44,133 nucleotides of DNA from Oscillospiraceae bacterium (lineage in GTDB: Bacteria > Bacillota > Clostridia > Oscillospirales > Acutalibacteraceae): contig JAITOD010000030.1 of NCBI GenBank assembly GCA_031290105.1, forward strand, positions 1 through 44,133, written 5' to 3'. The translations under genes and the position numbers were made by a program. The notes below the pieces were generated by a model. The model was not told where the DNA came from. It saw only the letters and a list, made by a program, of their open reading frames with translations, and searched no databases. Numbering within the stretch: position 1 is the first letter of the stretch; the number at the start of each line of letters is the position of its first letter. Positions 1-44,133 of this stretch are shown piece after piece.

Positions 1-236
1 CTGTCGTCACAGATGCCGCAGCAAGGACATCCGAAACAGTCGCCGTCGCAGTCCGTGCCGGAGACCGGGCAGTTTTCGCAGTCGCTGTCACATTGGAAAT
101 TCTCCAAATCGTCCGACAGCACCGGCCGCACAATCAGCGCGCCGTCATCGGTCAGATAGGTCTGGATGATGCTGTCCTCGGTGATGCCGAGCGCCTCGTA
201 GTCCTCCACCGGGACGGGGATAAATCTAAATTCCAT
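1..236 (-). CDS. Partial Cys-rich element protein, AbrB-like N-terminus
   Basis: Starts at ATG 236-234 and runs off the left edge, so only the first 78 residues are visible. The N-terminal ~45 residues (MEFRFIPVPVEDYEALGI...) have the beta-rich, acidic look of an AbrB/SpoVT-like swapped-hairpin domain; this is inferred from resemblance. From about residue 48 the protein is very rich in Cys, Asp and Gly (CDSDCENCP and CFGCPCCG), suggesting metal binding. The start lies inside the end of the adenine methyltransferase gene (11-nt overlap), so the two are probably translationally coupled. Small proteins of this kind occur as cargo in clostridial integrative elements. Function unknown. Confidence 0.6.
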   Translation of the reverse strand, partial: MEFRFIPVPVEDYEALGITEDSIIQTYLTDDGALIVRPVLSDDLENFQCDSDCENCPVSGTDCDGDCFGCPCCGICDD

Positions 237-1086
237 TAAAAATCACGTTCCTTTCATCGATTTCGGATTCCGCCTCGCCCCACAGGGTCATCTGGCGGGA
301 TGAGTTGATTTTGGCGAATAAATCGTAGTTGCCGATGATCAGCTCGCCGTACTGCTTGCCGCCCTCATACCGCTGGGCGATGTTGTTCAGCCGGGTGGCG
401 GCGAGGATCATAAAGCCGGGCTTTGCGTACAACTCCATGATCTCATCGCAGTGGTTGTAGCCGAGTAAAATCTTTCCGGTCGCCTGTGAAATCAGCTCAA
501 ACAGGCGGAAATGATCATCCTTTGTAAAGCCGACATTTTCGTAGTAATCCTCGGTTTCAAAATACGGCGGGTCGCAGTAAAACAGCGTGTCGGTAGCGTC
601 ATGTTGCAAAAACAGCGGCTCGAAATCCTTGTTTTCGATGACGACATTCTGCAGCCGCGCGCTGGCCGCCAAAATCGCCGGGAAGCGGCTCCACATCGAC
701 CGGGGAGCCCCGCCGAAGCTGGTCACGCCCGCCGCGTAGCTCTGCAGCACGTTCTGATAATATTTCGCCGCCATTTTCACATCGGGAATTTCAAACGCCT
801 GCCGCAGAATCTCCCGGTTGTACCTGAAATCCTCCCGCGAGTTGAGGGTAAATTCCAGCGCGGCGATCAGCGGTTCGGGGAACTCCCGCACACAGCGGAA
901 AAAATTACACAGCAGATGGTTTTTGTCGTTGTAGATTTCATGGTGGCTGTCGGGGTCTTTGTGAAACAGCAGCGCCCCGCCGCCGCCGAACACCTCGACA
1001 TATTTTTGGAAGAACTGCGGGAACAGCGACACCAGAATCGCCGTCAGCGCCTGTTTGCCGCCCATCCAAGGCATTGGTGGTTTCAT
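226..1086 (-). CDS. Dam-type (D12 class) DNA adenine N6-methyltransferase
   Basis: 286 aa, complete. Transfers a methyl group from SAM to N6 of adenine in DNA. The N-terminal PWMGGK stretch (residues 6-11) and the VEVFGGGGALLF segment (30-41) form the SAM-binding motif I region. The catalytic D-P-P-Y (FYCDPPYFETEDYY) lies near residue 170. Length and order match the D12 (MethyltransfD12) class. The start is supported by AAAGGAG 6 nt upstream of ATG. No restriction endonuclease gene is visible beside it, so it looks like an orphan methyltransferase of a mobile element. It could protect the element from host restriction or mark its DNA (inference). Target sequence not predictable. Confidence 0.9.
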   Translation of the reverse strand: MKPPMPWMGGKQALTAILVSLFPQFFQKYVEVFGGGGALLFHKDPDSHHEIYNDKNHLLCNFFRCVREFPEPLIAALEFTLNSREDFRYNREILRQAFEIPDVKMAAKYYQNVLQSYAAGVTSFGGAPRSMWSRFPAILAASARLQNVVIENKDFEPLFLQHDATDTLFYCDPPYFETEDYYENVGFTKDDHFRLFELISQATGKILLGYNHCDEIMELYAKPGFMILAATRLNNIAQRYEGGKQYGELIIGNYDLFAKINSSRQMTLWGEAESEIDERNVIFNGI

Positions 1087-1136
1087 TCGCGCTCCTTTCC
1101 GCGGCCGCTTGTGTGTGAGCGCAGAAAAGAGAACAT

Positions 1137-1177
1137 AAAAAAAGGAGCCGCCCTGTGTTCACACACAAAACGACTCC
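1137..1177 (-). terminator. Intrinsic terminator between the 1211 gene and the adenine methyltransferase
   Basis: On the minus strand GGAGTCG (1177-1171) pairs with CGGCTCC (1150-1144), with an inner TGTGT/ACACA helix, and is followed by seven T (1143-1137). It sits just after the stop of the 1211-1801 gene and before the methyltransferase ribosome binding site, so the downstream genes may be expressed at a lower level or from their own promoter. Confidence 0.65.
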
Positions 1178-1210
1178 GCTATAATATTGATATTTTTATT
1201 GCTCTGCAAT

Positions 1211-1801
1211 TTATTGCATGGTCATGCCCTGATCCTCGTCATCGCTGTAGTCCTCATCTTCATCGCCGCCCGCCGACACCGGGTTGACATACTCCATAAT
1301 GATGCCCAGCGCCTCGTCATAACTGCCGGAGGTAAAGGCGCGGGCGCTCATTTCTTTGGCTTCGTCCCGCAGTCCGTGATCTTTCAGCGTCCGGGATGCG
1401 ATGCCGATAATGCTGAACACATTGCCGTCCGCGCCGATGATCGGGGCGTTGGGCAATTGCTTTTCCTGCGGCGTATTTTCACTGACACCCAAGGCGTTCA
1501 CCCGGTAATCCGAAAGCCAGGTGCCGCCGAAGGTTTCGCGGGATTTCAGCCGCCACATGGCAAGCCTCCCGATGTCCAAATCCACGCCGTCCATATTGAA
1601 CAGCAGATTGGTGCGGCCGTCATGCTCGAAAGCGGACACATCGGTGAAGACGGTGCCGTTTTTCAGGATACCCTCCCGCGTAAGCATTAAGTTGATACCG
1701 TCCGCCCATTCGTCCAAATCGCCGCCGCAGCCTTGGAGGACGAGTCCCTCGCTATCGGTCATGCGGCGCAAGTCGTCGGTTGTGATTTTCCTGATTGTCA
1801 T
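1211..1801 (-). CDS. Conserved integrative-element protein, unknown function
   Basis: 196 aa, soluble. Begins MTIRKITTDDLRRMTDSEGL, contains the segment LQGCGGDLDEWADGIN (about residues 22-37), and ends in an acidic tail (DEDEDYSDDEDQG). No signal peptide or membrane segment. I recognise this as a type of protein carried next to DUF4314 and methyltransferase genes in clostridial conjugative elements, but no catalytic motif is apparent. Its ATG overlaps the stop of the broken upstream gene by one base (TGATG), a normal coupling arrangement. The acidic tail ending DQGMTMQ resembles the C-termini of the upstream genes (DEGMTMT, DQGMGGMN). Confidence 0.6.
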   Translation of the reverse strand: MTIRKITTDDLRRMTDSEGLVLQGCGGDLDEWADGINLMLTREGILKNGTVFTDVSAFEHDGRTNLLFNMDGVDLDIGRLAMWRLKSRETFGGTWLSDYRVNALGVSENTPQEKQLPNAPIIGADGNVFSIIGIASRTLKDHGLRDEAKEMSARAFTSGSYDEALGIIMEYVNPVSAGGDEDEDYSDDEDQGMTMQ

Positions 1802-2680
1802 CAGTTCATCCCTCCCATGCCCTGATCCTCGGATTCGTCCTCGTCATTTTCATCCACATAGGCGGTGCGGAGCGCATCCTCGCCCAATTCCTCCAGAATA
1901 TTGTTGAAGTCGCTCCAGTCTTCACATGGCCGTGTGCCGAACTTCTTGCAGAGATTTTCGTAATAGGCGAGGTCGTCGTCCGGCTCGGCCAGCGAAGTGT
2001 TCAGCTGTAAAAACGCTTGATTGTGCTTCATGTCCCGGCAGAGGCTGGCGGGGGTAGCCCTCGGTATAGTCGGTCTGAAAATCCGGCGAGGTGTAGAGTT
2101 CATCGGCACTGAGGATTTCGTCCGGGTCGACATAGACATAATTGCCAAGTTTATCATCATAGTACAAATGATAATCGGCGAGCGACACGTCCATGATATC
2201 AGCCGCCATCTCATACGCTTCTTTGCTGCCGCCGGTCGGCACATCATACTCGATCTATTCGCCGTTTGCGTAGGTGATTTCGCCCACGTTCATGCCGATG
2301 TCCTCGTCCGCCCACTGGTGTTGAAACTGCGCGTCCGGGTACATTTCGGACAGCTTTTGGATCACCGGCTCCGGTCTGCTCCAAGCGGTATAAAAGCAGA
2401 TTTCATTCCCATCGGCGTATTCGGGAAAGTTTTCATACCCGTAAGCGTTCCATTTCGTTCCGTAATTCTCTATCTGCCAGTCCAGAAGCGTGTTCTTGCC
2501 GTAGAGCGCAACCTCTTTCGGGCCTACATCGCCTCGGTAAATTCCGGGAGGGGGCGGTATTATCTTTTCAAAGTCAATCGAGCCAATTCCTTTGTTCTCC
2601 ATCCTGATCGCTTCCAGAATCTCACGGCTGAGTCCCTCGTCGCAGATGACGGTGAGGCGGTTTGTAATGTTGTTTGCCAT
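1801..2680 (-). pseudogene. Broken Api92/DUF1281-like ferredoxin-fold element gene (amber stop plus frameshift)
   Basis: The intact N-terminal part (2680-2255, 141 aa) begins MANNITNRLTVICDEGLS and carries the GIGSIDFEKI, NYGTKWNAYGYENF and QHQWADEDIGMNVGE segments typical of Api92-like/DUF1281 ferredoxin-fold proteins of phages and integrative elements. It ends at TAG 2257-2255, but the same frame continues without a gap (IEYDVPTGGSKEAYEMAADI). A second lesion is a run of five G (2050-2054 on the plus strand); removing one base joins this frame to the last ~80 residues, which end at the TGA at 1803-1801. The ancestral protein was therefore ~290 aa. The N-terminal fragment may still be made. 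A single-base homopolymer error in assembly could explain the frameshift but not the amber codon. Confidence 0.75.
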
Positions 2681-2681
2681 G

Positions 2682-3800
2682 TCAGTTTTCCTCGCTTTCC
2701 AGTAAATTTATTTCTTCACAGGCGACACGGAGTTTTGTACCCAAATCAGCCACCACTGGAACCATGATTGAATTCCCGGCTAATTTGTATAATTTTGAAT
2801 CCGACTTGACGACATCATGAACCTTGAAAAACTGATTGTCCATAAAGCCCTGAAGCCTAAAAGTTTCCTGCAGGCAGAGCCTTCTGATGCGTCCTTTATG
2901 AACAATTCCGTGGCGATCTGTCGCAGTAATCACAAAAGCCGGCGAACCCGCTTGACGGAATCGTCGGCCTTGCCGGACGAGTTCTTTTGTGGGATTGATG
3001 CAGGGATAGGTGCCGGAATTCTCAATCAGCACACCGGATTTTTCACCTTTCCGGTTGCCGATTCCGCTGTCATACCGGGCGATGAGACACCGGGATTCCT
3101 CGGTAATCTTCGGCTGTGCGTTCAGGTCGATGAAGTACATCCCGGTTTTTGCCGAGCCGCCTCCGCCGCCCGCCATCTGGGTACAGGCGGCGCCGTTTAC
3201 ATCGTAGACTCTGTTCCACTGACCTCGGTCGATAATTTTTCTAAGAGCCGTGCCGCCGCCGAGTCCGAGAGGAAATATTCTTCCGAGCAGTCGGGGATCA
3301 GTAGATCCGACAGCAAAAAGCCTGATCCTTCGTTGCGGGAGATAAGCCGAGCCGTCAATACATTGCCACTGGACATGATACCCCAGTTCAGAAAGCCGGT
3401 CGAGGATGGTCGCAAACACCCGCGAGGAGTCAATCGTTGTGATTGTGGGAACATTTTCAAGGATAAAAAGTGGAGGCTTCCGGGCTTCAAGAAGCTTGGC
3501 GTAGTAAAAAAAGAGCTGTCCCCGCTCGTCGCTGAATGCCAATTTTTTCCCTGCTGCTGAGAAGGATTGGCAGGGTATGCCGCCGACAAGTAAGTCAAAA
3601 TCGGGAATAGCGTTTGTATCAAGGGTTCGTGCGTCATCGTGAAAAAATTCTCCTTTCGTTTGATATAGGGTGCGGTAGGCGGTTTGGGCGGTCTTATCGA
3701 TCTCGCACCAGCCGATTGGCTCGTAGCCGCCCGCTTGGGCAAATCCGGTGCGGAACGCTCCCAGCCCGGAACAGTAGTCGAAAAAGCGGATGTTTCTCAT
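2682..3800 (-). CDS. DNA (cytosine-5-)-methyltransferase
   Basis: 372 aa, complete. Methylates C5 of cytosine in DNA using SAM. Motif I is FFDYCSGLGAFRTGF (6-20). The catalytic motif IV is GGIPCQSFS with Cys77, motif VI is ENV (115-117), motif VIII is QRRIRLFAVG, and motif X is LAGNSIMVPVV near the C-terminus. The variable target-recognition region lies between about residues 190 and 300. Its ATG overlaps the stop of the DUF4314 gene (ATGA), and the next gene starts 1 bp after its stop. No cognate endonuclease is visible, so it is an orphan within the mobile element. Confidence 0.93.
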   Translation of the reverse strand: MRNIRFFDYCSGLGAFRTGFAQAGGYEPIGWCEIDKTAQTAYRTLYQTKGEFFHDDARTLDTNAIPDFDLLVGGIPCQSFSAAGKKLAFSDERGQLFFYYAKLLEARKPPLFILENVPTITTIDSSRVFATILDRLSELGYHVQWQCIDGSAYLPQRRIRLFAVGSTDPRLLGRIFPLGLGGGTALRKIIDRGQWNRVYDVNGAACTQMAGGGGGSAKTGMYFIDLNAQPKITEESRCLIARYDSGIGNRKGEKSGVLIENSGTYPCINPTKELVRQGRRFRQAGSPAFVITATDRHGIVHKGRIRRLCLQETFRLQGFMDNQFFKVHDVVKSDSKLYKLAGNSIMVPVVADLGTKLRVACEEINLLESEEN

Positions 3801-4084
3801 GTCATCGTCATCCCCTCATCCTGTTCTTGCTGTTCTTCCATGATTTCTTCGGGGGTCAGCGCCCGAAACGAGTCTTCGCCGGGGAGAAGTGACAGAGAGC
3901 GGTTGTTGTCCCAAGCCATGAGTAAACTCGGCTGGTCATCGTGGCCGCATACAGTCCCGCGCAAGCCGGTTGGCATTCCGGGTTCGTAGTTGCATAGAGA
4001 ATTAAGTTCAATTCGTGTCCCGATGGGATAGCGTTTGGCGAGGCGTTCACGGGCTTCCCGCCCACCTAATTTGAAGTTTGGCAT
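3797..4084 (-). CDS. DUF4314 domain protein
   Basis: 95 aa using ATG 4084-4082 (MPNFKLGG), which has AAAGGA 10 nt upstream. A longer open frame to 4129 has no ribosome binding site and overlaps a terminator hairpin. The core from residue ~21 (GTRIELNSL, then GLRGTVCGHDDQPSLLMAWDN) is the small beta-barrel DUF4314 family found almost only in conjugative elements and prophages of Firmicutes. The acidic C-terminus (EEQQEQDEGMTMT) is coupled by ATGA to the cytosine methyltransferase. Role unknown. It appears to be the first gene of the element operon in this window. Confidence 0.8.
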   Translation of the reverse strand: MPNFKLGGREARERLAKRYPIGTRIELNSLCNYEPGMPTGLRGTVCGHDDQPSLLMAWDNNRSLSLLPGEDSFRALTPEEIMEEQQEQDEGMTMT

Positions 4085-4111
4085 GGTATCAAAATCCTTT
4101 CCGTTTGAAAT

Positions 4112-4144
4112 AGAAAAAGCCGCCAGCATTTGATTGCTGACGGC
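4112..4144 (-). terminator. Intrinsic terminator-like hairpin upstream of DUF4314
   Basis: Minus strand: GCCGTCAGCA (4144-4135) and TGCTGGCGGC (4128-4119) form a 10-bp stem with one mismatch and a 6-nt loop, followed by five T (4118-4114). It lies 30 nt upstream of the DUF4314 start. It could stop transcription entering the element from the tRNA-Tyr side, or act as an attenuator in the leader of the element operon. Confidence 0.6.
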
Positions 4145-4276
4145 GATTTGAAGTGGTGCTTATTTGATTGAAGGGTTTTCGTGATTTGGGGATGTGCGAG
4201 TTCGAATCTATCCTGTTGGTCGAAAAGCCCGATTTGCAGTATTTTTCAAACCTTTCAAGATCGGCTTCTGAAAACG

Positions 4277-4307
4277 CTTGAAACCCGCTCTGCAAGCGGG
4301 TTTCAAG
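4277..4307 (-). terminator. Hairpin downstream of tRNA-Tyr
   Basis: A perfect 13-bp inverted repeat (4277-4289 and 4295-4307; arm CTTGAAACCCGCT) with a 5-nt loop. On the minus strand it is followed by CGTTTTC, so it is a plausible but T-poor terminator for the tRNA-Tyr transcript. An alternative is a site connected with the integration junction. Confidence 0.45.
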
Positions 4308-4335
4308 GTGGGCGATCTTTTTAATCAAACCCTTT

Positions 4336-4420
4336 TGGTGGGAGAGGGTGGATTCGAACCACCGAAGTTGAAAACAACAGATTTACAGTCTGCCCCCTTT
4401 GGCCACTCGGGAACTCTCCC
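4336..4420 (-). tRNA. tRNA-Tyr (GTA)
   Basis: Class II tRNA of 85 nt including an encoded CCA. The acceptor stem GGGAGAG/CTCTCCC is perfect, the anticodon loop is CTGTAAA with anticodon GTA, there is a long variable arm, and the T arm GGTGG-TTCGAAT-CCACC is intact. It has its own strong promoter. Its 3' end faces the mobile-element genes at lower coordinates, so it is a plausible integration target. Confidence 0.95.
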
Positions 4421-4445
4421 ATTCCTAAAGTCCCAAACCCCGATG

Positions 4446-4474
4446 AGTATACCACATTCTGCGGCGCTTGTCAA
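4446..4474 (-). promoter_or_regulatory. Promoter of tRNA-Tyr
   Basis: -35 TTGACA (4474-4469), 17-bp spacer, -10 TATACT (4451-4446), about 26 bp upstream of the tRNA 5' end. Confidence 0.85.
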
Positions 4475-4547
4475 GCAGACGGCAAGCACGCCGCTCTCAA
4501 ACATAAACACGGCTATTGTGTTCAAACGTTTGCTTGAATTACTGCAG

Positions 4548-5333
4548 CTACAGCAACGCTGGAAGCATGAGAGCGACCGACGGTATAAACCACTTGTTGC
4601 CAACCTTGATCACAAGGTCGTGCCCAGAGTAGTCGTGATAGTCGTTAGTATAAACCATGTCTTGGGAAATATTGTCGATATCCAGGAAGGTATATACATT
4701 CTCATCGCCTATCAAATCTCCAAGTGCAATAATGAGATCTTCTGCATTGTCTTCCATATACTTCCACACATTATCTTTGCTGATTTCCTGCCAAGTAATC
4801 TTGCCGAGGTATTTTTTCATGTCTGCGGCGCCTATGCTTGGAGTCTCTTCCTTAAACCGTATGGAAGCTTTTTCTAAAAGTATTTCCGCGTCTGTTGTGC
4901 CGTACTTTTTAAGTAATCGTTCCCTGTAGTCATCACTGCTGCCGTAGGCAAGCGCGGTTTCAATCAATTTTTCAGCCGTCCAGAGAGAATATTCGAACAT
5001 CTTCCTTAAATCTTTTTCTTCAAATAATGCTAACCAATATCCCTCCATAGCAGCTTCGGCGGTATTCGCAGTAAGCGTTTCTGCGGGGTCGGGCTCTTGC
5101 TCCTTCTGCGGCGCGTTGATAAATATCGCAATCACGCTCACTATAGCCACAACAAGCACCAGCGCACCGGCACCAATCGCCAAAAGCGGCTTGTTTATTG
5201 GCTTTTTAACCTTCGGCACGGCGTGCTGCTGCGCGGGCTGTTCTTGGGTCGGCGGCGCAGACAATGACGCGCCGCAAACACTGCAAAATACCGAGTCGTC
5301 ATCCGTCGTTGCGCCGCATTTGTTGCAAAACAT
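4548..5333 (-). CDS. Zinc-ribbon single-pass membrane protein, unknown function
   Basis: 261 aa using ATG 5333-5331 (MFCNKCGA), preceded by GGGAGA with 7-nt spacing; the longer frame to 5462 lacks such a site. The N-terminus is a zinc ribbon (CNKC ... CSVC, residues 3-24). A Pro/Gln/Lys linker follows, then one hydrophobic helix (about residues 50-72, LLAIGAGALVLVVAIVSVIA). The ~185-residue C-terminal domain is probably extracytoplasmic and acidic, with no motif I recognise. This layout is common for Firmicutes envelope-associated proteins. The promoter contains a palindromic block shared with the 10709-11350 gene. Confidence 0.75.
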   Translation of the reverse strand: MFCNKCGATTDDDSVFCSVCGASLSAPPTQEQPAQQHAVPKVKKPINKPLLAIGAGALVLVVAIVSVIAIFINAPQKEQEPDPAETLTANTAEAAMEGYWLALFEEKDLRKMFEYSLWTAEKLIETALAYGSSDDYRERLLKKYGTTDAEILLEKASIRFKEETPSIGAADMKKYLGKITWQEISKDNVWKYMEDNAEDLIIALGDLIGDENVYTFLDIDNISQDMVYTNDYHDYSGHDLVIKVGNKWFIPSVALMLPALL

Positions 5334-5366
5334 AATGTTCTCCCTATATTTCCAAAATCTTGTCAT

Positions 5367-5420
5367 ATTATAGCACATAGTTCCCCCGTATTTCTCTTGA
5401 AGAAATATAGAAAGTTTTTT
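5367..5420 (-). promoter_or_regulatory. Promoter with conserved palindromic block (copy 1)
   Basis: -10 TATAAT at 5372-5367. In place of a normal -35 box lies a block (5383-5420) that on the minus strand contains TATTTCT-N5-AGAAATA followed by CGGGGG. The same block, with a different 5-nt loop, precedes the gene at 10709-11350. Probably an operator or the site of an alternative sigma factor. Confidence 0.55.
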
Positions 5421-5578
5421 GCAATAATCCGCACAATAAAAGTAGAGGGCATTGTTTTGCACATTAAAGCCCCGTATCTACATCGTCAGTTTCAGCGTTG
5501 TGCGCGATAAATCATCACAGATGGTTATGGTACAAAGAAGAACTTGCAGTTATGAGTCATGCAACCCGAAATCCGGTA

Positions 5579-6379
5579 TCAGCAGCGCACGCCATACCGC
5601 GCCGCCTTTGGTATGCGGATTACGAACTCTGCGTATGCATCGTCCTCGCGCTTGGCATATTGCGGCTGAATGCCCGCCGCCCGCATGGTTTCTACTGCGC
5701 GTTCAATTGTCGTAACAAAAATCTGCACATCCTTAAATAGCGTCACCGGGATGGACTGCGGCGGCGTGAGCACCCGCGTTACAAGCCGTTCGGCATCATG
5801 CCCGCTGATGTGCTTTTCGCAGATTACCCGCGCAATACGGCGTGTCAGCTCCGCATTCGGCAAGCGCAGCAAGGCCTTGGCGTGTGCCGCATTACACCCC
5901 GCCGCCGCCAAGCTTCGCCGCGTGTCCTCAGGCAAGCGCAGTAGCTCCAGCCTCTCCGCCGCCGCATCTTCGGAGATTCCCAGCCGGTGCGCAGCCTCGC
6001 TCAGCGGCATGTCAGTTTGCGCCAAAAGCCGCCGCAGACCCTCCGCTTCTTCGTTAAAATCAAGCGTACGCCGCTGCAGATTTTCCAGCAGACACCACGT
6101 TGCCGCCGCGTCGTCATCCGCCTGACGCACAACGCACGGCACTGCCGCAAGCCCTGCCATACGCGCCGCGCGCAGCCGACGTTCCCCCGCAATCAGCTCG
6201 TATCGCCCGTTCCCCGATGCACGGACAGTCAGCGGCTGGAGAACGCCGTTTTCGCGTATGCTCTGCGCCAATAGCTCCAGCTCTGCCGGCGGAAACGCTT
6301 TGCGCGTCTGGTACGGACCGGGCACTATCTTCTTGTGCGGTATTTCCACAACTTTATTGGGCATTTTTTTTGACGGCAC
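5579..6379 (-). CDS. noc: ParB-family nucleoid occlusion protein Noc
   Basis: 266 aa from GTG 6379-6377, which has a G-run (AGGGGGG) about 8 nt upstream. Noc binds DNA sites across the chromosome and keeps the Z-ring off the nucleoid. The ParB CTPase/N-terminal domain is clear (PYQTRK; IRENGVLQPLTVR; the ELIAGERRLRAA nucleotide motif). It is followed by the LLENLQRR segment, a helix-turn-helix region (SEAAHRLGISEDAAAERLELL) and a C-terminal dimerisation part. It is assigned to Noc rather than Spo0J because it follows rsmG and no soj/parA gene is adjacent, as in Bacillus. An alternative is a second ParB paralog. Confidence 0.82.
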   Translation of the reverse strand: MPSKKMPNKVVEIPHKKIVPGPYQTRKAFPPAELELLAQSIRENGVLQPLTVRASGNGRYELIAGERRLRAARMAGLAAVPCVVRQADDDAAATWCLLENLQRRTLDFNEEAEGLRRLLAQTDMPLSEAAHRLGISEDAAAERLELLRLPEDTRRSLAAAGCNAAHAKALLRLPNAELTRRIARVICEKHISGHDAERLVTRVLTPPQSIPVTLFKDVQIFVTTIERAVETMRAAGIQPQYAKREDDAYAEFVIRIPKAARYGVRC

Positions 6380-6584
6380 AGGACGCACCCCCCTTTTTTG
6401 TTGCTATTTTATCGCACAATTGCGGCGCAGTGTGTCGAAATTCCGCAAACCCTATTTAGCTTATGCTTGTGATAAAACAGGACATATACTGCATCACCGG
6501 ACGTGTCATGAGAGGTCTCATTAATCGACTCGTGAATTTATAAAATATACTGTACATTTCAAGCATCGCAAACGCGCTCCGAAA

Positions 6585-7277
6585 TTACACGGCGATTGCA
6601 ATAACCCACCTCTCGCCGCAGTCCTCCGGCAGCGAAATGCGCACGCAGTCCGTGATTTTCCCGCCAAGCTTGCGCAACGCCGCCTCTGCCCCGGCAGCCT
6701 CATCCCGCGCGGCAGAACCCTTCATTGCAAGGAACGTGCCGCCTTTGCGCAAAAACGGCAGCGCATACCCGCAAAGCGCAGGCAGCGCCGCAACAGCCCG
6801 CGCCGTGACAACATCATACGCGCCGTACTCCGGATTCCCGCGCTTGCCCGCGTCCTCTGCCCGCGCATGGATAAATCGCGGCTGTGCAGGCGTTGCAAAC
6901 AACGCTCCGTCATTGTTTTGTGCGTAAATCTCCGCCAGCGTGCGCTCAATGAAAGTCAGCTTTTTGCGCGTCGAATCCAAAAAAGTGACGCGCAAATCCG
7001 GCCGTGCAAATAAGAGCGGTACGCCCGGAAAACCGCCGCCTGTGCCCAAATCCAGTACCCGCGCGGACTGCGGAAACTCGTGCACAAACAATAGCGAAAG
7101 ACTGTCCGCAAAATGCTTGAGCGTCACGCCGCGCGGTTCGGTTATGGCGGTCAGGTTCATGTGGGCGTTGGTCTCTAATAGGCGCTGCGCGTAAAGCTCC
7201 ATGCGCTCCGCTGCGTCCGCAGACAGCTCAAGCTCCGGCAGGACTTGCCGCAAAAGCTCCACATCAATGATTTGCAA
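6585..7277 (-). CDS. rsmG: 16S rRNA (guanine527-N7)-methyltransferase RsmG
   Basis: 230 aa from TTG 7277-7275, chosen because AAGGAG lies 6 nt upstream and the resulting length fits the family (~238 aa); the longer frame includes the promoter. Methylates G527 of 16S rRNA with SAM; loss gives low-level streptomycin resistance in other bacteria. The SAM motif VLDLGTGGGFPGVPL and the following FLDSTRKKLTF are diagnostic, as is VVTARAVAALPAL. It is co-oriented with noc 205 bp downstream, the classic Firmicutes pairing. Confidence 0.92.
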   Translation of the reverse strand: MQIIDVELLRQVLPELELSADAAERMELYAQRLLETNAHMNLTAITEPRGVTLKHFADSLSLLFVHEFPQSARVLDLGTGGGFPGVPLLFARPDLRVTFLDSTRKKLTFIERTLAEIYAQNNDGALFATPAQPRFIHARAEDAGKRGNPEYGAYDVVTARAVAALPALCGYALPFLRKGGTFLAMKGSAARDEAAGAEAALRKLGGKITDCVRISLPEDCGERWVIAIAV

Positions 7278-7382
7278 TCGCTGCTCCTTCGGGTCGTGTC
7301 TTTGAGGCTGACAGACGTTCTTGACTCCGCAGGAGCGGTACTCCGTCTCTTGACAGCCAAACTTCCTGCGGGCGTTGCTTGT

Positions 7383-7411
7383 ATTATACCACATCGGCAG
7401 TGTTTTGTCAC
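7383..7411 (-). promoter_or_regulatory. Promoter of rsmG
   Basis: -35 GTGACA (7411-7406), 17-bp spacer, -10 TATAAT (7388-7383) on the minus strand. Confidence 0.7.
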
Positions 7412-7642
7412 CGAGAACGGCGGGCAGTGCCTTCGAGCAGGTTTTGCCCGGCGTAGTGGGCGTTATTATATTATATATACATTGCGGTTAACAGTACTGT
7501 TGACCGCACATGTTGCCGCACTGTATATATTATATCACATCCATCATCTTCACGTACCGAGAACGCGGCTTTTGCCCTGAACGGGCTCCGGAACGTCTTC
7601 CGGTAGGCAGAACCTGCCCCAAGGGCGTTGCCTACCCCACTA
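7412..7642 (+). other. Highly structured intergenic region upstream of adh
   Basis: There is no gene between rsmG and the alcohol dehydrogenase. The stretch holds a near-perfect 24-bp palindrome (7484-7507, arms GCGGTTAACAGT). An outer pair of 14-bp arms surrounds it (7474-7487 and 7516-7529, one mismatch). Further downstream are CCGGAA-CGTC-TTCCGG (7588-7603) and GGTAGGCA...TGCCTACC (7602-7609, 7629-7636). A 10-bp direct repeat ACCGAGAACG occurs at 7410-7419 and 7556-7565. The region ends just before the adh promoter. Confidence 0.6.
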
Positions 7643-7671
7643 TTGCGATATAGTTGCCAAAGTGTTATAAT
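7643..7671 (+). promoter_or_regulatory. Promoter of the alcohol dehydrogenase gene
   Basis: -35 TTGCGA (7643-7648), 17-bp spacer, -10 TATAAT (7666-7671), 36 bp upstream of the start codon. Confidence 0.7.
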
Positions 7672-7707
7672 ATTCGTGAAATAAATTTTTGTGAGGGGTT
7701 CTTGAAA

Positions 7708-8772
7708 ATGAAAGGTTTTGGAATGTATTCGGTCGGCAACGTGGGCTGGATTGAAGCCGACGCACCCGCTTGCGGACCGCTTGATGCGCTTGTTCGCCCA
7801 ACAATCGTTGCGCCGTGCACTTCGGACACGCACATGTCCCACGGTGGCAGCGGACCGAAGGAGAACCTAATTCTGGGGCACGAAGCGGTTGGCGTCGTGA
7901 CGCAAGTTGGCGAGCAGGTCACGAATTTCAAGCCGGGCGACTATGTTGTTGTGCCCTGCTGTACGCCGGATTGGCTCGCGCCGGGTGTACAAAATACGGT
8001 CAGTTTTTCGCACGACTTGGGTCTCATGCAGAGCTTCAAGTTCCTGGGCTGCAAACACGGCGTGTTCGCGGAGCTGTTCCACGTCAACCAAGCGGACGCG
8101 AATATGGTCAAGCTGCCCAATGGCGTCAGCCCCGAAGCGGCGCTCATGACGGTGGATATGATGTCCACCGGATTCCACGGCGTTGAGCTGGCAAATATTG
8201 GTTTTGGCGACACTGTTGCGGTAATCGGCATTGGACCCGTTGGGCTTATGGCGGTGGCAGGTGCGGCACTGCGAGGCGCGGGGAGGATCATCGCGGTGGG
8301 CACGCGCCCCAACTGCGTCAAGATTGCCCGCGAATACGGCGCGACGGATATTGTCAGCTACAAGGACGGCGATATCGCGGCGCAAATCATCGCGCTCACA
8401 GGCGGCGGCGTGGACAAGACCATCATAGCCGGCGGCAACGCGGAAACCTTCGCTCAGGCAATCGCCATGACGCGCGAAATGGGCACAATCGCCAACGTAA
8501 ACTTCTTTGATGTGACGGAAACACTGGCTTTTCCGGCGTACCTTTGGGGGCTTGGCATGGCGAATAAGGATATCCGCGGCGGGTTCTGCCCGGGCGGCGC
8601 AAAGCGCATTGAGAAACTGCTGGCGCTGATTGCCGCGGGACGCATTGACACCACAAAGCTCATCACACACAGCTTCAGGGGCTTCGACAAAATCGCCGAC
8701 GCGTTCGCGCTCATGGATTCCAAGGCGCAGGACTTGATTAAGCCGATTGTTTATTGCGATGATTTAGCGTAA
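7708..8772 (+). CDS. adh: Zinc-dependent NADP(H) secondary-alcohol (isopropanol) dehydrogenase
   Basis: 354 aa from ATG 7708 (MKGFGMYS), with GAGGGG 9 nt upstream; the upstream ATG at 7654 lies within the promoter. It interconverts secondary alcohols such as isopropanol with ketones. It closely resembles Thermoanaerobacter brockii/Clostridium beijerinckii enzymes (KGF-M-S-G-VGWIE start). Catalytic zinc ligands are Cys37 (APCTSD), His58 (LGHEAVG) and Asp149 (DMMSTGFHG). The Rossmann segment is GIGPVGLMAVAG, and VGTRPNC is the NADP-preferring loop. The structural-zinc cysteines of horse-liver-type enzymes are absent, as in this subfamily. Likely monocistronic, with its own promoter and terminator. 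Confidence 0.93.
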   Translation: MKGFGMYSVGNVGWIEADAPACGPLDALVRPTIVAPCTSDTHMSHGGSGPKENLILGHEAVGVVTQVGEQVTNFKPGDYVVVPCCTPDWLAPGVQNTVSFSHDLGLMQSFKFLGCKHGVFAELFHVNQADANMVKLPNGVSPEAALMTVDMMSTGFHGVELANIGFGDTVAVIGIGPVGLMAVAGAALRGAGRIIAVGTRPNCVKIAREYGATDIVSYKDGDIAAQIIALTGGGVDKTIIAGGNAETFAQAIAMTREMGTIANVNFFDVTETLAFPAYLWGLGMANKDIRGGFCPGGAKRIEKLLALIAAGRIDTTKLITHSFRGFDKIADAFALMDSKAQDLIKPIVYCDDLA

Positions 8773-8810
8773 AGTTTTGCATAGGGCTGGCTGAATTTGC
8801 TCAAAAAAAC

Positions 8811-8849
8811 AAAGAGCGGTTGCGTGGAGCGGCTGCTCTTTCGGTTTTG
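8811..8849 (+). terminator. Intrinsic terminator after adh
   Basis: AAAGAGC (8811-8817) pairs with GCTCTTT (8835-8841), followed by CGGTTTTGC. Confidence 0.55.
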
Positions 8850-8943
8850 CTGCGACGATATGCGGCTTTGTCGACGGCGGTATGGGGAGATCGGCGAGAT
8901 GGGGGATAGTTGGCGGCGAGATAGGAGATCGAAAGAAAGTAAG

Positions 8944-8972
8944 TTGACGAAACGGCAAATTTTTGGTATACT
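8944..8972 (+). promoter_or_regulatory. Promoter of nifS-nifU
   Basis: -35 TTGACG (8944-8949), 17-bp spacer, -10 TATACT (8967-8972). The start of transcription should fall near 8979, where the palindrome described next begins. Confidence 0.85.
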
Positions 8973-8978
8973 ACATCT

Positions 8979-9008
8979 TAGGAATTGTCGGCGACAACGC
9001 AATTCCTA
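8979..9008 (+). promoter_or_regulatory. Nested palindrome at the nifS transcription start
   Basis: TAGGAATTG (8979-8987) pairs perfectly with CAATTCCTA (9000-9008). Inside is TTGTCG-G-CGACAA (8985-8997), a second perfect palindrome that shares bases with the left outer arm, so the two helices exclude each other in RNA. It could be an operator for a repressor sensing Fe-S or cysteine status, or a 5' stem-loop stabilising the mRNA. Confidence 0.6.
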
Positions 9009-9037
9009 GTTTATCGATATGAAACGAGGGATTACCT

Positions 9038-10213
9038 ATGAAGGTATATGCAGATAACGCCGCGACAACACGCTGCGGCGAATCAGCGCTGAAGGCAATG
9101 CTGCCGTTCTTCCGTGAGGATTTCGGCAACCCGTCCAGCCTGCACGCGTACGGGCAAAGCGCCGCCACTGCGCTGCAAAAAGCTCGTGAGAGCGTCGCGC
9201 GGTCGCTGGGAGCACTCCCGCAGGAAATTTACTTCACCGGCAGCGGCAGCGAAGCGGACAACCAGGCAATCCGCTCCGCCGCATTCAACGGAGCAAAAAA
9301 GGGCAAAAAGCACCTCATCACCTGCGCGATTGAACACCATGCGGTGCTGCACACGCTCAATCAACTGGCACGCGAAGGCTTCGAGGTCACGGTATTGCCG
9401 GTTGACGAATACGGGATTGTTACGCCGGAACAGGTTGCCGAGGCGATCCGCGAGGACACGGCGCTGGTGACAATAATGACGGCGAACAACGAGGTTGGCA
9501 CCATTGAGCCGATAAGCGAAATCGCGCGTGTCTGCAAGGATAAGCGTGTGACTTTCCACACGGACGCGGTGCAGGCGATTGGACATATTCCCATGGACGT
9601 GAAGACACTGGGCGCGGACATGCTGTCGCTGTCGGGGCACAAATTCCACGGGCCGAAGGGCGTGGGAGTGCTCTGGGCACGCCGTGGCGTGCCACTACAG
9701 AGTCTCATCAACGGCGGCGCGCAGGAGAGAATGCGGCGGGCGGGCACGGAGAACATCCCCGGGATTGTTGGGCTGGCGGTTGCGCTTGAGGAAGCGGTGG
9801 CGGAGCTGAACGAGGTTGCGCCGCGGCTGAGCGCACTGCGGGACAAGCTGATACGCGGGCTTGAGCCAATTGAACTCTCGCGCCTGAACGGGCACCCCAC
9901 AAAGCGTCTGCCGGGCAACGTGAACTTCTGCTTCGAGGGCATTGAGGGTGAATCGCTGTTGCTGCTGCTTGACCAGAAGGGCGTGTGCGCGTCATCGGGC
10001 AGCGCGTGCACCTCCGGATCGCTTGACCCCAGCCACGTGCTGTTGGCGCTCGGGCTGCCGCACGCAATCGCGCACGGCTCGCTGCGGCTGTCGTTCTCGC
10101 GTGAAACGACGGAGGCGGACGTGGAGCACATACTCAGCGTGGTGCCGCCGATTGTGGAATATCTGCGCAATATCTCCCCCGTGTGGGAAGAAATCACAAA
10201 AGCACAAGCTTAA
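9038..10213 (+). CDS. nifS: Cysteine desulfurase NifS/IscS
   Basis: 391 aa. PLP enzyme that removes sulfur from L-cysteine as a protein persulfide for Fe-S cluster assembly. The fold-type I features are complete: YADNAATT start, SGSEADN, EHHAVLHT (substrate/PLP His), the PLP Lys202 in SLSGHKFHG, RAGTEN, and the mobile-loop catalytic Cys324 in SSGSACTSG. It is followed after 12 bp by the scaffold gene nifU, with AAGGAGG between them. The pair forms a minimal ISC/NIF-type operon with its own promoter. No iscR, iscA or tRNA-thiolation gene is adjacent. Confidence 0.95.
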   Translation: MKVYADNAATTRCGESALKAMLPFFREDFGNPSSLHAYGQSAATALQKARESVARSLGALPQEIYFTGSGSEADNQAIRSAAFNGAKKGKKHLITCAIEHHAVLHTLNQLAREGFEVTVLPVDEYGIVTPEQVAEAIREDTALVTIMTANNEVGTIEPISEIARVCKDKRVTFHTDAVQAIGHIPMDVKTLGADMLSLSGHKFHGPKGVGVLWARRGVPLQSLINGGAQERMRRAGTENIPGIVGLAVALEEAVAELNEVAPRLSALRDKLIRGLEPIELSRLNGHPTKRLPGNVNFCFEGIEGESLLLLLDQKGVCASSGSACTSGSLDPSHVLLALGLPHAIAHGSLRLSFSRETTEADVEHILSVVPPIVEYLRNISPVWEEITKAQA

Positions 10214-10225
10214 GGAGGAAAAACC

Positions 10226-10666
10226 ATGGCAATGGGATATTCTGACGCGGTGATGGATCACTTCATCAACCCGCGCAACGTTGGCAAAATGGATAATGCG
10301 GATGGAGTGGGCGAGGTTGGAAACGCCCGCTGCGGCGACATAATGAAGATATATCTGCGTGTTGAGGAGGGCGTTATCACCGACGTGAAGTTCAATACGT
10401 TTGGCTGCGCATCGGCGATCGCCACGTCCTCAATGGCGACGGAGCTGATTAAGGGCAAGCCAATTGCGGACGCGCTCAAGCTGACAAATCAAGCTGTGGT
10501 TGACGCGCTGGACGGGCTGCCGAGCGTGAAAATCCACTGCTCCGTGCTGGCTGAGGAAGCGATTAAGGCGGCGGTGAAGGACTACTATGACCGCCACGGC
10601 GTGGAGTACGACGCGGAGCTTTTCGCCGGGTTGGGCGAGGAGCACGAGGAAGCGCCGGAGGAATGA
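10226..10666 (+). CDS. nifU: NifU/IscU-type Fe-S scaffold protein
   Basis: 146 aa, NifU N-terminal (IscU) domain only. Receives sulfur from NifS and assembles [2Fe-2S]/[4Fe-4S] clusters. The three scaffold cysteines are Cys36 (ARCGD, with conserved Asp38), Cys61 (FGCASA) and Cys105 (IHCSVLAEEA). An acidic C-terminal tail of ~25 residues (EEHEEAPEE) ends the protein. No C-terminal NFU domain is present. The spacing and ribosome binding site make it the second gene of the nifS operon, which ends in a strong terminator. Confidence 0.95.
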   Translation: MAMGYSDAVMDHFINPRNVGKMDNADGVGEVGNARCGDIMKIYLRVEEGVITDVKFNTFGCASAIATSSMATELIKGKPIADALKLTNQAVVDALDGLPSVKIHCSVLAEEAIKAAVKDYYDRHGVEYDAELFAGLGEEHEEAPEE

Positions 10667-10674
10667 AATCACAA

Positions 10675-10710
10675 AGGGCGGCTGAATACAACAGCCGCCC
10701 TCATTGTTTT
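10675..10710 (+). terminator. Bidirectional terminator between nifU and the 10709 gene
   Basis: Perfect 10-bp stem AGGGCGGCTG (10675-10684) with CAGCCGCCCT (10692-10701), loop AATACAA, then CATTGTTTT. It serves nifU on the plus strand and possibly the convergent gene on the minus strand. Confidence 0.85.
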
Positions 10711-11350
10711 ATCGCCGATAAACAGCGTTCAGCAACGCCGGAAGCAACAGCGCTTCCTTTGCGCTGTAGTGATATATAAAATCCTTATATACAAAAACCT
10801 TATATAAATTTTTTCCGGCCTTATTTCGAAAAATGAAGCAGTCGTCCTCCATAAGTGTGTGCGACACATACTCGCAATTGCCGAAGTCTGCGTTGCTGAT
10901 ATAAAGATCCTTTTGGAGCGTACCTCGCTTGATGGTAACGCCATTGCTGTTGATTTTCACATAACCAATCTCAACAATGTTGCCTGCCTGCACATTTGCG
11001 ATAAGCTCTTGCGCAATAATTGGAGCGACATATTTGCGAAGCTCAGCAAGCATTTTAATGAAATTCTTTTTCACGCTCCATCTGCTTCCAAAACCTAAAG
11101 CACTCTTGCCATTCATTGCGATGTTGTGTGCCGAACCATCGTGGCAAGTGATTTGAACAATTGCCGTGAACGAACCGTAGATAAAAAGAGCGCCGTTTAA
11201 TGCAAGACCCGAATCGCCAAAAGGTATTTCAATATCGCTGATATCGGTGTAAAGAATCTGCTCGCCGTTCAAGTCCAGCCGATCGCCGTAGAATGTGCAG
11301 GTTTTGCCGTCACCCAAATCGATGGGTTGGTTTTTGAATGTTGAAGGCAT
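10709..11350 (-). CDS. Soluble protein of unknown function
   Basis: 213 aa, start ATG 11350 with AAGGGG 7 nt upstream. No signal peptide or membrane helix. The sequence is beta-rich in the first ~90 residues (LGDGKTCTFYGDRLDLNGEQ...), then has a helix (WSVKKNFIKMLAELRKYVAP), then a second beta-rich part. This pattern would fit PH-like domains, but that is only an impression. I do not recognise a family. Convergent with nifU. Its promoter carries the same palindromic block as the zinc-ribbon gene at 4548-5333, so the two may be co-regulated. Confidence 0.6.
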   Translation of the reverse strand: MPSTFKNQPIDLGDGKTCTFYGDRLDLNGEQILYTDISDIEIPFGDSGLALNGALFIYGSFTAIVQITCHDGSAHNIAMNGKSALGFGSRWSVKKNFIKMLAELRKYVAPIIAQELIANVQAGNIVEIGYVKINSNGVTIKRGTLQKDLYISNADFGNCEYVSHTLMEDDCFIFRNKAGKNLYKVFVYKDFIYHYSAKEALLLPALLNAVYRR

Positions 11351-11381
11351 GAGTTTTCCCCTTATTTTGATGATTTGTGAT

Positions 11382-11438
11382 ATTATACTCCAAAATCCCC
11401 CCCCGTATTTCTCGCAAAGAAATATAGCAAAGTTTTTT
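11382..11438 (-). promoter_or_regulatory. Promoter with conserved palindromic block (copy 2)
   Basis: -10 TATAAT at 11387-11382. Upstream, in the -35 position, lies the same block as at 5383-5420: TATTTCT-N5-AGAAATA then CGGGGG on the minus strand (arms at 11406-11412 and 11418-11424), plus a conserved AAAAAACTTT. Confidence 0.55.
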
Positions 11439-11455
11439 CAAAAACTGCCGCGCCA

Positions 11456-11485
11456 TTGACAGCGTACGGCGAAAAATGATATACT
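11456..11485 (+). promoter_or_regulatory. Promoter of nadA
   Basis: -35 TTGACA (11456-11461), 18-bp spacer, -10 TATACT (11480-11485), about 34 bp upstream of the start codon. Confidence 0.85.
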
Positions 11486-11518
11486 TTAATAACGAAAATC
11501 AATCCGAGGTGCAGCAAT

Positions 11519-12442
11519 ATGCCCCAAACAATCGCCCAAATGCAAGAGGAAATCCTGCGCATTAAGCGTGAGCAGGACGTTTGCGTGCTGGCACACAGCT
11601 ATCAGGCGCGCGAAATTGTGGAAATCGCGGACTTCGCGGGGGATTCCTACGCGCTGAGCGTCCACGCGGCAAAAGCTCCCAACCGCGCGTTTTTGATGTG
11701 CGGCGTGCGGTTTATGGCGGAAACTGTAAAAATACTTTCGCCGGAAAAGCGCGTTATTCTGGCAAACCCCGCCGCCGGCTGCCCCATGGCGGAGCAGATG
11801 GACAAAGAGCTGATTTTGGCGGTCAAGGCGCAGTACCCGGACTACACGGTTGTGGCGTATATCAACACAACGGCGGAACTGAAGACGATCTGCGACGTTT
11901 GCGTGACATCGTCGAGCGCAGTGCAGATTGTCCGCGCGATCGATAACAACAAGATTCTGTTCATCCCGGACTGCAACCTGGGCGATTATGTCGCCCGCCA
12001 AATCCCGGGAAAAACCGTGAAGCTCCTGCAAGGCGGCTGCCCAATCCATGCGGCGGTGAACCTTGGCGAGCTGGAAGCAATGCGCCTTGCTCACCCGGGC
12101 GCGGCGGTGCTTGTTCACCCGGAATGCACACCGGATGTGGTTGCGGCGGCAGACTATGTCGGCTCAACGTCCGGCATTATGGAGCGGGCGAAATCCGGCG
12201 GCGAGGGCGAATACATAATCGGCACGGAGATGAGCATTGCTGAGCATTTGCAATACATTTGCCCGAATAAGCGCTTCTACCCGCTCTCAAAAAAGCTCCT
12301 GTGTCCCAACATGAAATTGACAACGCTGCCTGATGTGCTGAACGCGCTGACGGGGGGCGGCGGCGAGGAAATCTGCCTGAGCGGCGAAACTCTGCGTGAC
12401 GCGCGGCGCTGCATTGACGCAATGATTGCGCTCGGCGGCTGA
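11519..12442 (+). CDS. nadA: Quinolinate synthase NadA
   Basis: 307 aa, the short (Thermotoga-like) form. It condenses iminoaspartate with dihydroxyacetone phosphate to quinolinate in de novo NAD synthesis. The three [4Fe-4S] ligands are present: Cys88 (AAGCPMA), Cys174 (GGCPIHA) and Cys262 (LLCPNMK). Substrate-site segments LAHSYQ, HPEC and STSGI are also seen. GAGGTG precedes the ATG. It stands alone: nadB and nadC are not in this window, although they usually accompany nadA in Firmicutes. Confidence 0.95.
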   Translation: MPQTIAQMQEEILRIKREQDVCVLAHSYQAREIVEIADFAGDSYALSVHAAKAPNRAFLMCGVRFMAETVKILSPEKRVILANPAAGCPMAEQMDKELILAVKAQYPDYTVVAYINTTAELKTICDVCVTSSSAVQIVRAIDNNKILFIPDCNLGDYVARQIPGKTVKLLQGGCPIHAAVNLGELEAMRLAHPGAAVLVHPECTPDVVAAADYVGSTSGIMERAKSGGEGEYIIGTEMSIAEHLQYICPNKRFYPLSKKLLCPNMKLTTLPDVLNALTGGGGEEICLSGETLRDARRCIDAMIALGG

Positions 12443-12543
12443 GCACCCATTGCCGGTGCTCCCCCAAAAAGAGGGAAAGTTTCACCTATTTGGGAACATA
12501 TGCCGCAAAGGGTCGGCGCACTTCTCTAACACCTAATACACAA

Positions 12544-12576
12544 AATAGCCGGGCGGCTTTTTACCGTCCGGCTATT
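12544..12576 (-). terminator. Intrinsic terminator after the GH16 gene
   Basis: 13-bp stem with one mismatch (12576-12564 and 12556-12544; core AATAGCCGG/CCGGCTATT), loop TAAAAAG, then TTGTGTATT on the minus strand, 14 bp past the stop. Confidence 0.7.
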
Positions 12577-12589
12577 GGCTTGCTGTTGC

Positions 12590-13552
12590 TTATTTTTGCG
12601 CGATGCTGGCAAGCAGCGGTTGCTTGAAATCGCCGGGTGCTTTAATGGAGCTCAGGAAATCGGTGTGCTGATAAATGCGCACGTAGTCGATGTTGAACTC
12701 GGCGGGGCTGTCTTTTGTTGCGGTAAATGCGCCCAGCTTTTGCCCGTACGGAGCGGAACCTGTGCGTCGGACTTCACACGTCAGGCGCAGGAACTCCGGC
12801 ACTTGAGAAACGCCGCCCGCTCCTGTTTTCCAGAGCGCTTTTCCGTCCAGGAAGACTGTGTAGCTGGTTGGTGTCCAAAGCAGACCCCAAACGTGGTAGT
12901 CGTCATAAAGGTTAATGCCCGTGTTGCTGACTGTGCCGACATTGCGGTACCACAAATCTTCGTAGGCATCCCAGTGAATGCAAGCGCCGATATTCTGGGG
13001 GTTGAAGTAGAAAGCGGACTCAAAAACGTCAATTTCGGAGCCGTCCTTACCGCCGTTGCCAAGGCGTCCGACTGAATTTGCCTGAAGCCACATTGCGCTC
13101 CACATACCTGCGGAATTCGGGAATTTAACGCGTGCTTCAAAGTAGCCGAAAGCCTGTTCCAGCTTGCCGCGCGTTTCAATGCCGCTGGTAAAGTCGCCCA
13201 CCTGCGGGCAAACGGTGCACACGTTGTCTTCAAGGTATGCGGCGCTGACGACGGCCTCGCCGCCCTGCACGCTGACCAAGTTGGTGCACCAATATTCGGT
13301 GTTGCGCTTTCCGTGGGGTGAAGTCACCCACACGTCGCTGTTGAGTGAGCTGCCGCTGAAGTCATCGTCAAGGACAACATACCAGCCGCCGCCTGCGGCT
13401 TGTGCGTCAGCCTGACTTTGCGCAACATTGGCGTAGTCGGGCACTGCGTAGGCAACTGCCTCTTTTGCGTCCCAAACACCGGGGATGAACCAGAACGCGC
13501 TCTGGATTAATGCCATGAAAACCACTGGAAGCCGCTGAAAAAAGTCAATCAT
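12590..13552 (-). CDS. Glycoside hydrolase family 16 (beta-glucanase-like) exported protein
   Basis: 320 aa. The catalytic motif is E173-I-D-V-F-E178 (GSEIDVFES), with Glu173 as nucleophile, Asp175 assisting and Glu178 as acid/base, characteristic of GH16 enzymes with a beta-bulge. The surrounding GYFEARVKFPN, WSAMWLQ, DDYHVWGLLWTP, YTVFLDGK and FNIDYVRIYQ segments complete the jelly-roll. A hydrophobic N-terminus (residues 8-26) suggests a signal peptide or membrane anchor. Likely cleaves beta-1,3-(1,4)-glucans or a related polysaccharide; the exact substrate cannot be read. AAGGA lies 7 nt before ATG. It appears monocistronic. Confidence 0.88.
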   Translation of the reverse strand: MIDFFQRLPVVFMALIQSAFWFIPGVWDAKEAVAYAVPDYANVAQSQADAQAAGGGWYVVLDDDFSGSSLNSDVWVTSPHGKRNTEYWCTNLVSVQGGEAVVSAAYLEDNVCTVCPQVGDFTSGIETRGKLEQAFGYFEARVKFPNSAGMWSAMWLQANSVGRLGNGGKDGSEIDVFESAFYFNPQNIGACIHWDAYEDLWYRNVGTVSNTGINLYDDYHVWGLLWTPTSYTVFLDGKALWKTGAGGVSQVPEFLRLTCEVRRTGSAPYGQKLGAFTATKDSPAEFNIDYVRIYQHTDFLSSIKAPGDFKQPLLASIAQK

Positions 13553-13690
13553 GTCTGTTTCCTTTCGGGTAAATATGGGGTTGTCTGTATCTTAATGCAA
13601 AATGGAACTTGAGCTGAATGTTCGGCTGCCGAGCGCTGAACTTTATGGTTTGCAGCGGGTAATGTACGTCTTGCCGCCGGTCTTACCGGC

Positions 13691-13773
13691 TGGTGCGGTG
13701 GACGGGACTTGAACCCGTACCCTTGCGGACACGCCCCTCAAACGTGCGCGTATGCCAGTTCCGCCACCACCGC
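13691..13773 (-). tRNA. tRNA-Leu (GAG)
   Basis: 83 nt including CCA, with acceptor stem GCGGTGG/CCACCGC. The anticodon loop TTGAGGG gives anticodon GAG. There is a long variable arm typical of tRNA-Leu and an intact T arm (ACGGG-TTCAAGT-CCCGT). Confidence 0.93.
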
Positions 13774-13836
13774 ACAAAATGCACCCGAAACAACGAGGGA
13801 AAGTACCGCTGAGCATCCAAACCGCGGTGCTTGTTC

Positions 13837-13865
13837 ATTATAACAAAGTCAGGCGGCTTTGTCAA
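13837..13865 (-). promoter_or_regulatory. Promoter of tRNA-Leu
   Basis: Consensus -35 TTGACA (13865-13860), 17-bp spacer, -10 TATAAT (13842-13837). Confidence 0.85.
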
Positions 13866-14024
13866 GTACTTATTTTTCAGGGCAGCTCCTCATGAACAGC
13901 ATGTTAGTTTTGAACTGAAAGAAAAGCATTTAATCGTCCCGCCTGTGTTTTGGGCTTTGAAAGGAATCCTCCGGCTGCGGACATAAGCTTGAACATGGAG
14001 CATGAAAGCCCTGTGCAAAGCTCT

Positions 14025-14056
14025 GAAAAAAAGCGGTGCAGCTTGAACACTACACC
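14025..14056 (-). terminator. Intrinsic terminator of recA
   Basis: Minus strand GGTGTAG (14056-14050) pairs with CTGCACC (14041-14035) with one G-T pair, followed by GCTTTTTTT. It lies ~50 bp after the recA stop. Confidence 0.75.
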
Positions 14057-14108
14057 GACTTTCCTCAAATGTTTCCTTATGTTAGGGCCGCTTTTGTATG
14101 CTTCAATT

Positions 14109-15206
14109 TTACTTCTTGCCGCGCGTAGGCTTGGTTGCGGGTTTTGCGGCAGTTTCAGACGTTTCAGGCTCGCCTTCCGCACTGTCTTCACCGGCGGCAG
14201 TCTTGGGAGCCTGTGCTTTTTTTGCAAGCTCCGCGCGGATTTGCTCCTCGATGCTGTCAGCCAACTCTGCGTGTTCGCGCAGATATATCTTGGCGTTTTC
14301 GCGCCCTTGCCCCAGCCGTACGTCCCCGCAGGAGAACCACGCGCCGCCCTTCTGCACAATGCCAAACTGCACGCCAAGGTCGACAAGCTCGCCTTCGCGG
14401 ACAATTCCCTGCCCGTACATCACGTCAAACTCAGCAATATGGAACGGCGGCGCAACCTTGTTTTTGACAATTTTTGCCTTGGTATGGGAGCCGATAAACT
14501 CACCCTTGCTGTCCTTGAGGCTCTCCACGCGGCGCACGTCAATACGCACAGAGGCGTAGAATTTGAGCGCGTTGCCGCCCGTTGTGGTCTCCGGGTTGCC
14601 GTACATCACGCCGATTTTCATGCGCAGTTGGTTGATGAAAATAAGAATTGTGTTGGATTTGCTGATTGCGCCCGCCAGCTTGCGCAGCGCCTGACTCATC
14701 AAGCGGGCGTGAAGTCCCATGTGGCTGTCGCCCATTTCGCCCTCGATCTCACTTTTGGGGACTAGCGCCGCCACGGAATCGACTACAATAACGTCCAGCG
14801 CGCCGGAGCGGGTGAGCGCCTCGGTGATTTCCAACGCCTGTTCGCCGTCGTCCGGCTGCGAAACAAGCAGGTTATCAATGTTGACCCCAAGGTTGCGGGC
14901 ATAGACGGGATCAAGCGCGTGCTCCGCGTCGATGAAGGCGCACTCGCCGCCCATTTTTTGCGCCTGTGCAACAACGTGCAGCGCAAGCGTGGTTTTGCCG
15001 GAAGATTCCGGTCCGTAAATCTCAATAATGCGTCCGCGCGGCAGACCGCCAATGCCGATCGCCGCGTCCAAACCGATGGAACCGGTGGGGATTGCCGCCA
15101 CATTGAGCGTGCTGTTTGAGCCAAGGCGCATGATGCTGCCCTTGCCGTATTGCTTTTCAATCTGCAAAAGCGCGGTTTCCAGTGCTTTTTGTTTATCTTC
15201 TGCCAT
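14109..15206 (-). CDS. recA: Recombinase RecA
   Basis: 365 aa. ATP-dependent strand exchange in homologous recombination and co-protease for LexA-type repressors. Walker A is GPESSGKTT (65-73). The Walker B region [10 protein letters not shown], the L1/L2 DNA-binding region ([22 protein letters not shown] and [18 protein letters not shown], given here as two landmarks) and the C-terminal acidic/Lys-Ala-rich tail (from ~330, ending KPTRGKK) are all present. GGAGG precedes ATG. No recX or cinA is adjacent. Its promoter lacks an obvious Gram-positive LexA box. Confidence 0.98.
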
Positions 15207-15244
15207 AATGTCCTCCGCTTTTTTCGTGTATATTTTCGCATTTC

Positions 15245-15273
15245 AGTATACCAGAATTTGCGCGGAAATGCAA
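15245..15273 (-). promoter_or_regulatory. Promoter of recA
   Basis: -35 TTGCAT (15273-15268), 17-bp spacer, -10 TATACT (15250-15245). No GAAC-N4-GTTC-type SOS box is visible in or around it. Confidence 0.75.
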
Positions 15274-15356
15274 GGCGGGCATTTGTGCGGGCAGCGGCGC
15301 TTCCCATTGCTTCGTTCTGCCGGGAGAAACATGAGCTTTTTGTATAGTTATCAGCG

Positions 15357-15566
15357 ACTCTAAGCAGCTGCTCTCACCAGCTGGTGAGATCAGCTGCTTA
15401 GAGTGAATATAAACAAAAATGCTGCAGTATTAACCCTTTTGTTTATCAATATTTTCAAAATTGTGAACGGGCTATAAAATCGCTGCGCTTAGCGCCTAAA
15501 AATCATCCGTATTTTAATTCGTGCCCGGTCGCTTGCTTATTGGAAAAATCAACGCATTGTGCCGGC
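15357..15566 (+). repeat. Hairpin-headed intergenic element, copy A
   Basis: 210 bp, repeated in inverted orientation at 19464-19674. It begins with a 48-nt hairpin: two 22-nt arms with one mismatch around AGCT, outer arm ACTCTAAGCAGCTG. An AT-rich, more divergent middle follows. The 3' part is nearly invariant: 40 nt ending GTTAATTCGTGCCC-like sequence (15487-15526) is identical apart from position, and then ATCAACGC-ATTGTGCC is shared. By hand alignment identity is roughly 85% over the first 170 bp. The copy ends 18 bp before the cysS -35 box. It has no terminal inverted repeats and no coding capacity. Confidence 0.85.
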
Positions 15567-15584
15567 TCATGTCTGCGCCGTCAG

Positions 15585-15630
15585 TTGAATTTATCCGCCG
15601 TAAGGTGTATAATTATACCTTGTACGGCGG
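15585..15630 (+). promoter_or_regulatory. Promoter of cysS with palindrome across the -10
   Basis: -35 TTGAAT (15585-15590), 17-bp spacer, -10 TATAAT (15608-15613). The 8-bp arms CCGCCGTA (15595-15602) and TACGGCGG (15623-15630) flank the -10, with a smaller palindrome AGG...CCT inside, so a repressor could cover the promoter. Confidence 0.75.
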
Positions 15631-15681
15631 ACGGGCAAACACCCGCCCCGATTCTCGCCCAGATGAGGAAAGGAAGCCCCC

Positions 15682-17100
15682 ATGAAAATCTATAACACCC
15701 TCACCCGCCAAAAAGAGGATTTCGTCCCGCAGAAACCCGGCACGGCGCGGATTTATGCCTGCGGTCCCACGGTTTATGACTATATCCACATTGGCAACGC
15801 ACGCCCCCTTGTGGTGTTCGACGTGCTGCGCCGCTTCCTTGCCTATCGCGGATATGATGTGCGCTTTGTGCAAAACTTCACAGATATCGACGACAAAATC
15901 ATCCGCCGCGCAAACGAGCATGGAGTGGATTCCGCCGCAATCGCCGAGGAATATATTGGCGAATACTGGAAAGACGCTAAAGGTCTGGCGCTGCAGGAAG
16001 CGACGGTTCACCCGCGTGCAACGGAAAATATTGAGCAAATCATTGAGATTGTGAGTGGCTTAATCGCCAAAGGTATTGCATATGAGGCACAGGGCGATGT
16101 CTATTACAGCCCCGCCAAGTTTGCAGAATACGGCAAGCTATCCCACCAACCGCTGGACGAGCTTGTTGCCGGTGCGCGCATTATGACCGGCGAAATTAAG
16201 CGCGAGCCAATGGATTTTGCGCTCTGGAAAGCCGCAAAGCCCGGCGAACCATATTGGGAATCGCCGTGGGGAAATGGCCGCCCCGGCTGGCATATCGAGT
16301 GCTCCGCTATGGTGCTGCGCTATTTGGGCGAAACTGCCGATATCCACTGCGGCGGGCAGGACCTTATCTTCCCGCACCACGAAAACGAAATCGCCCAGAG
16401 TGAAGCATACACCGGCAAGCCCTTTTCACGCTATTGGATGCACAACGGCTATATCAACATCAACAACGCCAAAATGAGCAAATCCAAAGGCAACTTTTTC
16501 ACAGTGCGGCAGGTTGCGGAAAAATATGGCTATGCGCCGATACGCTTCTTCCTGATCTCCAGCCATTATCGCAGCCCCATTAACTACACGCCGGAGTTGT
16601 TGGACAGCTCCATCGCGTCCCTGCAGCGGCTGCAAAATTGCCGTGATAACCTCATATTTGCAAAAAAGAACGCCGCTCTGCCTGAAAAAGACGGCGATTT
16701 GCAGACACTTTTGCATCTGGAAACGCACCGCGAATCCTTCATTGCCGCTCTTGACGACGACCTGAATACGGCAGATGCCCTTGGGGCGCTGTTTGAGTTA
16801 GTGCGCGAAATCAACACCCGCGTGCTTGACGCAGAGCCTTCCAAGCGCCTGTGCAAGGCGGCGCTGAAGCTCTTTGCCGAGCTGTGCGGCGTGCTTGGGA
16901 TTTTGCAGCCCGCCGAGGCGGCAGCTGAATCCGCTGCGGACGATGAAACCGCCAAAATCGAGGCGCTGATCACCGCGCGGGGTGAAGCGCGCACCGCAAA
17001 AAGCTGGGCTGAGGCGGACCGAATCCGTGACGAGCTGAACGCTATGGGCGTGGTGATTGAGGATACGCCGCTTGGGGTTAAGTGGACTGTTAAGCGGTAG
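15682..17100 (+). CDS. cysS: Cysteinyl-tRNA synthetase
   Basis: 472 aa, class I aminoacyl-tRNA synthetase charging tRNA-Cys. HIGH motif variant HIGN (36-39), KMSKS (264-268), and the zinc site Cys27, Cys207, His232 and Glu236 that selects cysteine. The [12 protein letters not shown] segment and the C-terminal tRNA-binding part ([14 protein letters not shown]) are normal. AGGAAAGG precedes ATG. It stands alone rather than in the cysE-cysS-mrnC-rlmB cluster common in Bacillus. Confidence 0.97.
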
Positions 17101-17279
17101 ATGTCGGATATCAGACGCAAGTGACATGTCCACGATTACAGCAAACTAAAGCTTGAATATGACGGCGTTCAACTGACCGGATCAGATGATAAAAATCCGC
17201 CGAAAAATATCACTGAAAGGAAGACGCAGACGGCGAGCACATAATTTCATGAGCTTTTTGTGCGCGACCTCTCTCGCAC

Positions 17280-18347
17280 ATGGTGCGTAATATGGAACCG
17301 GACTTCGAAAACCGCATAATCGCCACCGAATACTCCGCGCAGGACGAGCCGACTGAACTGTCGCTTCGTCCGCGTGCTTTTGCCGAATACATAGGTCAGT
17401 CCAAGGTCAAAGATAACCTGGCGGTCTATATTCAGGCGGCAAAGGAGCGCGGCGAATCACTTGACCATGTGCTGCTCTATGGTCCGCCGGGCTTGGGAAA
17501 AACTACCCTTGCGGGCATAATCGCCAACGAGATGGGCGTACATTTCCGCGTCACATCGGGTCCGGCGATTGAAAAACAAGGCGATCTGGCAGCCCTTCTG
17601 ACCAATCTCGGCGAGGGCGATGTGCTCTTCATCGACGAAATCCACCGCCTGCAGCGCAGTGTTGAGGAAATCCTCTACCCCGCAATGGAGGACGGCGCGC
17701 TGGATATCATCATCGGCAAGGGTCCCTCCGCGCGGTCAATCCGGCTGGATTTACCGCACTTCACGCTGGTTGGCGCTACGACCCGTGCCGGTCAGCTCTC
17801 CGCACCGCTGCGGGACAGGTTCGGCGTGATTTTGCGCCTGGAGTTGTATTCTCCCAAGGATCTGGCGCGGATTGTCACGCGCTCCGCCGGGATACTTGAT
17901 ATTGCCGTCACGCCGGAGGGCGCAATGGAGCTCGCCTCCCGCAGCCGCGGCACCCCGCGAATCGCCAACCGCCTGTTGCGCCGTGCACGCGACTTTGCTC
18001 AGGTGCTCAACAGTGAGCAGGGCAACGCTGCGGCGACTTGCGAAATCACGCGCGAGAGTGCAAATAACGCCCTCACGCGCCTGGAAATCGACCACATGGG
18101 TCTGGATAACATCGACCGGATGCTCCTGCGCAGCATGGTTGACAGCTTCAACGGCGGGCCGGTGGGGCTGGAGACCATTGCGGCGGCAATCGGCGAAGAG
18201 GCGGTGACAATTGAGGACGTATATGAGCCGTACCTGATGCAGCTGGGCTTTTTGCAGCGCACGCCGCGCGGACGCTGTGTCAGCCCGGCGGGTTACCGGC
18301 ACTTGGGGTTGACCCCGCCTGGGCAGCAGACGTTTGATAATGTATAA
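17280..18347 (+). CDS. ruvB: Holliday junction DNA helicase RuvB
   Basis: 355 aa. AAA+ motor that drives branch migration with RuvA. Walker [10 protein letters not shown] (68-76), Walker B/DEIH (119-122), sensor GATTRAG, arginine-finger region LRDRFG, and the winged-helix C-terminus ending [12 protein letters not shown] are complete. ATG 17280 or 17292 could be the start; neither has a good Shine-Dalgarno site. ruvA and ruvC are not nearby, so this ruvB is separated from its usual partner. Confidence 0.96.
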
Positions 18348-18370
18348 TGGAGAGTGGATAATTGATAATG

Positions 18371-18411
18371 GGTGAAGCCCGGGGAAAACCGGCTTTGCTC
18401 TTTTATTTTTG
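18371..18411 (+). repeat. Direct repeat unit 1 (about 40 bp)
   Basis: GGTGAAGCCCGGGG... through GCTTTGCTCTTTTA, repeated 150 bp downstream with about three differences. Confidence 0.75.
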
Positions 18412-18520
18412 ACGTGAGGGAGACCGTTCCCTAAACCTTTAGGTTAACCTCTCCCTTAACCGTGAGGTTAACCGCGATGTACATTTCATCGCGCATTATA
18501 GACAAACAGCAAAATGGATA

Positions 18521-18560
18521 GGTGAAGCCCGGGAAAACCAGCTTTGCTCTTTTACTTTTG
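18521..18560 (+). repeat. Direct repeat unit 2 (about 40 bp)
   Basis: Second copy of the unit at 18371-18411; the two bracket the GGTTAACC-rich segment. Confidence 0.75.
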
Positions 18561-18687
18561 CCTAGATTTTCCAGAAACATGCTCACTCTGGATAGTTGAT
18601 AATTGATAATTGATAGTGGAGAGTGGATAATTGCCGAAATCACAACTTTGAGCTAAGCGGTCACAGGCATTGGAAAGATGCATTAAA

Positions 18688-18719
18688 ACGGCGCGGAAGG
18701 TAAGCATCCTCCGCGCCGT
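18688..18719 (-). terminator. Intrinsic terminator of the AceTr transporter gene
   Basis: Perfect 10-bp stem ACGGCGCGGA/TCCGCGCCGT (18719-18710 with 18697-18688), followed on the minus strand by TTTTAAT (the stem's last T plus 18687-18682). It is the only strong hairpin downstream of the stop at 18758. Confidence 0.75.
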
Positions 18720-18757
18720 AGGGTTTTCCGAACGTGATTCCTGCGTACGTTGTCCGC

Positions 18758-19372
18758 TCAGCCGCCAATTACAGGATAAATTTTCCTCCCTGCTGTGCCG
18801 TTAACCACCGTCGCCGCGCTCAAATACACAGCAACAATCCCCGCCGCCAGCAGCAACCACGCCGGGATATGCGGAATCCATGTTGGCATCCCGGCAAGCT
18901 TAAGGTCGTTGAGAGCAATGAACGGCAGCGCAAGATCCAGCAGCGCAACAACAATCGACAGCAGCGTCACTTTGTGGAAAAACGCCGGCGTCCATAGCCA
19001 AACAACCACCGTCAATATGCACCAAACGTAGCCGTCAACACGACCGTCGAGCGGTGAGCCGTCGGTAATCGCCTTGTATTTCATCAGCATTTCCAGCCCG
19101 CTCACGAGCATGAAAAACGCGCTGAAAAACAGAAACGTGTTGCCGCCCGCAAGATTGCCGCCCTTAAGGTCAAGCAATGCCACAATAATCTGCACAACAA
19201 ATCCGCCAATCAGCCAACAGCCGATCAGCGGCATTGCGGCGGCAGTTACCCGCCCGGAAAGCAACACAAAAAAGCATACGCATGCGGCCGCCAGCGCAAC
19301 AAGTCCGGCGGGAGTGGGGTTCGCCCATGGCTTTTGGGCGGAGGCTTGGGGTTGTGTTTCTTGGTTTTCCAT
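18758..19372 (-). CDS. GPR1/FUN34/YaaH (AceTr) family acetate/succinate transporter
   Basis: 204 aa from ATG 19372 (MENQETQP), with GGAGGT 5 nt upstream; an upstream in-frame ATG at 19405 lies close to the promoter. Six hydrophobic helices are visible. The family signature NPTPAGL (variant of NPAPLGL) opens the first helix. Members such as E. coli SatP are proton-coupled channels or transporters of acetate and succinate. In a fermenting anaerobe it probably exports or recycles acetate (inference). Single gene with a strong promoter 15 bp downstream of repeat copy B. Confidence 0.85.
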   Translation of the reverse strand: MENQETQPQASAQKPWANPTPAGLVALAAACVCFFVLLSGRVTAAAMPLIGCWLIGGFVVQIIVALLDLKGGNLAGGNTFLFFSAFFMLVSGLEMLMKYKAITDGSPLDGRVDGYVWCILTVVVWLWTPAFFHKVTLLSIVVALLDLALPFIALNDLKLAGMPTWIPHIPAWLLLAAGIVAVYLSAATVVNGTAGRKIYPVIGG

Positions 19373-19419
19373 AGTGTACCTCCAAAATATGTTGGGTTTC
19401 TCCATGGCTTACGCGGCTT

Positions 19420-19448
19420 AGTGTAACAGATTGTCCCCTTCCTGTCAA
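19420..19448 (-). promoter_or_regulatory. Promoter of the AceTr transporter gene
   Basis: -35 TTGACA (19448-19443), 17-bp spacer, -10 TACACT (19425-19420). Confidence 0.8.
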
Positions 19449-19463
19449 GATAAAAGTGCAGGC

Positions 19464-19674
19464 GCTGGCACAATGGCGTTGATTTTTTCAACATGCACGC
19501 GCTTGGGCACGAATTAAAATACGGATGATTTTTAGGCGCTAAGCATGGTGAATTTTATAGCTTGTTAACAATTGTAAAATATCGACAAATAAAACCGTTA
19601 ATTTGGAAGTATTTTTATTTATATTCACTCTAAGCTGCTGCTCTCACCAGCTGGTGAGAGCAGCTGCTTAGAGT
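19464..19674 (-). repeat. Hairpin-headed intergenic element, copy B
   Basis: 211 bp, inverted relative to copy A at 15357-15566 and of almost the same length. The 48-nt hairpin is at 19674-19627 (22-nt arms, loop AGCT, one mismatch at a different position from copy A), and the conserved 3' part ends at 19464. The element ends 15 bp before the -35 box of the AceTr promoter, the same relation copy A has to cysS. Confidence 0.85.
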
Positions 19675-19739
19675 AACCGCAAAAAGTCTGTAATATCAAG
19701 AGTCCGGCGTTAAAGTAAATGCCGCTTCACTCAAGAAAA

Positions 19740-19769
19740 TTGACAAGCCGCCCGCAAATGCGGTATAAT
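19740..19769 (+). promoter_or_regulatory. Promoter of holB-ricT
   Basis: -35 TTGACA (19740-19745), 18-bp spacer, -10 TATAAT (19764-19769). Confidence 0.85.
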
Positions 19770-19830
19770 TAACTTGTGTAAGTATACACTTGTTTGTGCT
19801 GACTAATTTAAATTGGCGGGAGGTCTGCGC

Positions 19831-20715
19831 GTGTCCGGCATTACCGCCGCCGAAACGGCATTCTACCGCTCCCTGCGCAACGGGAGATTTCCCCATGCAG
19901 TGTTGCTTGAGGGCGGCTCTGCTGATTCCCGCCGCGAAACCGCCGCGTCATTCATTGCCGCATGGCTCTGCGAATCAATGAATCCGCCTGCCGCAGATGA
20001 GGCGTTGTCACTGAGCGGCAAGCTTCCCGGAGAGTCAGCGCCGTGTACCTTGTGCAAACACTGCCGCAAAGCACTGCAGTGGATTCACCCGGACGTGATG
20101 GTCCTGACGGATGAGGAGGGCAAGCAAATCCCCGTGGACGCTGTGCGTGCGCTGCTTGCGCAAAGTATCGTCAAGCCAAGCGAGGCGGCAAGGCGCGTGT
20201 TCGTCATTGAAAACGCGCACAAGCTCAATCAGCAGGGGCAAAACGCATTGCTCAAGTGCATTGAGGAACCGCCGCCGGCAGTCTGCTTTTTGCTGCTGTG
20301 CCCGGGGCGCAAGGAGCTTTTGCCCACAATTCTCTCCCGTGTGACGGCTTATGCTCTGCCCGGCACGGACGAGGAATTCTCTGCAGAGGCGGCAGATGCG
20401 GCACAGAAAATCGCCGCGGCGCTTGCGCAAAATGACGAGTGGGGTGTGCTCGCCGCAACCGCGACGTTTGATAAGGCAAAGCCGCTGTTGCAGGAGAGTC
20501 TGCGCGCGCTGAAGGAACTGCTCCGGGCAGGCTTGCTACGAACAAGCGGCGCGGAGGAGTTGGCGCAGCCGCTCGCGGGAGAGCAGCTGGCCGGGCTTGG
20601 TTCAGGCAGATTGACGGTGCTGCTGGAACGCGTGCAGTCATTGGAACGCGATATCGAACGCAACGCAAACCTTGCGCTTTTGCGTACGCGGATTGCGGCA
20701 ACGATGTTTTCATAA
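19831..20715 (+). CDS. holB: DNA polymerase III delta' subunit
   Basis: 294 aa from GTG 19831, chosen because GGGAGG lies 7 nt upstream; a TTG 18 nt earlier is in frame but has no such site. Part of the clamp loader. The N-terminal AAA+ fold has a degenerate P-loop (LLEGGSADSRRE), as expected for the non-ATP-hydrolysing delta'. The zinc-module cysteines are CTLCKHCRKA. The strongly conserved QNALLKCIEEPP and the LSRVTAY sensor/arginine region follow. It is placed directly before ricT, as in Bacillus (holB-yaaT). Confidence 0.92.
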   Translation: MSGITAAETAFYRSLRNGRFPHAVLLEGGSADSRRETAASFIAAWLCESMNPPAADEALSLSGKLPGESAPCTLCKHCRKALQWIHPDVMVLTDEEGKQIPVDAVRALLAQSIVKPSEAARRVFVIENAHKLNQQGQNALLKCIEEPPPAVCFLLLCPGRKELLPTILSRVTAYALPGTDEEFSAEAADAAQKIAAALAQNDEWGVLAATATFDKAKPLLQESLRALKELLRAGLLRTSGAEELAQPLAGEQLAGLGSGRLTVLLERVQSLERDIERNANLALLRTRIAATMFS

Positions 20716-20744
20716 GCGATTTTAAGATAGGAGAGAAGACCGGC

Positions 20745-21578
20745 ATGGAGGATAAGGTAACAATAGTGGGGGTGCGCTTTGACGGTGCGGGGCGTGTGTA
20801 TTCCTTTGACCCGCAGGACGTCGTTTATGCCCAAGGCGACGACGTAATTGTGGAATCCGAGCATAATATCGACATGGCAAAAATTGTCTTTGGCAACCGG
20901 GAGGTGGAGCGGAGTACGCTCCTCAAGCCGCTCAAAAATGTTATCCGCAAGGCGGACGCGGTGGATTTGGAAACTATGACGCGATATGCCCAGCGTGAAA
21001 AAAGCGCGTTCAGAATTTTCGTTCAAAAAATCGGCGAGCACAAGCTGCCGATGGAGCCCGTGAAGGCGCGGTCAACCTTTGACGGAAAGAAGATGGTCTT
21101 CTATTTTCTGGCGGAGAACCGCGTGGATTTCCGTGAACTGGTCAAGGATTTGGCGCAGCAGTTCCGTTTCCGCGTGGAGCTGCTGCAAATCAATGCCCGT
21201 AGTGAGGCGCAGATGTTTGGCGGCTTGGGGCTGTGCGGACGCGCGTTCTGCTGCTCGTCTCATTTATCGGAATTTCCCAAGATTACGCTCAAGCTGGCAA
21301 AAGGGCAAAATCTCTCGCTCAACTCCGAAAAAATCAGCGGAGCGTGCGGCCGGCTCATGTGCTGCCTTAGCTATGAGGAGGATGCATACCGCCACCTGCG
21401 GCGTGTCACACCCGCCGTGGGCGAGCCTGTCAAAACGGCGCAAGGGCGCGGCGTTGTTACGGATAACAACATGCTCTCCGGCATTGTGAAGGTAGCCCTG
21501 GAGCGCAACCCGGCGGCTCCGCAGCCATTTCATCGGCGTGAGGTCGAACGGCTTCAACCGCGGCGCGAAGAAAACTAA
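20745..21578 (+). CDS. ricT: PSP1-domain protein RicT (YaaT)
   Basis: 277 aa. In Bacillus the RicT-RicA-RicF complex carries Fe-S clusters and stimulates RNase Y-dependent mRNA processing, with effects on sporulation and biofilm formation. The PSP1 domain covers about residues 60-150. The cysteine clusters are Cys164/169/170 (GLCGRAFCCSSHLSEF) and Cys201/206/207 (GACGRLMCCLSYEE), matching the family. GGAGAG precedes ATG. It is cotranscribed with holB after a 29-bp gap; the initiation-control gene yabA that follows in Bacillus is absent. Confidence 0.92.
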   Translation: MEDKVTIVGVRFDGAGRVYSFDPQDVVYAQGDDVIVESEHNIDMAKIVFGNREVERSTLLKPLKNVIRKADAVDLETMTRYAQREKSAFRIFVQKIGEHKLPMEPVKARSTFDGKKMVFYFLAENRVDFRELVKDLAQQFRFRVELLQINARSEAQMFGGLGLCGRAFCCSSHLSEFPKITLKLAKGQNLSLNSEKISGACGRLMCCLSYEEDAYRHLRRVTPAVGEPVKTAQGRGVVTDNNMLSGIVKVALERNPAAPQPFHRREVERLQPRREEN

Positions 21579-21680
21579 CGCCGCGCATATATCAGTTTTG
21601 TAATTTTCGATTATGGAAAAATATCAGAGCAAAATTGCGGTATACTTAGGAAATCTTAAACTAATCAGGAGGCAATCATC

Positions 21681-21845
21681 ATGGATTTAACAACAATCAT
21701 CAACCTTTTTCAAGGGCTTTTTGAAACGCTGAGCACAGAATTCGGGCTTGGCGTCAAAGTTGACGAAGAAACCGCCGGCACATTCCAGCAACTGTTTGAA
21801 GTTGTGCGCCAACTCATCGCGAAAATTTTGGATGGTTCTTTGTAA
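21681..21845 (+). CDS. Small 54-aa amphipathic protein, unknown
   Basis: ATG 21681 is preceded by AGGAGG (9-nt spacing), a -10-like TATACT lies at 21641-21646, and a strong terminator follows, so this is a complete small transcription unit. The peptide MDLTTIINLFQGLFETLSTE... consists of two amphipathic helical stretches rich in Phe/Leu/Ile, separated by GLGVKVDEETAG. There is no double-glycine leader or classical signal peptide. It could be a small regulator, a toxin-like peptide or a leaderless bacteriocin, but I do not recognise it. Confidence 0.7.
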   Translation: MDLTTIINLFQGLFETLSTEFGLGVKVDEETAGTFQQLFEVVRQLIAKILDGSL

Positions 21846-21871
21846 GCCAATTTCTCGCTGAAGCAGAAATA

Positions 21872-21917
21872 ACACCCGGTCTTTGGAGCATTCCTGCCCC
21901 GAAGCCGGGTGTTTTTG
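21872..21917 (+). terminator. Intrinsic terminator of the small gene
   Basis: ACACCCGG (21872-21879) pairs with CCGGGTGT (21905-21912), followed by TTTTG; 26 bp after the stop codon. Confidence 0.8.
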
Positions 21918-22018
21918 TGTATTATGGGCGGTAAGCGGTCGTCTGCGTTTTATGCAATGCAGTATTTCCAAGGCTTAAAGATCGGTTTCGTTCCAATGCG
22001 GATAAGGACGGCGTTGAG

Positions 22019-22555
22019 TCAAGCCTGTTCCAGCGCGGTAATCTGCGCAATGCGCCGCGCATGGCGTTCGTCGCCGGAAAACGGCGTACGGAGGAAGACG
22101 TCAACCAAGGTCAGCGCGGCGTCCTCACCGGTAACGCGCGCACCAAGACAGAGCACGTTGGCGTCGTTGTGCTCACGCGTCATTTTGGCGCTGAACCAGT
22201 CCGCGCAGCACGCGGCACGGATGCCGCAGATTTTGTTGGCGGCAATGCTCATGCCAAGCCCGGTGCCGCAGCAGAGTATCCCCAAGCTGCACTCGCCCGC
22301 CGCTACAGCCTCGCCAACCAGCTTTGCATAGGGGATATAGTCCACACCGATGGTGCTGTCCGTGCCGAAATCACGGTAAGCTGTGCCCTGTTTATCAAGC
22401 ATAGCCTTGATTGCTTCTTTCAGCGGATACCCGCCGTGGTCTGCACCGAGTGCAATCCGCGGGGCAGCAGTTTTTAGGTCCTCAGAGCTTTTTGTGCGCG
22501 ATGCTTCAGCTGACATTGTCCGCCCATCGTGCTCTGCGCCGAGTGCTGTAATCAT
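22019..22555 (-). CDS. rpiB: Ribose-5-phosphate isomerase B with duplicated N-terminus
   Basis: 178 aa from ATG 22555 with AGGAG 6 nt upstream. Interconverts ribose-5-P and ribulose-5-P in the pentose phosphate pathway. The catalytic core is complete: IALGADHGGYPLK, ILCCGTGLGMSIAANK with catalytic Cys96, and REHNDANVLCLGARV. The family normally begins at (M)KIALGADHGG, but here ~31 extra residues precede it. The extension starts TALGAEHDG, a partial copy of the ALGADHGG segment. At DNA level a 24-bp sequence (22523-22546) recurs at 22430-22453 with four differences, offset exactly 93 bp, so the reading frame is kept. No alternative ATG/GTG/TTG exists at the canonical start. Confidence 0.9.
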   Translation of the reverse strand: MITALGAEHDGRTMSAEASRTKSSEDLKTAAPRIALGADHGGYPLKEAIKAMLDKQGTAYRDFGTDSTIGVDYIPYAKLVGEAVAAGECSLGILCCGTGLGMSIAANKICGIRAACCADWFSAKMTREHNDANVLCLGARVTGEDAALTLVDVFLRTPFSGDERHARRIAQITALEQA

Positions 22556-22569
22556 TTGAAACTCCTGAT

Positions 22570-23028
22570 TTATATAGTATGCCCCTCAAGGGCGAGTAAA
22601 AATTTTTTGCGCCAAATCCCGCACGAAAACCCGCCGAGCCTGCCGCCCGTGCCCAATACTCTGTGGCAGGGAATCAGCAACGGGAGAGGGTTTGCCCCGC
22701 AGGCATTGCCCGCAGCCCGAGCCGCGCCGGGTTTGCCGAGAAGCGCCGCTATCTGCCCGTAGCTTATGCTGCCGCCGTAAGGAATAGTCCGCAGCAGCGC
22801 CCATACCCTTTGCTGAAAGTCAGTACCGACCGGGCGCAGCGGCAAATCAAACGCGGTGAGTTCTCCCGCGAAGTAAGCGGCAAGCTGCTTTGCGGCGGCT
22901 TGCAGAACAGGCGTATCCGGCTCGCAAACAGTGCCGTCGTCAATAAACGCGCCGCGCGCAATCACGCCGTCATCCTGCCAAAGCCCAAAAGAACCAATGG
23001 GCGTGGGTATTACGCAACAGCTAGGCAT
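22570..23028 (-). CDS. ogt: Methylated-DNA--protein-cysteine methyltransferase
   Basis: 152 aa from ATG 23028, which overlaps the stop of the upstream YhhN gene by 8 bases (ATGCCTAG). Suicidal repair of O6-methylguanine: the alkyl group goes to Cys121 in the IPCHRV motif. The winged-helix segment RVWALLRTIPYGGSISYGQIA and the conserved GNACGANPLPLLIPCHRV context are present. A longer upstream reading is out of keeping with the overlap and the family. It is translationally coupled to the lysoplasmalogenase-like gene. Confidence 0.92.
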   Translation of the reverse strand: MPSCCVIPTPIGSFGLWQDDGVIARGAFIDDGTVCEPDTPVLQAAAKQLAAYFAGELTAFDLPLRPVGTDFQQRVWALLRTIPYGGSISYGQIAALLGKPGAARAAGNACGANPLPLLIPCHRVLGTGGRLGGFSCGIWRKKFLLALEGHTI

Positions 23029-23770
23029 AGATGAACAAAACGGTGAATGCAAGCAGACACTGCGCCGCAAAATACGTCCAGATGTTGACGCTTTTGACCT
23101 TGAATGTTTTGAAGCGGTCGGGATGGTGCGGGGTGCCGCCAAAGTCAATCAGCAGCAAAAGCACGTCGGAGAGGGGGAAGCAAATTCCGCCAGCAATCAA
23201 AAGCAGCGCCGCATACCATGGCTGTTGACCATCAGCAAACAGCCGAACGCCAAGCGAAACCGCCTTTACCATCATCGTCAGTACGGCGGCGGCATAGACC
23301 ATCAACATTGGCAGGAGCTTGTTGGAGTGGTTTTTGCTCATGCGGAACAGTATGAACACTGCGGCAATGAACAGCACCGCAATCACGGCAATTTCCGCCG
23401 GATTCCAGAAGGAAGCGCCCAGCAGCTTTTGGGCGGCGAGTGCATATGCGCTCACAAACATCACGTGCCCGCCAAGGAACGATGCAACGCCCAGCGCATA
23501 CCACACAGCTTTGGGCTTTAAGCGCATGTGCATGAAGAAATCGCCTAACCATGAGAAAGCAAAACCCCAAAGCATTTTTACGGCAAAGTCACTGTAGTTA
23601 TCCGCAATGCGCATTTGCAGCAATGCAATCAGCACAAACAGCGTTGCGCATATCATCTTCAGCAAGAGGGATTTGTTGGTTTTCTCCGGCCACGCCGCCT
23701 TCAGGAACAGCGGCACCAGCACCGCCATTGCGGCAACGCACACGCAGCTTGCAATGATTTCCAGTGTCAT
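23021..23770 (-). CDS. YhhN/TMEM86 family membrane protein (lysoplasmalogenase-like), paralog 1
   Basis: 249 aa with about eight transmembrane helices. Characteristic Asp-containing segments are FAFSWLGDFFMHM (near 70-82) and GICFPLSDVLLLL. TMEM86B is a lysoplasmalogenase, and many anaerobic Clostridia make plasmalogens, so a role in ether-lipid turnover is plausible (inference). Coupled to ogt by overlap. A diverged paralog lies at 30205-30957. Confidence 0.78.
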   Translation of the reverse strand: MTLEIIASCVCVAAMAVLVPLFLKAAWPEKTNKSLLLKMICATLFVLIALLQMRIADNYSDFAVKMLWGFAFSWLGDFFMHMRLKPKAVWYALGVASFLGGHVMFVSAYALAAQKLLGASFWNPAEIAVIAVLFIAAVFILFRMSKNHSNKLLPMLMVYAAAVLTMMVKAVSLGVRLFADGQQPWYAALLLIAGGICFPLSDVLLLLIDFGGTPHHPDRFKTFKVKSVNIWTYFAAQCLLAFTVLFIYA

Positions 23771-23813
23771 TCGTGTGTCCTTATTATGTGTTTATTGTGC
23801 ACGGTGCGGCGGC

Positions 23814-25424
23814 TTAGCTTTTCGCCTTTCCGAATAGTGTCGGCTCCAAAAAAGCCGCCAATGGAGCTACACACATCCTCAGCACGCGCATAGTGAGCGC
23901 CGGCACCGGCAGATACGGCTTCAGGAAAATATCCAGCGTACTGCGCAGAATGAATGGCAATGCCGGAAGCATCCCTGATTTCAGACGAACCCTGCCGCCG
24001 CGGAAGCGGAAGCTGAATATGCGGTCCGTGAGTGCCTCCAGCGGACGCAAATGCAGCTCCAACGTGTCTTCGTCTGACCAAAAAGCCCAAACATTCATTG
24101 TGTATTTTGTGCCCGCAAGCTCTATCTGAGAGGTGCGCGCCGTGCCGTCCATGCCGCAAACAACGGTGTTGTCCGCATTGCCGTCCTCTGTCCAGCGGAA
24201 GCGGCAGCTGTCCTCGTCAAAGTCAAAGCGTATGTTGCTTATGTTGCCGCGCTCGAAGCCGCACATCTGCGTCACCGGATAAGTCAGCACACACAGCGGT
24301 GCGCTGAACATGTTATTAATCACCGGGCGGCGGATTTTGTAGACCTGACCCGTAACGCTCTGTTCCGTTTCCGCGCTGCGGGGCTTGCTGATCGGCGGCA
24401 AAATCTGCGGCATAGCGAGCGGCACGCTGTCCGCAGGCTTGGTCCCCGATTCCTCGCCAAAAATCCCCGGCAAGTGTTTCCATATAAAGGAGCGTGCTTT
24501 GGGTTCATCAATTTCATTGCTTGTGGTGAGGAAAACCGCATCATATTCCGGCAAGACTATGGCGTACTGCCCGAACATGCCGTCCATGCGCGAGGAATTT
24601 GGGATGGGGTTCTGCCACATGCAGTAGCCGTAACCATAGCATTCATCGCGGGCTTTTTTGTCAAAGTGGTTATCAACCTGCTTGGACTGCATTTTAGCCG
24701 CCCAAGCCTCCGCAATAAGCTGCTTACCTTCCCACTTGCCGTGGTTCAGCAGGCACTGCGCAACCTTTGCCAGCTCCTCCGTCTTGAGGAAAAGTCCCCA
24801 GCCGCCCGCTTCAGTTCCCGTTGGAGAGGTTTCCCAGAAAGGCACCCGCCCAAAGCCCAGCGGCTCATAAAGGCGGCTTGTCAGGAAGTCCGTTGCGGTC
24901 TGCCCCGTCGTCCTGCGGAGAATCTCCAGCAGAATGTGCATGTTTTCGTTTATGTATTTCCAGCCTTTCCCGGGTGCAAACCCCCATTTTGAGCGGAAAA
25001 ACTGCGTTATCCAGTCAAGCCCGGTCTTGCTTTTGAAGATGCTGACATCCTTGCCGGAGGTCATTGTTAAAAGATGGTAAACCGTCATCTGCTCAAGGCG
25101 TTTATCCGTCTTTTTGGGCTTTTGTTCGGGGAAAAAGTCAATCACCCTGTCCTCAACGCTGAAGTGCCCTTCCGCCACAGCGAAGCCCACCGCAATCGCC
25201 GTGATGGTTTTGCTGACAGAGTACATAACGTGCGGATAATTGGGCGCATACGGTTCGCGCCAAAACTCCGCCGCAACCTTACCGTGCCGCAGCACCATTA
25301 CGGAGTGCAGCTCCACATCGTTCGCCAAAGCGTCGTCAATATACGCCTGAAGCCTTGCGGAGCTAACCCCCAGTTGCTCCGGGAATGACGCGCGCTCAAG
25401 CGCGCTGCCGGTTAATACTGCCAA
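23814..25424 (-). CDS. Serine beta-lactamase-fold hydrolase (class C / AmpH-EstB type)
   Basis: 536 aa from TTG 25424, preceded by GGGGG at 8 nt. No clear signal peptide, so it is probably cytoplasmic. The S-x-x-K motif is S69-V-S-K72 (MYSVSKT) and the Y-x-N motif is Y157-I-N159 (KYINENM). The lactamase domain spans about residues 20-320. A second, beta-rich domain (about 350-500) follows, as in esterase/peptidase-type members. The native substrate is unknown; beta-lactam resistance should not be assumed. Single gene on the minus strand. Confidence 0.82.
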   Translation of the reverse strand: MAVLTGSALERASFPEQLGVSSARLQAYIDDALANDVELHSVMVLRHGKVAAEFWREPYAPNYPHVMYSVSKTITAIAVGFAVAEGHFSVEDRVIDFFPEQKPKKTDKRLEQMTVYHLLTMTSGKDVSIFKSKTGLDWITQFFRSKWGFAPGKGWKYINENMHILLEILRRTTGQTATDFLTSRLYEPLGFGRVPFWETSPTGTEAGGWGLFLKTEELAKVAQCLLNHGKWEGKQLIAEAWAAKMQSKQVDNHFDKKARDECYGYGYCMWQNPIPNSSRMDGMFGQYAIVLPEYDAVFLTTSNEIDEPKARSFIWKHLPGIFGEESGTKPADSVPLAMPQILPPISKPRSAETEQSVTGQVYKIRRPVINNMFSAPLCVLTYPVTQMCGFERGNISNIRFDFDEDSCRFRWTEDGNADNTVVCGMDGTARTSQIELAGTKYTMNVWAFWSDEDTLELHLRPLEALTDRIFSFRFRGGRVRLKSGMLPALPFILRSTLDIFLKPYLPVPALTMRVLRMCVAPLAAFLEPTLFGKAKS

Positions 25425-25843
25425 GATGAATACCCCCTACTCGCCCCGTTCATCATGAAACAACGTACAAGGGGCACGGCGTACCGTACCCTGCGCACAC
25501 CATTTCCCTCATGACCCCGGGGATGATTGCTCCATAATATTATATCACACTCTGTCGAAAAAAAGAAGTACTTTTTAAGAAATATTTACGAAATTGTGAC
25601 TTTCTGCTGCATGGCATGAAAAAATGCATATTATGGACACGCAAAAAGCTGTTGCTTGTTTATAATATATGCTGTTCAGACCGCTTTAGTTAACACAGCT
25701 GTGCACACCGCAGGGCGCGGAAATTCGCCGAAACCAATAATTGGACTGAAGCCGCTGAACAAACCTTTGCGGGTGGCGGGCACGGCAAAGCCCAGGCAAG
25801 CCGTTCACAAAATGTGGGCGGGTTGTTTGGATTCTGAATTGCT
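25425..25843. other. Intergenic region between the serine hydrolase and tRNA-Val
   Basis: 419 bp without a convincing gene. It includes TATAAT on the minus strand near 25536-25541, which may be the -10 of the serine-hydrolase promoter with a poor -35. The rest is low-complexity AT-rich sequence (25555-25670) followed by the tRNA-Val 3' flank. The open frames at 25656-25856 (+) and 25686-25883 (-) overlap the tRNA and have no ribosome binding site. Confidence 0.5.
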
Positions 25844-25919
25844 TGGTGGACGATAACGGACTTGAACCGCTGACCCTCCGCACGTCAAGCGGATGCTCTA
25901 CCAGCTGAGCTAATCGTCC
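25844..25919 (-). tRNA. tRNA-Val (GAC)
   Basis: 76 nt including CCA; acceptor GGACGAT/ATCGTCC, anticodon loop TTGACGT with anticodon GAC, standard D arm (AGCTCAGCTGGTAGAGC) and T loop TTCAAGT. Confidence 0.95.
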
Positions 25920-25930
25920 ATAGCGGGAGT

Positions 25931-25959
25931 ATTATACCAGTTTTATACTGCGTTGTCAA
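25931..25959 (-). promoter_or_regulatory. Promoter of tRNA-Val
   Basis: Consensus -35 TTGACA (25959-25954), 17-bp spacer, -10 TATAAT (25936-25931). Confidence 0.85.
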
Positions 25960-26085
25960 GCGTACAAGGCGTATTAATTGAGAATGGAGAATGGATAGCG
26001 GATAATGAGATCACACCCCGCGCGTGCAGGGCGTATAAAAACACCAACTATAAATATACAGCGTTATTATGAATTTGTCAAGCCT

Positions 26086-27363
26086 TCATTCGCTAACAGT
26101 CGTATTCGTCCGCTGCACAATCGGCACCATGCCGATATACCCCTTGCCGCGGTTAAGCTCCAGCACCGCGCCGTCCTTATCCAAAAGCTGAAGCGGCTCA
26201 GCCGGCTTCCCCTTCTTCCACGTGATTGTTTCCCAACCGCCGGCAGTCACATAAATCCCGCCGCCGCCGCTCATGTCGATATTCACGCGGTTCTTTTTGT
26301 CCCCGGCAATCTGCTGCACGTCAACATAAATCAGGATGATGTTTGTCACCTTGCGCTGCTGACCGCCATCCTGCACAAATGGTGTGTTGTTGAGGTATTG
26401 CGCATAAAGCCCTGTAGTTTTATTATACTCGAACGAATATTTATAGTTTGCCGAAAAGCGGAAATTCACCGCCGCCGCGCTCCCGCCGATTGGCACACGC
26501 GCCGCCGCGCCCTCCGTCACAAAGCGGAACGGCGACGTTTTTGCGGGGTCAACATCCGTCCGCCAGCCCTTGGCGGCAATACCCGCCGTGATGTATTCAG
26601 AGTTTGTGTAGGCAGTATGCTCAACTGCCAAGCCTTGGTTCAGGCGGGTTTTATCGCGGAAGAAATACTTGCCGGAGTATACCATGCCGTCCAAGTTATT
26701 CACGCCGCGCGCCTTGATTGCCTCATATGCCTGCGGACTGCCGCCCCAGTGAATCAGGAAGCTGTCGAAGCCCTCCGTAATTTCCACAAAATCGTGCCGC
26801 GCGGAACGGATTGGACCCACCTTGGGCACGGTCGCCAAGTCCGAGAACATGAAAAGCATACGCGTAATGCCGCCCTCAACGAGTGTTTCGGTGATTACAT
26901 CAGGCGCGCAAAGCCCCCACTGCGGGCGCGCTGCGGGTGCGTTGTTGACCATAAACGAAACCGCGCGTTTGCCCGCCGCACTTGCATTCAAATCGCGCAA
27001 GCCGGTTAGCGGATTAATTCTTTTGGCGTTGCCCTGCTCGGCGGGAAAGCTGGTATATTTAGGCAAGTCCGGCATGACCGGGTCCGAATCCTTGGAGAAC
27101 ACCCCCGTCACCGCCATAACAAGCACCCCGGCGGCAAGCACCAAAAACAGTGTGATACCCAAAAGCATAATCCGCTGGCGGCGCACCTGCTTTTGCCGCG
27201 CTGACATATCGTACGGCAGCGCGTTGCGGGCGGCTCCCGCAGCGCCTTGAGGCGAACGTGATATTGACGGCCGGCCGGCCGGCTTCTTCTTGGCGGGCTT
27301 GTTTTTTGCTTTTTTCGGCTCCTGCTCGGCGCCGTTTTTCTGCTGACCGGGTTCTTTTGGCAT
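26086..27363 (-). CDS. yerB: DUF3048 (YerB-like) membrane-anchored exported protein
   Basis: 425 aa. A Lys/Pro-rich cytoplasmic N-terminus (1-63) is followed by one membrane helix (about 66-88, IMLLGITLFLVLAAGVLVMA) and a long extracytoplasmic DUF3048 domain. Family landmarks are INPLTGLRDL, VSFMVNNAPAARPQWGL, ETLVEGGITRMLFMF, GPIRSARHDFVE and the C-terminal WKKGKPAEPLQLLDKDG. Bacillus YerB is a lipoprotein; here a membrane helix replaces the lipobox. Function unknown, presumably at the envelope. AGGAG precedes ATG. Confidence 0.85.
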   Translation of the reverse strand: MPKEPGQQKNGAEQEPKKAKNKPAKKKPAGRPSISRSPQGAAGAARNALPYDMSARQKQVRRQRIMLLGITLFLVLAAGVLVMAVTGVFSKDSDPVMPDLPKYTSFPAEQGNAKRINPLTGLRDLNASAAGKRAVSFMVNNAPAARPQWGLCAPDVITETLVEGGITRMLFMFSDLATVPKVGPIRSARHDFVEITEGFDSFLIHWGGSPQAYEAIKARGVNNLDGMVYSGKYFFRDKTRLNQGLAVEHTAYTNSEYITAGIAAKGWRTDVDPAKTSPFRFVTEGAAARVPIGGSAAAVNFRFSANYKYSFEYNKTTGLYAQYLNNTPFVQDGGQQRKVTNIILIYVDVQQIAGDKKNRVNIDMSGGGGIYVTAGGWETITWKKGKPAEPLQLLDKDGAVLELNRGKGYIGMVPIVQRTNTTVSE

Positions 27364-27480
27364 TGTTCGTTTCTCCTGAATTGTTTAATTGTGCAGACCA
27401 CACTTAAGTTAGATATCAGGTTGCGAATTGCGCTGTAAATTCCGCGTCTGAGATCTAAAATCTAAATATCTGATTTTGTG

Positions 27481-27981
27481 TTAAGCTTCGGGATCAAGAT
27501 TCTCTAAAATAGAATCAAAAATCTCCAGCGGGCGGCTGTCTTCACGGATTCCGAATTCGTCTGTTTGCCAATCCTCAACAACCTGCGCCGCCTCGGCGAC
27601 AACTTCCGCCGTCTTTTCCTTTGGCTGCTTGAGTTTTTTCGTTCTCTTCTTTGCCGGCTCCGGAATAAACTCTTCTGCTGCTGCAGGTTCATCCCAAACG
27701 TGTGTTACGGCATCCGCTGCGGTGGCTGCAGCTGCTGCGGTACCTGCGCCAACTGCCGCGGCGGTCAATACTGGCTCCGCCGCCGGGACAAAGTACTCCT
27801 CGCCGCCGTCCTCGCCGAAAAGCTGCTCCGTTTTGCCGGATTCTTCGGAGCTTCCGCCGTCAGGTGAGGTATCGCTGAGCACCTCAACGAACTCGGTGAT
27901 GAAATCAACAATACTGAAGAAATCATCGTTGCCGTCGTTCAGCCAAGCGAAGAGAGTTCCCTTGCTGTTATTATCTGCCAT
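27481..27981 (-). CDS. Acidic Ala/Glu-rich protein, unknown function
   Basis: 166 aa, AAAGGGG before ATG. It starts MADNNSKGTLFAWLNDGNDD, has a hydrophobic-acidic segment (FFSIVDFITEFVEVL, 21-35), then a long low-complexity Ala/Glu/Pro region and a short basic stretch (KKRTKKLKQPKEK). No membrane helix or known domain. It could be a disordered linker or adaptor-type protein. It lies 117 bp downstream of yerB in the opposite order of coordinates, on the same strand and upstream of yerB in transcription. Confidence 0.6.
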   Translation of the reverse strand: MADNNSKGTLFAWLNDGNDDFFSIVDFITEFVEVLSDTSPDGGSSEESGKTEQLFGEDGGEEYFVPAAEPVLTAAAVGAGTAAAAATAADAVTHVWDEPAAAEEFIPEPAKKRTKKLKQPKEKTAEVVAEAAQVVEDWQTDEFGIREDSRPLEIFDSILENLDPEA

Positions 27982-28082
27982 GGTTTTCCCCTTTGTGTTC
28001 TATTTTTACAAGTACTATTCTAGCACAGCCCGGCGCATTATAATTTCCATATTAGAAAATACAAGCCCGGCATTTGTCTATA

Positions 28083-30014
28083 TCAGCTGTTTTTTGTGTA
28101 TGGCAACAACCCGCCGGCCAGCAAAATGGCAGTTTGACGCTCGGTGAAGTCCGTAAGCAGCGGGAATTTTTCCCCTGTGCGGCGATTGAGCAGGAGCAGC
28201 GTACCGCCGTTTTGCAGATTTTCCCGCACGTTTGCGATTTCCAGCTCGTCGCCCTGCTCGATTTTGTCGTAGTCCGCTTCATCCGCAAAAGTGAGCGGCA
28301 AAATCCCCGCATTGATTAGGTTCGCCTTGTGGATTCTCGCGAAAGATTTGGTAATCACTGCCTTCACGCCCAAATACAGCGGCACCAGCGCGGCATGTTC
28401 ACGGCTGGAACCTTGCCCGTAGTTCGTCCCGCCGACCACAAACGCCGCCCCCGTAGCCTTGCAGTTCTCCGCAAAATTTTCGTCACACTGGCGGAAACAG
28501 AACTGCGACAGGAATGGTATGTTTGAGCGATACGGCAAAATCTTCGCTCCGGCGGGCATGATGTGGTCCGTGGTGATGTTATCGCCCACCTTGAGCACAG
28601 CAGCTGCTCTCAGCGTTTCCGGCAGGGCGTCCGCAACAGGGAACGGCTTGATGTTCGGTCCGTAGAGGATTTCCACGCTATCGGCTGTTTCCAGCGGTTC
28701 AGGCTGCACCAGCAGGTTGTCGTTGCGCAAGAATGCGGCGGACAACAGGACAGGCGCCTCATAGGAAGCAAGCTCGCGCGGATCCGTAACAACGCCGGTG
28801 ATTGCGGCGGCGGCGGCCGTTTCCGGGCTGACAAGATACACGCCGGCATCCGCTGTGCCGCTGCGACCCTCGAAGTTGCGGTTGAATGTGCGCAAACTCA
28901 CCGCACCGCTCCCCGGCGACTGCCCCATACCAATGCACGGACCGCAAGCGCACTCAAGCACTCTTGCCCCGGCGGCGATTATGTCCGCAAGCGCACCGTT
29001 TTTCGCCAGCATAGAATAGACCTGCATGGAGCCGGGGCTGACGGTCAGGCTGACGCGCGGGTGAATCTTCTTACCTTTTAATATAGCGGCGACTTTGAGC
29101 ATATCCTGTAAGCTGGAGTTTGTGCATGAGCCAATGCAGACCTGGTCAACGGGCAGACCCGCAATTTCCGCAACGGGCTTGACGTTATCGGGCATGTGCG
29201 GCAGGGCGACAAGCGGCTCCAGCGCGGCAAGATCAAGCTCAACAACGTCGTCATATTCCGCACCCTCATCCGCCGTGATTTCACGCCAATCATCACTGCG
29301 CCCCTGCGCCATCAAAAATTTGTACGTGATTTTGTCCGACGGAAAAATGGACGTTGTTGCTCCAAGCTCCGCGCCCATGTTGCTGATAGTCGCACGCTCA
29401 GGCACGCTGAGTGATGCCACGCCATCGCCGCCGTATTCCATCACCCTGCCAACGCCGCCCTTGACCGAAAGCCGCCGCAGCACCTCCAGAATCACGTCCT
29501 TTGCGCTGACCCTGGGCTCAAGTTTACCCGTCAATTTAATGAGCGTCACCTTTGGCATGGGTATGCAGTAAGCGCCGCCGCCCATTGCCACAGCAACATC
29601 CAGCCCGCCCGCCCCCATGGCCAGCATACCAAGTCCGCCGCCTGTGGGAGTGTGACTATCCGAACCGATGAGCGTTTTGCCCGGAATCCCGAAGCGTTCA
29701 AGGTGCACCTGGTGACAAATCCCGTTGCCCGGACGCGAGAAAACCAGCCCGCGTTTTTTTGCGCAGGACTGAATAAACCTGTGATCGTCTGCGTTTTCGA
29801 AGCCGGTTTGCAGCGTGTTGTGGTCAATATATGCTACGGAAAGCTCCGTCTGCACACGCGGCTGCCCAATTGCCTCAAATTCAAGGTAGGCCATGGTGCC
29901 CGTTGCGTCCTGCGTGAGGGTTTGGTCAATGCGCAGCTGAATTTCGCTGCCCGGGGTCATGTCTCCGGAGATCAGGTGCTCTGCGATGATTTTTTGCGTG
30001 ATATTGCGCGGCAT
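28083..30014 (-). CDS. acnA: Aconitate hydratase (monomeric ~640-aa, Aquifex-type)
   Basis: 643 aa. Isomerises citrate and isocitrate using a [4Fe-4S] cluster. Cluster cysteines are in GSCTNSS and ACGPCIGMGQ; substrate-binding GSDSHTPTGGGLG and the swivel-domain TNYGQGSSREHAA are intact. Length and motif spacing fit the shorter bacterial aconitase group related to 3-isopropylmalate dehydratase rather than the ~900-aa AcnA. GGAGG precedes ATG. No citrate synthase or isocitrate dehydrogenase is nearby; in an anaerobe it probably feeds 2-oxoglutarate/glutamate synthesis (inference). Confidence 0.9.
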   Translation of the reverse strand: MPRNITQKIIAEHLISGDMTPGSEIQLRIDQTLTQDATGTMAYLEFEAIGQPRVQTELSVAYIDHNTLQTGFENADDHRFIQSCAKKRGLVFSRPGNGICHQVHLERFGIPGKTLIGSDSHTPTGGGLGMLAMGAGGLDVAVAMGGGAYCIPMPKVTLIKLTGKLEPRVSAKDVILEVLRRLSVKGGVGRVMEYGGDGVASLSVPERATISNMGAELGATTSIFPSDKITYKFLMAQGRSDDWREITADEGAEYDDVVELDLAALEPLVALPHMPDNVKPVAEIAGLPVDQVCIGSCTNSSLQDMLKVAAILKGKKIHPRVSLTVSPGSMQVYSMLAKNGALADIIAAGARVLECACGPCIGMGQSPGSGAVSLRTFNRNFEGRSGTADAGVYLVSPETAAAAAITGVVTDPRELASYEAPVLLSAAFLRNDNLLVQPEPLETADSVEILYGPNIKPFPVADALPETLRAAAVLKVGDNITTDHIMPAGAKILPYRSNIPFLSQFCFRQCDENFAENCKATGAAFVVGGTNYGQGSSREHAALVPLYLGVKAVITKSFARIHKANLINAGILPLTFADEADYDKIEQGDELEIANVRENLQNGGTLLLLNRRTGEKFPLLTDFTERQTAILLAGGLLPYTKNS

Positions 30015-30069
30015 GTTTTTCCTCCATATACTGGGTTTTAGATATTAGATATGCTGAAATTTAATGTTA

Positions 30070-30099
30070 ATTATAACATGAAACGGCACTTGATTGCAA
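30070..30099 (-). promoter_or_regulatory. Promoter of aconitase
   Basis: -35 TTGCAA (30099-30094), 18-bp spacer, -10 TATAAT (30075-30070). Confidence 0.75.
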
Positions 30100-30136
30100 C
30101 GCAAACGGCGCTCAGACAAAAAGTGACCAAAAACGC

Positions 30137-30165
30137 TTGCAAGTTGCTTGAAAATTTGCTATACT
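30137..30165 (+). promoter_or_regulatory. Promoter of YhhN paralog 2
   Basis: -35 TTGCAA (30137-30142), 17-bp spacer, -10 TATACT (30160-30165). It rules out the in-frame ATG at 30148 as the translation start. Confidence 0.75.
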
Positions 30166-30204
30166 TTACCTATCATAATTCCGGAATTTGAGAGGAGTCT
30201 TTCC

Positions 30205-30957
30205 ATGCTCTGGTTAATCCCCGCCGCCGCGCTGCCCCTTGCGGGTCTGTGCGTCTACATTCCCCTGCGTATTAAGGAGAAAATGCGCCCCGCCCTGCTT
30301 ATCAAAACCGCGCTCAGCGTCCTGTTTATCCTCTATTCTCTCTACGCAATCAAGCGCCTGACGGGCACCGGCGTCAGCTATATCGACCGCAGCGCGCTCA
30401 TAATGGGTTTATGCACAGTCGCGGGCATGGTCTGCGGTCTGCTGGGCGATATTTGGCTGGACCTCAAGGACATTCACGGCGACTCCAAGCATTTCTATAT
30501 GTATTGCGGCTTCACGTCGTTCCTTATCGGGCACCTGTTTTTCATGTCGGGTATGGCAAATGTGCTTGAAATCAAACTATACACCGTACTTTTGGCGGCG
30601 TGCGTGGGCGTTGTGATGACGCTGTTCATGTTCTTCCTGGAAAAGCCCATGAAGCTCGATTACGGCAAATTCCGCCCGATTCTGCTGATTTATACTTTCA
30701 TTCTCTCGCTGACGACCGCTCTGCCGGTAATCTGCGCGCTGCCGTCAATAACAAACGGGGGCAAACCGCTGTTCCCGATAATCTTCGGCGCGGGCATGAT
30801 TTTGTTTTTTCTTTCGGATCTGATCCTCTCTCAGGTCTATTTCAGCACTGTGAACGCAAAGCCAAAGCCGCTGCACATTGCGCTGAACTATATCTTCTAT
30901 TACGGCGGACAATTCACACTGGCAGCGAGCCTGTATTTTCTGCCTTCGGTAACATAA
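30205..30957 (+). CDS. YhhN/TMEM86 family membrane protein, paralog 2
   Basis: 250 aa from ATG 30205, preceded by AGAGGAG at 7 nt. About eight transmembrane helices. The family segments VCGLLGDIWLDLK and ILFFLSDLILSQVYF are present, as is the C-terminal NYIFYYGGQFTLAASLYF. It is clearly diverged from paralog 1 (23021-23770): it shares the G-D and L-S-D signatures but little else visible. Role likely in ether phospholipid metabolism if the TMEM86 activity holds (inference). Confidence 0.78.
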   Translation: MLWLIPAAALPLAGLCVYIPLRIKEKMRPALLIKTALSVLFILYSLYAIKRLTGTGVSYIDRSALIMGLCTVAGMVCGLLGDIWLDLKDIHGDSKHFYMYCGFTSFLIGHLFFMSGMANVLEIKLYTVLLAACVGVVMTLFMFFLEKPMKLDYGKFRPILLIYTFILSLTTALPVICALPSITNGGKPLFPIIFGAGMILFFLSDLILSQVYFSTVNAKPKPLHIALNYIFYYGGQFTLAASLYFLPSVT

Positions 30958-31106
30958 ACCGCATGGCGAATCCCGGCAATACACATGGGGCGTTGATATT
31001 GCCGCGCCCCATATTTTGTATTGCATATTGTTTCGATAGACTTTCACACAATAGACATAATGGAGTGCTATGATACGCGCATAAACACATGAGGGAAGGG
31101 CTTATT

Positions 31107-32543
31107 TTGGCAAACAGCGCTGAGCGAGTCAGTCTGCGCGTTTCAGGGATGCACTGCGCGGGCTGTCCGAACCGCATTGAGAAAAAGCTTCTTCGCGTGA
31201 ACGGAGTACTATCCGCGAGGGCGTCTTTTGCCAATGGCAACGTTGAAATCAGCTTTGACCCGGCGCGGACAAACATCGCCGCGCTGAAAATAACCATTGA
31301 ATCACTCGGCTACACCGTCGTCAAATCCCGCCCAATGGGAAATCCCGGCAAAGCTGCGGCCTTATTAGTGCTGATTGCCGGACTATTTTTCGTTCTGGAG
31401 CATTTTGGCATATTAAAAGCGCTTGTGCCCGCTCAGCTGGCAGAGGCAGATTTCCGCCTGGGCATGCTCTTTGTTATCGGCTTGCTCACCAGCGTCCACT
31501 GCGTGGCAATGTGCGGCGGCATCAACCTTTCGCAGACGCTGCCGTCGGGCAATGCCCAAAAAAAGACGCTCTTAATGCCGGCAGAACAGGAATCCGCGTT
31601 ATCGGTAACCAAACAACACGGAACGGCAAAAGGCATGGCAAAGCCTGACACGCAGCCCGCGCCCGGACGTTTTGCCGCGCTGTTCCCTTCACTGCTATAT
31701 AACGCAGGGCGCGTGGTGTCGTATACTGTTGTTGGCGCGGCGGCGGGTGCGCTGGGTACGGCGTTTACCTTCTCGCCGTCACTGCAGGGGGCGATCAAGC
31801 TCGTTGCGGGCGTGTGGATGGTCTTTATGGGGCTGAACGCGCTGGGACTGTTTCCCTTTTTGAGCAAACTCACACCAAAACTGCCGCGTCCAATCGCGCA
31901 GCGGCTCGATAAGCTCCGTGACGGCAAGCGCGGCCCCTTCGTGATTGGGCTGCTCAATGGGCTGATGCCCTGCGGACCGCTGCAGTCCATGCAGCTCTAT
32001 GCGCTCTCCACGGGCAACCCGTTTATGGGTGCGCTGGCGATGTTTTTGTTCGCGCTGGGCACTGTGCCGCTCATGTTCGGGCTGGGCGCAGCGGCGGGTA
32101 AGCTTGGTAAAAAGTTCCCCGCAAAAGCAATGGCTGTGGGCGCGGTGTTAGTTGCCGTGCTGGGGCTGAGCATGTTCACGCAGGGCTGGAGTCTTGCGGG
32201 GCTGCCGCAAATCGCGCTCCCAACACAAACGGCTCGGCATACCGGGACTGCCGAGCCGTCGGAAATCATCACCGAAAACGGCGTGCAGCTTGTGCAAAGC
32301 AGTCTGCAATCCGGGCGCTACCCAAACATCGCCGTGAAGGCGGGTATGCCTGTGCGCTGGGTGATTGACGCGCCGGAGGGCTCAATCAACGGCTGTAATT
32401 ATCAGTTTACTGTGCCGGAATATGGCATTACGCAGACGCTGGAACCCGGCGAAAACGTGCTGGAATTCACGCCGGGTTCGCCCGGAACTTATTCATACCG
32501 CTGCTGGATGGGCATGATTCGCGCAACGATCACCGTAACGTAA
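31107..32543 (+). CDS. HMA - UreH/TauE-like membrane - cupredoxin fusion, copper handling
   Basis: 478 aa from TTG 31107 with AAGGG 6 nt upstream; the ATG at 31089 is in frame but has no Shine-Dalgarno site. Three modules are fused. Residues ~6-72 form a heavy-metal-associated domain with M-H-C17-A-G-C20. Residues ~80-370 form a six-to-seven-helix UreH/DsbD-like membrane domain (SVHCVAMCGG; LLNGLMPCGPLQ). The C-terminal ~100 residues form a cupredoxin-like domain (NGCNYQFTVPEYGI; YSYRCWMGMI). Similar proteins in Clostridia are annotated as sulfite exporter TauE/SafE-like. The combination points to copper trafficking or export. Metal specificity is inferred. Confidence 0.82.
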   Translation: MANSAERVSLRVSGMHCAGCPNRIEKKLLRVNGVLSARASFANGNVEISFDPARTNIAALKITIESLGYTVVKSRPMGNPGKAAALLVLIAGLFFVLEHFGILKALVPAQLAEADFRLGMLFVIGLLTSVHCVAMCGGINLSQTLPSGNAQKKTLLMPAEQESALSVTKQHGTAKGMAKPDTQPAPGRFAALFPSLLYNAGRVVSYTVVGAAAGALGTAFTFSPSLQGAIKLVAGVWMVFMGLNALGLFPFLSKLTPKLPRPIAQRLDKLRDGKRGPFVIGLLNGLMPCGPLQSMQLYALSTGNPFMGALAMFLFALGTVPLMFGLGAAAGKLGKKFPAKAMAVGAVLVAVLGLSMFTQGWSLAGLPQIALPTQTARHTGTAEPSEIITENGVQLVQSSLQSGRYPNIAVKAGMPVRWVIDAPEGSINGCNYQFTVPEYGITQTLEPGENVLEFTPGSPGTYSYRCWMGMIRATITVT

Positions 32544-32577
32544 TGATAATGGATAATTGATAGTTGATAGCGGATAA
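32543..32577 (+). repeat. Heptad TTGATAA-type repeat stretch
   Basis: Degenerate units of ATAATTGATAGTTGATA, related to the stretches at 18350-18370, 18589-18633 and 25979-26005. The shared ending GGATAATTGCCG with 18624-18635 shows they belong to one dispersed family. Confidence 0.6.
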
Positions 32578-32633
32578 TTGCCGGGCGCACAACACCCACG
32601 CTCAATAAATAATTGGGCAGGGAATGGCAAGCG

Positions 32634-33500
32634 TTATCTGATTCGCTCTTCCAGAATCGCCAAAAAGTCAGCAACAGCGCCCTTGCTGTCCGCGCAGACG
32701 ATGTGCTGTGCCTTCGCCCGAAAATCCTCCGGCGCACTTGACGGCGCGGCAGTCACGGCGGCACACGCAAGCAGCCCGGTGTCATTATCATAGTTGCCGA
32801 TTGCCGCAGTATGCAACGGATTGATGCCCAAAATCTCAGCCAACTCCAGCATTGCCGTGCCCTTATGTACCCCCGGCGCGAGAAGCTCGAACGAAACGCC
32901 GGAGCTCTCCATAAAGCTGAGCGGCGGTTCAACGAGCGAGTAGCAGTAGTCCTTGAGCGCTAGAATATCGGGCTTTTTGCCGAAGAAAATGCACTTGCCC
33001 CAGCCGTCCTGAGGGATTTGCGCAAGCGAGCGGTGAAAAAAACGCGGCTGCCTGACCGTGGACGAGCCGAAAAAGCTCAGTGTGCGGGTTCGGCAAAGAT
33101 GTGTTGAATGCTCACGGTGCACCGCAAACTGTAGGCGCGGAAATTTGCGGTAAAGCTCAAACGCCAGCTCTATGCCCGCCTTGGGTATTGGGTGATAGCG
33201 TAGTATTTTGTTGGCGGCACAGTCATAAACGCCCGCGCCGTTGAGGACGATTGCGGGAGTGTCCTCCAGCCCGAGCCGCTTCATGAGCCGCTCCACGGAG
33301 TTGATGCTCCTGCCCGACGCAATGGTGAATCGCCCGCCCAGCTTGCGGAATTGGGCAATCGCCGTCTTGTTGCGGCGTGGCATTATCGCGCCCAAGGCGG
33401 TGACCAGCGTGCCGTCCACGTCCGAGGCACAAAGCCATGTTGTGTTGGCGGATGCGGGGCTGATTTCGGTGCCCGGCGCTTGCTGCGGCAGTGTTTCCAT
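32634..33500 (-). CDS. HAD-superfamily (Cof-type) sugar phosphatase
   Basis: 288 aa, GGAGA before ATG 33500. Motif I is D27-V-D29-G-T (nucleophile and acid/base), motif II lies in FTIASGRS, motif III has the Lys in VHKGTAM, and motif IV is GNYDND (235-240), where the first Asp of the usual GDxxND is Asn. The C2b cap lies between residues ~85 and 205. Cof-type enzymes dephosphorylate sugar phosphates or pyridoxal phosphate. It is downstream of, and probably cotranscribed with, the pseudouridine synthase. An N-terminal extension of ~20 residues precedes the core. Confidence 0.85.
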   Translation of the reverse strand: METLPQQAPGTEISPASANTTWLCASDVDGTLVTALGAIMPRRNKTAIAQFRKLGGRFTIASGRSINSVERLMKRLGLEDTPAIVLNGAGVYDCAANKILRYHPIPKAGIELAFELYRKFPRLQFAVHREHSTHLCRTRTLSFFGSSTVRQPRFFHRSLAQIPQDGWGKCIFFGKKPDILALKDYCYSLVEPPLSFMESSGVSFELLAPGVHKGTAMLELAEILGINPLHTAAIGNYDNDTGLLACAAVTAAPSSAPEDFRAKAQHIVCADSKGAVADFLAILEERIR

Positions 33501-33530
33501 GTATTTTTATCTCCATTCGTGATGAGTTGG

Positions 33531-34565
33531 CTAGCCGATGCGCTCCAAAAACTCTCGGAACCACGGCGGCAGCTCCGCTTCCAGCGTGATTTCCTCACCG
33601 GTGCGCGGGTGACGGAATCCAAGCAGCGCCGCAAACAGGCACTGCCCGCCGATGGCAAACTCCGCACGCGGCATTTTGCCCGTTCTGTAAAGCGGATCGC
33701 CCGCAACGGGGTGCCCCAAATGCGCCATATGTACGCGGATTTGGTGCGTGCGCCCGGTCTCTAAACGCAGGGCAAGGTATGAATACGCAGAGAGCCCCGC
33801 AGGCGAAAAGCTTTGCAGCACGCGGTAATGCGTCACTGCGCACTTCCCGTCCGCGGGCGTTCTGTTACTGAGCCGATTTTTCGTTCCCGCAACGTTATGA
33901 GCGTCTTCAGCCAAACGTTGCCCGGTGACCGCGAACTTTTTGCGGTCAGTGCGGCTGCGTCCAATCGGCGCGTCAACCGTGCCTAATTCCTCACGGAAAG
34001 TCCCCACGCAAACCGCGCGGTATTCCCTTTGTATGCTGTGTGCCGCAAGCTGCGCGGCAAGCGAGCGGTGTGCAAAGTCGTTCTTGGCAACCAGCAACAG
34101 CCCTGCGGTGTCTTTATCTATACGGTGAACAATGCCGGGGCGGAGCACGCCGTTTATCCCGCTCAGGCTATCGCCGCAATGAGCCAGCAGCGCGTTGACC
34201 AGCGTGCCGTCCCGATTGCCCGCCGCCGGGTGAACCACCATGCCCTGCGGCTTATTGACCACAAGCAGGTCGCCGTCCTCATAGCGGATATCCAGCGCGA
34301 TTTGCTGCGCAAGAGCCTCATACGGCTCAAGCTCCGGCAGGGTGACGCTGATTTCCGCTCCCGCCTTGGGACGCTCGTTTTTCTTGCAAGGCAGACCTGA
34401 GAGCAGAACCGCGCCGCGTTCAATCAGCCCCTGTGCCTGCGAGCGTGTAAGCTCCGGGAAGTGCCGCGCCAGCAGGGAATCCAGCCTGGTGTCCGCGTCT
34501 TGTTCACCAACCGAGAATGAGGACGCGGGCGTGAGGGTTTGGGCGGCGGCGTCGTTATCCGTCAT
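33531..34565 (-). CDS. RluD/YlyB-family 23S rRNA pseudouridine synthase
   Basis: 344 aa from ATG 34565, overlapping the lspA stop by 11 bases; the longer frame to 34625 lies inside lspA. An N-terminal S4 RNA-binding domain (about 18-80) precedes the PsuS catalytic domain with the aspartate motif HRIDKDTAGL. The signature segments RLETGRTHQIRVHMAHLGHPVAGDP (two parts) and HPRTGEEI are present. Relative to typical YlyB, about 25 extra residues (GQRLAEDAHNVAGTKN...) sit between DRKKFAVT and AVTHYRVL. The lspA-ylyB order is standard in Firmicutes. Confidence 0.9.
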   Translation of the reverse strand: MTDNDAAAQTLTPASSFSVGEQDADTRLDSLLARHFPELTRSQAQGLIERGAVLLSGLPCKKNERPKAGAEISVTLPELEPYEALAQQIALDIRYEDGDLLVVNKPQGMVVHPAAGNRDGTLVNALLAHCGDSLSGINGVLRPGIVHRIDKDTAGLLLVAKNDFAHRSLAAQLAAHSIQREYRAVCVGTFREELGTVDAPIGRSRTDRKKFAVTGQRLAEDAHNVAGTKNRLSNRTPADGKCAVTHYRVLQSFSPAGLSAYSYLALRLETGRTHQIRVHMAHLGHPVAGDPLYRTGKMPRAEFAIGGQCLFAALLGFRHPRTGEEITLEAELPPWFREFLERIG

Positions 34566-35040
34566 GATTTTTCCTCTCAAGCAGCGTCTGCCTGAACAAT
34601 AAACCCGCCCACACAGCCACTGCACAAGTCAGTACCGTGTCGGCAAAATTGAAAATCGCAAAGCGCATGAATACCGGCTCAATATAATCCACAACGTAGC
34701 CGTGGGCAATTCGGTCAACCAGATTGCCAAGCCCGCCCGCGCAGACCAGCGCAAGGCAAACGTTTTGAGAATACGGACGTTTTTTGCCGATAAACAGCCA
34801 AAGGACACAGCCCAGCAAAATCACGCCGATGAAAACGGAAAGCAGCTGCGGATGCTCCCGCAAAAAGCTGAACGCCGCACCTGTGTTGCGCGTGTGCTGC
34901 AGGCGGAAACCAAGCACAGACGGCGTTGGCTTCCATAGCGGCAACTTGCGCACAACCAGCGCCTTAATCGCCTGATCAAGCAAAACAACCGCCGCCATCA
35001 AAAACGGCAGCAACGCCACGCGTTTGTTAATCTTTGTCAT
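34555..35040 (-). CDS. lspA: Lipoprotein signal peptidase II
   Basis: 161 aa, four transmembrane helices. Cleaves the signal peptide of prolipoproteins after lipidation. The catalytic aspartates are Asp118 (GYVVDY) and Asp134 (FNFADT); the conserved NTGAAF and GGLGNLVDR motifs are present. Starts 6 bp after the divIVA stop and overlaps the pseudouridine synthase gene. Confidence 0.95.
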   Translation of the reverse strand: MTKINKRVALLPFLMAAVVLLDQAIKALVVRKLPLWKPTPSVLGFRLQHTRNTGAAFSFLREHPQLLSVFIGVILLGCVLWLFIGKKRPYSQNVCLALVCAGGLGNLVDRIAHGYVVDYIEPVFMRFAIFNFADTVLTCAVAVWAGLLFRQTLLERKNHDG

Positions 35041-35046
35041 AGCTTC

Positions 35047-35850
35047 TTATTGCTCGGCAAAATAGCCGATGTAGCGCTCAGTTTCCCGCGCGGGTTGCAC
35101 CGGCTCCGCATCCGAGGAAATAGCGTCGGGCCTCTCTGCGGATTCCGGGGCATATGAGGGCAGCTCTTCCTCTGCCAAGGGTTCAGGCAAAGGCTCAGGC
35201 AAGGGTTCAGACTCCTCGGGCGGCTCCTGAATACGGACAATTTCGTCCGGCATTTGGCGCAAAATCCGCAGTTGGCGCTCATAGGTGTTGACCATACCCA
35301 GCTTAAAGCGCGCACTGAGTGCCGTCAGCTCATCGTTTTCCCGGCGAATTGCTGCCCGCTGCTCCTCAAGGCTGTGCAGGGCGGAGTATGCCGTCTGTTC
35401 TGCCGTGCGCACAACCTTCTCGGCACGTTCCCGCGCGGTCGCTTCAACCTTATCCGCTGTTTCCGCAGCTTTTTTCAGGCGGTCCTGCGCGGTTTGCGTC
35501 GCCTCGCGGATTGTGTCGTCCGCTTTTTGGCGCGCCTCGCGCAGGGTATCGTTTGCCTCACGGTCGGCGGTGGAAATCAGACTCCGCGCCTCATCGTTCG
35601 CGTCCTTGCGTATGTTGTCCGCCATAACCTCCGCCTTGGCAAGCACACGACTGATGGAGTCCCTTTCGGCAATGCATTGCTTCAGGCTGGCAGCGGTCTG
35701 CTCCGCAAGAGAGCGCAGCTGCTCAAGCTCCTGACAGGTCAACTCGTAAGCCTCTGCCGCCTGACCGAGGAAGGCATCCACTTCTTCAGGTTTATATCCC
35801 TGCCGCGCCTGAGCAAAGCGGTGGGTACGGATATCCCGTGGTTCGAGCAT
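35047..35850 (-). CDS. divIVA: DivIVA-domain cell-division/polarity protein
   Basis: 267 aa. The N-terminal membrane-curvature-binding domain (MLEPRDIRTHRF, GYKPEEVDAFL, residues 1-28) is followed by a long coiled coil (about 30-185) rich in Ala/Glu/Arg. The C-terminal tail is acidic and Pro-rich, with a PEPL repeat (EPLPEPLPEPLAEE). It recruits division and septum-site proteins to curved membrane. GGAGG lies upstream of ATG. Position after sepF matches the Firmicutes ylmE-divIVA cluster, although ylmG and ylmH are missing here. Confidence 0.92.
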   Translation of the reverse strand: MLEPRDIRTHRFAQARQGYKPEEVDAFLGQAAEAYELTCQELEQLRSLAEQTAASLKQCIAERDSISRVLAKAEVMADNIRKDANDEARSLISTADREANDTLREARQKADDTIREATQTAQDRLKKAAETADKVEATARERAEKVVRTAEQTAYSALHSLEEQRAAIRRENDELTALSARFKLGMVNTYERQLRILRQMPDEIVRIQEPPEESEPLPEPLPEPLAEEELPSYAPESAERPDAISSDAEPVQPARETERYIGYFAEQ

Positions 35851-35895
35851 ATGCGTTATCCTCCATCATGTTGAGCATTGGTCTGAAATTCTCCG

Positions 35896-36537
35896 TTACG
35901 ACGGCAAAAAGTTGCTGTGCGAAACGTCTTGGTCGGAGTCAATCTCGGCATTGGGCGGCGTGAGGACATAGCTGCGGCTGCCGTTGGGGTGCACGGCGCC
36001 TTGCTGGAAGCACGCCGCGCCGCTGAGGAACGTGAGGATTTTGTCCGCGTCTGCGTCGTTGCAGGCCTCAAGGTTCAGCATGACGACTGTGTTTTCGCGC
36101 ATTTTCTCAACGATTTCCCAAAGCTCCTCGGATTTAACGTCTCGAAGGGTGCGCTGGGCAAAAATCGGCTTGCCGTACATGGCGCTTGTGCTGCTGATAT
36201 TAGGCATATCGGTGACTCCTCTCATTTCAATTTGCTTGCGGGTGTTGCCGGTGTCTGACCAAATTGATTCAATTTCCGTGTCGCGCTCAGTATGTGTTTG
36301 CGCGGAATCTGCCGTTTGTGTGAACCCGGATTCTTCAGCGGTATCCTCGTCGGATTCGTCGCCGTCCGATCCGTCAATAGCGGGATTCCCGAAAAAATCT
36401 TTCACGGAACCAACAAGTCTGCCGAAAAAGCCGTGCTCCTTTGCCCCATAATCCGCGCCGGGCTGCGATTGCTCCGTCTGCGCCCGTTCGTCTTCCGGGA
36501 ACGTAAATTCCTCATCTCCGGAAAAATAATCGCTCAT
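35896..36537 (-). CDS. sepF: Cell division protein SepF
   Basis: 213 aa. SepF bundles FtsZ filaments and anchors them to the membrane. A short N-terminal region, a long acidic low-complexity linker (about 50-100) and the C-terminal SepF domain (about 118-200, KPIFAQRTLRDVKSEELWE and VVMLNLEACNDADADKILTFLSG as its landmarks) are visible. The linker is longer than in Bacillus SepF (~150 aa total), and the N-terminus lacks the usual strongly amphipathic membrane helix, although GFFGRLVGSVKDFFG (36-50) could play that role. GGGAGGG precedes ATG. Confidence 0.9.
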   Translation of the reverse strand: MSDYFSGDEEFTFPEDERAQTEQSQPGADYGAKEHGFFGRLVGSVKDFFGNPAIDGSDGDESDEDTAEESGFTQTADSAQTHTERDTEIESIWSDTGNTRKQIEMRGVTDMPNISSTSAMYGKPIFAQRTLRDVKSEELWEIVEKMRENTVVMLNLEACNDADADKILTFLSGAACFQQGAVHPNGSRSYVLTPPNAEIDSDQDVSHSNFLPS

Positions 36538-36565
36538 TAGCCTGCCCTCCCCAATAATATGTTGA

Positions 36566-37267
36566 TTACCTTACTGTTCTTTGACCGAAAAGTGCGGAGC
36601 CTACCCGCACAAGAGTGGAACCGGCGGCGACAGCTTCGCGGAAATCTGAGCTCATGCCCATTGAGAGCGTGTGCATATGTATATTATCCAACTTTTCGCC
36701 GGCAATGTCAAGGAAAATCCGACGCAGAGCGGCAAAATTTGTTCGGTTGTCGTCTGAGTTTTGAGTGAACGGCGCAACAGTCATCAGCCCGTCTATGCGC
36801 ACCCCGGGCAAAAGAGCGATTTCTGCCAGCGCGGGCAACAGCTCATTCGGCGCAAAGCCGAACTTACTCTCCTCGCCGCCAATATTAACTTCCGCAAGCA
36901 CAGGCTGCGTTATACCTGCCATGACAGCGCATTTGCTGATTTCGCGCGCAAGGCGTACGCTGTCCGCCGACTGAACGCAATCAACACCGGGCACAACCGC
37001 GCGGACCTTGTTGGTTTGCAGGTGACCGATTAGGTGAAGCTCCACGCCGCTTAGGTTCAGCAGCGGACGTTTTTCGGCCAGCTCCTGCACGCGGTTTTCG
37101 CCGATTAGGTCAATTCCAAGCGAAATTGCGTGATTGATTGCGTCCGGCGGCACGGTTTTGGTGACTGCCATTAAGCGAACATCGCTTGGATCGCGTCCGG
37201 CTTCCGCACACACCGCAGCGATTTCATCATGCAGCAGACGATAGTTTTCTGTGATATGTTCAAACAA
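36566..37267 (-). CDS. yggS: YggS/PLPBP family PLP homeostasis protein
   Basis: 233 aa from TTG 37267, with GGAGGG about 9 nt upstream. The open frame extends further upstream, but that part contains the promoter, so the long version cannot be made. Binds pyridoxal phosphate through Lys37 (MAVTKTV) and buffers cellular PLP; no known catalysis. LIGENRVQE, HLIGHLQTNK, LAEVNIGGEESKFGF and LSMGMSSDF are the standard signatures. It begins the ylmE-sepF-divIVA-lspA-ylyB series. Confidence 0.93.
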   Translation of the reverse strand: MFEHITENYRLLHDEIAAVCAEAGRDPSDVRLMAVTKTVPPDAINHAISLGIDLIGENRVQELAEKRPLLNLSGVELHLIGHLQTNKVRAVVPGVDCVQSADSVRLAREISKCAVMAGITQPVLAEVNIGGEESKFGFAPNELLPALAEIALLPGVRIDGLMTVAPFTQNSDDNRTNFAALRRIFLDIAGEKLDNIHMHTLSMGMSSDFREAVAAGSTLVRVGSALFGQRTVR

Positions 37268-37342
37268 AAAACACCGCCCTCCCCCGTGCGTATTTTTGTG
37301 CGCAAGCCGGGGCTTGTTTTCGACCAGCTTTTGCGCAAATAT

Positions 37343-37371
37343 AGTATACCAAACAATGCGCAAAATGTCAA
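37343..37371 (-). promoter_or_regulatory. Promoter of the yggS-sepF-divIVA-lspA cluster
   Basis: -35 TTGACA (37371-37366), 17-bp spacer, -10 TATACT (37348-37343). Confidence 0.85.
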
Positions 37372-37403
37372 TCTGCGCGCTGCCGGATGTTAGACGTTGT
37401 ATG

Positions 37404-37567
37404 TTAGATTGCTGATAACGTATTGACAACAAAATTCAGAGAATCTTAAAAGGTACACCTTTTGGGAAACATGTGATATAATAATTTAGATTGCAGATAA
37501 CGCATTAACAAGAAAATTCAGAGAATCTTAAAAGGTTGACCTTTTGAGAAACATATGATATAATAAT
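37404..37567 (+). promoter_or_regulatory. Tandem duplicated promoters with palindromic operators
   Basis: Two direct 82-bp units (37404-37485 and 37486-37567) with about eight differences. Each contains AAAATTCAGAGAATCTT, a perfect palindrome AAAAGGT-NN-ACCTTTT (37448-37463 and 37530-37545) and TATAAT (37477-37482 and 37559-37564). In unit 2 the palindrome includes a -35 TTGACC 17 bp from the -10; in unit 1 the same position reads TACACC. So P2 is a strong promoter, P1 a weak one, and both -35 boxes are covered by the same operator-like site. Confidence 0.75.
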
Positions 37568-37570
37568 AGC

Positions 37571-37718
37571 GACACAATCGCATAGCGGTTGCGTTCGGGA
37601 GTTAACATAAGTAACCGCCCTACTTGCGTGAGGGGCGGTTGCTGAACGTAAGCTTTGACGAAAAAGCTGACAAAACCGCCCTACTTGCGTGAGGGGCGGT
37701 TACTTCGTTTTATGAAGT
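37571..37718 (+). ncRNA. Candidate small RNA with two identical hairpins
   Basis: Transcription from P2 should start near 37571. The next ~150 nt contain no open reading frame with a ribosome binding site, but hold two identical 28-nt hairpins (37613-37640 and 37674-37701; arms AACCGCCC and GGGCGGTT). The second is followed by ACTTCGTTTTATGAAGT, a possible weak terminator. GCGGTT at 37585-37590 could pair with the left arm of hairpin 1 as an alternative fold. A separate promoter for the next operon lies beyond, so this looks like an independent RNA rather than a leader. Confidence 0.5.
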
Positions 37719-37754
37719 GTGAGGATGTATCCGGTCGCGGCAAGCACAATAAAT

Positions 37755-37810
37755 TTGACATAGCACGCCGATTTGCGGTATAATATAATATCAACATAAA
37801 GCATGTTGAT
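37755..37810 (+). promoter_or_regulatory. Promoter P3 of the oxidoreductase operon, with palindrome at the start site
   Basis: -35 TTGACA (37755-37760), 18-bp spacer, -10 TATAAT (37779-37784). A perfect 8-bp inverted repeat ATCAACAT (37790-37797) / ATGTTGAT (37803-37810) begins at the expected transcription start and could be an operator or a 5' stem-loop. Confidence 0.8.
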
Positions 37811-37846
37811 GCGTCAAAAAACGATGGCGAATGGGGGCGGCAAGGA

Positions 37847-38524
37847 ATGGGGGAATATTTGGTAATAGCGGGGCACTACGGCAGCGGAAAAACCACCGTT
37901 TCGCTGAATCTTGCGCTGGAATCCGCGCACGCGGGAAAATCCGTCACGCTGGTGGATTTGGACATAGTCAACCCCTACTTCCGCTCCGGAGACAGCGCGG
38001 CCGAGCTTGAAAATCTCGGCATACGCGTGATTGCGCCGCAAATGCTGGGCACAACGTCCGACGCTCCGTCAATCCGTGCGGAGGTCATGAGCGCGTTCGA
38101 TTCGCCCACCGACCTGACGATATTCGACGCGGGCGGCGACGACGCGGGCGCGGCTGTTCTTGGGCGCTTCCGTGAGAAGCTGGAGCAATCGGGCTACACA
38201 ATGCTCTATGTAATCAACGCCTACCGCCCAATGACGCGCACGCCCGAGGATTGTGCCGCAATTCTGAGCGAAATTGAGCAGGTATGCAGACTCAAGGCGA
38301 GCGGAATAATCAACAACAGCAACCTTGGCAAGGCAACAACGGCACAGGATATTCTGAACTCTCTGCCATTTGCGCAGGAGCTTTCGCGAATAACGGGCTT
38401 GCCAATCACCGCGGTAAATGTTACAATAAACACTGCGCCGGATCTGGCGGGGAAAGCTGAGAATCTGCGCGTTGTGAAACGGCTGGTCAAACTGCCATGG
38501 GAAGGTGAAAATCATGATACATAA
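37847..38524 (+). CDS. MinD/ParA-like P-loop ATPase
   Basis: 225 aa. Deviant Walker A GHYGSGKTT (9-17), the VDLDIVNPYFRS switch segment and a FDAGGDD Walker B-like motif place it in the SIMIBI/MinD-ParA-CobQ group. No membrane-targeting helix is obvious at the C-terminus. It is the first gene of the operon and overlaps the next gene by 11 bases. Such ATPases accompany 2-oxoacid:ferredoxin oxidoreductase genes in Clostridia; a role in cluster or cofactor delivery is possible but only inferred from context. Confidence 0.75.
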   Translation: MGEYLVIAGHYGSGKTTVSLNLALESAHAGKSVTLVDLDIVNPYFRSGDSAAELENLGIRVIAPQMLGTTSDAPSIRAEVMSAFDSPTDLTIFDAGGDDAGAAVLGRFREKLEQSGYTMLYVINAYRPMTRTPEDCAAILSEIEQVCRLKASGIINNSNLGKATTAQDILNSLPFAQELSRITGLPITAVNVTINTAPDLAGKAENLRVVKRLVKLPWEGENHDT

Positions 38525-39002
38525 TGAACCGCGCATCAAAAACCCCATTATCCGCGCCGTGCGGGAGCAATTGGAGCACCGCGCTTTGTGGATGTACCTG
38601 TTGCTGGACGAGGCGCGCAAGAAGGGCTATCCTACGGAGGATTTTGCGCCGGAGGCAATTCGGCGCTGCGGACTGTACCAGGGCGGTTCATTGAACGAGA
38701 GCGGCGGCGGGAGCTTGAGGGACTTGCGCAAAAAGCTTTTCATAAAGCCTGCGCAGTGGGTCTTTGAGATGAACGTCCTGCGCAGTGAGGACGACGCGCT
38801 GGATATCGATTTCCACTACTGCCCGCTGGTGAAGGCGTGGCAGAAGCAGGGCTGCTCCGACGAGGAAATCGCGCAGCTGTGCGACACGGCAATGTGCGGC
38901 GACGCGGGGATTGCGGAGTCCTTTGGCGCGCGGCTGGACTTGGGCACGGTTATTGCCAAGGGCGGAAATTGCTGCCAAATCCGGTTCAGGAAAAACAATT
39001 AA
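38514..39002 (+). CDS. L-2-amino-thiazoline-4-carboxylic acid hydrolase-like protein
   Basis: 162 aa from ATG 38514 with GGGAAGG 8 nt upstream; a GTG three codons earlier is possible. The C-terminal half has the ATC-hydrolase pattern: FHYCPLVKAWQKQGCSDEEI, LCDTAMCGDAGIAESFG, and a late C-C (GGNCCQIRF). The reference enzyme opens L-ATC to give cysteine in Pseudomonas, but most clostridial members are uncharacterised. Its conserved Cys/His/Asp residues and coupling to an oxidoreductase operon leave the real substrate open. Confidence 0.7.
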   Translation: MIHNEPRIKNPIIRAVREQLEHRALWMYLLLDEARKKGYPTEDFAPEAIRRCGLYQGGSLNESGGGSLRDLRKKLFIKPAQWVFEMNVLRSEDDALDIDFHYCPLVKAWQKQGCSDEEIAQLCDTAMCGDAGIAESFGARLDLGTVIAKGGNCCQIRFRKNN

Positions 39003-39021
39003 CAATTAAGGAGAGCGGATC

Positions 39022-39228
39022 ATGCCAAAAGCCACCATCAACGAAAATGTCTGCAAAGGCTGCGGGCTGTGCGTCACGGCGTGCCCAAAAAAGATCGTCG
39101 CCATTGCCAAAGAAAAACTTAACCAAAAGGGCTACCACCCGGCAGAGGTCATTGATCCGGCGGCGTGCATCGGCTGCGCAATGTGTGCGCTGATTTGCCC
39201 GGACTGCGCAATCATTGTGGAGAAATAG
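39022..39228 (+). CDS. vorD: 2x[4Fe-4S] ferredoxin-like delta subunit of 2-oxoacid:ferredoxin oxidoreductase
   Basis: 68 aa with two CxxCxxCxxxCP motifs (CKGCGLCVTACP and CIGCAMCALICP). It carries electrons from the TPP/cluster site to external ferredoxin. GGAGAG precedes ATG. It is followed after 9 bp by the alpha subunit. The separate small delta subunit is typical of VOR/KGOR-type enzymes. Gene symbol by analogy. Confidence 0.88.
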   Translation: MPKATINENVCKGCGLCVTACPKKIVAIAKEKLNQKGYHPAEVIDPAACIGCAMCALICPDCAIIVEK

Positions 39229-39237
39229 GAGGAAAAT

Positions 39238-40299
39238 ATGTCACAACGCGTATTGATGAAGGGCAACGAAGCCCTTGCAGAGGCTGCCATTCGTGCGGGT
39301 TGCCGCTACTTTTTCGGCTACCCAATCACGCCGCAGACGGAGCTTGCCGCTTACATGGCAAAGCGTTTGCCAAAAATTGACGGCTGCTTTTTGCAAGCCG
39401 AGAGTGAGATTGCCGCAATCAACATGGTGCTTGGAGCATCGGCGGCGGGTGCGCGGGTTATGACAAGCTCCAGCTCACCGGGAATCAGCCTTAAGACCGA
39501 GGGAATTTCTTACATGGTCGGTTCGGATTTGCCCGCGCTGATCATCAACGTCCAGCGCGGCGGACCCGGTTTGGGCGGTATTCAGCCCTCTCAGGCGGAT
39601 TATTGGCAGGCCACCAAAGCCCCCGGGCACGGCGATTTGCACATTTTGGTTTTTGCGCCGGACTCCGTGCAGGAGATGGTGGACACAGTCGCCAACGCGT
39701 TTGCTCTTGCGGACGAATACCGTATGCCCGCAATGATTCTTGCGGACGGCATGCTGGGTCAGATGATGGAGCCTGTTACACTGCCTGAGGAATGCGGCGT
39801 CACGTTGCCGGAAAAATCCTGGGCCACCAACGGACATGCGGGCGACGCGCGCAACATTGCAAACTCGCTGTATATTGACGCGGTGGAGCTGGAAAGTCTG
39901 GTGAGGGCCCGCTTTGCGCGTTATGCCGAGATTGAGGAGAAGCATTCGCAGCATGAAGCATATGCGCTTGAGGACGCGGAGGTAGTCGTCACGGCGTACG
40001 GCGCAAGCGCTCGTGTGGCCAAGGCGGCGGTGCGTGAAGCGAGAGCCAAGGGGATCAAGGCGGGGCTGCTGCGCCCAATCACGCTGTGGCCGTTCCCCAA
40101 AAAGGCATATGAGGACGCGGCAAAAACTGCCAAATCTTTCCTTTGCGTAGAGATGAGCATGGGGCAGATGGTGGACGATGTGCGGCTGGCGGTAGGCGGC
40201 AAACGACCGGTTGCGTTCTACGGGCGCACGGGCGGGATTATCCCCACACCGGCGGAAGTGCTGGGCGAAATTGAAAAGCAAGCGGGAGGTACCGAATAA
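39238..40299 (+). CDS. vorB: 2-oxoacid:ferredoxin oxidoreductase alpha subunit (VorB/KorA type)
   Basis: 353 aa. Catalyses, with its partners, CoA-dependent oxidative decarboxylation of 2-oxoacids (branched-chain 2-oxoacids or 2-oxoglutarate) to acyl-CoA. The PYR/domain I signature GCRYFFGYPITPQTEL, the ESEIAAINMVLGAS segment, TSSSSPGISLKTEG and the QRGGPGLGGIQPSQAD loop are present. GGAGG precedes ATG, and its TAA overlaps the next ATG. The closest annotation is 3-methyl-2-oxobutanoate dehydrogenase subunit VorB; specificity cannot be fixed from sequence alone. Confidence 0.9.
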   Translation: MSQRVLMKGNEALAEAAIRAGCRYFFGYPITPQTELAAYMAKRLPKIDGCFLQAESEIAAINMVLGASAAGARVMTSSSSPGISLKTEGISYMVGSDLPALIINVQRGGPGLGGIQPSQADYWQATKAPGHGDLHILVFAPDSVQEMVDTVANAFALADEYRMPAMILADGMLGQMMEPVTLPEECGVTLPEKSWATNGHAGDARNIANSLYIDAVELESLVRARFARYAEIEEKHSQHEAYALEDAEVVVTAYGASARVAKAAVREARAKGIKAGLLRPITLWPFPKKAYEDAAKTAKSFLCVEMSMGQMVDDVRLAVGGKRPVAFYGRTGGIIPTPAEVLGEIEKQAGGTE

Positions 40300-41057
40300 T
40301 GGCAATTGTGTTTGAAAAGCCGAAGTCCCTGACGGACGCGGCGCTGCATTACTGTCCGGGCTGCACCCACGGGATTATCCACCGCCTGGTTGCCGAAGCA
40401 ATTGACGGGCTTGATATGCAGTCACAAACGGTGGGCGTTGCTCCCGTTGGCTGCGCGGTGTTTGCCTATAACTACTTCAACTGCGACATGGTTGAGGCTC
40501 CCCACGGACGCGCCCCGGCAGTCGCAACGGGAATCAAGCGTGTGTGCCCGCAGAACCTCGTGTTCACCTATCAGGGCGACGGCGATTTGGCGGCAATCGG
40601 CACGGCGGAAACCGTCCACGCCGCAAGCCGCGGTGAAAACATCACAATAATCTTCGTCAACAACGCAATCTACGGCATGACAGGCGGTCAGATGGCGCCG
40701 ACCTCGCTGCCGAACCAAATCACGCAGACTTCACCATACGGGCGCGACGTGAAGACCGCGGGCTACCCAATCCGCGTGTGCGAAATGCTCTCCACTCTCA
40801 GCGGCACCGCCTATGCCGAACGCGTTTCAGTGGACAGTGTGCCCAATATACGCAAAGCGGCAAAGGCAATCCGTAAGGCGTTTGATGTGCAAAAAGCCGG
40901 CAAGGGCTTCTCCATTATCGAGGTGCTCTCAACCTGCCCGACCAACTGGGGGCTGAACCCCGTGGAGTCGCTGGACTGGCTGCGCGATAACATGATGCCA
41001 TATTACCCGCTTGGGGTCTACAAAGACAAAACCGCCGAAGGAGGGGACGCGAAATGA
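40299..41057 (+). CDS. vorA: 2-oxoacid:ferredoxin oxidoreductase beta subunit (TPP-binding)
   Basis: 252 aa. The CPGCTHGI motif and the VGVAPVGCAVF segment are typical of the beta subunit. The TPP/Mg motif is GDGDLAAIG with the downstream NNAIYGMTGGQ. Binds thiamine diphosphate and Mg2+ and forms the active site with the alpha subunit. Overlaps the alpha stop by one base and the gamma start by ATGA, so all subunits are coupled. Gene symbol by analogy. Confidence 0.9.
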   Translation: MAIVFEKPKSLTDAALHYCPGCTHGIIHRLVAEAIDGLDMQSQTVGVAPVGCAVFAYNYFNCDMVEAPHGRAPAVATGIKRVCPQNLVFTYQGDGDLAAIGTAETVHAASRGENITIIFVNNAIYGMTGGQMAPTSLPNQITQTSPYGRDVKTAGYPIRVCEMLSTLSGTAYAERVSVDSVPNIRKAAKAIRKAFDVQKAGKGFSIIEVLSTCPTNWGLNPVESLDWLRDNMMPYYPLGVYKDKTAEGGDAK

Positions 41058-41596
41058 GCGAAAACAGGGACTTAAACGCCGTCCTTGCGGGATTTGGCGG
41101 GCAGGGTATACTCTTCATGGGCAAGGCGATTGCCTACGCGGGGCTGTTGGACGGACGCGAGGTTTCGTGGCTGCCGTCCTACGGACCGGAGATGCGCGGC
41201 GGCACGGCTAACTGCTCTGTGTGTATCAGCGACGAGCAAATCGGCTGTCCGCTTGTCACCGAGCCGGACGCGCTGATTGTGATGAACCGACCCAGCTTCG
41301 AGAAGTTTGTGTCAACAGTAAAGCCCGGCGGCACTGTGGTTGTGGAGAGCTCCATCATCAGCGCCAAGGTTGAGCGCGGCGACGTTTCGGTGTATTACGT
41401 CCCCGCAACAACCCTTGCCGAGCAGCACGGACTAAATGGCTTGGCCAACATCATACTAATGGGCAAGCTGCTTGAAGCAACGGGCTTTAGCGCTATGGAA
41501 ACCATGGAAAAGACCATGGAAAAGATTGTGCCGGCAAAAAAAGCTCACCTCATACCCAAGAATATTGAGGCGCTGCAGCTGGGCGCGGCGTATTAG
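41054..41596 (+). CDS. vorC: 2-oxoacid:ferredoxin oxidoreductase gamma subunit
   Basis: 180 aa. GFGGQGILFMGKAIAYAG at the N-terminus and SYGPEMRGGTANCSVCISD are the gamma-subunit signatures (CoA/alpha-subunit contact domain). With the delta, alpha and beta subunits this completes a four-subunit enzyme. The order delta-alpha-beta-gamma is the common clostridial order. Gene symbol by analogy. Confidence 0.9.
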   Translation: MSENRDLNAVLAGFGGQGILFMGKAIAYAGLLDGREVSWLPSYGPEMRGGTANCSVCISDEQIGCPLVTEPDALIVMNRPSFEKFVSTVKPGGTVVVESSIISAKVERGDVSVYYVPATTLAEQHGLNGLANIILMGKLLEATGFSAMETMEKTMEKIVPAKKAHLIPKNIEALQLGAAY

Positions 41597-41617
41597 CAAC
41601 CCGCAAAGGAGCGCAAA

Positions 41618-42286
41618 ATGCCACTGCTGACCGAGGAATCCCTGCGTGCTCTGCGTCTGCCAAACGGACAGCGGGAGCTTCAGGTTACATCCGGCACCGT
41701 TTGCAGTCCCAGTGCACTGGACTATCTTGCGTCACGCGGGATTGCGCTGGTGTTCTCCGATAAGGCGTTGCGTCGGGCACCCGGCAGTGCCAAGCCCGAA
41801 CATCTAACCCGCCTGCGCGGAGATGAGCTTGTGCCAAAAAATCACCCTGTCATAGCGTTCCGCGGCGAGATGGACGCGCTCTTTGCCGTCCTGGCGGAGG
41901 CGGGCACTGTTTGTGCTCTCTCTGCGCATAAGGAGCTTTGTGGGGAGCTGGCGGAGATCCTTGAGTTTACCCGCGCGGTTTTGCGCAGTGAGGTCACGGG
42001 GGCGGCGTTCACCCAAGCGGAGCTGCTTGGGCGTCCGCTGGACGAATACCGCGCAATATCGCACAACCCGCAAAAGCACTTTGGCATTGATCACCCGCTG
42101 CCAAACCTCGGCATGGGCGCGGCGGCGTTGCGGCTCAACACAATCCGCACTCAGGTGCGGCGGACAGAGCTTGCGGCGGCGCGGGCGTTTTTGGGCGATG
42201 GCGAACCACTGCGCGAGGATATCATCCTGGCGCTCAATCGGCTGAGCAGCGTAGTTTATGTGCTGCTTTGCCGTGAGCTGGCGTAG
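41618..42286 (+). CDS. EutT-like cobalamin adenosyltransferase family protein
   Basis: 222 aa, AAAGGAG before ATG. The N-terminal part (LTEESLRALRL ... LQVTSGTVCSPSALDYLASRGIAL) and the DELVPKNHPVIAFRGEMDAL segment match EutT. The C-terminal helix bundle has RLNTIRTQVRRTELAAARAF and DIILALNRLSSVVYVLL, the ATP/corrinoid site region of PduO/EutT-type enzymes. It probably makes adenosylcobalamin from ATP and cob(I)alamin. No ethanolamine-utilisation or B12-dependent mutase gene lies in the window. It is the last gene of the operon, 21 bp after the gamma subunit. Confidence 0.75.
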   Translation: MPLLTEESLRALRLPNGQRELQVTSGTVCSPSALDYLASRGIALVFSDKALRRAPGSAKPEHLTRLRGDELVPKNHPVIAFRGEMDALFAVLAEAGTVCALSAHKELCGELAEILEFTRAVLRSEVTGAAFTQAELLGRPLDEYRAISHNPQKHFGIDHPLPNLGMGAAALRLNTIRTQVRRTELAAARAFLGDGEPLREDIILALNRLSSVVYVLLCRELA

Positions 42287-42301
42287 CATCACGTCCCGCG
42301 C

Positions 42302-42330
42302 TTGCGGTTTTGGGCGGAGCGTGCTATAAT
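42302..42330 (+). promoter_or_regulatory. Promoter of the zinc-ribbon pair
   Basis: -35 TTGCGG (42302-42307), 17-bp spacer, -10 TATAAT (42325-42330). Confidence 0.7.
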
Positions 42331-42388
42331 TACGGCGATTTGCAAAGTAGCCACGTAAGAGCGCAATAATAACCGTGGAGATGGTGAT

Positions 42389-42970
42389 ATGGAAAAAGCA
42401 ACGCTGGCACACTGTCCCGTTTGCGGGCACTCGTTGGCGTCCTCAGCGTGGATCTGCCGGGGCTGCGGCGCGGCAAACAGGGCGAAACGTCGCGAGACAA
42501 TCAAAGCCTGCTGCTTGACGGTGTTTTCGCTTGCGTTTGTGTTGACATTTGCGGTATTTTTGCTAAATATTGTTGGGCTGTTCCAAAAAACCGAATACAT
42601 TTCGGGGCAAATCGGTGCATATGGGGTTGAAATTCTTTCTGCTGAAAGGGTTTCGGACGAATATTCTGATATGCTCCTGGAAGTGAAAATCAAGTGGACA
42701 AACGGCAGCGACATAGACACTTATTTTTCTGACGAAATTGTCCCCCGCGCATATCAAAACGGTCTGTATTGCATAAACTGGAGAACGTCCGAAACTGAGA
42801 CAGTTGCCGCCGGCGATTCCGCTGTGATCTCGTTGAATTTTTCTTTGCGATATGAAGACGAGCCGATAAATATTGAGCTGAACTCGTTGTTTTTTCCGTC
42901 GTCTTGGAATATGTTTGATAACAAAGTCGTCAAGACCTTTGTGCCGCCGCAAGTGGAGAATTTATCATGA
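42389..42970 (+). CDS. Zinc-ribbon membrane protein with DUF5067-like domain, paralog 1
   Basis: 193 aa, GGAGATG before ATG. N-terminal zinc ribbon (CPVCGHSLASSAWICRGCG, 9-27), basic stretch, one transmembrane helix (about 40-65, with FVLTFAVFLLNIVGLF), then an Ig-like beta domain with EVKIKWTNGSDIDTYFSDE, AYQNG and the closing FVPPQ, resembling DUF5067. The topology is likely ribbon inside, beta domain outside. It overlaps the next paralog by ATGA. Function unknown; envelope sensing or anchoring is possible. Confidence 0.78.
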   Translation: MEKATLAHCPVCGHSLASSAWICRGCGAANRAKRRETIKACCLTVFSLAFVLTFAVFLLNIVGLFQKTEYISGQIGAYGVEILSAERVSDEYSDMLLEVKIKWTNGSDIDTYFSDEIVPRAYQNGLYCINWRTSETETVAAGDSAVISLNFSLRYEDEPINIELNSLFFPSSWNMFDNKVVKTFVPPQVENLS

Positions 42971-43560
42971 ACATAACAATAAGCCCCTGCCCCGAATGCG
43001 GGCACACGCTGGCATCCTCGGCGTGGCGCTGCCCGGGGTGCGGCGCGGCAAATGCTCCCAAACAGCGCAAGGTAACCCGCACGTTTATTGCGGCGGCGCT
43101 GGCGATAATCGTGGTTTATTTGGGCGTGGTTTTCGTCGCAAATTTGCCGTATATTATTGAGCCGTCGCAAAAAATCGTGTATAACTCCGGCACAATCGGC
43201 AAGCACAAGATTGAGATTCTTTCCGCAGAACTCAAATATAATAAAAAACGCGATTCCGCTTACTATATATATGTTACCTTTAGGTGGACAAACGGCGGGG
43301 ACAATTACAGCACATTCTCAAATACGTTTGACGTAAGGGCTTTTCAAGACGGCGAACAATGTGCTTTCGGTGATTCTTCCGGAACTCACAGTCTGGTCAA
43401 TAGCGGTGACAGCGTGGAAGTTGTGGTGTCGTTCCATCGCCTTTACACTGAGCGCCCGATTGATATATCGGTTAGCGATTGGCTCTTTCCAAAGCTTGAC
43501 AAAATGCAGACCAACAAAATCGTCAAGACCTTTGTTCCGCCCCCAAAAACGGCGGAATAA
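42967..43560 (+). CDS. Zinc-ribbon membrane protein with DUF5067-like domain, paralog 2
   Basis: 197 aa, tandem duplicate of the preceding gene with the same layout: CPECGHTLASSAWRCPGCGAAN, a helix (about 40-62, FIAAALAIIVVYLGVVFVA), then KIEILSAELK, VTFRWTNGGDNYSTFSN, AFQDG and the final KIVKTFVPPP. The ribbon and the C-terminal IVKTFVPP/VVKTFVPP end are the best conserved parts; the middle is diverged, which argues for an old duplication under selection. Confidence 0.78.
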   Translation: MNITISPCPECGHTLASSAWRCPGCGAANAPKQRKVTRTFIAAALAIIVVYLGVVFVANLPYIIEPSQKIVYNSGTIGKHKIEILSAELKYNKKRDSAYYIYVTFRWTNGGDNYSTFSNTFDVRAFQDGEQCAFGDSSGTHSLVNSGDSVEVVVSFHRLYTERPIDISVSDWLFPKLDKMQTNKIVKTFVPPPKTAE

Positions 43561-43599
43561 CGCAAACTGAAAACTTGACAGTGCACGGCGGGGCTGCAA

Positions 43600-43632
43600 A
43601 AACTCCCCCAACCGTTTTGGCAGGGGGAGTTT
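43600..43632 (+). terminator. Bidirectional terminator after the zinc-ribbon pair
   Basis: Perfect 10-bp stem AAACTCCCCC (43600-43609) with GGGGGAGTTT (43623-43632), T/A-rich on both sides. It serves the pair and the convergent gene at 43643. Confidence 0.85.
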
Positions 43633-43642
43633 CTGTGTTATT

Positions 43643-44133
43643 TTAATTTGCCGCGGCGTTAACTTCAGTTTGCACTTTTGCCTTGCCGGCGTTGGTGGAT
43701 TTGAGTTCTTTTTGCGTCTTCACGTTCTTTTTGTCTTTGGTGAACGTGCCGTAAGCACCGACGTAAACAAAAAATAAATCCGGCGCAACTTTTTCAACAT
43801 CTTGCCCCAAAACGAACACATATTCCGTATTCTTTTTAATGTCGAAATCCGTCTCAGAGGTAAATTGCAGATATTTTGACTTTCGCTCACTTTGCGACAA
43901 TTCCGCCAGACCAATTTTTTGACCAGACGTTGGATTTTTACTTAGGTATTCCTCTGCCGTGACTGCCCCGCCGGGGAAGTAAAGCGTCTGTGCGCCCAAC
44001 TCCATGTCGCCGCTCAGCACCTCCAGAACTTGAACATTCAGCGGCGTGTACGGACTGGAAGGAGCACCGGGTTCGAACAATCCTGCCGTCCCGGCGGAAA
44101 GCACCTTTGCACGCACGACAACCTCTGCTTGCG
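43643..44133 (-). CDS. Partial protein of unknown function, N-terminus outside the window
   Basis: At least 162 residues are visible; the open frame continues to the right edge (QAEVVVRAKVLSAGTAG as the first residues seen). An internal GTG would give a 157-aa product, but the frame upstream reads as a continuing beta strand, so the true start is probably beyond the window. The sequence is beta-rich (TLYFPGGAVTAEEYL; TEYVFVLGQD), with a Lys/Asn-rich C-terminal tail. It resembles small secreted or lipoprotein domains. No family is recognised. Confidence 0.6.
   Translation of the reverse strand, partial: QAEVVVRAKVLSAGTAGLFEPGAPSSPYTPLNVQVLEVLSGDMELGAQTLYFPGGAVTAEEYLSKNPTSGQKIGLAELSQSERKSKYLQFTSETDFDIKKNTEYVFVLGQDVEKVAPDLFFVYVGAYGTFTKDKKNVKTQKELKSTNAGKAKVQTEVNAAAN

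Follow-up and report, generated by a model that had tools for sequence, protein, structure and literature searches.

A dispersed palindromic intergenic repeat, probably mobile, in an Oscillospiraceae draft genome

Between recA and cysS in the genome of an Oscillospiraceae bacterium lies a hairpin-headed stretch of 210 nt (E1), which has an inverted counterpart (E2) between holB and a YaaH-like gene, the latter just below the Pfam cut-off. What kind of element does this pair represent? The window, the whole stretch of DNA analysed (44,133 nt), is one contig (C81) of a draft genome of 1,644,978 bases in 101 contigs, which is about 92.5% complete. In the following sections we describe the anatomy of the element, its copies and its setting, and weigh the explanations for it.

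Anatomy and copies of the element

A search of the genome against itself joined positions 15357-15566 (+) to 19464-19674 (-) over 210 nt at 85% identity, exactly the coordinates given by the first-pass annotation, and a repeat finder placed inverted arms at 15357-15455/19576-19674 (87%) and 15476-15555/19476-19555 (85%). Both window copies have the 48-nt near-perfect hairpin that had been described, a zero-loop structure with 24-nt arms and one broken pair each. Their alignment also bears out the 40-nt identical block and the shared end; the middle, which had been called divergent, is less conserved but is not unrelated sequence. As had been reported, the element has no ORF of its own and no terminal inverted repeats, according to the repeat finder and the alignment of the E1 arms. 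The ends of E1, GGCAGCGG and CATTGTGCC, have only GGCA in common once one of them is reversed, and the arms, read outward, align with a score of 25 (the 99% level of shuffled sequences being 24) and not end to end.

The 210-nt element is real but is not the whole element, because it comprises only a palindrome (P) and one arm (B), and E1 continues leftward into a further arm (A). The complete arrangement is an A arm of about 67 nt, the 48-bp P and a B arm of about 162 nt, which gives E1 a length of about 277 bp. The A arm of E1 (15290..15356, +) is 84-86% identical to C15, C53 and C6, with scores of 60-74 where shuffles reach at most 33; the left end is placed only roughly, the matches stopping at 15285, 15290 and 15296 in three copies, and the alignment of E1 with C15 runs slightly past the arm, up to the -35 box. 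P of E1 occupies 15357..15404 (48 bp, one broken pair in 24) and is followed by the B arm (15405..15566, +), which ends in CATTGTGCC and, over 159-162 nt, matches E2 at 82% and C73 at 79% identity. For E2, the repeat finder, the copy search and the alignment place the B arm at 19464..19626 (-), next to P at 19627..19674 (one broken pair in 24); on its left side an A arm was not demonstrable from alignment scores against shuffles. A second hairpin suspected by eye within the B arm (E1 AAACAAAA/TTTTGTTT, E2 AAATAAAA/TTTTATTT) proved no better than shuffles. Elsewhere in the window, at 18319-18633, at and after the end of ruvB, there are repeat units of 46, 33 and 20 nt, two copies each, 149-269 nt apart.

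When the element, parts of it and the half-palindrome were used as queries, ten places were located in the genome (E1, E2, C73, C53, C57, C33, C21, C6, C47 and C15), all of them outside called genes. Three copies are cut by contig ends (C15 starts inside P, C53 breaks off after 57 nt of the B arm and C73 ends 19 nt past P), and ten is therefore a minimum. The family is thus not a pair, as first thought, but occupies at least ten places, and such dispersal rules out a local inverted duplication; the annotation had named this origin, together with a total of two copies, as the finding that would speak against mobility, and the mobile reading stands. The half-palindrome also has seven one-mismatch matches elsewhere in the genome.

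P is the sole part common to all copies. The A arm of E1 recurs in C15, C53 and C6, in C73 over its available stretch and, with weak similarity, in C33. The whole B arm is present in E1, E2 and C73, with only its first 15-57 nt similar in C53, C57, C33 and C47. An arm C replaces B in C21 and C6, which resemble each other over about 46 nt. Arms common to different places are about 80% identical. Two further candidates at C33, a block to the left of P resembling the B end (score 29) and an 11-bp inverted repeat around the copy (by eye), were set aside as unconvincing in view of how many comparisons had been made.

Constraint on the palindrome and its setting between genes

The folding energies of the two window hairpins as single-stranded DNA are -22 and -23.2 kcal/mol, where shuffles average -7.8 and -8.5 (z about -8), and none of 200 shuffles folded as well. 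They are the only hairpins in the window with arms of at least 17 nt (loop at most 12, one mismatch). The identical scan gave none in 311 kb sampled from one sister species (G001) and two in 223 kb sampled from another (G002). The latter, at L139 13128-13170 (arm 20) and 8402-8436 (arm 17), are each followed by promoter-like sequence by eye, and no second copy of either was found in the 223 kb.

The eight copies with a P of the same length carry zero to two changes from the consensus in 48 positions: P is perfect and identical in C57, C33, C21 and C6, has one change in E1, E2 and C73, and two in C53. Outside this set, C15 shows 27 nt of P and C47 has a longer version. Between arms, with gaps counted, 18-22% of the aligned columns differ over six pairs (three of B, two of A and one of C), and 19-22% in the B and A pairs compared with P. 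Fisher tests of P against arm differences, run on four pairs with copies in common, gave p values of 0.012, 0.0045, 0.0044 and 0.035. Because P has changed less than its surroundings, we predict that it is the working part of the element; its slow change can also reflect host function or the self-correction of palindromes. The most diverged copy, C47 (L014 1487-1546), has a palindrome lengthened by an extra inner stretch and still forms a 23-bp stem, in which one pair has changed from A-T to C-G and the two outermost pairs are a mismatch and a T-G. This single paired change can also have come from template-switch correction. The P consensus carries three evenly spaced CAGCTG sequences; as a special site this hexamer was rejected because it is not enriched, a 130-kb sample of the genome containing 89 occurrences against 83 expected.

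The other copies lie between genes for a sulfatase and a radical SAM-SPASM protein (C57), yajC and Sua5 (C33), cse1 and cinA (C21), RelA-SpoT and a zinc ribbon protein (C6), and an FAD oxidoreductase and rpsO (C47). C15 adjoins a gene for a FeMo-Co-type protein, and the neighbours that were read at C53 and C73 gave no Pfam match. We define the left side as that opposite B or C, with or without a demonstrable A arm. It faces a gene start in eight of the nine readable cases (C6 is the exception, and C73 is unreadable). B or C sides face a gene start in five of eight readable cases (E1, E2, C21, C6 and C47) and a gene end in the other three (C73, C57 and C33).

Predicted promoters adjoin both window copies. 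That of recA (15245..15273, -; TTGCAT-17-TATACT), a consensus reading below the scan threshold, is separated from the A arm of E1 by 16 nt, and that of cysS (15585..15613, +; TTGAAT-17-TATAAT) lies 18 nt beyond the B arm. The predicted holB promoter (19740..19769, +; TTGACA-18-TATAAT) is on the side of E2 opposite B, and that of the YaaH-like gene (19420..19448, -; TTGACA-17-TACACT) is found 15 nt beyond the B arm. A cse1 gene (type I-E CRISPR; L009 1-1194) starts beside the C21 palindrome, divergent from cinA, and the gap between these two genes contains two promoter-like TTGACA-17-TATACT sites.

Sister species and range

Neither the element nor the hairpin pattern has a match in the sister species G001-G004. 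The regions preceding recA in G001, G002 and G003 all keep CTTGCA and TATACT (this alignment left out G004), and the alignment fades past the -35 box; by eye, the gene adjoining recA differs among the sister species. The sole two-sided comparison of a filled with an empty site is the Sua5-yajC gap, which measures 371 bp here versus 79 bp in G002, with the yajC promoter kept. In the stretch examined yajC was not found in G003 or G004, nor was Sua5 found in G001. At holB the sister species keep the order holB-PSP1, and the YaaH-like gene was not found in the stretch examined. On the recA and Sua5-yajC comparisons, the element was probably gained beside pre-existing promoters in this lineage; at Sua5-yajC, loss in G002 is an alternative, a deletion there being possible because the two proteins are 72% and 82% identical. 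By eye, G003 has different interspersed hairpin repeats (of the GTAGGGGC type) near recA, Sua5 and holB (L095, L105 and L115). Their presence at the same three genes could mark hot spots of insertion or a host module that can be replaced.

The hairpin pattern was found in none of 397 other genomes sampled from the family, and the element, at E values up to 0.001, in none of 59 other relatives. A species collection, in which records of this genome or its nearest relatives are perhaps absent, gave one hairpin-pattern match (L017). We take it as unrelated: it has no second copy in its own genome and, by eye, lies after an open frame and continues as far as TAAACGC/GCGTTTA. Viral contigs gave no matches, and pieces of 26-54 nt in one plasmid record and three phage records (E 0.09-0.3) were attributed to chance. 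The nearest other protein to the YaaH-like neighbour is 74% identical, so that no second strain is evident there; the few names among its matches were Clostridia, Oscillospiraceae and one Treponema. A literature search, which most subscription papers lay outside, found nothing on this repeat family or its setting.

What the element may be

On balance we favour the view that the element is a species-restricted, non-autonomous mobile palindromic repeat with a YPAL-like anatomy, forming a dispersed non-coding A-P-B family. Its dispersal, the arms shared between places and the comparison with sister species all support mobility. The copies would have moved by transposition through a putative enzyme, the hairpin or cruciform may be recognised by that enzyme or by a host protein, and insertions would have persisted mainly where genes and promoters were spared. 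The presence of arm C in place of B in two copies would fit arms having been exchanged through recombination at P. No target duplication is visible by eye at E1, the sole copy in which both arm ends can be read, and the flanks of C33 and of G002 are too diverged for one to be read. Judged as a classical MITE, the family is short, gene-free and dispersed and lacks the terminal inverted repeats; judged in the manner of YPAL, it has an internal inverted repeat, lies outside genes and is dispersed.

A special case of the mobile repeat would be an element derived from IS200/IS605, or of the REP type, moved by a Y1 (RAYT) transposase. The hairpin, the extragenic position and the lack of terminal inverted repeats are all in keeping with this origin, yet we consider it very unlikely. 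The best Y1_Tnp match in this genome scored 7.6 bits (E 5.4), below the cut-off of 23, which 6 of 14 control genomes passed; as the draft is 92% complete, a transposase may be missing from it. The stem here is 22-23 bp versus 5-13 bp for REPs, as given in the available text of PMC3733652, and in the copies printed, by eye, C57 alone has a CGTC tag next to the stem and none has a GTAG tag there. The first-pass proposal of an IS200/IS605-derived miniature element accordingly survives in part: a mobile miniature agrees with the ten dispersed places, the absence of an ORF and the sister recA promoters without the element, but the ancestry is left with no Y1 match above the cut-off. No candidate for the mover was found in the genome, Y1 being the transposase family searched, and the longer, gene-bearing relative that the annotation had suggested looking for was not found.

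Could the element function as RNA? The RNA fold of E1 plus its A arm is more stable than those of shuffled sequences for both strands (z -3.5), an excess that is probably due to P; the inner B arm alone shows no such excess (z -1.5 and 0.0). A scan of the E1 region found three promoter sites versus 0.6 expected; two weak promoter-like sites (9/12) are inside the B arm, of which one is directed through P. A TAAAAT box accompanied by a weak -35 is also seen in both E2 and C73. The stronger predicted promoters of the neighbouring genes, however, lie outside E1 and E2, on both sides. Because of this flanking arrangement a structured RNA, whether leader or small RNA, is unlikely and not the equally good fit that had been suggested, although the weak promoter-like sites keep some probability for it. 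At the element Rfam gave no match at the gathering score, only hairpin look-alikes far below it. Bidirectional transcription terminators might be suggested by the strong stem, by a gene end on one side in C73, C57, C33 and C6, and by a single site resembling a terminator where the B arm of E2 ends (19461-19480; one found versus 0.4 expected). Like the promoter-like sites just named, this one is not strong. Against such a function, which we hold to be most improbable, neither strand of the copies printed has a T run after the stem, terminator scans made no call at P in E1 or E2, and none of the seven readable places is between convergent genes.

It is possible, as a tentative reading, that P acts as DNA upstream of promoters, where a putative host protein or cruciform extrusion would enable it to insulate or tune them. 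This is consistent with the lesser change of P relative to its arms and with the settings of the seven copies in which both neighbours are readable (four divergent, three tandem, none convergent). In four of the eight left sides with a readable promoter the -35 box is 83-86 nt from P (E1 84, C53 83, C57 86, C15 84), and on all three B-type sides facing a gene start it is at 179-188 nt (181, 179 and 188). The remaining left-side distances, however, are 66 nt in E2, 115 in C33, 20 in C21 (second site 136) and 56 in C47, and of the C-type sides C21 has a -35 box at 107 nt and C6 no clear one. The left-side cluster was noticed post hoc, with a simulated p of 0.003-0.026 depending on the range allowed, and the spacing partly repeats the nearness of the promoters because the arms have a fixed length. 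In addition, the neighbouring genes have no evident common theme, and the element is absent beside the conserved recA promoter of sister species. A mobile repeat and a promoter module are not mutually exclusive. P, as a cruciform or clamped by protein through its CAGCTG units, might serve as a portable promoter insulator that absorbs supercoiling between neighbouring promoters and has spread as a mobile element, a combination that we regard as doubtful.

Taken as a mobile palindromic repeat, the element can be set beside known families. Most small bacterial repeats have terminal inverted repeats, with YPAL and CIR listed as lacking them in the part of PMC2229807 available to us, and MITEs are mostly intergenic according to the accessible portions of PMC2229807, PMC10969869 and PMC3733652. 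The closest anatomy, by description only, is that of YPAL (RU-2, the Yersinia palindromic sequence), which has internal inverted repeats and which the same part of PMC2229807 describes as about 168 bp long, intergenic, without TA termini and with both filled and empty sites. It differs in that the present family has a zero-loop 48-bp palindrome and longer arms, whereas YPAL is listed there with an ORF and target duplications of 3-26 bp (PMC2229807). The Caulobacter intergenic repeat (CIR) is likewise similar by description, being a DNA motif without terminal inverted repeats (PMC2229807, in part) and strictly intergenic (PMC10969869, in part). Its ends, in the excerpted descriptions, consist of two stem-loops and TA termini, unlike the one palindrome found here. 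ERIC, RUP and Correia MITEs are also short, interspersed and chiefly intergenic, but the available text of PMC2229807 lists them with terminal inverted repeats, TA ends and target duplications; here no terminal inverted repeats were seen. REPs with RAYT share a palindromic and dispersed nature and differ in being 20-40 bp long, tagged GTAG or CGTC and mostly downstream of genes, the GTAG kind being linked to Y1 transposases (PMC3733652, in the sections available).

The family is ordinary in kind and somewhat unusual in anatomy. It is a palindromic repeat family, unfound in the other genomes and collections searched, in which a near-invariant zero-loop palindrome is combined with varying arms. 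If P is under selection in ageing copies, it would become testable whether such repeats become promoter-side DNA structures or persist by mobility alone.
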